Under the pieces are notes generated by a model. That model made no database searches. It was not told the DNA's origin and was given only the letters and a program-made list of their open reading frames with translations. A stretch of 40,089 nt of DNA from Planctomycetaceae bacterium. Lineage in GTDB: Bacteria > Planctomycetota > Planctomycetia > Planctomycetales > Planctomycetaceae. Location of the stretch: contig JANQQW010000064.1 in assembly GCA_028284885.1 (NCBI GenBank), forward strand, positions 1-40,089. The letters are read 5' to 3'. Positions within the stretch are counted from its first letter, which is position 1; each line of letters starts with the position of its first letter. A program made the position numbers and the translations under genes. This document shows, in pieces, positions 1-40,089 of the stretch.

Positions 1-846
1 GTCCGGGGCTCGCGAACGGCTGCCGAGCGGTACGGAGTGCGAATCGAGAACCTCGACCTCGCCGAGGCCACGCGGCGGTTCCCGCAGTTCCGCTTCCCGG
101 AGAACTCAGAGGTCGTCTTCGAACCGCAGGCCGGGTACCTCCGCGTCGAGGAGTGCATCCGCGCCCACGTCGAGTCCGCGATCCGTCACGGAGCACTCGT
201 CGTGAACGAGCGGGTCCTCGGGTGGTCCGCGGAGAACGGGGGGTACGTCGTCGAGACGGAGTCGGGCGAGGAACGGGCGGCCCGAGTCGTCGACTGCCGC
301 GGCGCCTACCACCGGCTTCCCCCCGGATATCACGTCCTTCGGAAGATGCAGCTCTGGTTCCCGTCGGACGCCCCGGGACTCGACGCGGCCGACGGCATGC
401 CGGGATTCTTCTTCGAGACGGGCGACGACCCCGGCCGCCGAGGTTTCTACGGCTTTCCGCGGATCGACGGCACGCTCAAGCTCGCGGAACACACCGGCGG
501 CGAACCCGTCACGAACCCGCTCGAACTCGGCCGCCACCTTCGAGACGAGGACGTGGCCCCTCTCGCCGAGTTCGTCCGGACGACTCTCCCCGACGTCGCG
601 CCCGTGCCGGTCCGCCACGCCGCGTGCCTGTACACCATGTCCCCCGACGGGCACTTCGCCGTCGGCCGCGTCCCCGGTCACGACCGTGCCTTCCAAGCGC
701 TAGGGCTGTCAGGGCACGGGTTCAAGTTCACCGGCGTCCTCGGCGAGGCACTCGCGGACCTCGTCGCCGACGACGAGACGTCGATCCCCGTCGGCTTCCT
801 GTCGCCAGACCGCTTCGACGACGGCTCCTCGGCGGGCTCGCATTGA
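1..846 (+). CDS. Sarcosine / N-methyltryptophan oxidase-family flavoenzyme, C-terminal part (5' end outside window)
   Basis: FAD-dependent oxidase of the monomeric sarcosine oxidase / N-methyl-L-tryptophan oxidase family, which oxidatively demethylates N-methyl amino acids and releases hydrogen peroxide. The frame is open from base 1 and already reads as family sequence (SRTAAERYGV), so the N-terminal Rossmann GxGxxG lies upstream and the GTG at 37 is an internal codon, not the start. Two family signatures are visible near the end. One is CLYTM, whose Cys codon at 625-627 matches the cysteine that binds FAD covalently in this family. The other is GHGFKF at 712-729, next to the flavin, with the conserved Lys. 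The protein ends about 35 residues after GHGFKF, as usual. ribF, which makes FAD, follows 61 bases downstream on the same strand; a functional link is only inference. The exact substrate cannot be told from this part. Confidence 0.85.
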   Translation, partial: VRGSRTAAERYGVRIENLDLAEATRRFPQFRFPENSEVVFEPQAGYLRVEECIRAHVESAIRHGALVVNERVLGWSAENGGYVVETESGEERAARVVDCRGAYHRLPPGYHVLRKMQLWFPSDAPGLDAADGMPGFFFETGDDPGRRGFYGFPRIDGTLKLAEHTGGEPVTNPLELGRHLRDEDVAPLAEFVRTTLPDVAPVPVRHAACLYTMSPDGHFAVGRVPGHDRAFQALGLSGHGFKFTGVLGEALADLVADDETSIPVGFLSPDRFDDGSSAGSH

Positions 847-855
847 ATCGCGGCG

Positions 856-861
856 TACACT
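856..861 (+). promoter_or_regulatory. Candidate -10 box (TACACT) for ribF
   Basis: TACACT within GCGTACACTC lies 46 bases before the ribF ATG. The same ten bases occur 39 bases before the GIY-YIG gene start (minus strand, 13552-13557). No convincing -35 element is seen. Confidence 0.4.
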
Positions 862-907
862 CCCCTATATCCCTGCGACTCGACTTCACCGAAGCCCGCC
901 CGCCGTC

Positions 908-1831
908 ATGCCGCTGCTCCGAGGACTCGACGAGATCGCCGACTTCCGCGGGGGCGTCGTGTCGATCGGCAACTTCGACGGCGTCCATCTCGGGCACCGC
1001 GAGATCGTCCGCACGCTCGTCGACCGGGCACGCGAGCGAGGCTGCCCGGCCGTCGTGCTCACGTTCGACCCGCACCCGATCCGGCTGCTCCGCCCCGAGG
1101 CCGAGCCGCCCAGCCTGAACACGCTCGAGCGTAAGGCCGAGTTGCTGACCGACGTGGGCGTGGACGCCGTGGTCGCCTACCCGACCGACCGCGCCCTGCT
1201 GTCGCTCACCCCGGAGTGGTTCTTCGAGCAGATCGTGCGGGAGAAGCTCGACGCGGCCGGGCTCGTCGAGGGGCCCAACTTCTACTTCGGGAAAGACCGT
1301 GCGGGGGACGTGGACACGCTTCGCGAACTCGCCGACGCGGCCGGGATCACGGTGGACGTCGTCGAACCGCTCCAGGCGGGGGACGCCTTCGTCTCGTCCA
1401 GCCGCATCCGGGCGGCCATCGCCGACGGCCGGCTGCAGGAGGCGGTCGGGCTGCTCGGGCACCCGTACCGGCTGACCGGGACCGTCGGGCGGGGAGCCGG
1501 CCGGGGCCGCGGCCTCGGCACGCCGACCGCGAACCTGACCGAAGTCGCCACGTTGCTGCCGGCCCACGGGGTCTACGCCGGCACGGCCGTCGTCGACGGC
1601 ACTCGCCACGCGGCCGCCGTGAACGTCGGGCCGAACCCGACCTTCGGAGACGAGGCGACGAAGATCGAAGCTCACCTCGTCGGTTTCGCCGGCGACCTCT
1701 ACGGACGTGTTCTCGACCTGGACCTCCACACCCGGCTCCGCGACGTCCGCTCGTTCGAGTCCGCCGACGAACTGCGGTCGCAGATCGCGGAGGACGTTCG
1801 CCGAGCCGTCGAGGCCGTCGAGAAGGCCTGA
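908..1831 (+). CDS. ribF: Bifunctional riboflavin kinase / FAD synthetase
   Basis: Cytosolic bifunctional enzyme that phosphorylates riboflavin to FMN and adenylates FMN to FAD. At 307 aa it has the normal bacterial RibF length and both domains. The N-terminal nucleotidyltransferase domain shows GNFDGVHLGH at residues 21-30, the HIGH-like ATP site, followed by the FDPHP motif and EGPNFYFGKDR. The C-terminal riboflavin kinase domain shows GTPTAN at about 204-209, the PTAN motif that binds Mg-ATP, then NVGPNPTFG and the conserved EAHL. The ATG at 908 places GNFDGVHLGH at the expected distance from the N-terminus. It follows the covalent-flavin oxidase gene on the same strand. A -10-like box lies at 856-861, so it may have its own promoter. 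Confidence 0.95.
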   Translation: MPLLRGLDEIADFRGGVVSIGNFDGVHLGHREIVRTLVDRARERGCPAVVLTFDPHPIRLLRPEAEPPSLNTLERKAELLTDVGVDAVVAYPTDRALLSLTPEWFFEQIVREKLDAAGLVEGPNFYFGKDRAGDVDTLRELADAAGITVDVVEPLQAGDAFVSSSRIRAAIADGRLQEAVGLLGHPYRLTGTVGRGAGRGRGLGTPTANLTEVATLLPAHGVYAGTAVVDGTRHAAAVNVGPNPTFGDEATKIEAHLVGFAGDLYGRVLDLDLHTRLRDVRSFESADELRSQIAEDVRRAVEAVEKA

Positions 1832-1945
1832 TGGCGGACGAGAACAGCAGATCGACCGTCGGAGCGTTCACGAAGTTGCCGGTCGCCACCGCGGTCGATA
1901 CCGTGGCCTCGCGGCGGGTAGCGAGACCGCGGAGGGAACCGAACG

Positions 1946-3313
1946 TTGAAGGGCGAGAGACGCACGGCCATCAGCCTCTTCACCTCGGGGGGGATCGGCG
2001 ACCTCGCCATCCGCGCAGCCGGCTACGACATCCTCGTCTCCAACGAACTGCACGAGGACCGGCACGCCGTCTTCGCCCACAACTTCCCGGAGACGACCGC
2101 GATCACCGGAGACGTCCGGGAGCACACGGCCCGGATCGTCGAGGCGACGCGTGAGCGGCTGGACGGTCGCCCGCTCGACCTGCTGTACGCGACTCCGCCG
2201 TGCCAGGGGATGTCGAAGAACGGTCGCGGGAAACTGCTGAACGCGGTTCGGTCGGGGCGGAAGCCGGCCATGGACGAGCGGAACCGCTTGATCGTCCCGA
2301 CGATGACGATCGCCCGCGAACTGCGGCCGAGCGTCGTGCTCCTCGAGAACGTCCCGGAGATGGAGGGCACGCTGATCGTCGATGACGACGGAGAGCTCGT
2401 CTCGATCCTCGACTTCATCGCGAGTTCCCTCGGCGACGACTACGTCGGGCGGGCAGAGGTCGTCGAGTTCGCCGACTACGGCGTGCCGCAGTGCCGCCAG
2501 CGACTGATCACCGTCTTCACCCGCGACGAACGGCTGAAGCAGCGGCTCGAAGAGGCGGGGTCGCTGCTTCCTCGACCGACGCACTCCGAGTCCGGTTCGG
2601 AGGGAACCCGACCGTGGGTGACGCTCCGCGAGGCGCTCGCCGACGTGCCGCCGCTCGACGCCCGCGACGCGGACTCCGCCCGCCACGACACGATCCCGTT
2701 CCACCGCGTGCCGTTGTTGGACGAGATGAAGTCCTGGTGGGTCTCGCACACGCCGCCCGAGCGGAGCGCCTTCGACAACCAGTGCGTCGCCTGCGGCCAC
2801 GACGGGAACCCGACGCACGTCGCCCGTCGCAACGCCGAGGGGATCAACCGGGCGTCGAGCACGACGCCGGTCTACTGCGAACGGTGCGGCGAGCTTCTGC
2901 CGCGTCCGTCGGTCGAGACCGCGGATGGCCGGCGGCGACTGATGAAGGGGTTCACCTCCGCCTACAAGCGAATGTCGTACGACCGCCCCGCGAGCGCCCT
3001 CACCCGCAACCTCTCCTACGCCTGCAGCGACAACAAACTGCACCCCGAGGAGCACCGCGTCCTCTCCCTGTACGAGGCGTTCCGCGTCCACACGGTCGAC
3101 CGGTACGACCACGAGTGGCAACGGGCCGACGGCCGCAAGCTCAACGACAAGACCGTCCGCGAGATCATCGGCGAGAGCATCCCCCCTGCCGGGCTGGAGA
3201 CGATCGTGCGATTCGTGACCGAGGTGTCGGGTGGGCTCGACCGACCCGACACTCTCGACCGGCCGTGGTCCGACAGCACCCGCGAGCCGGCGGCGGCGAC
3301 CGTCGCGAACTGA
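1946..3313 (+). CDS. DNA (cytosine-5-)methyltransferase with zinc-ribbon insert, no restriction partner next to it
   Basis: C5-cytosine DNA methyltransferase of the Dcm family, 455 aa, using S-adenosylmethionine. Conserved motifs appear in order: motif [10 protein letters not shown] (residues 12-20), motif IV PPCQG with catalytic Cys86, motif VI ENV (134-136), motif VIII QCRQR (182-186), and a motif X-like IGESIPP near residue 410. The target-recognition region carries two CxxC pairs (Cys280/Cys283 and Cys311/Cys314), which look like a zinc ribbon and are not standard in Dcm enzymes. The start is TTG, chosen because GGAGG at 1931-1935 sits ten bases upstream and because motif I then falls at the usual place near the N-terminus. 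TACCGT at 1899-1904 could be a -10 box. leuS follows and no restriction endonuclease is adjacent, so it looks like an orphan methyltransferase with a regulatory or epigenetic role (inference). Target sequence unknown. Confidence 0.9.
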
Positions 3314-3447
3314 GTCCATGGGCTTCCGGCCGAACCCGGCAGCCGCGGCGTGCGTCGATTCCCCTGACCTGGGGACGGCAATACACTCACGCTTCGCGTG
3401 ACGAGCCTCCGGCTCTGGACCCTCGACTCTCGACCCTCGACCCGACA

Positions 3448-6435
3448 ATGCCCCGCTACGACGCCGCTCGCATCGAGAAACGCTGGCAGGAGTACTGGGA
3501 GGAGCACGGCACGTTCGTCACGCCGAACGAGCCCCCCGCCGACGCCACCGGCAAGCTCTACGCCCTCGACATGTTCCCCTACCCCAGCGGCAGCGGCCTC
3601 CACGTCGGCCACCCGGAGGGGTACACGGCGACGGACATCGTCTCGCGCCATGCCCGGATGTTGGGGAAGCGTGTTTTGCATTGTATGGGCTGGGATTCTT
3701 TCGGCCTCCCGGCCGAGCAGTACGCCATCGAGACCGGCACGCATCCGCGGGTCACCACCGAGAAGAACATCAGCACGTTCCGCCGGCAGCTCAAGTCGCT
3801 CGGTTTCAGCTACGACTGGTCCCGCGAACTCGCCACCACCGACCCCGAGTACTTCCGCTGGACGCAGTGGATCTTCCTTCAACTCTGGGACACCTGGTAC
3901 GACGCCACCCATGAGTGGACCGGCCCCGACGGCCGCCAGCGTACCGGTAAGGGACGTCCGATCGCCGAGCTCCCGATCCCGGACGACGTGACCGCCGCCG
4001 GTGAGGACGCCGTCCGCCACTACCAGGACGAGCACCGGCTCGCCTACCAGTCGAACGCCCCGGTCAACTGGTGTCCCGCCCTGGGCACGGTGCTCGCGAA
4101 CGAAGAGGTCACCGCCGACGGCAAGAGCGAGCGGGGCAACCACCCCGTCGAACGCCGCGCCCTCCGCCAGTGGATGCTCCGCATCACGGCTTACGCCGAA
4201 CGCCTCCTCGACGAACTCGAGGACCTCGACTGGGCCGAGTCGATCAAGGCCCTCCAGCGGAACTGGATCGGCAAGTCGACCGGCGCCGAGGTCGACTTCT
4301 ACGTTCCGAGAGCGGAAAGCGGAAAGCGGAAAGCCGACTTCGAGCAGTGGGAGGCTTCACGCAAGGAGAGCGGTTTCCCCGCCACACCCGGCGACGACGT
4401 CCTCCGTGTCTACACGACCCGGCCGGACACGCTCCACGGCGCCACCTACATGGTCATCGCGCCGGAGCATCCGTTCGTCGACAGGCTCACCACGCCGGAA
4501 CAGAAAGAAGCCGTCGAGGCGTACGTCAAGCAGGCGTCGGTGAAGAGCGATCTCGACCGGACCGACCTCGCCAAGGAGAAGACCGGCGTCTTCACGGGCA
4601 GCCACGCGGTCAACCCGGTCAACGGGGTCGAGGTTCCGATTTGGATCGCCGACTACGTCCTCGTCAGCTACGGCACCGGCGCCATCATGGCCGTCCCGGC
4701 CCACGATCTCCGCGACTGGGAGTTCGCCGTCACGTTCGACCTCCCCATCGTCCCTGTCGTGCAGCCGCCGGACGGGCACGAACCGACCAAGGACGAGAAG
4801 CCGCTCGGCCGCGAGATCGACGGCGAGATGCGGTACCCCTTCGCCGGCCACGGCACCGCCGTCAACTCAGCCGACTACGACGGCCTCCCGACCGCCGAGT
4901 TCAAGACGAAGATCACCGCCGACCTCGCCGCCGCCGGGGTCGCGAATGCCGCCGTCAACTACCGCCTTCGCGACTGGCTCTTCTCACGCCAGCGGTACTG
5001 GGGCGAGCCGTTCCCGGTCTGGCACGAACTCGACGACGAGGGCAACCCCACCGGCCGCGTCCGACCGGTCGACGAGAGCGAACTCCCCGTCGAGCTGCCG
5101 GAGATGGAGGACTTCAAGCCGAAGGGGACGCCCGAGCCACCCCTCTCCTTCGCCCCGGACGACTGGCTCTACCGCACGGCCGAGGACGGCACGAAGCTCC
5201 GCCGCGAGACCAACTCCATGCCGCAGTGGGCCGGCAGCTGCTGGTACTTCCTCCGCTTCTGCGACCCCAAGAACACCGAGGCCTTCATCGACCCGGAGAT
5301 CGAGAAGCACTGGATGCCGATCGACCTCTACATCGGCGGGGCCGAGCACGCCGTCCTCCACCTCCTCTACTCCCGCTTCTGGAACCAGGTCCTCTTCGAC
5401 CGCGGCCACCTCAGCCACGCCGAGCCGTTCAGGAAGCTGGTCAACCAAGGGATGATTCTCGGCGAGGCGGAGCTGACGGGGTTTGCGAAAGCGGAGAGCG
5501 GGAAGCGGAAAGCGGAGGCCGGCGACGTCTGTTCGGACTTCGGGGACTACGAGTGGGTTTCGTCGAAGGATGTGACCACGGACGGGGCGCTCGAGGGGGC
5601 GGATGGCGTTGTCACGAAGACCGGGGAGCCGGTTGTCAGCGTGAAGCTCGATCCGGAACTCGTCGAGAAGAAGGGCGAGTCGTTCGTCTTCGTCGATGAT
5701 TCGTCGATCCGCGTCGATTCCCGCGCCCACAAGATGTCCAAGTCGCGGGGCAACGTCGTCAACCCGGACGACGTCGTTCGCGACTACGGGGCGGACTCGC
5801 TGCGGCTCTACGAGATGTTCATGGGGCCGCTCGAGCAGACGAAGCCGTGGAGCATGTCCGGCGTGGAGGGGGTCTACCGCTTCCTCGGCCGCGTCTGGCG
5901 GATGTTCGTCGACGACCGGGCCGAGGAGGTCGTGCTCGACCCGGCCGTGCAGGACGTCGATCCGACCGAGGCGCAGGAGCGGATCCTCCACAAGACGATC
6001 AAGGCGGTCGGCGACGACATCGACAAGCTCTCCTTCAACACGGCCATCAGCCGCATGATGGAGTTCACCAACGAGCTCGGCGGCCAGAACCCGCGGCCGC
6101 GGGCCGTGCTCGAACCGTTCGTCCTTCTCCTCGCCCCTTTCGCCCCCCACCTCGCCGAGGAACTCTGGCACCTCCTCGGCCACGACGAGTCGTTGACCTT
6201 CGCCCCCTGGCCCACCTACGACGAGAGCAAACTCGTCGAGGCCACCATCGAGATCCCCGTCCAGGTCAACGGCAAACTCCGCGCGAAGATCCAAGTCCCC
6301 AACGGCGCGGACAAGGAGACGATGCAGTCCCTCGCCGAAGCCGACGAGACCGTCGCCGCCCAGCTCGCCGGCAAGACGGTCGTGAAGACCATCGTGGTGC
6401 CCGGCCGAATGGTGAACTTCGTCGTGAAACCGTAG
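3448..6435 (+). CDS. leuS: Leucyl-tRNA synthetase (long form)
   Basis: Charges tRNA-Leu with leucine; class I synthetase in the cytosol. The start at 3448 gives [19 protein letters not shown], the standard N-terminus; the frame is open upstream but reads there as noise inside the methyltransferase gene. HVGH (HIGH motif) is at residues 52-55, KMSKS at 762-766. The CP1 editing domain has [13 protein letters not shown] and [12 protein letters not shown]. At 995 aa it is clearly longer than typical bacterial LeuRS (about 800-880 aa). The extra length lies mainly in an insertion at about residues 287-310 and in another between about 680 and 755, just before KMSKS. Both contain the peptide AESGKRKA encoded by a 7-base repeat. 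The TAG stop at 6433-6435 is part of the GTAG head of a REP-like palindrome. Frame and motifs are intact, so the gene should be functional. Confidence 0.97.
4312..4334 (+). repeat. Tandem heptamer GCGGAAA x3 inside leuS
   Basis: Three exact GCGGAAA units at 4312-4332, then GC. Because 7 is not a multiple of 3, the repeat is read in all three phases and gives AESGKRKA. It sits in an insertion of the leuS editing domain. A second, less perfect copy is at 5491-5518. Confidence 0.85.
5491..5518 (+). repeat. Degenerate tandem heptamer (GCGGARA-like) x4 inside leuS
   Basis: Four units (GCGGAGA, GCGGGAA, GCGGAAA, GCGGAGG) in the leuS insertion before KMSKS. The encoded peptide is again AESGKRKA, in the same phase as the copy at 4312. 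Confidence 0.8.
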
Positions 6436-6456
6436 CTGCGTTGCCACGCAACGCAG
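6432..6456 (+). repeat. REP-like palindrome copy 1, GTAG head, at the leuS stop codon
   Basis: GTAG (6432-6435) is followed by a perfect 9-bp hairpin with arms CTGCGTTGC and GCAACGCAG and a CAC triloop (6436-6456), then TCGAGCGCG. The TAG in the head is the leuS stop. A GTAG tetranucleotide before the hairpin foot is the known hallmark of many REP elements mobilised by RAYTs. It may also act in transcript termination or stability. Confidence 0.85.
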
Positions 6457-6563
6457 TCGAGCGCGGAGCAACCGCCTCCGTCCAGTCACCGCCCGCTCTC
6501 GCTCTCGACGACCACCGGACGCGAGACCGTTCGTCACCACACCGCCACGCGAACCCCGCACTC

Positions 6564-6588
6564 CTGCGTTGCGTGGCAACGCAGCTAC
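6564..6588 (-). repeat. REP-like palindrome copy 2 (inverted), 5' of the RAYT gene
   Basis: The same hairpin on the opposite strand at 6564-6584, with CTAC (GTAG on the minus strand) at 6585-6588 and, on the minus strand, GAGTGCGG after it. It forms an inverted pair with copy 1 across about 107 bases, like a BIME. Confidence 0.85.
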
Positions 6589-6631
6589 TTGACGCGTGTT
6601 CCGTCGCACGGCAGCATGACCTCTCGTTCAC

Positions 6632-7120
6632 ATGTGCGCGGGCATCATGGCCGTCTACCTCTTCACGTGGCACGCCTACCGCAGTTGGATGCCCGACAAC
6701 CCTCGCGGCTACGTCCAGCGCGGGCGTGGTGTACAGCCGCCCGATCAAAGAGAGGCCGAACGCTACCGTGAACGAGCCGTCGAGACGGAACCGACGTTCA
6801 ACGACGAGATCCAGTCCACGCTGATCGCAACGCTCCTCGACTGCCGTGAGCCGCTCGCACTTCGCACCCACGCGATCGCCACGGCACCCACCCACGTCCA
6901 CGCTCTGGTGAGTTGGACGAGCGACCGCACATGGCAGTCCATCGCCCGCTCCGTCCGTCGGAGTCTCACGACCGCACTCGTCTCGTCACACGGCAACCGC
7001 ACGTGGTTCTCCCGCGGCCGCCACGCCGAACGTGTCGAAGAGGACACCCACTTTGAGCACCTGATGACGACCTACCTCCCCGACCATCCCGGCCGAGTCT
7101 GGATCGAACGCGAAACATAA
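6632..7120 (+). CDS. REP-associated tyrosine transposase (RAYT, Y1/HUH family)
   Basis: Small single-strand DNA transposase-like protein (162 aa) of the IS200-related Y1 family. Members cut and join REP hairpins using an HUH metal site and one catalytic tyrosine. Visible features are an N-terminal strand AVYLFTWHAYRSW, the HUH motif His88-Val-His90 inside TAPTHVHALV, and the likely nucleophile Tyr148 in MTTYLPDHPG. The frame is intact. ATG 6632 is used; ATG 6647, which gives MAVYLFTWHAYRSW, is an equally good and perhaps more family-like start, and neither has a clear ribosome site. The gene is flanked on both sides by copies of the same GTAG-type palindrome. Copy 3 starts at the base after its TAA stop, which strongly supports a RAYT rather than an autonomous insertion sequence. 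No TnpB or other cargo gene is fused to it. Confidence 0.85.
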   Translation: MCAGIMAVYLFTWHAYRSWMPDNPRGYVQRGRGVQPPDQREAERYRERAVETEPTFNDEIQSTLIATLLDCREPLALRTHAIATAPTHVHALVSWTSDRTWQSIARSVRRSLTTALVSSHGNRTWFSRGRHAERVEEDTHFEHLMTTYLPDHPGRVWIERET

Positions 7121-7141
7121 CTGCGTTGCCACGCAACGCAG
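7121..7141 (+). repeat. REP-like palindrome copy 3, directly after the RAYT stop codon
   Basis: The identical 21-base hairpin begins at the base after the RAYT TAA. The head here is ATAA instead of GTAG. The following TCGAGCGCG (7142-7150) is the same as after copy 1. Confidence 0.85.
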
Positions 7142-7206
7142 TCGAGCGCGCAGAAGGCGTGAGAAAGCGCCGAACGCTCGCACGAAGACACCGTCGCCGC
7201 CCACCC

Positions 7207-8201
7207 CTAGAAGGGGCACTCATCGTCGTCAGAGTCGCTCGCTTCGCCGTCCGTCGGCAACCGCAGGTTGGTCGAAACTGCCAAGTTCAGCAGATCCTCG
7301 CGATCCATGAACATTACATGACGGCGGGATGCTTGATCGAGGTGCTGCCCAAGCCAGTTCTTCGCTTGCTTGGTTATCTCCGCCGCCGAAATGATAAAGA
7401 CATGGTCGACGAGATTCTGCTTGTTCGTCTCCGGATCCCAAATCGGATGCCCGAGCATCATCGTAATCTGGTTGAGGATCTCGGCGACATTCTGATTCTT
7501 GCTTCGTCCTGAGGAGTCGATCTTCGTACGCTTGACCTGAACTCCGAAGTACAAGAAGTGCATTGTCGGAAGTTGGTACTTCATCCAGATGTCTTTGCCA
7601 TACTCCAGAGCCTTGTCGGTATGGCCGGTCAACGAGATGCGAATGAAACCAAGCTGCTGAAACAGCGGCTGGAGAATGCACTCGATGAACTCGTCCTCGG
7701 TCGCGGAATCGAGGTAGTCCGAGAGTTCCTTTCGCTTCTTGATCTCAGCGTCGGTCCACGCGCGACGCTGAAGATGTAGAGATGCTGAAGTGGCATGAGT
7801 GCCGTCGTTGCGTAGATGGCAGCGTTCCGCACCATCGAGATACGCTTGAATGCCGTCCCTCGAGAGGCTTGCATTCAACTCTACGAGGGCGGCATCCGGT
7901 CCAGACCTTCAGCCTGAAAGTCGGCAGCGTCCATCAACTCTTGGATGACACGGACGATACCGTCCGGTGGCAGTTGTGGATTAGAGGCTGGACCAGCGTT
8001 CAACTCAGAGAGGATGTCGAATACCCACGACTTTCGAGTGCTGCCGTCGTGCGTGTAGTCCATGTCGCAGTTGAGAAAGAACTCTGTCAGGTAACTGCTC
8101 GAGCGATATCGGAAGTTCTTTCGCTCGAAACCAGTACCAGCCCCAGTTGCGCCACAGACCATTTCGGCGAGATCGATGAGCGTGCGTTTGTGAAGATGCA
8201 T
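7207..8201 (-). pseudogene. Putative Mrr-like PD-(D/E)xK nuclease gene, broken by a frameshift
   Basis: Two consecutive minus-strand reading frames form one gene. 8201-7881 gives 106 residues starting MHLHKRTLIDLAEMVCG. 7878-7207 gives 223 residues ending DDDECPF. Near 7890-7900 the first frame runs into TAG, whereas the other frame continues smoothly as PDAALVELNASLSRDG, so a small deletion (one or four bases; a CCGG contraction would explain it) has separated the halves. The second half has the layout of the Mrr nuclease core: EYGKD at residues 92-96, then FGVQVKR with Gln114-x-Lys116, then HVFIISAAEITKQAKNWL. This suggests DNA cleavage, but the assignment is by pattern only. Three sampled 60-base rows (7321-7500) have 48-57% G+C against about 67% nearby, and the gene lies between REP copies 3 and 4, so recent acquisition followed by inactivation is likely. 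Confidence 0.65.
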
Positions 8202-8414
8202 AGCTTACCTGCGGAGGGCATGGTGGCCACATGGTATCCATGTGTCCGAGAGCGCACAAAGAACCTCGGCGGCGTGGTGGCGTGCTGTGACCGCGAAGCG
8301 GGACTAGCATGGGGCTACGGGACTCGACCTCGCACGCCTACCCGCTGACGGTGTCAAGGCATGGCTCTCGAGCGAGTCTGTACGCTGACCTACTGCAACG
8401 CGAGCGCCGCGCTC

Positions 8415-8439
8415 CTGCGTTGCGTGGCAACGCAGCTAC
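8415..8439 (-). repeat. REP-like palindrome copy 4 (inverted), GTAG head at the stop codon of the repeat protein
   Basis: Hairpin at 8415-8435 with CTAC at 8436-8439 (GTAG on the minus strand). The TAG in that head is the stop of the minus-strand gene 8436-9359. On the minus strand the hairpin is followed by GAGCGCGG and GCGCTC, making a second short stem. Confidence 0.85.
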
Positions 8440-9359
8440 TGGGCCGCGGCCCACTCGTCGTACCGTTGCCGGAGTTCCCCCATGTTGCCGAAGCGGTTGC
8501 GGTAGGTGGTGTTGCTGACCGGGAGGAGGCGGCGGAGTTGGTTGGCGGTGGGGTGGTGGCCGAGGCGTTGCTGCAGGTCGTGGTAGAGGTGGAGGAGTTC
8601 GTCGTCGGTGTAGCGGCGGGCCGTGGCGTTCACGCGGATGCCGGCGGTCTGGACGAGGTCGGTCCAGCCGGACGGGAACAGGCGGTAGACGGTGAAGTTG
8701 CTGACCTCGGCCGCCTCGCAGAACCTCGGCAGCGACAGCGGTTCCGGTGAGGCCCGGTCGGCCGTGCGGGCGGCCGCGATCAGTCGCTCCCGCGTCCACG
8801 TCCCCTTCACCACCTCGTCCGGGTAGCGGGGCGGGAACGACTCCGGCCGGGTGGGGAAGTCGAGGTCGTTCTCCTGCAGCCACCTCGTGTAGCGATCGAC
8901 GACGGCGGCCTTGTTGCCGAACCGCAGGGCGAGGTTCTGCCGCGTGGTCTCGGAGCGGGCCTCGAACTCGAGTTGCGTGGGGATGCGGCCGAGCAGGCGG
9001 ACGACGCGGTCGTACTCGCGGAGCAGCGAGTCGTCGGTCCAGAACCTCCGGCGGACGATGCAGCCGTCGATGCCGGAGCGGTCGACGAGTTCCTCCCAGC
9101 CGCCGGCGAAGTGCTGGCGGACCAGTTTCCTCGTGATGCCGGTGATCGCCTCGAACCGGATCCGGGTGAGCGGGCTCTCGTGCTTCTCGGTCTCGCGGGC
9201 CGCGTCGATCAGGAGATCCGGCGTCCACGGGTGCGGGTTGATGCCGCCGTACTGGAAGCGGACCCGGAACTCGAGAGTCGTGGGGTCGTTCAACGGGTCG
9301 TACAACGGCTCCGGCATTCCGAGCAGGACGTTCGGGTGGAACTGGGCAGGCAGGACCAT
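8436..9359 (-). CDS. Stand-alone protein of four homing-endonuclease-associated-type repeats (putative DNA-binding)
   Basis: The protein, 307 aa from the ATG at 9359, is built almost entirely of four units of about 55 residues in an A-B-A-B order. A units (about 45-97 and 187-241) begin WTPDLLIDAAR or WTRERLIAAAR and end GGWEELVDRSGI or SGWTDLVQTAGI. B units (106-160 and 249-303) begin WTDDSLLREY or YTDDELLHLY, have LGRIPT or LGHHPT in the middle, and end in RFGNKAAVVDRY or RFGNMGELRQRY. The B pattern matches the homing endonuclease associated repeat (HNR), a small helical DNA-binding repeat. No nuclease domain is present. Other starts are TTG 9413 and ATG 9317; ATG 9359 is preferred because it keeps the conserved-looking leader without a rare start. 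Its TAG stop belongs to REP copy 4. Function unknown; DNA binding is inferred. Confidence 0.75.
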   Translation of the reverse strand: MVLPAQFHPNVLLGMPEPLYDPLNDPTTLEFRVRFQYGGINPHPWTPDLLIDAARETEKHESPLTRIRFEAITGITRKLVRQHFAGGWEELVDRSGIDGCIVRRRFWTDDSLLREYDRVVRLLGRIPTQLEFEARSETTRQNLALRFGNKAAVVDRYTRWLQENDLDFPTRPESFPPRYPDEVVKGTWTRERLIAAARTADRASPEPLSLPRFCEAAEVSNFTVYRLFPSGWTDLVQTAGIRVNATARRYTDDELLHLYHDLQQRLGHHPTANQLRRLLPVSNTTYRNRFGNMGELRQRYDEWAAAQ

Positions 9360-9382
9360 CACGGAGAACCCCGGGGCGGCAG

Positions 9383-9568
9383 GTGACTCAACCCGACGGC
9401 GTTCGTTGCGCAACGGGCGGCGGGTTGAAGCGGGAACGCTTCGTCGCGCTCTCGCCGGACCTTCTGGGCGTCGTCGACGTGGACGGGCGGGTCCGGCAGG
9501 CGAACCCGGCGTGGTCCACCGCGACGGGACTCGACTCGGCCGCCGTTCGTCGCAAGGACGAGAGTTAG
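9383..9568 (+). pseudogene. Fragment of a PAS-domain protein
   Basis: A 61-residue open frame starting GTG 9383 contains RERFVALSPDLLGVVDVDG followed by RVRQANPAWSTATGLD. This is the classic N-terminal half of a PAS fold (F-x-L-S-x-D-L-L ... G ... N-P-A-W). The frame stops at once afterwards, overlapping the 3' end of rmlB on the other strand, so the rest of the PAS core and any kinase or output domain is missing. It is best read as a remnant of a signalling gene cut by rearrangement. The first 15 or so residues look random. Confidence 0.5.
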
Positions 9569-10578
9569 CGACCGCCGTACTGCTCCTCGTAGTACTTCAG
9601 GTACTCGCCGGACTTCACGCGGTCCACCCACTCGGTGTTCTCGCGGTACCAGGCGACGGTCTCGGCGAGGCCGGTCTCGAAGGGGACCTCCGGTTCCCAG
9701 CCGAGGTCTCGTTTCGCCTTCGAGCAGTCGATCGCGTACCGCAGGTCGTGGCCGGGGCGGTCGGTGACGTAGGTGATCAGCGACTCCGGTTTGTCGGTCA
9801 GCTTCAGCAACAGTTTCGTGAGGGCGATGTTCGTCATCTCGCACTCGCCGCCGAAGTTGTAGACCTCGCCCGGCGTCCCGTTCCGCAGCGCGGCGTCGAT
9901 GCCGCGGCAGTGGTCGAGGACGTGAATCCAGTCGCGGACGTTCGTTCCCTCGCCGTAGACCGGAAGCGACTTGTCGGCCAGGGCGTTCGAAACGAACAGC
10001 GGGATCAACTTCTCCGGGAACTGGTACGGCCCGTAGTTGTTCGAGCAGCGGGTGACGACGGCGGGGAAGTCGAACGTGTGGTGGTAGCCGCGGACGAGGC
10101 AGTCGGCGGCGGCCTTCGACGCCGAGTACGGGCTGTTCGGGGCGAGGGGCGTCTCCTCGGTGAACAGGCCCGTCTCGCCGAGGCTGCCGTAGACCTCGTC
10201 CGTCGAAACCTGCAGGAACCGGCCCACGCCGACGGTGCGGCAGGCGTCCATCAGCACCTGCGTGCCGACGACGTTCGTGCGGACGAACGGGCCGCTGTCG
10301 AGGATGCTGCGGTCGACGTGGCTCTCCGCGGCGAAGTTGACGACCGCTTCCGGTCGGGTCTCCTTCAGCACCGACTCGACGAACTCGCGGTCCGTGACGT
10401 CCCCCTTCCGGAAGACGTACCGGCCGTTGTCGGCGACGTCGGCGAGGTTCTCCGGGTTGCCGGCGTACGTCAGGGCGTCGACGTTGACGACGGTCTGGTC
10501 GGGGTGGGCTTCGAGCTGCAGGCGGACGAAGTTCGAGCCGATGAACCCGCAGCCGCCGGTGACGAGGAGGGTCTTCAC
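9565..10578 (-). CDS. rmlB: dTDP-glucose 4,6-dehydratase
   Basis: Second step of dTDP-L-rhamnose synthesis: NAD-dependent conversion of dTDP-glucose to dTDP-4-keto-6-deoxyglucose. It is an extended short-chain dehydrogenase of 337 aa, the usual RmlB length. The Rossmann motif GGCGFIG is at residues 8-14, the catalytic pair Asp127-Glu128 is in STDEVYG, and Tyr151-x3-Lys155 is in YSASK. DWIHVLDHCRGI and RPGHDLRYAID are family signatures. The start is GTG 10578, giving MKTLLVTGG; longer frames upstream add 37 residues with no family character. No rmlA, rmlC or rmlD is adjacent, so the pathway is split across the genome. The 3' end overlaps the PAS fragment by a few bases. Confidence 0.95.
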   Translation of the reverse strand: MKTLLVTGGCGFIGSNFVRLQLEAHPDQTVVNVDALTYAGNPENLADVADNGRYVFRKGDVTDREFVESVLKETRPEAVVNFAAESHVDRSILDSGPFVRTNVVGTQVLMDACRTVGVGRFLQVSTDEVYGSLGETGLFTEETPLAPNSPYSASKAAADCLVRGYHHTFDFPAVVTRCSNNYGPYQFPEKLIPLFVSNALADKSLPVYGEGTNVRDWIHVLDHCRGIDAALRNGTPGEVYNFGGECEMTNIALTKLLLKLTDKPESLITYVTDRPGHDLRYAIDCSKAKRDLGWEPEVPFETGLAETVAWYRENTEWVDRVKSGEYLKYYEEQYGGR

Positions 10579-10669
10579 GTGCCGTTCCAGTGAGTGCAGT
10601 GTCGGGAACCACGACGTAACTAACGGACGGGCCGAGTGGAAGGGCGAACGCGGAACGTGCGGCGTCACC

Positions 10670-10700
10670 GGTTGGGCCGGGTTCCCCAACCTGCCATAAT
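10670..10700 (+). promoter_or_regulatory. Candidate trpB promoter overlapped by an inverted repeat
   Basis: TTGGGC (10672-10677), 17 bases, CATAAT (10695-10700) resembles a sigma70 promoter. The arms GGTTGGG (10670-10676) and CCCAACC (10685-10691) form a perfect 7-bp inverted repeat covering the -35 and spacer, as an operator would. The resulting leader before trpB would be about 140 bases. Confidence 0.4.
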
Positions 10701-10802
10701 GCCGGGAGACGAGTTCGACGTCCCCACAAGTGAGTGCGAGCGGGAGGAGCCTTCGGTTCGCGTCCGCACGGGTGACGTGTCGAACAGACGAGTCCGCGTA
10801 AC

Positions 10803-10822
10803 CGGCCGGCTGACACCGGCCG
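10803..10822 (+). other. Hairpin in the trpB leader
   Basis: A 7-bp stem CGGCCGG/CCGGCCG with a CTGACA loop ends 22 bases before the trpB ATG. It could occlude or regulate translation. No Trp-rich leader peptide was recognised. Confidence 0.4.
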
Positions 10823-10844
10823 CTCGCCTTCGAGCACGAATGAC

Positions 10845-12065
10845 ATGACCACGCTTCCCACCACCGCCGCCACCGCCAACGTTCCCGACGCCGAGGGTCG
10901 CTTCGGCGAGTTCGGACGGCGTTTCGTCCCCGAGACGCTGATGTTCGCCCTCGAACAGCTGACCGCGGAGTACGAACGAGCGAGGAACGACCCCGAGTTC
11001 GACGCCGAGTTCCGGGAGCTGCTCCGCACGTACGTCGGCCGGCCGAACCCGCTCTACTTCGCCGAGCGACTGACGGCCCACTGCGGCGGGGCCCGCATAT
11101 ACCTGAAGCGCGAGGACCTGAACCACACCGGCGCCCACAAGATCAACAACACGATCGGGCAGGCGTTGCTGACGCGGCGGATGGGGAAGACGCGGATCAT
11201 CGCCGAGACGGGGGCCGGCCAGCACGGCGTGGCCACCGCCACCGCCTGTGCCCGCTTCGGTTTCGACTGCGTCGTCTTCATGGGCGAGGAGGACGTCCGC
11301 CGGCAGCGGCTGAACGTGTTCCGCATGCGGCAGCTCGGGGCCGAGGTCCAGCCGGTCTCGTCCGGGTCGAAGACGCTCCGCGACGCCACCAACGAGGCGA
11401 TGCGGACCTGGATGAGCACCGTGGAGGACACCCACTACATCCTCGGCTCGGTCGTCGGCCCGCACCCGTTCCCCATGATCGTCCGGGACTTCCAGTCGGT
11501 CATCGGCCGGGAGACGAAGGAGCAGTGCCTAGCCGAGATCGGACGGCTGCCGGACGAGGTGATCGCCTGCGTGGGCGGCGGGTCGAACGCGGCCGGCATG
11601 TTCCACCCGTTCGTCGAGGACGAGTCGGTCCGGCTCGTCGGCATCGAGGCGGGCGGCACCGGGCCCGACCTCGGCCACCACGCCAGCACCCTCAGCTTCG
11701 GAAACAAGGGGGTGCTCCACGGCAGCTACAGCTACGTCCTCCAGGACGGTGACGGCCAGACCAGCGACGTCCACTCGATCTCGGCCGGCCTCGACTACCC
11801 CGGCGTCGGCCCGGAGCACGCCTACTGGAAGGACGCCGGCCGCGTCGACTACGCGAGCGTCACCGACGCCGAGGCCCTCGACGCCTTCCAACAGGTCGCC
11901 CAACTCGAAGGCATCCTCCCCGCCGTGGAAACGGCCCACGCCTTCGCCCACGTCCTCAAGACCGCCGGCAACCGCAGCCCCGAAGACGTGATCGTCGTCT
12001 GCCTCTCGGGCCGGGGCGACAAGGACGTGTACGAGGTCGCGCGGCTGCTCGGGCAGGACGGGTAG
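10845..12065 (+). CDS. trpB: Tryptophan synthase beta chain
   Basis: PLP-dependent beta subunit that condenses indole with serine to give tryptophan; 406 aa, normal length. The N-terminus [19 protein letters not shown] is the canonical TrpB opening. The PLP lysine is Lys99 in HTGAHKINN, and the phosphate-binding loop is [10 protein letters not shown]. Long conserved blocks such as [17 protein letters not shown] and [11 protein letters not shown] leave no doubt, and they point to the TrpB1 type that works with TrpA. trpA is not downstream: the next genes are on the opposite strand, so trpB is isolated from the rest of the pathway here. ATG 10845 is used; an ATG five bases earlier hits a stop after one codon. 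Confidence 0.97.
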
Positions 12066-12105
12066 AGCCGATCTCGGCGAGCATGGCGATCGGAACCCGA
12101 ACTCG

Positions 12106-12480
12106 TCACGGATCACCAGTCTCTGCCGAGCGGACTCGAATTCCCGACTCGTCGACGATCCAAAGCGAGCCCTGAACGGCTTCGACGGTCAGGTGGCCGA
12201 GCAGGGTCGGCACGAGCGCTGTGATCGTCGTGACCACTTGGTTGCGCGGGCGGAGAACGACGATGCCGGGATGTGTGCCCGGCGGGTAGGCTCGAATGTC
12301 CGCGAAGTCGAGATCGAGCGTGATGAGCACGCGATTCTCGGTCGAGCACGCCTCGATGACTCGGTCGTCGTTCGCTCCCTACAACTACTCGTCGCGAACC
12401 GTCTCGACGTCCGCCGACGCGGTACGAAGCGCCTCGACGACCTGCCGCGGGATGTTCTCGTCGGTCTTGAACGGCGGCAT
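12106..12480 (-). pseudogene. DUF5615 PIN-like toxin gene with two in-frame amber codons
   Basis: Read from ATG 12480, the frame gives MPPFKTDENIPRQVVEALR, then VRDE-stop-L-stop-GANDDRVIEAC, then LITLDLDFADIRAYPPGTHP and ends SLWIVDESGIRVRSAE. This is a full-length DUF5615 protein (PIN-like toxin, usually paired with DUF433) of 124 codons with no frameshift, interrupted by TAG at codon 32 (12385-12387) and TAG at codon 34 (12379-12381). The family normally has a residue such as Gln or Gly at those places. The acidic PIN-type residues (TDEN near the start, LDLDFAD) are preserved, so the damage looks recent. The gene start overlaps the DUF433 stop by one base (TGATG). The last 74 codons could be translated only from an internal start. 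Amber readthrough is conceivable but unsupported. Confidence 0.75.
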
Positions 12481-12716
12481 CAAACCGAGTCGATCGCGAC
12501 GGGAACGAACCGCTCGCGGGCCAGTTCGGCTGCGTAGGCCATTGCCGCTCGCACGTGGTCCGGCGTCAGCGTCGGGTAGCTGGCCAGCAGTTGGGCCTCC
12601 GGGACGCCGGCCGCGAGGTTGTCCAGGACGACCGAGACGGGAATCCGGGTGCCCGAGAGGCAGGCCTTCCCGTGGCAGACGTGGGGATCGACGGAGACGT
12701 GTTCTTGCCAGTTCAT
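12480..12716 (-). CDS. DUF433 antitoxin
   Basis: Small protein (78 aa) of the DUF433 family, generally encoded just upstream of a DUF5615 toxin and predicted to neutralise it and bind DNA through a winged/HTH fold. The diagnostic block CHGKACLSGTRIPVSVVLD is intact, followed by the helical part GVPEAQLLASYPTLTPDHV. The start is ATG 12716, with GAGGA about nine bases upstream; a longer frame adds only five residues. Its TGA stop overlaps the ATG of the toxin gene by one base, so the two would be translationally coupled. The stop codon of the GIY-YIG gene lies within its ribosome-binding region. The antitoxin is intact although the toxin gene is broken, the expected order of loss. Confidence 0.88.
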   Translation of the reverse strand: MNWQEHVSVDPHVCHGKACLSGTRIPVSVVLDNLAAGVPEAQLLASYPTLTPDHVRAAMAYAAELARERFVPVAIDSV

Positions 12717-12727
12717 TGCTTCGTTCC

Positions 12728-13512
12728 TCACCCGTTGAGCCGTGTCTGCATCTCGCTGAGCAGGTTCATCATCTGCTGCCGTTCGATCTCCGGGTCCTCG
12801 GCCTGAAGGTACTCGACAGCGGAGAAGTCGTCGCCCCGACGCCGGTTCTGGCGTGGCTCGAGTCCCTCGATCAACAACGCCTCCATCGTGGCGATCCAGA
12901 CTGCGATCCCGGGCGTCCCGGACGGTTCGAGCAGCTCACCGGCGTCGGTCACCTCGTAGAGGCGGAACCAGGAGAAGCGGTTCCATCGACCGCGGAGTCG
13001 GTCGAGCGTGTGCTCGTAGAGACGTCGCCCGAGCGGACGATCGACCGAACGGCCGACGTAGACCGTCTCGCGAGAGTCGTGAAGCAGGTAGACACCTCGC
13101 TGCTGGCAGAAGTCGACCGGGTCGGCCCCGATCTGCTGTCGACCGAGCAGGGCGGGCGTGTTCGTCCACCGCACCAGGTCCCGGTGCCAGTACATGCCGA
13201 AGGCGTGCACGATGCCGACGCTGTCGTCGGTCTCCGAGGTCTCTTGCGGCGGAGCGACGTCGGAGTCGCCCCCGCCGTCGAGTACGTCCCGGAGGGCATA
13301 CTCACCCGGCGCGACGCGGACGAACGGGGAGGCCGTCCCCTCGTGCTTGATCGAACTGCTGATGGTGGCGCCGACGGTTGCCGCGGGGGTCGCCCCCACG
13401 CTCGACCTCAGCCCCTTGCCGAGGATGGCCTCGGTGATCTCGACGGGGCGCATCGCCTCGCCGGCGTCACGAGGACTTGGACGATCGCATCCTTCCACGT
13501 CAGTTCGGGCAC
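12728..13512 (-). pseudogene. HARE-HTH / GIY-YIG nuclease-family protein, one-base frameshift
   Basis: Reading from GTG 13512 gives PELTWKDAIVQVL. A base seems to be missing near 13467-13472 (CTCGTGAC where CTCCGTGAC is expected), after which the -1 frame continues DAGEAMRPVEITEAILGKG and SSVGATPAATVGATISSSIK to the stop at 12728. The N-terminal part is a HARE-type winged helix; the C-terminal part is a GIY-YIG domain with RGVYLL and VYVGRS standing for GIY and YIG, RRLYEHT, and MEALLIEGLEPRQN supplying the catalytic Glu and Asn. The GTG start is supported by GGAG seven bases upstream and by a TACACT box at 13552-13557. If the frameshift is real, an internal ATG at 13453 could still give the GIY-YIG half with a shortened HARE domain. 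It leads an operon with DUF433-DUF5615. Cutting activity is inferred from the fold. Confidence 0.75.
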
Positions 13513-13551
13513 TTCGTGTCTCCGTCGTTCGGCTACCAGTCGTGTGGGGCG

Positions 13552-13557
13552 AGTGTA
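13552..13557 (-). promoter_or_regulatory. Candidate -10 box (TACACT) for the GIY-YIG/DUF433/DUF5615 operon
   Basis: TACACT on the minus strand, 39 bases before GTG 13512, in the same ten-base context (GCGTACACTC) as before ribF. Confidence 0.4.
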
Positions 13558-13751
13558 CGCCGGTTTCGCCGCGCTCGCATCCTCGGGCGGGTCGCCCGGA
13601 GAGCGGCGGTCCGAGGTCGGATTGGCCCGGAAGACATCTGCGATTCGTTCTTCCAACGCGTGATCGACGCCGGTAGAAACCACTAGGAGAGCTTGGCACG
13701 TGAGCTCCGGGCTCAGTTCGGTTTCCTCCCGGAGTCTCCGTCATCGCCGTC

Positions 13752-16700
13752 GTGCAGCCCTGTCCGGAGTGCGGTGCCGTTTCCACGTCGGGGTCGGCCA
13801 AGTGCCCCGTGTGTGACAGTCGGCTGAACTGCGTCCCACTCTTGGTGGACGCGGGAGACGAGGGGACTGCGTACTTCTTCCCGGACGACGGCCCGGCCGA
13901 CGCCTCCGCCGCGACCGCGACCTCCGGGCACGGATCCGCGACGGACGAGTCCGGCGGAGCGTTCGCGCTGACACGTCCCTCGTCCCGGTTCGGCGAGTAC
14001 GACCTGCTCGAGGAGATCGCCCGGGGCGGCATGGGGGTCGTCTTCCGAGCGCGGCAACGACGACTGAACCGCGACGTCGCACTCAAGACGATCCTCTCCT
14101 CCCATCTCGCGACCGAGTCGGACGTGCGGCGATTCCGCACCGAGGCCGAGGCGGCGGCGCGGCTCGAGCACTCGGGCATCGTCGCCGTCCACGAGGTGGG
14201 CGAGCACGAGGGGCTGCACTACTACACGATGCCGCTCGTCACCGGCGGGACGCTTCGCGACCTGTTGGCCGAGGGGCCGCTTCCGCCCCGGCGTGCGGCC
14301 GAGTTGCTCCTTAAGATCACCGAGGCCGTGCGGTACGCACACGACCGGAACGTGGTGCACCGGGACCTGAAGCCGGGCAACGTGTTGTTGGACGAGTCGG
14401 GCAACCCGAAGGTGTCCGACTTCGGGCTGGCGAAGTTCGTCGAGGAGGACTCGGGGCTGACCAAGTCGGGCGTGGTGCAGGGGACGCCCAGCTACATGTC
14501 GCCGGAACAGGCCGCCGGGGTGCCGGGGCTGGTCGGACCGCCCGCCGACGTGTACGCGCTGGGCGCGATTCTCTACACGCTGCTGACGCGCCGCCCGCCG
14601 TTCCTCGGCCCGACGACCGTCGAGACGCTGAGGCAGGTGACCGAGGACGACCCGGTCCCGCCGTCGCAACGCAACCGTGCCGTCGACGGCGACCTGGAGA
14701 CGATCTGCCTGAAGTGCCTGGAGAAGGAGCCGTCGGCACGGTACGCGTCCGCGGCCCACCTGCTGGACGAGTTGCAGCGTTACCTCGACGGTCGTCCGAT
14801 CACCGCCCGGCGAACGGGGCGTGTCCGGCAATCCGTGCGGTGGTGCCGACGCCGCCCGGTGCAGGCCCTGCTCACAGCGGCGTTGGCGGTCTCCGTGCTG
14901 CTCGGCATCGCCGGGACGACGACGTTCGCCGTGCTGATGCGCGAACGCGCGAACGAGGCCGAGTTCGAGGCCCGCATGGCGGACGAGGCGCGGCGGCGGG
15001 CCGAGGAGGCACGGCAGCAGGCCGAGGCGGCTCAGCGACGGGCGGAGCAGAACGAGTACCGCTCGCTCGTCGACAAGGTCCGTCTGGAGTCGGCCACGCG
15101 GCCGGCGAACGGGTGGACGTGGCATGCCCTCGCCGACCTCGAGCGGGCGGCGTCGCTTGAGCCTGCGCGGGGAGACGAGGCGACACTGCGAACGCTGGCC
15201 GCTCGCTGCCTCGGGACGTTCGACGTCCGCCCCGTGGGACAGATCGCGGCTGGCGTTCACATCGGGGACCTGGCCTTCTCCGCCGATGGTCGCCGCCTCT
15301 ACGCGGCTACTTCGAAACGGATTCCGAACTGCTTCGTCCGGGAGTTCGACGTCTCGACGTCAGCGGTGCTGAACGAGTACCGGATGGCGACGCTCAACGG
15401 GCAGTACTTCAGCCGGCTCGTGCAGGGGCGACGGTTTCAGTCGGGGTTCCGAGCCGTGGCCGTCGATCCGACGGGCGAGTGGGTCGCCGGTGGAACGCTG
15501 TTCGGCAGGGTCGTCGTCTGGCGTGTCGGCGAGCCCGAACCCGTCCAGTCGCTGGACGCGTTCGACGAGTCGGTGTTCGGGCTGCAGTTCTCTCCGGACG
15601 GGACCCGGCTCCTGGCGACGCCGAAGTCGCACGAGAAAGGCAAGACGGCCCTGCGGGTGTGGCAACGGCAAACGGATTCGTCGTGGACGGTCGAGCGGGA
15701 CCTCGCCGACGTGGGTCGCTCGATGGCGTTCGAGCCGGACGGGCGACACCTCGTCCATGCGGCCGCCGGTCGACTGGGGCTGCTCGACGTTCGCGAGTGG
15801 AGCGAGGTCGGCTGGACCGGCGAGCCTCGCGGCGTACGGCCCCGACCTGTCGGTCTTCGCCACCCACGACCACCGCGAGGTGCTCACCTGGACGAGTGCG
15901 GAGTCCGAGTCGAGGCACGACGGCGACCAGTTGCAGCTCGTGGGCGACACACCGTTCGTCGTGTCCGGCAGCAGCGTCGACCGGTTGTGCGTGCACGATC
16001 TCGTGACCGGAGACTTGGTCGTCACGGTCCTGACCCACGGCCGCCGGTCGGGGCCGTTCGCGGTGTCGCCCGACGGTCGGCGGCTCACCGTCGCCGAGAT
16101 GGACGCCGTCGTTCTGTACGAGATCCGGACGCCCGAGGCGTGGACGTTCCCGACCGTTCACCGCGGCGTCGTCGAGTCGTGCGACTTGAGTGCCGACGGC
16201 GAACGCGTCGCCTGGCTGGCGGTCGAACGGGACAGCCGTGGCGTCACGCGGAGCGAGGCGGGCGTCACCCGGACGGCGACCGGAGAGACACGACCCCTCA
16301 CCAGTGTGACGAGGCACTCGCGGACGTATCGTCCGGACGTCCGCGTCTCGTCCTCCGTTCGCCTGCTCGCCGACGGCAGTGTCTGCGTGCAGGAGCCGCT
16401 GATGGGACTGCATCCGACCCGCACGACGGCGGGGACAGTGCTGCCGCCGGAGTCGGGGCGGCTCGTCGACGACACGGCCTTCGTCGTGACTCCCCCCGCA
16501 CGCTTCGTTCGGGAGTACGACGCGACGGTCGTCGTGGTGGACGCGGCCGGAGCGTCGTTCCGCGTGCCCGCCGCGCTCGATTCGCAGGGCGACCATGGTG
16601 TGTTCCTGCGGTGCTCCGCCGGGTTCGCCGGCGAGTCCAAGCTGTCCGTGGACGCCGGTTCCGGAAGGATCACGGTGGCCGAGCCCAGCGACGGCTGGCA

Positions 16701-17541
16701 CTTTCTCGGCCTCGTCCACCCGGGCGAGTCGACCGACGAGTTCACCGTCCGACTGCGGTCCACGACGAAGGAGCCGATCCGGGTCGAACTCCACGAGGTA
16801 CTGTGCGTTCCGTTCGAAGTCGATCCGCGAACGAAGCAGTACGACCTTCGGCACCACCACCCGGTCGCGTTCTCCCCGGACCTGCAGCGGATGTGGGGTT
16901 TCGTCAGCGACGAGGTGCTCCACGCGTGGGGTGTTCCGGGAGGGGACCGGCAGTACGCGTTCCGCGACGTCGCCCAAGCCGTTCACTTCGGACCGCACCG
17001 TTTGCGGGGCCTCAGTGGTGGCGTTGGCCGGATCGTCGTCGGAGCGTCGACGGGGCAGGTCGTCGTCTTGGACACGGCCGACGGCCGAGTCCTCTCGAAG
17101 GTCTCCGGGCCGGGCGGCGAGATCTCCAGCCAGGCCCTGTCGTCCGACGAGTCCTGGTTCGTCGCAGGAACCGATCGTGGTCGCGTCGCGGCCTGGAACG
17201 TCGACGGGGAACCGTTCGGGATCGCCGACGCAACGGACCGAGCCGTCACGGCGGCCACGATCCTCGACGACGACGGACTCGTCGCCACCGGCACGGCGGA
17301 CGGGGTGGTCGTGTTGTGGAGCGTGTCGCAGCACGGCTGGACCGAGCAGCTTCGACTCGGGCCGTTCGGCGGGGCCGTTCGCGAGTTGCGGTGTTCCTCG
17401 ACGGGGGAGACGCTGGCCTGTCTGATCGCGGGGGAGCACACCGTGCGGGTGTTGGACCTCGCGCGACTGGAGGCCGACGCGACGTCGATGGGACTTCCAC
17501 CGCTCCCGCGGACCGCCCGGGACGTCGAGCAGCCGGAGTAG
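13752..17541 (+). CDS. Membrane Ser/Thr protein kinase with WD40-like C-terminal half, frameshifted near 15820
   Basis: Hanks-type kinase of the large planctomycete family. In order: a zinc ribbon (Cys4, Cys7, Cys18, Cys21); the kinase domain (about 80-350) with GGMG loop, Lys112, HRDLKPGN with Asp205, and DFG 223-225; a transmembrane helix at about 371-395; a charged coiled coil (397-440); and an extracytoplasmic beta-propeller-like region with WD40-type strands (SADGRRLYAAT, SPDGTRLLATPK, SPDGRRLTVAE). The kinase frame reads sensibly to GWTGEP; from about 15820 the coherent protein (LAAYGPDLSVFATHDHRE ... onward to 17541) is in the +1 frame, so one extra base, or a sequencing error, splits the propeller. 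The original frame stays open to 17588 but reads as Arg-rich noise. The kinase and membrane part would still be made. Start GTG 13752 keeps the zinc ribbon whole. Confidence 0.8.
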
Positions 17542-17585
17542 GAACGTCGGACGGGCGTCGCGTGGCGTCGGTCCCCCGCGGCCGT

Positions 17586-17591
17586 TAGCCT
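17586..17591 (+). promoter_or_regulatory. Candidate -10 box (TAGCCT) for the aminotransferase gene
   Basis: TAGCCT, 39 bases before ATG 17631, at the same distance as other TA-N-N-N-T boxes in the window. Confidence 0.3.
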
Positions 17592-17630
17592 GACGGTCCG
17601 AACCTGCCCTCCGACTCGCGAGACGCCGTG

Positions 17631-18806
17631 ATGTCCAGCCTGCCTGCCGCCGTGAACCCGCCGCTTCGGACGCTGATGGGGCCGGGGCCGAGTGACGTGC
17701 ACCCGCGGGTGTGGGCGGCCACGGCCGCGCCGACGGTCGGGCACCTCGACCCGTACTTCCTGCGGGTGATGGACGAGATGCAGACGATGCTGCGGCAGGT
17801 GTTCCGCACGGAGAATCCGCTGACGTTCGCCGTCAGCGGGACCGGCAGTGCCGGGATGGAGGCGTGCGTCGTCAACCTGGTCGAACCGGGCGACCGGATG
17901 CTCGTCTGCCAGAACGGCGTGTTCGGCGGGCGGATGGCCGACGTCGCCGGTCGGGCCGGGGCGGAGGTGACGGTGCTGGAGCGACCGTTCGGCGAGGTGT
18001 TCACGGCCGATGAGATCAAGGCGGCGTTGGACGGCAAGCCGGTGAAGGCGGTCGGCATCGTGCATGCGGAGACGTCGACCGGGGCCATGCAGCCGCTCGA
18101 GGAGATCTCGAAAGTCGTGCACGAGGCCGGGGCGCTGCTACTGGTCGACTGTGTGACGTCGCTGGCCGGCGCACCGGTCGAGATCGACGCGTGGGACGTG
18201 GACGCCGCCTACTCCGGCACGCAGAAGTGCCTCAGCTGCCCGCCCGGTCTCGCCCCCGTCACGTTCTCGCCGCGGGCGGAGGAGGTGATCGCCAACCGGA
18301 AGTCGAAGGTCGCCAGCTGGTACCTCGACACGACGATGATCCGCAACTACTGGGGCAGCGAGCGGGCCTACCACCACACGGCCCCGATCAACGCGAACTA
18401 CGGGCTGCACGAGGCGCTGCGGCTGGTGCTGGAAGAGGGGCTGGAGGCCCGTTGGGCTCGTCACCGCGCGAATCACGTGGCGCTTCGCGAGGGGCTCGCC
18501 GCCCTCGGCATCGAGTACGCGGTCGCCGAGGCGCACCGGCTGCCAATGCTGAACGCCGTTCGAATCCCGGCGGGAGTCGACGACGCCACGGTCCGCAAGC
18601 GGTTGCTCACCGAGTTCGGCATCGAGATCGGGGCCGGTCTCGGGCCGATGAAGGGCGTCACTTGGCGGATCGGTCTGATGGGCGCAGCGAGCACGCGGCG
18701 AAACGTGCTGCTGTTCCTCGCCGCATTGGAAGCGTGCCTGTCGGAACAGGGCGTCGGCGTGACACCCGGAACGGGCGTCGCCGCCGCGAACGCGGCCTAC
18801 GCCTGA
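17631..18806 (+). CDS. Class V aminotransferase (alanine/serine-glyoxylate type)
   Basis: PLP-dependent transaminase of the alanine-glyoxylate / serine-pyruvate family, 391 aa, moving an amino group from Ala or Ser to glyoxylate or a similar acceptor. Family signatures are [13 protein letters not shown] at the N-terminus, [11 protein letters not shown] (68-78) for phosphate binding, HAETSTG (145-151), VDCVTSLAG with the PLP-ring Asp173, and the Schiff-base Lys199 in [29 protein letters not shown] is typical of this subgroup. ATG 17631 is preferred to the GTG one codon earlier. It is a single gene, convergent with the TPR lipoprotein gene, with a strong inverted repeat between them. The exact substrate pair is not resolved by sequence. 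Confidence 0.93.
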
Positions 18807-18808
18807 CC

Positions 18809-18942
18809 GTGGGACGGATCTCCGAATCCGTCCAACCGCCGGTTCGAGGACGCGACCAGTCGAGAGACGGACTCGACGTCACCGATCGACGAGGGGAGTT
18901 GCCGGCGGAGCCGAGCAGGACGGATTCGGAGATCCGTCCCAC
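18809..18942. repeat. 25-bp perfect inverted repeat between convergent genes, each arm itself a hairpin
   Basis: Arms at 18809-18833 and 18918-18942 are exact reverse complements, 84 bases apart. Each arm also folds on itself (GGACGGA/TCCGTCC, 8-base loop). They sit between the stops of two convergent genes at 18806 and 18948. A bidirectional terminator or a pair of extragenic palindromes are the likely explanations. Confidence 0.75.
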
Positions 18943-18947
18943 AGGTT

Positions 18948-20072
18948 TCAGAACGGCTGCACGACCGGTCGTTGCGTGATGAACGACGGCGTCTGCTGCG
19001 GGGCCGTGCCGATCGGTTGGGCCGGAGCCGCCTCCCGTGTCGCCGGCGGGCCGGGCATCGTCGGCAGGAGCGCCGGTCCGTCCGAAGTGGAGACCTCGAA
19101 GGTCGGGTGGGCGAACGTCGGCTGGGCCGCGGCGACCGGTCGAGCGGGCCGCGGAGCCGGAGCCCGCGTCTGCTGGATCGGGGGTTGCGGTGCCGGGTGG
19201 GCGTGCACGAACGTCGGCTGACGTGCGGCGGCGGCCGGGTGGGCGTGGGCGAACGTCGGCGTCTGCGGCTGCATCACGACCTGCTGCGGATGCTGCGGTG
19301 CGAAGGTCTGCGGCGGCATCATCACCTGCTGCGGGTGCTGCTGGACGTAGACCGGTTGGGCGGCGGCCGTCTGCGGGGCCGGGTTGCCCGGGAAGTAGGC
19401 GGGCTGCGAGGCCGTCATCGGGACGGCCGGAGCCGGCGGCGGGCCCATCTGGGCCATGCGGGCGTGGAGCTCGGGTTGGTTCCAGTTGCTGGCGAGCGAC
19501 TGTTGGTACATCCGCTGCGCCTGCTGCTGCTGGCCACGTTCGGCGTACATCTCACCGAGGTGGGCGAGTGCGGTCGGATGGTTCGGCTCCAGTTTCAGAG
19601 CCTGCCGGAGCGACTGCTCGGCCGCCCCCAGGTCCCCCGTACTCCGCTGCAGCGCGGCGAGTTCGATGCGGGCCTGCGGGTTGTAGGGCTGCGTGTTGGC
19701 CCAACCCGCCAGCATGGTGTGGGCCTCGTCCTGCCGTCCGGTGTCCACGAGGACCCGGGCGAGGTTGTGGTACGAGGGCTGGTGCATGGGGTTGGCGGCG
19801 ATCGCCTTGCGGTAGTTCTGCTCGGCGGTGCCGATGTCCCCCTGCCGGCGTGCGGCGGCGGCCAGGTTGTGCCAGTGGTCGGCGTTGCCGGGGTCGTCCA
19901 CGGCGGCACGCTCGAAGGCCTGCCGGGCGGCCCGGTAGTTGCCGAGGTTGTAGTGCATTCGGCCAAGCCGGTTGTTCACCCCGCCGTTGGTGACGTTGCA
20001 GCCCGTGAGCGAGGCACACGACAGCACGAGGGCGGCGAGGGACAGGACGGACCGGAAGGGAGCGGTGCGCAT
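18948..20072 (-). CDS. TPR-repeat lipoprotein with Gln/Pro/His-rich tail
   Basis: Exported lipoprotein of 374 aa. The N-terminal signal MRTAPFRSVLSLAALVLS leads to the lipobox LTGC with Cys25. Residues about 33-205 are five or so tetratricopeptide repeats (NLGNYRAARQAFERAAVDDP, NLAAAARRQGDIGTAEQNY and similar), a protein-interaction scaffold of the kind found in pilus-assembly (TadD-like) and envelope complexes. From about 207 the tail is low-complexity and rich in Pro, Gln and Ala, with internal repeats QHPQQVxMxPQT (twice) and PTFxHAHPA (twice, with further variants). The start at ATG 20072 has GGAGG six bases upstream. The partner proteins are unknown; no pilus genes are nearby. The repeat-rich tail suggests a periplasm-spanning or wall-binding linker, which is inference. 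Confidence 0.85.
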   Translation of the reverse strand: MRTAPFRSVLSLAALVLSCASLTGCNVTNGGVNNRLGRMHYNLGNYRAARQAFERAAVDDPGNADHWHNLAAAARRQGDIGTAEQNYRKAIAANPMHQPSYHNLARVLVDTGRQDEAHTMLAGWANTQPYNPQARIELAALQRSTGDLGAAEQSLRQALKLEPNHPTALAHLGEMYAERGQQQQAQRMYQQSLASNWNQPELHARMAQMGPPPAPAVPMTASQPAYFPGNPAPQTAAAQPVYVQQHPQQVMMPPQTFAPQHPQQVVMQPQTPTFAHAHPAAAARQPTFVHAHPAPQPPIQQTRAPAPRPARPVAAAQPTFAHPTFEVSTSDGPALLPTMPGPPATREAAPAQPIGTAPQQTPSFITQRPVVQPF

Positions 20073-20196
20073 GGCACGCCTCCAGCGGATTCGCGTTGGG
20101 GAGCGGAGAGTCGGAGTGAGAACGACCGCGAGGTGAGGGGGCGGTCGAAGGGGCCGGGAAGTTAGTCGGGACCGCTGTCGGCCGCAAGGGGAGTTT

Positions 20197-20244
20197 TCGT
20201 GAACGAAATCCGGCCGACCCGACGGGAATCTCGGAGATTCACGA
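20197..20244. repeat. Nested inverted repeats at the 3' end of proC
   Basis: TCGTGAA (20197-20203) pairs with TTCACGA (20238-20244), and inside it GAATCTC (20226-20232) pairs with GAGATTC (20234-20240). The structure covers the proC stop codon and the spacer before the TPR gene. It could terminate proC transcription; there is no clear T-run. Confidence 0.35.
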
Positions 20245-21057
20245 GTGCCCGAGTTCGACCGACCGCTGCGTCGCGGCGACGACGGCGTTCATCAGCGTGC
20301 CCCGCAGGCCGCCGGACTCCAGCGCGTGGAGGCCGGCGATCGTCGTCCCGCCGGGGCTGGTGACGGCGTCCTTGAGCGCGCCGGGATGCTCGCCCGTCTC
20401 GAGGACCATGCGGGCGGCCCCCAGCAGCGTCTGGGCGGCGAGGCGGGTGGCCGTCTCCCGAGGCAGGCCGCAGCGAACGCCACCGTCCGAGAGGGCCTCG
20501 ATCATCTGGTAGACGTACGCGGGGCCGCTGCCGCTGAGACCGGTGACGGCGTCGAGCTGCGGCTCCGGGACCTCGACCGCGAGGCCGACCGTGGAGAGCA
20601 GCTGGCCGACGAACTCGCCGTCGTGCTTCGTCGCGTACCGTCCGAGTGCGTAGCCGGACGCCCCCGTGCCGACGAGGCAGGGCGTGTTGGGCATCACGCG
20701 GACGAAGCGGATCGGCTTCTCGACGTGTGACTGCAGCCGGGCGAGCGGAATGCCGGCCGCGACCGAGACGACGAGGTGAATCTCCGAGAGCTGCTCGCCG
20801 AGGTCGGCGAGAAGCCCGGCCACGTGGTGCGGCTTGACCGCGACGACGAGTGTCGTTGCCAAGCGGGCCACCTCGCCGGCGTCGTCGAACACGCGGCCAC
20901 CGGTTGCCGCGGCGAACGACTCGCGAGCCGCCGGCAGCAGGTCGGTCGCGATCACGTGGTCCGGCGGCGTGATCTCGCTCTTCACGAGGCCGGTGGCCAA
21001 AGCGGTCGCCATGCGGCCGGCGCCGAGGAAGCCGATGGTCGGGGTGTCGTCGGACAT
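20239..21057 (-). CDS. proC: Pyrroline-5-carboxylate reductase
   Basis: Last step of proline synthesis: NAD(P)H reduction of 1-pyrroline-5-carboxylate to proline. At 272 aa it is of normal length. The dinucleotide motif GFLGAGRMATAL is at residues 9-20. Further family blocks are VVAVKPHHV, VRVMPNTPCLVGTGASGYA, AVTGLSGSGPAYVY and the C-terminal signature KDAVTSPGGTTIAGLHALE. The start at ATG 21057 has GGAGA six bases upstream, and a TACGAT box lies at 21084-21089; the longer open frame upstream has no family similarity. It is followed in the same direction by the TPR lipoprotein gene after 166 bases, with an inverted repeat at its 3' end. Confidence 0.95.
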   Translation of the reverse strand: MSDDTPTIGFLGAGRMATALATGLVKSEITPPDHVIATDLLPAARESFAAATGGRVFDDAGEVARLATTLVVAVKPHHVAGLLADLGEQLSEIHLVVSVAAGIPLARLQSHVEKPIRFVRVMPNTPCLVGTGASGYALGRYATKHDGEFVGQLLSTVGLAVEVPEPQLDAVTGLSGSGPAYVYQMIEALSDGGVRCGLPRETATRLAAQTLLGAARMVLETGEHPGALKDAVTSPGGTTIAGLHALESGGLRGTLMNAVVAATQRSVELGHS

Positions 21058-21183
21058 GAGTCGTCTCCGGTGTCGATCCGTCGATCGTAACGAAGACCGG
21101 CCCGGAAAATCCGCTGCAGAGGCGGTTGTAGGCGACCGGATGCTGCGGTTCTTCCGGTGAACACATCCACTTGGAGAGAACCG

Positions 21184-21270
21184 ATGATCGTCCCTGCCAC
21201 CATGTACGTGCTCGGAGTCCTGCTCGCCGCAGTCCTCATCGCGACGCGGTTCGTCGGCACGTGGGAGTAG
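21184..21270 (+). CDS. Short membrane peptide, 28 aa, unknown
   Basis: ATG 21184 opens a 28-codon frame ending TAG 21268-21270. It is preceded by GGAGAG (21173-21178) at proper spacing, one of the better ribosome sites in the window. The product is MIVPATMYVLGVLLAAVLIA followed by TRFVGTWE: one hydrophobic helix with a short charged tail. It lies alone between the divergent proC start and the convergent xer 3' end, 10 bases before the latter. It has no recognised family. It may be a small inner-membrane protein or a chance frame; the ribosome site and hydrophobicity favour a real gene. Confidence 0.5.
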   Translation: MIVPATMYVLGVLLAAVLIATRFVGTWE

Positions 21271-21280
21271 CCGTGACCGC

Positions 21281-22225
21281 CTACGCCCGCGGGTGGTGCT
21301 TGGCGTGAATCGCCTTGAGCCGCCCGTGGTCGACGTGGGTGTAGAGCTGCGTCGTGCGGATGCTGGCGTGGCCGAGGATCTCCTGCAGCGCACGAATCTC
21401 GGCGCCGCCAGCCAGCATGTGCGTCGCGAAGCTGTGCCGCAGCGTGTGCGGGCTCACCTGCTCGCTGCAGCCGACGCGGGCGGCGTACTTCTTCACGAGG
21501 TTCCACACGGCCACCCGGCTGATCGGCCCGCCGCTGCGGGTGACGAACAGCCACGCCGTGGAGTCGGACCGGGCGAGGTCGCCCCGCTCGTGCGTCAGGT
21601 ACTTCTCGAGAGCGAGCCGGGCGACCGGGTTGAGCGAGACGATCCGCTCCTTGTTGCCCTTGCCGACCACGCGGCAGAACCCCTCGGCAAGGTGCACGTC
21701 GCCGATGCGGAGGCCGCACACCTCGGAGACGCGGGCCCCGGTGGCGTACAACGTGCACAGGATGGCCCGGTCCCGCAGCGGAAACCGATCCTCGAACCCG
21801 GGTGCGGCGATCAACCGGTTCACGGTCTCCGGCGAGAGCACCTGCGGCAGGTGCTGCCACAGCTTCGGCGAGGAGAGCAGGTCGACCTGCGAGTCCTGCA
21901 GCACGCCCTCCAGCACGAGGTACCGGAACCAGGACTTCACCGAGACGATGTGCCGCGCGATCGACGACGGTGCGAGCCCCTGCTCACCGAGGTGCCGCAG
22001 GTAGCCGGTGAGGAGCGGCAGATCGACGTCTCGCAGCGGCGGCGACCCCTGCGTCCCCAGCCAGTCGTCGAACCGCCTCACGTCCCGCCGGTAGGCGTCG
22101 ACCGTGTTGGTCGACATGCCGCACTCCGCCTCCAGGTACCGCACGAAGTCCGCCACGTGCCGCGTCCCCGCCGAAGTGGGCGGCTGACCGGGCAGACGAT
22201 TGCGGGGGCGTTTCTTGGCAGGCAT
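21281..22225 (-). CDS. xerD: Tyrosine recombinase XerC/XerD
   Basis: Site-specific tyrosine recombinase, 314 aa, that resolves chromosome dimers at dif with a partner Xer protein. The SAM-like N-terminal domain (about 22-105) is followed by the catalytic domain with the full active site: Arg165 in ATGARVSE, Lys189 in GKGNKERIV, His260-x-x-Arg263 in HTLRHSFATHML, His286 in LGHASIRTTQ, and nucleophile Tyr295. The start at ATG 22225 is chosen because upstream sequence is not conserved; it adds a basic leader MPAKKRPRNR. XerC and XerD cannot be separated with certainty here; the symbol follows the general resemblance to XerD. No phage or integron genes are adjacent, so a housekeeping role is likely. 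Confidence 0.88.
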   Translation of the reverse strand: MPAKKRPRNRLPGQPPTSAGTRHVADFVRYLEAECGMSTNTVDAYRRDVRRFDDWLGTQGSPPLRDVDLPLLTGYLRHLGEQGLAPSSIARHIVSVKSWFRYLVLEGVLQDSQVDLLSSPKLWQHLPQVLSPETVNRLIAAPGFEDRFPLRDRAILCTLYATGARVSEVCGLRIGDVHLAEGFCRVVGKGNKERIVSLNPVARLALEKYLTHERGDLARSDSTAWLFVTRSGGPISRVAVWNLVKKYAARVGCSEQVSPHTLRHSFATHMLAGGAEIRALQEILGHASIRTTQLYTHVDHGRLKAIHAKHHPRA

Positions 22226-22344
22226 ACGGCCAAGATCGGCCCAAGTCGATCGCGCGCTTGAGAAACGCTGCCGGTGGTCGGTCGGTCCGAGTTGGTCGAA
22301 TCGGCGGGATGGTCGGGTCTGGACCGCACGGAAGACCCGGTCGG

Positions 22345-22764
22345 TCAGGCCCGAGAGCGCGGCTCCTCGGCGTCGGAAGGCTTGCCGAGCATGGCGTCGC
22401 GGACTCGGTCCGAGTGCCGGACGAGGAACGGGTAACCGATCGTGAAGCCGACGAACAGGATCGCCAAGACGGGCCGTGTTTCGTAGGACCCGATCGCCCC
22501 CGAGGCGAAGAGGAACACGCCGGCCGCGGTGCTGATCGTGTCCCGAAATCCCCGGCCGACCGTCTCCCCGACGAGGAACGGGAAGGTGATGGCGCAGACT
22601 CCGGACACGACTGCAAGGACGGGGTACGTCTCGAGGTTCGCAACGGCTCCGTAGGTCAGAAGGAGAACGGCAGCCGTCGTGCTGATCCGGTCCCACAGGA
22701 TTCCGAGGGGTGAGTTCTTCAAGCCGTGTCCCACAGAGGAATTGGTACTCTTTCCCATCTCCAT
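22345..22764 (-). CDS. Membrane protein with an internal tandem duplication, unknown
   Basis: Hydrophobic protein of about 139 aa from ATG 22764; the frame is open to GTG 22860, and ATG 22758 is another choice. It contains two copies of a unit of about 45 residues. The first reads ISTTAAVLLLTYGAVANLET ... ITFPFLV and the second ISTAAGVFLFASGAIGSYET ... IGYPFLV. Each copy makes two transmembrane helices, so four in all, with a charged C-terminal tail. The two-fold pseudo-repeat recalls small transporters and channels built by duplication, but no family was recognised. It follows xer at 119 bases in reverse order on the same strand and may be transcribed with it. Confidence 0.65.
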   Translation of the reverse strand: MEMGKSTNSSVGHGLKNSPLGILWDRISTTAAVLLLTYGAVANLETYPVLAVVSGVCAITFPFLVGETVGRGFRDTISTAAGVFLFASGAIGSYETRPVLAILFVGFTIGYPFLVRHSDRVRDAMLGKPSDAEEPRSRA

Positions 22765-22929
22765 CGAGAACGTGGGCGAGGCCGGTGTGGATCTCGGGAA
22801 TCGCGAGAAATCGACGATCACGTCAAACGTGAGGGGCGGAAGGTCGTCGGCGAGAGACACGACTCGACTCTTGTTCGTCGAGGGCTTGGCTCCGCCTCCG
22901 ACCCCACACCCGTCAGTCGGGCCTCGTGC

Positions 22930-24171
22930 CTACCTTACGCCGAGACGTGGGACGTAGTCGCCGCTCTTGCGGACCCACTGGACGGCGAAGTTCTGGGCCT
23001 GGAGTCCGGTGGTCGCCAGGCGGAGCGGGACGCGAGATCGCGGCGGACGTTTCGGATCGATCTTGCGACCGCGGACGTCGACGAGTTCGTACGCGGCCCC
23101 GTGCGTGCTGCCGGGCAGCCTGAAGACCTCGGCGCTCGTCCGGATGGTCTTCGACTCGCCGAAGAGAACGGACACGTGCTCGAACTTCGCCTTCTGCAAC
23201 TCCTCGCGGAGTTGGTCGATCGTCAGCGGGACGACGTCGTCTTCGCGGAGCCTCAACAAGCCGGCGGCGAGGAACTCGAGGTGACGGATCGTCTCGCGGT
23301 AGTCCTCGGCCCGGAGGTCGCGGACGTACGCGCCCCACTTGGCCTCCATGTTGGCGAAGTTGGGGACGCCGAACGCCGTGAGCCAAGCCGCCTCGGGCTT
23401 CGCACCGTTGTTCAGCAGCATCAGGAACTTGAAGAAGCCGGGTCGGAGGGCTCCGTTCTCCGCGAACAGGAAGAAGTGGGACATGCTCCAGGCCTGCAGG
23501 TAGTTCGTCCCGGCAGCCCCGCCGCGGACGGCCTGCCCCCAGTTCCGCAAGGCGAAGAACCTCGCGAACGGCATGAACTGCTGGGACTCGAGCCGAGCAT
23601 CGAGGGCGGCCCGGTCGCGTCGACGAACCTCGCCGATCACGAGAGTCCCGTCCACGGGAACGCCACGCTCGAAGACCTCGGCAAGCCCCTCGTTGATCCA
23701 CGTCGGGAGGCCGGGGAAGAGGATGCTGGCGAACTGGTGGAAACCTTCGTGCTGGAGCAGCTGACGAAACCGTTCGTCCCCGGCGCGACCGCGAAAGCCG
23801 GCCAGCGTGACGCTGTCCTTCCGCGTGATGCACATCCCCTGTGAGCCGGTGCCGTCGACGTTGAGCGAGTGGCGTAGGACGGCCATGTAGTCGTCCTGCG
23901 ACTGGAACATGAACAACCTCAGCCGGGAAGGCCGTCTCACGTTCAGACCGCGGAACATGCTGACGTACGCTTCGCAGGTGAGGTCCATGTGCAACGCGTG
24001 CGCCATGGCGTCGTCCGGCGGCATGTCCGTTCGGACTTCGTAGTACTTGGTCCGGAACAGAGCCGATCGCGCGATCCATGCCTGGGCACGCTGTGCGGAC
24101 TCAACCTGAGCCACTGCGATCGAAGGTGCAGTCAGGAGCAGCAGTATTCCCGTCCGGGCGACCAAGCGCAT
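22930..24171 (-). CDS. Exported DUF1570-type putative zinc metalloprotease
   Basis: Secreted protein of 413 aa with a signal peptide MRLVARTGILLLLTAPSIAV cut after about residue 21 (AVAQ). The motif HEGFH (His141, Glu142, His145) fits HExxH zinc binding and catalysis, and Glu161 in PTWINEGLAEVFE is placed as the third, gluzincin-type ligand. This arrangement is characteristic of DUF1570 proteins, common in planctomycetes. The fragment FMFQSQDDYMAVLRHS upstream is the usual lead-in of the family. The substrate is unknown. It is on the same strand as the helicase gene upstream (105-base gap), but the two are not functionally related as far as can be seen. Confidence 0.82.
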   Translation of the reverse strand: MRLVARTGILLLLTAPSIAVAQVESAQRAQAWIARSALFRTKYYEVRTDMPPDDAMAHALHMDLTCEAYVSMFRGLNVRRPSRLRLFMFQSQDDYMAVLRHSLNVDGTGSQGMCITRKDSVTLAGFRGRAGDERFRQLLQHEGFHQFASILFPGLPTWINEGLAEVFERGVPVDGTLVIGEVRRRDRAALDARLESQQFMPFARFFALRNWGQAVRGGAAGTNYLQAWSMSHFFLFAENGALRPGFFKFLMLLNNGAKPEAAWLTAFGVPNFANMEAKWGAYVRDLRAEDYRETIRHLEFLAAGLLRLREDDVVPLTIDQLREELQKAKFEHVSVLFGESKTIRTSAEVFRLPGSTHGAAYELVDVRGRKIDPKRPPRSRVPLRLATTGLQAQNFAVQWVRKSGDYVPRLGVR

Positions 24172-24276
24172 GGGGGCTTCCGAAAAATGGGATTCCTGGA
24201 GTGCGGCCGACGATCGGCCAGTCGTCCACGCTGTTGACTGTCGGCCCCGATCGCAAGCCGAAACTCCGCTGCGTGG

Positions 24277-26526
24277 TCACCCCACGCCGATCGGCTGCAG
24301 GGGGCTCTTGGCGGCGACGAAGGTCTCGCGGCGGGCGTCGGTCTCGAACTCGACCGTGACGGTGCGGTGCTTGGAGTAGCCGCCGAGGTCGACGATGGTG
24401 CCGCGGCCGTAGCGGGGGTGGCGGACCTGCATGCCGAGGGCGAAGCCGACCGGCAGCGGAACGGCGTCGCGGCGGCCGCCGTCGAGCAGGGCGGCCCCGG
24501 TCGTCAGCAACGGCTGCCCCTCCGGCCGCGTCCTCGCGGTGTGGCGGCGAGCGGGTGTCGGCTCGGCCTCCTGCGAGACGTCGAACTCGTCGCGGGCGAG
24601 GTCGCGGACCAAGAGTTCGGACTGCATCTCGCGGAGGAAGTCGCTGGGGATGCTGTGCAGCGACCGGCCGCGGACGTCGCGGCGTTCGGTGCGGGTCAGC
24701 ACGAGTTGCTCGCGGGCCCGTGTCATGCCGACGAACAGCAGCCGGCGTTCCTCTTCGAGGCCGCTGCCGTCCGGCGAGTTCAGGCTCCGCTCGTGCGGCA
24801 ACAGGTTGTGCTCCACGCCCACGAGGTAGACGACCGGGAACTCCAGCCCCTTGGCCGCGTGCAGCGTCATCAGCGTCACCTCGCCCGCGTCGGGGTCGAG
24901 GCTGTCCACCTCGCTGGCGAGCGAGACCGATTCGAGGAAAGCCTCGAGCGACGGGTCGTCGGGGTGCTCGGCGTCGTACCGAGCGGCGACGGCCAGCATC
25001 TCCTCCACGTTCGCCAGCCGCTGCAGGTCGTCCTCGGAACTGCTGGACTTCCACGCGGCCGTGTAGCCGGTGCGGTCGACGATCGTCCGCAGCAGCCCGG
25101 CGACGGAACCGGCGTTCGCGAGGTCGAACGAGTCGTACCACTCGGCGAACCGGGCGAGCGCGTTCGCCCCGCGCTTCGTGAGACCCGGGACGGCGGTCGC
25201 CTTCGACGCGGCTTCGAGCGGCGTGAGTCCCTTCGCGTCCGCGTGGGCGAGGAGTGTGCTGACGCTCTTCTTGCCGATGCCGCGGACCGGTTTGTTGACG
25301 ATGCGTCGGAAGGCGACGCGGTCGGCCGGGTTGAGGGCGAGCTTCAGGTACGCGAGCACGTCCTTCACCTCGACCCGCTCGAAGAACGAGACGCCGGCGG
25401 CGACCTGCGAGGGAACGCCGTCGCGGCGGAAGGCGACCTCGATCTCACGGGAGAGCGAGTTGACGCGGTAGCAGACGGCGAAGTCCGAGTACGTCCGCTC
25501 GCCCGACTCGACGGCTCGGCGGACGTCGGCGGCGATCGACTCCGCCTCGTGCCGGGCGTCCCGGAAAACCCGGAGTTCGACGGCCGGTCCCTCGTCGTTG
25601 TCGGTGACGAGCGACTTCGCCTTCCGCTTCTTGTTGTGCACGATCAGGGCGTCGGCCGCGCGGAGCACGGCCTTCGTGCTGCGGAAGTTCTCCTGCAACC
25701 GGACGACGGTGGCACCGGGGTAGTCCCGTTCGAAGCGGAGGATGTTCTCGATCTTCGCCCCTCGCCAGCCGTAGATGGACTGGTCCGGGTCGCCGGTGAC
25801 GCAGAGGTTCGGCTTGTCGATCGAGAGGGCCCGCACGATCTCGTACTGGGCGGCGTTCGTGTCCTGGTACTCGTCGACGAGGACGTACCGGAACCGCTCG
25901 TCGAGGTCGCGACGCAGCTCCGGGCTGTCGCGGAGCATCTCGTGGACGTGCAGCAGCAGGTCGTCGAAGTCGACGCTGTTCGCCTCCAGCAGCCTCTTCT
26001 GGTAGGCGGGGTAGACGCGGGCGACGACGGCCTGCTCGTGGTTGCCGATCGACTCGGCGAAGCGAGCCGTGTAGTCGTCCGGGCGGAGCAGGTCGTTCTT
26101 CGCCTTGCTGATGGCGGCGTTCAGCTTGGCGGCCGGGAAGTGCACGCCGTCGACGTCCAGTTCGTCCAGCACCACGCGGAGCAGGGCCCGCTGGTCGGTC
26201 GTGTCGGCAATCGTGTAGTTCGGGTGCAGGCCGACGTGGTCCGCGTGACGACGGAGCAGTCGGGCACAGAAGCGGTGGAACGTGCTGATGAAGACCCGCG
26301 TGCCGGGCAGCAGGGCGTCCACGCGCTCCTGCATCTCGCGGGCCGCCTTGTTGGTGAACGTGATCGCCAGGATCTCGCCGGGGTGCACGCCCTGCTCGAC
26401 GAGATGGGCGATCCGCCGCGTGACGACCCGCGTCTTCCCGGAACCGGGCCCGGCGAGGACGAGCAGCGGCCCGTCCACGTGCTGCACGGCTTGCCGTTGG
26501 CTGGGGGTGAGGTCGTCGAGATTCAC
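24277..26526 (-). CDS. pcrA: UvrD/PcrA-type DNA helicase
   Basis: Superfamily 1A 3'-5' DNA helicase of about 749 aa, acting in nucleotide-excision and recombination-related repair. Motifs: Walker A GPGSGKT (26-32), motif II DEYQDT near 218, motif III GDPDQSIYGWRG, motif IV QENFRST, motif V TLMTLHAAKGLEFPVV, motif VI EERRLLFVGMTRARE. The C-terminal MQVRHPRYGRGTIVDLGGY resembles the Tudor-like domain that binds RNA polymerase in PcrA/UvrD. GTG 26526 is chosen over an upstream ATG at 26628 because it gives the standard opening NLDDLTPSQRQAV and because a TATCAT box lies 30 bases before it. PcrA and UvrD are not distinguishable with certainty. Confidence 0.95.
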   Translation of the reverse strand: MNLDDLTPSQRQAVQHVDGPLLVLAGPGSGKTRVVTRRIAHLVEQGVHPGEILAITFTNKAAREMQERVDALLPGTRVFISTFHRFCARLLRRHADHVGLHPNYTIADTTDQRALLRVVLDELDVDGVHFPAAKLNAAISKAKNDLLRPDDYTARFAESIGNHEQAVVARVYPAYQKRLLEANSVDFDDLLLHVHEMLRDSPELRRDLDERFRYVLVDEYQDTNAAQYEIVRALSIDKPNLCVTGDPDQSIYGWRGAKIENILRFERDYPGATVVRLQENFRSTKAVLRAADALIVHNKKRKAKSLVTDNDEGPAVELRVFRDARHEAESIAADVRRAVESGERTYSDFAVCYRVNSLSREIEVAFRRDGVPSQVAAGVSFFERVEVKDVLAYLKLALNPADRVAFRRIVNKPVRGIGKKSVSTLLAHADAKGLTPLEAASKATAVPGLTKRGANALARFAEWYDSFDLANAGSVAGLLRTIVDRTGYTAAWKSSSSEDDLQRLANVEEMLAVAARYDAEHPDDPSLEAFLESVSLASEVDSLDPDAGEVTLMTLHAAKGLEFPVVYLVGVEHNLLPHERSLNSPDGSGLEEERRLLFVGMTRAREQLVLTRTERRDVRGRSLHSIPSDFLREMQSELLVRDLARDEFDVSQEAEPTPARRHTARTRPEGQPLLTTGAALLDGGRRDAVPLPVGFALGMQVRHPRYGRGTIVDLGGYSKHRTVTVEFETDARRETFVAAKSPLQPIGVG

Positions 26527-26556
26527 GCGTGGCCGTCCGTGGTCGTCGAAGCCCGG

Positions 26557-26562
26557 ATGATA
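26557..26562 (-). promoter_or_regulatory. Candidate -10 box (TATCAT) for the helicase gene
   Basis: TATCAT on the minus strand, 30 bases before GTG 26526. It supports that start, since an ATG at 26628 would place this box inside the gene. Confidence 0.4.
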
Positions 26563-26695
26563 GACGGGCGACCGGCGGGTTGCGACGGACGGCGACCACT
26601 CCTCCCCATGCTCGCCGTTGGATTCCACCGCCTTCCGCGTCGGTCAACTGTGCATGTCTGAACGTGTCGGACCTCGACGGAACCGGCGTTTCGCG

Positions 26696-27612
26696 ATGAC
26701 GGAGGCATCCCGGCGGATCGTGGCGACTCTCGCCGTGGCAGCGCTGACACCGGCGCCGCTCGTCGCCGCCGACCCGGCTCCCGAGATCACGGAGTTGGAC
26801 CGGCGCGCGGCCGAGCTGATCCTCCCGTCGGTGCTGGAAGGAGTTTCGTTCGACGGGTCGCGGGCTCTAGGTGCTGCTCGACTTGCCAAAGCCGGTGCAC
26901 GCGGCGTTGCCGGGCGCGATCTGGAGCCTGCGACGGGACCGGCAGACGCCGCAGGAGTTGCGACCGGACCTGGAAACGTGCCAGATGGTGGTGGTCTATC
27001 TGCTGCGAAAGTCGCGGATCCCGAGCGTTCGAATGGGGCAGCCTCGAGCCTGTCGAAGCCTGCGTACGAGGACGTCGTGCCCGCGTTGATCGAGGCGCTG
27101 TCCGACGAACATGCCGACGTGCGACGGTTTGCCTGCCAGTCGTTGATGTTCCAGAAGAGCCGTGCCGCCGTTTCCGCGGTGACCCGCCTGCTCGACGACG
27201 CCGACCGAGACGTACGGCACACAGCCGTTCGCACGCTGGGCTGGCTGAACGCCCGCGACGTGCTTCCACGGCTCCGTGAACTCTACGGCGAGGAGAAGGA
27301 GATCGACGACGGCACCTGGGTCTACGCCGACGCGTTTGCCCGGTTGGGGGACGCCGACTGGGCGATTCGCACCGTGAGATCCGTGAACAGCTGGAGGAAC
27401 GCACTGGGCAGAAACTCGGCACGGACGCGGCCAAGTAGATGGCCTGGTGGCAGAAGCACCACGACGAGTACGACGTGAACGCCGACGACGCCGGGCCGCC
27501 GAAGGGGTTTGACGACCTCGTCCGCCGTTTCGACGAGGCAGTCGAGAAGCAACGGCAGGAGAAGCCCGAGCGGGCGAAACGGCCGACACGCGACGTTCGG
27601 GCCGGACACGAC
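26696..27612 (+). pseudogene. Exported HEAT-repeat protein gene, multiply broken
   Basis: Starts with a signal-like MTEASRRIVATLAVAALTPA, then LDRRAAELILPSVLEGVSFD. Just before 26871 the coherent frame shifts (TAG in the new frame at 26868-26870) to VLLDLPKPVHAALPGAIW and ETCQMVVVYLLRKSRIPSV. By about 27040 it returns to the first frame with YEDVVPALIEALSDEHADVR and AVTRLLDDADRDVRHTAVR, which are HEAT-type helical repeats. Near 27370 it shifts again to EIREQLEERTGQKLG and meets TAG at 27436-27438, followed without a break by MAWWQKHHDEYDVNADD, where a Trp codon would fit. Three frameshifts plus a nonsense codon mean it cannot make the full protein. The 3' boundary is uncertain. An intact homologue elsewhere in the genome would be expected to be a periplasmic scaffold. 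Confidence 0.6.
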
Positions 27613-27826
27613 GTCACGATCACGTACACCAAGGGCTCGCAGAGAGCGGCTGGCAAGGTCGGTTGGAGCGAGTCGGTCAACGGCGTTCGGACCCGCACGT
27701 GTATCCATCCGTCGAAACCGCGGAGGACGCACGGCGACGTCGAACGGACTCGAGCGCACGGATCGAGTCACTGGTTCGCGCGATCTTCCGACCCACGGCC
27801 ATCACGACGACGCCCGTGCGAGTTCC

Positions 27827-28056
27827 ATGACGACCGAGACCTCGAAGCCGAGTGCCAACGGCGCCCGGTGTGCGACGGTCGGCGCAATCGTCGGGCAGAT
27901 CAGCTTCGGGTTCTCCATCGCGGGCGACGGGAACTTCTACTTGCTGATCACGTCGTCATCGCGGCCGTGGGTCTCTGCATCTCCGTCGCCAGCCAGTGGA
28001 AGAGCTACGGCGAGGCGTTCGTGCGACACCACGGCGAGCAGCCAACGAACGACTGA
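27827..28056 (+). pseudogene. Small membrane protein gene, frameshifted
   Basis: ATG 27827 gives MTTETSKPSANGARCATVGA and continues as a hydrophobic helix (IVGQISFGFSIAG) to FYLLIT. The neighbouring frame then carries on with HVVIAAVGLCISVASQWKSY and ends GEQPTND at 28056. Together these would be a two-helix membrane protein of about 76 residues with one frameshift near 27940-27955. No family recognised. It lies between the broken HEAT gene and the 3' end of the protease gene. Confidence 0.4.
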
Positions 28057-28103
28057 CAACCGACGGGACGCCGCATGGCCCGCGGGCGACGTCTCGGGTT
28101 CTG

Positions 28104-31100
28104 CTACGGCCCCTTCCGAAGTTCGCTGGCGTACTTCAGCTTCACCTTCGGTCGGTTCTCGTGTTCCTCGACCTCCTTGCCGAGGACTTCGATCGCCTTG
28201 GCGAGTTGCTCGTCCTTGCCGGAGGGCAGGTCGCCCGGTTGGGGCCAGACGACGTGGTGGGGCACGCAGCCGTTGAGCTCCATGTCGCTGCCGTCCATCA
28301 GGAACCAGCCGCGGAACGGCATGCGGAGGAAGCCGACGCCGGCGATGCGGGTGCCGCCCGTGCTGATGACGCCGCCCGCCGTGGGGACGCCGACGACCTG
28401 CCCGCGTTCGAGCGTTTTGACCGAGTGGCTGAAGATCTCCGCGTTGCTGAAGCTGTTCTGGTTGCACAGCACGACGATCGGCTTCGACCACGTGGCGTAC
28501 ACGCGTCGGTCGTGCGGGTAGCCGGGGCCGCCGCCGCGGGGCTGCGTGATCGCGTGCGTCGGCTGCGTCAGGATCGTCAGCAGGTGGTCGGTCGTCGAAC
28601 CGCCACCGTTCTCGCGGACGTCGATGACCAGGCCCGCCTTGCCGGACGCGACGGAGTACAGCTCCCGCTCGAAGCGGTAGAAGCTGGACATGTTCATCCC
28701 CCGGATGTGCACGTACCCGAAGCGGCCCTGCGAGGCCTTCTCGACCGCCTGCCGCGAGTCGTCGATCCACTGCTCGTACAACAGCGAGCGGGCGGCTCCG
28801 TAGGAGATCGGGCGGATCGAGACGTCGCGGGTGTCGCGCTTCTCGTTCTTCACCTTCAGCAGAACGTCCCGGTCGAGCCGTCCGTTCAGAACGGCCGTCA
28901 CCTCCATCGCGGGGTCGACCTCGGTCCCGTCGACCGAGAGGACGACGTCGCCGACGTTCAACAGGCTGCGCTGCCGGGTCGCCGGGCTGTTGCGGATGAC
29001 GTCCTCGACCTTCCAGCCGGGGCCGGCGAAGGACGCGTCGTAGCGAACGCCGAAGTGAGCCGTCGTCTCCCGCCAGTCCATGCCGCTGCCGGAACCGGTG
29101 GCGACCGTGGAGGAGAAGCCGAGATGAGAGCCGTTCAGCTCGCCGAGCATCATGTTGACCACGGTGCTCAGCATCGACGGGTTGACCGCCTCGCGGGCCA
29201 CTTCCGCGTACTTGCGGCGAATCTGGTCCCAGTTGCGGTTGTTCATCCGCTCGTCGTACCAGTTGTCGCGCATCGCCCGCCAACAGAGGTCGAAGACCAC
29301 CTGGTTCGACTTCTGGGTGTCCACCGTCTGCAGCGCGGTGAAGCCGTACGAGGCGGCCGTCCCGGTGGCCGTGAGCGAGGCGGGGCGGCCGCCCGCGAGC
29401 CAGACGATCTGGTTCCCGGTCTTCAGCCAGCGGGCGTTCGATCCGACGGTGGTCGACAGCAGCTTGGGCGTGGTCGAGGTGGGCGGCGAGATCGTGTACA
29501 GGCCGGACTTGCCGTTGATCGACGCGGAGAACGCCAGCTTCTTGGAGTCCGGCGACCAGAGCAGGCCCCCCTCGGTGGCGTCGCTGATCGAGACCCTGCG
29601 CACGCGGAGGTTCAGGCCGTCGAAGTCGATCTTCACCTCCGGCAGCTTCTTCTCTGGTTTCTTCTCTTCGGGCTTCTCCTCGGCCTTGGCGGCCGGCTTG
29701 TCGGACTCCTTCTCGGGCTCAACCTTCTCGGGCTCCTCCTTCTTGGGCTCCTCCTTCTTCCCGGCCTCGGGAGCCGCCTTCGCCGCTGGCTTCTTCGCCG
29801 GGGCCTTGCGGACCTTCTTGATCTTCTCGATCGCCTCCTTCAGCTTGCGGTCGCGCGACCCGGTCTCGTCGTCCGTCTTCTGCAGTTGGACGTAGTAGAT
29901 GTCCGTCTCGAACCCGACGCGGCGGCCGGTGAAGGCGATCGTCTTCCCGTCCGGGGACCAGACGGGCGAGAAGTCGTTGTCCGGGTGGCTGGAGAGGTTG
30001 TACCGCTCGCGGGAACCGTCCAGCGGTTGGATCCAGACGTCGCGGTTGAAGTCGTTGTCGCTCTGCGAGTAGACGATCCACTTACCGTCCGGCGAGAACT
30101 CGAACTCGGGCCGGCTCCACGAGCTGACGACCAGCTTGGCCCCCTTGCCGTCCTTCTCGATCGTCCACAGGTCGCCACGGGACTTGACGAACGCCACGCG
30201 CTCGCCGTCCGGGCTCCACTTCAAGTCCGCCTCGACGGCGGAGTCGTCGGTCACCTGCGTCAGCACGAAGGAGTCGTTCCGCCACCAGTACGCGTCCTCG
30301 TCGCCGCGCTTCGCCTTCCAGACGTCGCTCTTGCCGCCGCCGTCGCTGACGAACCAGATCTCGCCGTTGTCGGGCGAGAACGTCGGCGAGCTCTCGAGCT
30401 CGGGCGTGCTGGTCACCTGCCTCGGTTCTCGGAGGACGGTGTCCATCACCCACACGTCGCCGCCGGCGACGAACGCGACCTCGAGACCGTCCGAGGTGAA
30501 GGCGGCCTCGGTCGCCGACGTCAGCCGGCGGCTCCGCTGCGACAGCACGAGGTCGTCGCCGCGGTACAGCAGCTTGACCTTCTGCGGGGCGGCGTCCGCC
30601 TTGGCGACGTTCAGACGGTACAGGTCGAAGCCTCGGCGGAAGACCACCGTCTTCCCGTCGCCGGAGATCGTCGGCATCAGCACCGAGTCGTCCCCGTCGA
30701 ACTCGGTCAGACGTTCCTCCCTGCCCTCGGCAAGATCGTGCCGCCACAGCTCGAAGGCACCGCTCTTCGCGCTGCAGTAGAAGAAGGACTTGCCGCTCGG
30801 ATGCCAGACGGGCGTTCGCGAGCCGCCGGGGTGGTCGGCCAGTCGGGTGTACTTCCCGCTCGTGCGGTCGAACATCCACAGCTGGCCGGCCTGACTCCCG
30901 CGATATCCTTTGCGGTAGCCGCGCACGCCTTCGCGGACGAACAGAACGCGACTGCCGTCAGGGGACAGATGCCCCTCCTTGCCGTAGGCGTCGAAGACCA
31001 GTTCCTCTGGTGATCGCGGCTTGGCGTCGATGGTGAAGAAACGCCCGCTACGTTGCCAAAAGTGATCACGCGAGGCGTACAGCAGGAGCGTGTCGCCCTG

Positions 31101-31460
31101 CCACTGCCGCACGGAGGAACCCTCCGAGTGGAACGTCCACTGCTCGGGTGTGCCGCCCCGGGCCGGGACGACGTGGACTTGCCGAACGCCGCTCCGGGTG
31201 CTGTCGAACGCGATCCGCGACCCGTCGGGCGAGAATACGGGACTCGTGTCGCGGGCCTCGGAACTGGTCAGCGGACGGGCAACGCCGCCTTTGGCGTTGG
31301 CGACCCAGACGTCGCCGTTCCACGAGAACGCCAGGCGTTTGCCGTCGGGCGACAGCGCGGGGTCCTCCGCCAACCGGATCGGCTGGTCGGCCGCCGTGGC
31401 GTCCGCCGCCAAGAGGGCGAGAAGTCCGGCAAGAGCAAGCCGCCATCGACGTCGAAACAT
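28104..31460 (-). CDS. Tricorn-like S41 protease with beta-propeller and PDZ domain
   Basis: Exported protease of 1118 aa with a signal peptide (RRRWRLALAGLLALLAADATA). Residues about 30-560 are two stretches of PD40/WD40-like blades (LSPDGKRLAFSWNGDVWVA, FSPDGSRIAFDSTRSG, WSPDGKTIAFTGRRVG), which in tricorn-type enzymes filter peptides. A Lys/Glu/Pro/Ala-rich segment at about 575-650 (KKPAAKAAPEAGKKEEPKK and on) is a flexible linker. A tricorn C1-like helical part, a PDZ domain (LLNVGDVVLSVDGTEV) and the S41 catalytic core (LVIDVRENGGGSTTDHL, then NQNSFSNAEIFSHS with Ser1005 as probable nucleophile) complete it. The start at ATG 31460 fits the signal peptide. It probably degrades peptides in the periplasm. 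The long frame is intact, in contrast to the broken genes before it. Confidence 0.9.
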   Translation of the reverse strand: MFRRRWRLALAGLLALLAADATAADQPIRLAEDPALSPDGKRLAFSWNGDVWVANAKGGVARPLTSSEARDTSPVFSPDGSRIAFDSTRSGVRQVHVVPARGGTPEQWTFHSEGSSVRQWQGDTLLLYASRDHFWQRSGRFFTIDAKPRSPEELVFDAYGKEGHLSPDGSRVLFVREGVRGYRKGYRGSQAGQLWMFDRTSGKYTRLADHPGGSRTPVWHPSGKSFFYCSAKSGAFELWRHDLAEGREERLTEFDGDDSVLMPTISGDGKTVVFRRGFDLYRLNVAKADAAPQKVKLLYRGDDLVLSQRSRRLTSATEAAFTSDGLEVAFVAGGDVWVMDTVLREPRQVTSTPELESSPTFSPDNGEIWFVSDGGGKSDVWKAKRGDEDAYWWRNDSFVLTQVTDDSAVEADLKWSPDGERVAFVKSRGDLWTIEKDGKGAKLVVSSWSRPEFEFSPDGKWIVYSQSDNDFNRDVWIQPLDGSRERYNLSSHPDNDFSPVWSPDGKTIAFTGRRVGFETDIYYVQLQKTDDETGSRDRKLKEAIEKIKKVRKAPAKKPAAKAAPEAGKKEEPKKEEPEKVEPEKESDKPAAKAEEKPEEKKPEKKLPEVKIDFDGLNLRVRRVSISDATEGGLLWSPDSKKLAFSASINGKSGLYTISPPTSTTPKLLSTTVGSNARWLKTGNQIVWLAGGRPASLTATGTAASYGFTALQTVDTQKSNQVVFDLCWRAMRDNWYDERMNNRNWDQIRRKYAEVAREAVNPSMLSTVVNMMLGELNGSHLGFSSTVATGSGSGMDWRETTAHFGVRYDASFAGPGWKVEDVIRNSPATRQRSLLNVGDVVLSVDGTEVDPAMEVTAVLNGRLDRDVLLKVKNEKRDTRDVSIRPISYGAARSLLYEQWIDDSRQAVEKASQGRFGYVHIRGMNMSSFYRFERELYSVASGKAGLVIDVRENGGGSTTDHLLTILTQPTHAITQPRGGGPGYPHDRRVYATWSKPIVVLCNQNSFSNAEIFSHSVKTLERGQVVGVPTAGGVISTGGTRIAGVGFLRMPFRGWFLMDGSDMELNGCVPHHVVWPQPGDLPSGKDEQLAKAIEVLGKEVEEHENRPKVKLKYASELRKGP

Positions 31461-31484
31461 GGTCCCGTCTCAGCTGATCGTCGC

Positions 31485-31499
31485 GAGGAGAGTCTCCTC
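31485..31499. repeat. Palindrome upstream of the S41 protease gene
   Basis: GAGGAGA-G-TCTCCTC, 24-38 bases before the protease ATG on the minus strand. It may be an operator or a 5' UTR hairpin; nothing else supports a choice. Confidence 0.3.
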
Positions 31500-31603
31500 C
31501 CGAGCACAGCGAATGCCGTACCGTTGTGCGAGCGCTCCGGCGAAGCTACGCAACCGACTGCCCAGCCCCCACCCCTCCGGTGTGCTCAGTCGAACACCGC
31601 CGG

Positions 31604-32443
31604 CTACGGGATCTCGACCGTGTTGCCGTCCTGGTGCTCGACGAGGTTTCGGAAGAGTTCCGGCGAGACGTCCTTCGGGAGCCGGTGCACGGAACCGTCG
31701 GCCATCAGCACGAGCAGCCCCGACTCGGGAACCGGACGGACACAGGCCAGGGGGTCGTCGCGGTCGAACTCGAGATCGACCGGCTTCGTCCACGGAACGG
31801 CCTTCTCCGGCGGGGCGTAGACCGCGAGGATCACGTTGGCTCGACCGTCCTCGAAGTCGCCGGGCGTCGGCCCCTTGATCCGCTTGATCTTCGAGAAGTC
31901 GTATTCGCCGTCGAAGGGGGTCGTCGGCCCCACGAGGACCATCAACGTCGTGTGGCCCGGTTCGTCGACGCCGGGTGACTGGAACTCCTCGGGCATGTTC
32001 TCGAGAACGTGCGCATTCCCTTCTGTGTCCCACCCTTCGTCCCACTTGACGTTGAACACCGAAGGGTCGGTCCGTCCCTTCTGGAACATCAGGTTCTGAT
32101 AGGCACGAACCCGCCAACTGAATCTCGGCTGACCGGTCTCGTCGACGTACGACACGTGGGCGGGAAAGTAGCCGTCCTCTTCGACGAGGTAGTTGATCTC
32201 CTCTCCGACCGCTCGCATCTTCGCGACGTAGGCCTCGTCGGCCGGCACTTTGGCCGGCGTTTCGGCGTCGGTCGAGGCGTCGTCCGTCGACTTGTCGTCA
32301 CCACGACCACCAGTGTCGACGGCAGCCGTTCCACCTCCGGCGTTCGACTCCACCGTGCCGTTGTCGCCGCCTCCGTCGCCGCCGCAACCCACGAAAGCGG
32401 GCAACAACAGCAGTGTGACGAACCAGTTCGTCGCGAGTCGCAT
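31604..32443 (-). CDS. DUF1559-related lipoprotein
   Basis: Lipoprotein of 279 aa. The signal peptide MRLATNWFVTLLLLPAFVGC ends in a lipobox with Cys20, followed by a long Gly/Asp/Ser/Thr linker (about 21-60). The globular part has the DUF1559 pattern: NYLVEEDGYFPAHVSY, QPRFSWRVRAYQNLMF, a block about the first and last date-like residues DEGWDTEGNAHVLENMPEEF, PGHTTLMVLVG, then VLMADGSVHRLPKDVS near the end. DUF1559 proteins normally start with a type IV pilin-like prepilin helix; here it is replaced by a lipid anchor. The start at ATG 32443 has GGAG ten bases upstream; a longer frame has no signal. The role is unknown; the family is greatly expanded in planctomycetes. Confidence 0.8.
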   Translation of the reverse strand: MRLATNWFVTLLLLPAFVGCGGDGGGDNGTVESNAGGGTAAVDTGGRGDDKSTDDASTDAETPAKVPADEAYVAKMRAVGEEINYLVEEDGYFPAHVSYVDETGQPRFSWRVRAYQNLMFQKGRTDPSVFNVKWDEGWDTEGNAHVLENMPEEFQSPGVDEPGHTTLMVLVGPTTPFDGEYDFSKIKRIKGPTPGDFEDGRANVILAVYAPPEKAVPWTKPVDLEFDRDDPLACVRPVPESGLLVLMADGSVHRLPKDVSPELFRNLVEHQDGNTVEIP

Positions 32444-32561
32444 GAGACGTCTCCGCGGAGAAAGAGAACTTCGAGCCGGGACGCTGCCCGTTCGACGCAC
32501 CGTAGACGTGAACCGGTGTCTCTGCAACGCTGTCACCTCCGACGGGCCGGTCCGGTCGTGG

Positions 32562-34199
32562 TCACTTCGGCGGGGTGCTGTCGGACTCGGCCGGGGCGGG
32601 TTGGGTGACGACCTTTCGCTCGACCAGGTCGTAGACGCTGCCCGCGGGCAGGGAGACGTGGTCCGGGCCCTCCTCCGGGACTGGCTGGTTGCGGTCGTAG
32701 ACGTGGACCCGCGAACGGCCGACGACCGTTCCGAGCTGGCCGCGGACGACGAGGGCGGTCGCCTCGTCGATGCCGAGGCCCAGCAGCTGCGGGTAGCGGT
32801 CGACGAGGGCCGTCATGTCGGCGAAACGTCGTCGCTGGGCGAAGTGCTGGTCGATGGCGACGCCGGGGAGGAAGCCGAGGCCGCGTTCGTATCCCTCGGC
32901 CATGATGTCCCGGTTCCCCAACGGGTTCGCCCGGGCGAGGTAGCCCCCCTGGATGGAGGCCCCGGCCGAGCTCCCCATGACGACGCCGTCCCGCTTCAGG
33001 ACGTCGTGCATCAGCTCGAGCGCCTTCGTCCCCAGGTAGGCGTCGGCGAACCGCCACTGTCGTCCACCGCCGAACCAGATCCCCGTCGCCTCGCGGAGGG
33101 CCGCGAGCGACTCCTCGCCGTCGACGACGTCCCGGGTCCTTCCGGGCAGCACGGTCACCTTGCCGGCCCCGGCCTCGCGGAACGCCTCTGCGATACTGCT
33201 TCGCCTCGGGACCGGATCGGGAACGGCCGTCGGCAGCACGACGATGCGGGCCTTCTCACCGCCGGCCGTCTCGACGAACCGCTCGACGATCCCCTTCGGC
33301 ATGCCGCCGCCGCCGATGACGATCAGCGTGCCCTTCGGAACGCGGGGGGCGGGGGGCTTCGCCGCGGGAAACCGCGGCAGCCGGCGGTCGATCGCCGACA
33401 AGCGCAGGGCCGTGAGGTCGGCCGTCCTCTGCTCCTCGTTCAGCTCGAAGCCGCGGTCCTCCCGCCAGTCGCAGGTCGGCAGGACGATGCGGACTCGTCC
33501 GTCGCCGACGAGCCCGACTCGCCGCCCGCGAACGACCAAGGCGCTGCCGTTCCCCGGCTCGTACCCAACGAGCCCTCTGCCCGCATCGACCACGGTCTCC
33601 AACGAAGTCGCCGCCGCGTCCTCGTCCTCCGCGACGAGTCGAACGCACGAGTCGGGCAGCAACGCGATCTTGCCCGGGTTCACGCCGCCGTCGTCGTCCG
33701 CGACGAACGAGCCGAGTCGCGCGGCCGCGTGCCCGGAGGCACCGACGACGATTCCGCGTTCCGCCGCGATCCGGAGGTCTTCGCGGATCGCCTCCGTCAG
33801 CACGGACTCGGCATCTTTCGCGGACTCGGCTGCGATCCAGACAGCTGTCGCCTTCGACAGCGAGTCGGCCGTGCGGGCCTCGTCCTTCGCCGCCCGAACG
33901 ATCTCGATCGACTCGAAGTCGAACTCCTCCGACCGTTCGAGCAGCAACGCGACGAGTGCCTTCGTTCCCGCCCCCCCGTGGCCGCCACGCAGGACGACGA
34001 CCCGTCCGTTGCGACCAAGCCGGAGGAACGCGTCGAGCGCCGCAGCCGGAACGTCCTCCCCGGAGAGGACCAACGAACCCGGGACGCCGGCGGTGTCGAC
34101 CCGATGGCGATCCTGCATCGAGAGCGCGAAGTCTTCCGCGTGAACGGGTGCCGCGATCGCGAGAAACAGAAGCAGTCGGACAACGCACGAAACGGCCAT
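32562..34199 (-). CDS. Exported cyanophycinase-like S51 peptidase with a second, degenerate S51 unit
   Basis: Exported protein of 545 aa with signal peptide MAVSCVVRLLLFLAIAAPVH (cut after about residue 21). The C-terminal half (about 290-520) is a peptidase S51/cyanophycinase domain: GTLIVIGGGGMPKG, IWFGGGRQWRFADAY, nucleophile Ser411 in MGSSAGASIQGGYLARA, and IDQHFAQRRR carrying a His. The N-terminal half (about 40-230) looks like a diverged copy: VVVLRGGHGGAGTKA, AVWIAAESAKDAE and VVGASGHAAARLGSFVA align to the same elements, but GGGRQ is lost. ATG 34199 is preferred to TTG 34229 because it starts the signal peptide directly and has AAGG nearby. Substrates of planctomycete members are unknown; cyanophycin itself is not implied. 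Confidence 0.88.
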   Translation of the reverse strand: MAVSCVVRLLLFLAIAAPVHAEDFALSMQDRHRVDTAGVPGSLVLSGEDVPAAALDAFLRLGRNGRVVVLRGGHGGAGTKALVALLLERSEEFDFESIEIVRAAKDEARTADSLSKATAVWIAAESAKDAESVLTEAIREDLRIAAERGIVVGASGHAAARLGSFVADDDGGVNPGKIALLPDSCVRLVAEDEDAAATSLETVVDAGRGLVGYEPGNGSALVVRGRRVGLVGDGRVRIVLPTCDWREDRGFELNEEQRTADLTALRLSAIDRRLPRFPAAKPPAPRVPKGTLIVIGGGGMPKGIVERFVETAGGEKARIVVLPTAVPDPVPRRSSIAEAFREAGAGKVTVLPGRTRDVVDGEESLAALREATGIWFGGGRQWRFADAYLGTKALELMHDVLKRDGVVMGSSAGASIQGGYLARANPLGNRDIMAEGYERGLGFLPGVAIDQHFAQRRRFADMTALVDRYPQLLGLGIDEATALVVRGQLGTVVGRSRVHVYDRNQPVPEEGPDHVSLPAGSVYDLVERKVVTQPAPAESDSTPPK

Positions 34200-34233
34200 C
34201 TCGTCACCTTCGAGACCAGTGGACTTCAAGACG

Positions 34234-34239
34234 ATGCTA
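34234..34239 (-). promoter_or_regulatory. Candidate -10 box (TAGCAT) for the S51 gene
   Basis: TAGCAT on the minus strand, 34 bases before ATG 34199. The same hexamer is found before 35508 and 38756. Confidence 0.4.
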
Positions 34240-34338
34240 CCCGGTGAGACCGGACGAACGACCGACCGGCGTGATTCCGAGCCGTGATCCTCGGCATGCC
34301 GATCTGCTGGGAAGGTCGTCGACTCGGTGCGAATGCAG

Positions 34339-35508
34339 TCAACGCAGGAGGCAGTGGACCGCCGGCCAGAACAGGCCGCCGTTCCCGACCATGTACCAGA
34401 TGCGGTAGCGGCGGCCGGTCTCGTGCTCGCGAAGCAGCAGGTTGAAGGCGAACGCCAGCGGCAGCAGCACGCGCGTGTAGGCCTTGTCGTCGATCCAGAC
34501 CGCGGAACTCGCGAAGACGGCCAGGACGGCCAAGCCGATTCCGAACCGCCACCACGCCGAGTCCGGGCGCGGCCGGGCGAACAGGTAGACGGACTGGGTG
34601 ACGATCGCGATCACGCAGAGGAGGCTGGCGAGCCGGTACGCGAAGGTGTGGTCCGGTGAGGCGAGCCGGGTGACGTTGTCGAGGACCTTCTCGCTCAGGC
34701 CGACCAGCGGCCACCCGAGGCCCGGCAACCCCGGTGAAGCCGCGTCCCCCAGCCGGAGTCGCGCGTACACGAGCCACACCGCGAAGGGGACGAGGACGGG
34801 GAGCACGAACCGCAGGAAGAACCGCCAGTCCAAGCGGACTGGTGGACGGAACTCGGGCAGCGAGAGGGCCGTGAGCACGGACGTCTCGCGGACGAGGGTG
34901 GCCAGGCCGGTCAACGCGGGCGAAAGGAACGCCCGGTTCGCCGCGACCACGGCGGCCAAGGCCAGCACGGCGGCCGGCAGGTCGGTTAGCGCCGCGTCGA
35001 GCGAGTGCACGACTCCGCCGCTCCAGAGCAGCGCGACTGCGAGCGACAGGTCGCGTCCCGTCCGCAGGCCGAGCACACGGACGACGATCGCCAGCAACAG
35101 CAACCAGAACACGACGTTCAGCAGGGCGTACGCGACCAGCACACGGAGCGGGTCCCCCAGCCCGACGACGTGCGCGAGGGCCGGCAGCCCAATGCGACGC
35201 GTCCGGTAGGTCGGATTGTCGAGTGCGCCGGGCAGCGCGGGATCCGTCAGCGTGGGGCGAAGTGCGATCTGCGCGTAGAATTGGCCGTCGTATCCGGCCG
35301 CCGGGAACAGCGGCGGTTCCAGTCCTCGTACCTCCGGCAAGGCGTTGGCCGCGAAGTCCTCGCCGAAGTGCATCAACGAGAGAAACCGGTCGTCCAGGGC
35401 ATGATGGTCGGCCAGGATCTTCGCCGGGAGCACGAGCAGCAGCAGGAGGAACAGGAGTCTCGGACGCTCCCCTTCCCCGGTCTTGTCGTGCGTCGGCGTG
35501 GTCGACAT
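34339..35508 (-). CDS. Polytopic membrane protein, GT-C-like, probable envelope polysaccharide role
   Basis: Protein of 389 aa with about eight to ten hydrophobic helices. After the first helix (LLFLLLLLVLPAKILA) comes a large outside loop with AAGYDGQFYAQIALRP and DNPTYRTRRIGLPALAHVVG. An acidic residue in this loop is typical of GT-C polyprenol-sugar transferases and of related cell-surface glycopolymer proteins. Near the C-terminus WIDDKAYTRVLLPLAFAFNL is also typical of such proteins. The assignment rests on this overall pattern and is not certain. The start at ATG 35508 is supported by a TAGCAT box 41 bases upstream. It is transcribed away from the DUF4105 gene. Confidence 0.65.
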   Translation of the reverse strand: MSTTPTHDKTGEGERPRLLFLLLLLVLPAKILADHHALDDRFLSLMHFGEDFAANALPEVRGLEPPLFPAAGYDGQFYAQIALRPTLTDPALPGALDNPTYRTRRIGLPALAHVVGLGDPLRVLVAYALLNVVFWLLLLAIVVRVLGLRTGRDLSLAVALLWSGGVVHSLDAALTDLPAAVLALAAVVAANRAFLSPALTGLATLVRETSVLTALSLPEFRPPVRLDWRFFLRFVLPVLVPFAVWLVYARLRLGDAASPGLPGLGWPLVGLSEKVLDNVTRLASPDHTFAYRLASLLCVIAIVTQSVYLFARPRPDSAWWRFGIGLAVLAVFASSAVWIDDKAYTRVLLPLAFAFNLLLREHETGRRYRIWYMVGNGGLFWPAVHCLLR

Positions 35509-35549
35509 CGGTGGGCGATCGCGGTCGTGCGTCGGAGCCTTGGGGGTCC

Positions 35550-35555
35550 ATGCTA
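35550..35555 (-). promoter_or_regulatory. Candidate -10 box (TAGCAT) for the GT-C-like gene
   Basis: TAGCAT on the minus strand, 41 bases before ATG 35508, in the divergent intergenic region shared with the DUF4105 gene. Confidence 0.4.
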
Positions 35556-35623
35556 CCGACGGACGAGGGGGGCAACGCGAGAGCGTTCCCACACGATCCG
35601 TGCCGTTCCGCACGATCCGTGGT

Positions 35624-35629
35624 ACGCTC
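35624..35629 (+). promoter_or_regulatory. Candidate -10 box (TACGCT) for the DUF4105 gene
   Basis: TACGCT, 38 bases before ATG 35668, divergent to the box at 35550. Confidence 0.3.
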
Positions 35630-35667
35630 CCGCCGGTTCGACCGGGAACGTCGTCGGGGGCCGCGTC

Positions 35668-36672
35668 ATGTTGATCCGAGTGCTCCGCACGTCGGCTGTC
35701 GCCTTCGGCTGGGCCGTCGTGGGTTTCACGTGGCTGTGGTGCCTCGGGGCGGTGTGGCGGCATCCGTGGTGGCCGGAGTCGGTCGGACTCGTGCTCGCCC
35801 TGGCCTTCGTTGCTGGCTCGGTCGCCGCGGTCGTGCGGTGGCCGTGGAGGTCGGCGCGGACGGCGGTCGCGGTCGCGTGCGGGGTGATCGTGCTGCTCGC
35901 GATCCTGCCGCAGCCGTCGCACGAGGGAGAGTGGGCCCGTCAGCAGGCCCGGATGGCCACCGTCGACTTCGACGGCGACCGCGTCACGATCCACGGGCTG
36001 CGTCGGACGACCTACGACGGGGACGAGGTCGTCGCGGTCGAGTGGGCCGACGGCACCTACGACCTCTCCGAACTGGAGTCGGTCTGGTTCGGCGTGCAGC
36101 AACTCTCCGGCTGGAAGTCGCTCGCCCACACGTTCGTCAGCTTCGGTTTCTCGGACGGCCGGTACCTCGCCGTCTCGATCGAGTCCCGCCGTCGGGAGGG
36201 GGAGTCGTTCTCGCCGCTGTCGGGCACCTACCGCAACTACGGGCTGGTCTACGTGCTGGGCGACGAGCGGGAGATCATCGGGGCGCGGGCCCTGTTCGGG
36301 GAGGACGACGTCTTCCTGTACCCGGTCCGGGCGACACCCGAGGCGGCCCGGGCGATGCTCGTCGACGTGCTCCGGAGGGCCAACGACCTCGCCGAGCGGC
36401 CCGAGTTCTACGACACCTGGGAGAACAACTGCACGAACAACCTCGTCGTGCACCTCAACCGCGTCGCCCCGTTGCACGTTCGCCCGTGGAGCTGGCGGGT
36501 TGCCTTCCCCGGCCACACCGGCCAGGTCGCCTACGACCACGGTCTGCTCGACGACTCCGAGCCGTTCGAGACGATTCGAGCGCGGTCCCTCGTGAACGAC
36601 CGGGCGCGAGACGCCCAACACGTCACGGACCCCAACGCGTTCTCCGCCGCGATTCGACCGGCTCGCCGATGA
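35668..36672 (+). CDS. DUF4105 / Lnb N-terminal periplasmic domain protein
   Basis: Membrane-anchored protein of 334 aa. Three N-terminal helices (about 10-30, 38-57, 66-84) are followed by a periplasmic DUF4105 domain: VTIHGLRRTTYDGDE, GTYDLSELESVWFGVQQLSG, AHTFVSFGFSDGRYLAVSIE, then SRRREGESFSPLSGTY, GLVYVLGDEREIIGARALF, and FYDTWENNCTNNLVVHLN. The invariant Cys in NNCTNN and the His in AHTFVSF are the likely catalytic residues of this cysteine-hydrolase-like (NlpC/P60-like) fold. The same domain occurs in Lnb, which acts on lipoprotein acyl chains, but no such activity is shown for this member. ATG 35668 gives the first helix at once; no strong ribosome site. Confidence 0.85.
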   Translation: MLIRVLRTSAVAFGWAVVGFTWLWCLGAVWRHPWWPESVGLVLALAFVAGSVAAVVRWPWRSARTAVAVACGVIVLLAILPQPSHEGEWARQQARMATVDFDGDRVTIHGLRRTTYDGDEVVAVEWADGTYDLSELESVWFGVQQLSGWKSLAHTFVSFGFSDGRYLAVSIESRRREGESFSPLSGTYRNYGLVYVLGDEREIIGARALFGEDDVFLYPVRATPEAARAMLVDVLRRANDLAERPEFYDTWENNCTNNLVVHLNRVAPLHVRPWSWRVAFPGHTGQVAYDHGLLDDSEPFETIRARSLVNDRARDAQHVTDPNAFSAAIRPARR

Positions 36673-36906
36673 CCGAGGCTCACGCGTCGTCGGAGTCGAG
36701 TGCGACCACTTCGACCTCGACGGCGAGCCAGTGAACCTCGACAGGCGAGGGGCTGCAGCGGTCGGACCGACCGACAACGCGACTCGAAAACCGGGAGATT
36801 CCCGAGATCCGTTCACGCCGTCGATCCGTTCCGACGTCGAGTCGGAACGTTACCGCCGTGTGTGACGCGGCCGTCGAACTCCCACGATTCACAGAGGAGG
36901 CCCCCC

Positions 36907-37314
36907 GTGAGGACTGCAGGACTCTTGGCGTCGTTCGTGGCTTCGGCTTGCCTCGCCGCCGGTTGCGGCGGTTCGGACGACGGCTCGTCCGCCGAGGCCG
37001 GGCAGCCGAAGCATCCCGATCTCTGGGGGACGGTCCACGGCCCCCACGGGCACTCGGGCGGTCCGGTCTGGGACGAGAAGGACGACGGATACGAACCGTT
37101 CAGCTACGGCCGCGGCGCGGACATGCAGGACCGCCAGACGCGCGTCGTCTGCAAGCCGGTCTACGTGGGCACGACCGATGCCGGCGACTCCTTCGAGCTC
37201 GAGGTCACGATCGGGGAGAAGAAGGAGACCAAGGAGGTTCTCTACGAGGGGAAGAAGGTGGAGATCGAACTCGCCGACGGAGTGAAGTACGTGATGGAAC
37301 CGAGTCCCCAGTGA
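36907..37314 (+). CDS. Small lipoprotein, unknown
   Basis: Protein of 135 aa read from GTG 36907, chosen because GAGGAGG lies seven bases upstream and because it opens a lipoprotein signal peptide (MRTAGLLASFVASACLAAGC, lipid Cys20). A Gly/Ser/Asp linker leads to HPDLWGTVHGPHGHSGGPVW, rich in His and Gly. The C-terminal part ITIGEKKETKEVLYEGKKVE-like strands (actual text VTIGEKKETKEVLYEG) suggest a small beta-rich fold. No family recognised. It lies 234 bases after the DUF4105 gene and 69 bases before the DUF1552 gene, on the same strand. Confidence 0.75.
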   Translation: MRTAGLLASFVASACLAAGCGGSDDGSSAEAGQPKHPDLWGTVHGPHGHSGGPVWDEKDDGYEPFSYGRGADMQDRQTRVVCKPVYVGTTDAGDSFELEVTIGEKKETKEVLYEGKKVEIELADGVKYVMEPSPQ

Positions 37315-37333
37315 CGCGCGGCCCCGCTTGGCG

Positions 37334-37339
37334 TAGTCT
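37334..37339 (+). promoter_or_regulatory. Candidate -10 box (TAGTCT) for the DUF1552 gene
   Basis: TAGTCT, 44 bases before ATG 37384. Confidence 0.3.
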
Positions 37340-37383
37340 GAGGTCAGGCGGGCACTCGCATTTCCCGTTATCGAGGCCGACCG

Positions 37384-38655
37384 ATGACGCTTTCACGCCG
37401 TGACGCCGTTCGCAGCCTCGCCCTCGGAGCCGGTGGGCTCGTCCTCCCGGGTGCTCACAGGGTCTTCGCCCAACCGCGGGAGACCTCGGGGCGGCCGCCG
37501 ACGCGGTTCGTGTTCGTGCTGCAGTCGAACGGCTTCCACCCCTGGGCGGCCCAACCGCAGGGGCTGGACCGCACCGAGCAGGGCCCCGACCGGCCGGTGA
37601 TGGAGACGCTCCGCGACTTCGAGTTCACGGAGGACCTGAGCCCGTTGGAGCCGGTCAAGCACCGGACCACGATCATCCAGCGGCTCAACGGAGCGCACAC
37701 CGGCCCGTGGCACTCCGCACTCTTTGCCGCACTCGCGGGCACCCGGCGGCAGAAGTACGACCGACCGGCCCCGAAGGACTCGAAGGTCACTGTCGATGCG
37801 GCCCTGGCACTCGCCCTGCCTGCCAAGGTGCCGATCGTGCACTTGGGCATCGAGAACAGCGAGGACGACGAGGAGACCGACGGCAAACGGCTGGAGCACG
37901 TGAAGCGGTGCGGGGCGTGGGGGCCTAATCGCCCGATCAGAACGACGCTCGAACCAAGCGTCGCGTACGGAGAGTTGTTCGGTCCGGGGTCGCCGGGCGC
38001 CGACATTGCCTCGTTCGACTTCATTCGGGACGAGGCGGTCCGCGACCGCGTCCGTCCGAAACTCGATGACCGGTACGGTTCGAGTCTCGAGGCCCAGCGA
38101 CTCGAAGCGCAGTTCGAACTCGCGACGGCCGCTCTGGTGGGTGGGCTGACGAACGTCGCCACGATTGTCTCGGGGGCGTGTAACACGAACGGCTACTTCG
38201 AGGGTCTGAAGGTCGATGGCTTGGACTTCACCGACCTCCACCTGCACAGCGTGGGCCACTTTCGGCCGAGGGAGGCCTGGAAGCGAGTCTACACGGCCCT
38301 GCGGAAGTACCACTTCCAGTTGATCGTGGATCTCTACCGCAAGCTGGAGTCCGTCCCCGAGGGGAACGGCACGATGATGGACAACACCTGCATCGTCTAC
38401 ACCAGCGACGGGGCGGACACGCACCACTCGAAGGGGCACGAGTGGCCGTTCGTGATCATCGGCGGCCTGCAGAACCGGCTGCGAACCGACGCCTTCATCG
38501 AGTACCCCGCCTACGGGAGACCGGGCAACCGAACGATCAACGCCCTCTACTGCACGTTGCTGAACGCCGCCGGCGTCGAGTGCGACCACTTCAACCTGAC
38601 CGGCGACCTCGCGAAGCTCGATCGCCACGGACCGCTCGACGAACTGCTTCGTTGA
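37384..38655 (+). CDS. DUF1552 family exported protein (Tat signal)
   Basis: Protein of 423 aa, a family strongly expanded in planctomycetes and found beside cytochrome- or cellulosome-like DUF genes; function not established. The N-terminus SRRDAVRSLALGAGGLVLPG is a Tat-type signal with twin Arg at 5-6. Typical blocks are TRFVFVLQSNGFHPWA near the start, RTTIIQRLNGAHTGPWHSAL in the middle, and TCIVYTSDGADTHHSKGHEW with the conserved His pair near the end, followed by PFVIIGG and RTINALYCTLLNAAGVECD. ATG 37384 opens the Tat signal directly. The next gene also encodes a Tat-exported protein 100 bases downstream, but each has its own -10-like box. Confidence 0.85.
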   Translation: MTLSRRDAVRSLALGAGGLVLPGAHRVFAQPRETSGRPPTRFVFVLQSNGFHPWAAQPQGLDRTEQGPDRPVMETLRDFEFTEDLSPLEPVKHRTTIIQRLNGAHTGPWHSALFAALAGTRRQKYDRPAPKDSKVTVDAALALALPAKVPIVHLGIENSEDDEETDGKRLEHVKRCGAWGPNRPIRTTLEPSVAYGELFGPGSPGADIASFDFIRDEAVRDRVRPKLDDRYGSSLEAQRLEAQFELATAALVGGLTNVATIVSGACNTNGYFEGLKVDGLDFTDLHLHSVGHFRPREAWKRVYTALRKYHFQLIVDLYRKLESVPEGNGTMMDNTCIVYTSDGADTHHSKGHEWPFVIIGGLQNRLRTDAFIEYPAYGRPGNRTINALYCTLLNAAGVECDHFNLTGDLAKLDRHGPLDELLR

Positions 38656-38706
38656 CCGAACCGGCCGCCCGGCTCCTCCAGACTGCCCTCCCCTCGTCGG
38701 GCCGGT

Positions 38707-38712
38707 TAGCAT
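38707..38712 (+). promoter_or_regulatory. Candidate -10 box (TAGCAT) for the TIM-barrel gene
   Basis: TAGCAT, 43 bases before ATG 38756. Confidence 0.4.
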
Positions 38713-38755
38713 GAACGGGTCACATACGAACCCACCTCCCCGAGGAGACACCCCG

Positions 38756-39670
38756 ATGCCGTCCCGTCGTGAGTTCCTGCAGACGTCCGCCGCCGCCACC
38801 GCCGGCCTGGCCCTCTCCACCCTGCCCGGCCGCGGGCTGTTCGCCGCCGAGGACGCCGAGCCTCTCTGGACGATCAGCTGCACCGAGTACTCGCTGCACC
38901 GCATGATCGGCGCGAAGAAGCTGGACAACCTGGACTACGCCGCCTTCGTCAAGAAGACGTTCGACATCGGGGCGGTCGAGTACTGGAACCGCCCGTTCAT
39001 GGCGAAGGCGAAGGACGCGAAGTACATCGGCGAGATGAAGCAGCGGGCCGACGACGCCGGCGTGAAGGGAACCTGCATCCTGATCGACGGCGAGGGGGAC
39101 CTCGGCCACCCGGAGGTCGCGCAGCGCGAGTCGGCGGTCGAGAAGCACAAGAAGTGGGTCGAGGCGGCCAAGACGCTCGGCTGCGACTCCATCCGCGTCA
39201 ACGCCCGCACCAACGGCAAGCTCCCCTACGAGGAGCAGCTCGAGCACGCCGTCGACGGACTCACCCGGCTCTCCAAGTGGTCGGCCGACCTCGAGATGGC
39301 GATCATCGTCGAGAACCACGGCGGCCTCTCCTCCAACGGGAAGTGGCTCGCCGAGGTGATGGCGACGGTCGATCTCGACAACTGCGGCACGCTGCCGGAC
39401 TTCGGCAACTTCCACGGCTACGACCGCTACCAGGGCGTCAAGGAGACCATGCCCTACGCGAAGCTCGTCTCCGCCAAGGCCCACGACTTCGACGACGAGG
39501 GGAACGAGACGAAGACCGACTACCTCAAGATGATGGAGATCGTCGTCGACAGCGGTTACCGCGGCTACGTCGGCATCGAGTTCGAGGGACGGAAGATGCC
39601 CGAGGTCGAAGGCGTGAAGCGGACGAAGGCCCTCCTCGAGAAGGTCCACGCGGAACTCGTCTCGGCCTGA
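38756..39670 (+). CDS. Exported sugar-phosphate isomerase/epimerase-like TIM-barrel protein
   Basis: Protein of 304 aa, AP endonuclease family 2 / xylose-isomerase-like TIM barrel, exported by Tat: MPSRREFLQTSAAATAGLAL is a textbook SRRxFL signal. Candidate metal ligands of the family are in order: Glu in AIIVENHGG, Asp in TLPDFGNFH, His in SAKAHDFDD, Glu in GYVGIEFEG. Members act on sugars or hydroxypyruvate-type substrates; the substrate here is unknown. ATG 38756 is chosen because GAGGAG lies nine bases upstream and the Tat signal starts there; a frame from 38711 adds 15 residues and would overlap the -10-like box. It is followed by a strong terminator. Confidence 0.88.
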   Translation: MPSRREFLQTSAAATAGLALSTLPGRGLFAAEDAEPLWTISCTEYSLHRMIGAKKLDNLDYAAFVKKTFDIGAVEYWNRPFMAKAKDAKYIGEMKQRADDAGVKGTCILIDGEGDLGHPEVAQRESAVEKHKKWVEAAKTLGCDSIRVNARTNGKLPYEEQLEHAVDGLTRLSKWSADLEMAIIVENHGGLSSNGKWLAEVMATVDLDNCGTLPDFGNFHGYDRYQGVKETMPYAKLVSAKAHDFDDEGNETKTDYLKMMEIVVDSGYRGYVGIEFEGRKMPEVEGVKRTKALLEKVHAELVSA

Positions 39671-39695
39671 GCGACGACGGAACACGCTCCAGAAC

Positions 39696-39729
39696 GAGCG
39701 ACGCTCCGACGAGTTTCGGGGCGTCGCTC
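39696..39729. terminator. Hairpin terminator between convergent genes
   Basis: Arms GAGCGACGC (39696-39704) and GCGTCGCTC (39721-39729) extend inward by five more pairs (one G-T) to a stem of about 14 bp with a 6-base loop. It lies between the TIM-barrel stop and the end of the small minus-strand gene, then TTCG. A T-run is weak, as usual in this GC-rich DNA. Confidence 0.6.
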
Positions 39730-39755
39730 TTCGCGTTCCGGCACGCGCGTTCGAC

Positions 39756-39968
39756 TCAGGCGAACTGGCCGGTCACGAGCTTGCGGGCGTAGCCACGGGC
39801 GAGTTCGGCGGCCTCGCAGAGAACGCCGGGCGACAGGCAGCCGGTCTGGCGGATGAACTCGCGAACGAGTGCGGAACGGGCCGCGTTGACGTCGTCGAAC
39901 GGTTGCTGTGTCGTCGCGACACGGGCGAACGCCAGCATCAACGCCTGCTCCACGTCTTCCGGACTCAT
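39756..39968 (-). CDS. Small protein, 70 aa, unknown
   Basis: MSPEDVEQALMLAFARVATT followed by a helical, soluble sequence (DDVNAARSALVREFIRQTG, LCEAAELARGYARKLVTGQFA). Three predicted amphipathic helices and a Cys pair (TGCLSPGVLC), no signal and no recognised family. It is convergent with the TIM-barrel gene and the shared hairpin terminates between them, which supports a real gene. Codon use resembles its neighbours. The region upstream to the window end (39969-40089) shows no clear feature. Confidence 0.5.
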   Translation of the reverse strand: MSPEDVEQALMLAFARVATTQQPFDDVNAARSALVREFIRQTGCLSPGVLCEAAELARGYARKLVTGQFA

Positions 39969-40089
39969 CTCGCACCTGCTGAGGACTGTTCGATCGGCCG
40001 GGAAGCGTAGGTCGCGACCCGCCCGACGTCCCGTGGCCGCTCGATCCTCGGCGACGAACCTCCAGCGTCCGACGGGTCGTGACGGCGTG

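Follow-up and report, generated by a model that had tools for sequence, protein, structure and literature searches.

A Planctomycetaceae gene encoding a stand-alone array of four HNR-type repeats with likeness to TetR-type DNA-binding heads

Arrays that consist of tandem HNR repeats (Pfam PF18780, HNH_repeat, the 'homing endonuclease associated repeat') and little else have been sequenced before. In WP_011222312.1, a 238-aa hypothetical protein of the Haloarcula marismortui plasmid pNG500, PF18780 matches four stretches and no other family exceeds its cut-off, and HNR-only arrays are also present in two viral contigs, one with three repeats (L123) and one with four (L134). To our knowledge, no experiment has shown an HNR unit to bind DNA, and a search of open PMC text returned no paper on the 'homing endonuclease associated repeat'. 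In a published modelling table, PF18780 appears together with PDB chain 2xsj_C and a value of 0.24. A distantly related unit has been solved in SauUSI (PDB 7clg), where the relevant subdomain is described as part of a coupler and not as DNA-binding; the main text of the paper uses neither 'TetR' nor 'helix-turn-helix'. For a link between HNR repeats and TetR regulators, no printed source was found in open PMC text, subscription papers and Pfam clan pages lying outside the search.

Here we describe an array gene in a stretch of 40,089 nucleotides from a Planctomycetaceae bacterium, the whole of which is called the window. The contig is ordinary chromosome, with genes for FAD synthetase, leucyl-tRNA synthetase, a PLP enzyme, a UvrD-type helicase, a tricorn-like protease and an HXXSHH (DUF1552) protein. 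The array gene is flanked by a dehydratase-type gene on one side and by 2 kb containing REP palindromes on the other, and the features of the locus (helices as predicted) are as follows.

8415..8439, minus strand: REP-like palindrome abutting the array gene (palindrome 8415-8435, GTAG foot 8436-8439)
8436..9359, minus strand: whole array gene, ATG start, 307 aa, stand-alone array of HNR repeats, putatively TetR-type heads
8448..8612, minus strand: unit B2, residues 250-304 (helices 252-266, 272-278, 283-290, 293-306)
8637..8798, minus strand: unit A2, residues 188-241 (helices 190-203, 210-217, 221-227, 232-238)
8799..8876, minus strand: linker B1-A2, residues 162-187 (174-185 with pLDDT <50)
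8877..9041, minus strand: unit B1, residues 107-161 (helices 109-123, 129-135, 140-147, 150-163)
9069..9227, minus strand: unit A1, residues 45-97 (helices 47-60, 66-73, 77-83, 88-95)
9228..9359, minus strand: N-terminal tail, residues 1-44, mostly of low confidence (mean pLDDT 39-52 over 1-40)
9565-10689, minus strand: dTDP-glucose-dehydratase-type gene flanking the array gene (Pfam GDP_Man_Dehyd and Epimerase)

The 307-aa ORF is an intact gene with native codon-position G+C: the values for its longer reading (8436-9413) are 0.67/0.47/0.94, like those of a real gene, and the adjoining dehydratase gene has 0.64/0.44/0.94. It is a free-standing ORF, and the scans that bear on an intein location are those with Pfam and NCBIfam. 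An intron context was rejected, as neither an Rfam match at gathering scores, sought across the whole window for self-splicing introns, nor a tRNA was found. A 61-aa ORF (9383-9568, plus strand) lies between the array and dehydratase genes. It resembles the first part of a PAS domain (PAS_4, E 4.8e-4, under the cut-off) and is probably a gene fragment.

An earlier note, made from the sequence alone, had read the protein as units A1-B1-A2-B2, and this order stands. Control profiles built from 58 A and 25 B units of other family members, the units of the 307-aa protein having been removed, matched A1 at residues 45-96 (i-E 2.8e-9), A2 at 188-240 (3.5e-12), B1 at 107-161 (5.9e-18) and B2 at 250-303 (1.2e-16), with E-values set for a search of 20,000 sequences. 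When units were compared with each other (2000 shuffles each), no shuffle reached the score of A1-A2 (z 12.9), B1-B2 (z 11.5) or A1B1-A2B2 (z 21.8). Within the protein, the similarity of A to B is weak: A1-B1 gave z 4.4 (4 of 2000 shuffles), and A1-B2, A2-B1 and A2-B2 were not above chance. At the level of family profiles, A and B match each other (hhalign 97.6%, E 3.4e-12, each profile including two units of the 307-aa protein). DNA-level repeats spaced 429 and 432 nt apart in the gene fit a duplication of the whole A-B module, as judged from the sequence. In a tree of 39 A-B modules, A1B1 and A2B2 fell into an unresolved group with three paralogues of the same genome (support 86/91), where A1B1 forms a long branch and a sister relation of the two modules is not supported.

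The search with the HNR model bore out the assignment to HNR-type repeats. PF18780 matched the 307-aa protein with 52.8 bits against a cut-off of 26 (5.1e-14), via the B units; scored singly, B2 (32.6 bits) exceeded the cut-off, B1 (22.7) stayed below it, and A1 and A2 were unlisted. A2 alone gave a sub-threshold match to TetR_N (E 0.066-0.08). Against a canonical HNR profile, built from 20 units of viral contigs and other organisms, the A profile aligned end to end (99.0%, E 2.8e-18) and the B profile over 46 columns (99.0%). The 307-aa protein also matched phrog_22655, a PHROGs family of unknown function (E 7.7e-13), as did the other array proteins submitted, and two neighbouring ORFs gave no match. 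NCBIfam had no match for the protein. Nor was any nuclease domain recognised, as the earlier note had supposed: HNH, GIY-YIG, LAGLIDADG and PD-(D/E)XK were all absent from the 307-aa protein, whose Pfam matches at E<=1 comprised PF18780 and the weak TetR_N match. The same Pfam scan revealed no C-terminal ligand-binding or dimerisation domain, the chain being made up of the N-terminal tail, four heads and linkers.

We then looked at the distribution of such arrays. The A-B profile matched in 33 of 170 genomes of the bacterial family (E<=1e-4), and PF18780 in 33 of 294 genomes of a phylum sample (E<=0.001), 28 of them over its cut-off. In the genome of the array gene itself, matches lie on eight contigs (C158, C162, C363, C4, C92, C130, C383 and C71), and the copy on C383 has an internal TAG in the matched frame. 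For the count of architectures, 72 sources (71 loci and the array gene) yielded 68 distinct ORFs; they were gathered with the 307-aa protein, PF18780 and the A-B profile and include some near-duplicates from one genus, and because of this way of collecting, A-B is probably over-represented. With unit profiles that include units of the 307-aa protein, the 68 ORFs were read as AB (35), AAA (7), AA (7), A (7), AAB (6), AAAB (3), B (2) and ABAB (1). That is, homologues with other repeat counts do exist, as the earlier note had proposed to look for, and A-B-A-B is found in the 307-aa protein only. In 46 of the 47 ORFs that have B, it occurs solely as the final unit. The A-B-A-B order is what is unusual, a new architectural variant of a kind that is known but uncharacterised in the searchable literature.

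A Pfam scan of 65 of these ORFs (the second L005 frame, the short L007 frame and the L097 fragment were left out) found PF18780 in 61, MUG113/T5orf172, which we take to be GIY-YIG-like, in three and HNH in one. Since Pfam gave counts alone, the nuclease-bearing ORFs were assigned by reading the sequences (L032, L036 and L154; L161). The statement of the earlier note that HNR repeats usually stand beside a homing endonuclease thus holds in part: sequence reading places HNR beside HNH in the viral contigs L125, L130, L131 and L133, but within the bacterial family a recognised nuclease domain is present in only 4 of 65 array ORFs. Six HNR proteins (L042, L045, L046, L050, L064 and L093) share a domain at the C-terminus in which a motif resembling EFE...H.H..CD...CW...W..CP recurs. 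This domain looks nuclease-like; it is complete in L093 and seems to be eroded in L020, L026 and L030. Pfam had no name for it in any of three members scanned (L045, L042 and L064). Another group (L021, L023, L025, L034, L038, L083 and L142) shares a tail after A-B (~FL.G.P....P..IPG), which in L083 and L142 is followed by a membrane-like segment; the long frames of these two were rejected as fused domains, the part beyond that segment being judged read-through of no gene.

Such data could be taken to mean that the array descends from a homing or mobile endonuclease, as its DNA-binding half, and persists without function after loss of the nuclease. The HNR-HNH neighbourhoods in viral contigs, the four arrays that kept a GIY-YIG-like or HNH domain, the seemingly eroded C-terminal domains and the interrupted copy on C383 would all fit this. 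But most arrays of the bacterial family, a diverse majority, have no recognised nuclease, and the array gene itself is intact. In relatives, the array is the part kept by purifying selection. Among presumed orthologues from one related genus (L025, L073 and L074, which are A-B proteins with a tail and not A-B-A-B; synteny checked at two of three), the A-B part showed dN 0.004-0.012, dS ~0.14 and dN/dS 0.03-0.08, and the remaining protein dN/dS 0.44-0.59. The two congeneric loci checked have four gene families in common, showing synteny. L084, which is 54-55% identical in A-B with dN/dS ~0.34-0.37 there, was excluded as not orthologous. We thus regard a functionless relic as quite improbable.

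Searches for relatives farther afield returned little. No close orthologue of the array gene was found in the relatives searched. Among named genomes, a single-protein scan confirmed none of 32 stretches as close relatives, and a three-row alignment confirmed a single stretch out of 82, which is a short HNR ORF from an Undinarchaeales MAG. The viral collection gave no match with A3 or the 307-aa protein, one 18-residue match with L029, which was not used, and 16 loci with the canonical HNR alignment. At E<=0.01, one phage record and 11 haloarchaeal plasmid records were obtained; two of the 11 are annotated as HNH endonuclease, and one (L140) was scanned with Pfam.

In a structural approach, AlphaFold models were computed for the full-length protein, aligned with nine HNR relatives encoded on viral contigs and a tenth from an archaeal MAG, and for A2B2 alone, with 18 further rows (A1B1 of the same protein and 17 viral). 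The full model shows four separate four-helix units and not one globular fold, as the earlier note would have it, with mean pLDDT 80.1 and pTM 0.43; the N-terminal tail and the linker stretch 174-185 are of low confidence. The A2B2 model reached pLDDT 93.1 and pTM 0.59. At these pTM values the mutual placement of the units is only loosely predicted. Of 588 VIA matches with Z>=2 for the full model, the 50 listed are all TetR-type by title or protein name; they cover A2 (186-242) and B2 (247-307) and barely A1 and B1, the best Z being 8.4 and an example superposition 2.0 Å over 60. For A2B2, 48 of the 50 matches listed were TetR-type (best Z 8.6, 1.6 Å over 57), the other two being SauUSI 617-669 (rank 5) and DsrC (rank 50). 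Some chains titled by protein name only were presumed to be TetR-type. According to the tool's own note, a Z of about 8 can be reached by chance for helical models; its candidates come from Foldseek, and a family absent from the lists is not thereby excluded. With Foldseek itself, neither model had a match at E<=0.001: its best were TFIIB for the full model (E 0.60) and a TetR-type regulator for A2B2 (0.31), and DsrC chains had the top probabilities for A2B2 (3or1, 0.98). Taken with the sequence evidence below, a fold of four TetR-type units is a well-supported prediction.

The sequence evidence for TetR is independent of the structure model. From 20 A units, including two of the 307-aa protein, a profile was built and searched against all PDB sequences, giving 97 matches at E<=10. 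All seven at E<=0.001 are TetR-family, SlmA or transcriptional regulator entries (best 2rek 3e-5, SlmA 6e-5 and 2ras 2e-4), and among the best 60 of the 97, 57 carry the name of a TetR-type protein, of SlmA, or of a transcriptional regulator or repressor; the remaining three are a LacI regulator, an integrase and a chain labelled NF3. Two of ten relatives pass the Pfam TetR_N cut-off of 24 bits (L024 33.4, L033 44.6), and TetR_N matches at E<=0.001 in 4 of the 65 array ORFs. Scanned singly at E<=0.1, 14 of the 20 A units matched PF18780 and seven matched TetR_N. The B profile, which likewise includes units of the 307-aa protein, did not reach TetR significantly in the PDB (5ydp, E 0.15), the canonical HNR profile had no TetR among its 16 matches at E<=10, and the 307-aa sequence alone retrieved nothing at E<1. 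Because B and canonical HNR profiles miss TetR in the PDB, the HNR-TetR link runs via the A units and the predicted structure, and by sequence comparison the A units act as the bridge between HNR repeats and TetR heads. A TetR-type DNA-binding head in the 307-aa protein is thus well supported by the family profile (E 3e-5) and by the predicted A2 and B2, and the fold of Pfam's 'homing endonuclease associated repeat' appears to be of TetR type. As for the earlier note, its DNA-binding type of fold was confirmed at this level; by the same evidence the units are TetR-type heads and not a module confined to homing endonucleases.

The units might nevertheless be helical connectors that do not touch DNA, their likeness to TetR reflecting a common helical arrangement or the reuse of an inherited fold. 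The near-neutral charge of the chain (42 K+R, 41 D+E), the middling VIA Z-scores and the precedent of SauUSI speak for this. On the other hand, both sequence and fold match TetR specifically among many helix-turn-helix families. Moreover, across 60 A units the outward helix-3 columns 34, 35, 36 and 38, presumably the base-contact positions in TetR, account for four of the seven most variable columns (hypergeometric 5e-4, post hoc, with other columns varying as much). Such variability was not clearly seen in B units; in A units it would fit paralogues that read different sites. All in all, we consider connectors very improbable.

Could the array instead target or couple a nuclease, methylase or helicase acting in trans? 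Proteins outside the family have the repeat fused to Mrr (L049), to an N6/N4 methylase (L055) and to SauUSI-like helicases (L061, L063); in fusions to a serine recombinase (L069) and a ROS/MucR-like finger (L058), the HNR repeat and the finger, respectively, score just under the cut-off. The SauUSI coupler subdomain that superposes on B2 points the same way. On the other hand, a comparison of 20 array loci with that of the 307-aa protein found no neighbour family in more than 3 of 21 loci except a pilin-like one (7 of 21), and a conserved operon partner was therefore rejected. Pilin-like proteins of this family are very common in such genomes. In addition, nine proteins had no PADLOC match at E<=0.1, on which ground a defence system was rejected, and the array gene is surrounded by housekeeping genes and a REP locus. 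A subunit acting in trans accordingly has little chance of being the correct explanation.

The REP locus was examined in its own right. Four REP/REPIN-like palindromes (6438-6454, 6566-6582, 7123-7139 and 8417-8433) have the 17-nt core GCGTTGCNNNGCAACGC, three of the four carry a GTAG foot, and the stop codon of the array gene (TAG, 8436-8438) is part of such a foot. With at most one mismatch, GCGTTGCNNNGCAACGC occurs at 31 places in the genome, versus 3 for the reversed control, and the palindromes form seven inverted pairs ~110-130 nt apart. By eye, only the 307-aa gene abuts a REP among the arrays of the genome, the next nearest being ~2 kb away (C4), and a general link between array genes and REP palindromes was rejected. 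Between REPs lies a 162-aa ORF (6632-7120, plus strand) resembling a REP-associated tyrosine transposase by its HVH motif, which we take as the mark of these enzymes. It had no meaningful Pfam match; its N-terminal stretch matched two of four Y1_Tnp loci of the same genome in a search of these four (E 0.001 and 0.002). Between two inverted REPs, two further ORFs (223 and 106 aa; 7207-8201, minus strand) had no Pfam, PHROG or PADLOC match and third-position G+C of 0.70 and 0.64, versus 0.79-0.95 in the nearest neighbours; the pair is possibly a foreign insert.

We favour, with a probability of roughly 0.64, the reading that the 307-aa protein is composed of four tandem TetR-type helix-turn-helix heads and acts as a multi-head DNA binder, probably a regulator. 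That other HNR proteins join the repeat to DNA-acting parts (Mrr, methylase, recombinase, GIY-YIG-like, HNH, ROS/MucR finger) speaks for this reading as well. An A-B module, which other members of the bacterial family have as A-B or A(n)-B, would have been duplicated to give A-B-A-B. The third helices of each A-B pair would enter major grooves, and the flexible 26-residue linker would join the two pairs, allowing up to four contacts per chain. A single chain could thereby read a DNA site that is long or bipartite, with no need for the dimerisation on which TetR regulators depend, and the site, once occluded or marked, would serve to regulate the host or resident mobile DNA. The 'modular DNA reader' of the earlier note is in this sense plausible. 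A wider claim, which we think unlikely, would make the A units the missing link that places the whole HNR family in the TetR-type superfamily, with arrays as modular readers in which TetR heads are shuffled in number (A, AA, AAB, AAAB, ABAB) and the recognition helix is varied, so that long sites are read by single chains. If true, such arrays would in principle be the bacterial equivalent of zinc-finger or TALE arrays. The fold assignment, together with the bridge units and a distantly related solved unit in SauUSI, is the most useful outcome of this work: it turns a repeat family known by name only into a testable claim of fold and function, TetR-type heads in tandem, and predicts the DNA-reading helix. 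It also offers a natural single-chain, multi-head helix-turn-helix array with which recognition of long sites can be tested.

Compared with known systems, the 307-aa protein shares with the PF18780 stand-alone arrays of Haloarcula and the two viral contigs its make-up of tandem HNR units and little else. Those arrays consist of canonical HNR units, whereas the 307-aa protein alternates two diverged unit types, and the A units of its family lean towards TetR_N. With TetR regulators (PF00440, TetR_N; 2rek, SlmA, MphR(A)) it has the head in common, matched by sequence in the A profile and by fold in the predicted A2 and B2. But it has no visible C-terminal ligand or dimer domain, and four heads are carried by one chain, where TetR has one head per dimer subunit. 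The coupler subdomain 618-669 of SauUSI superposes on B2 (Z 7.6, 1.5 Å over 53 residues, 23% identity), and for the PF18780-bearing SauUSI-like helicase L063, the alignment with SauUSI covers most of the coupler region, up to residue 666.
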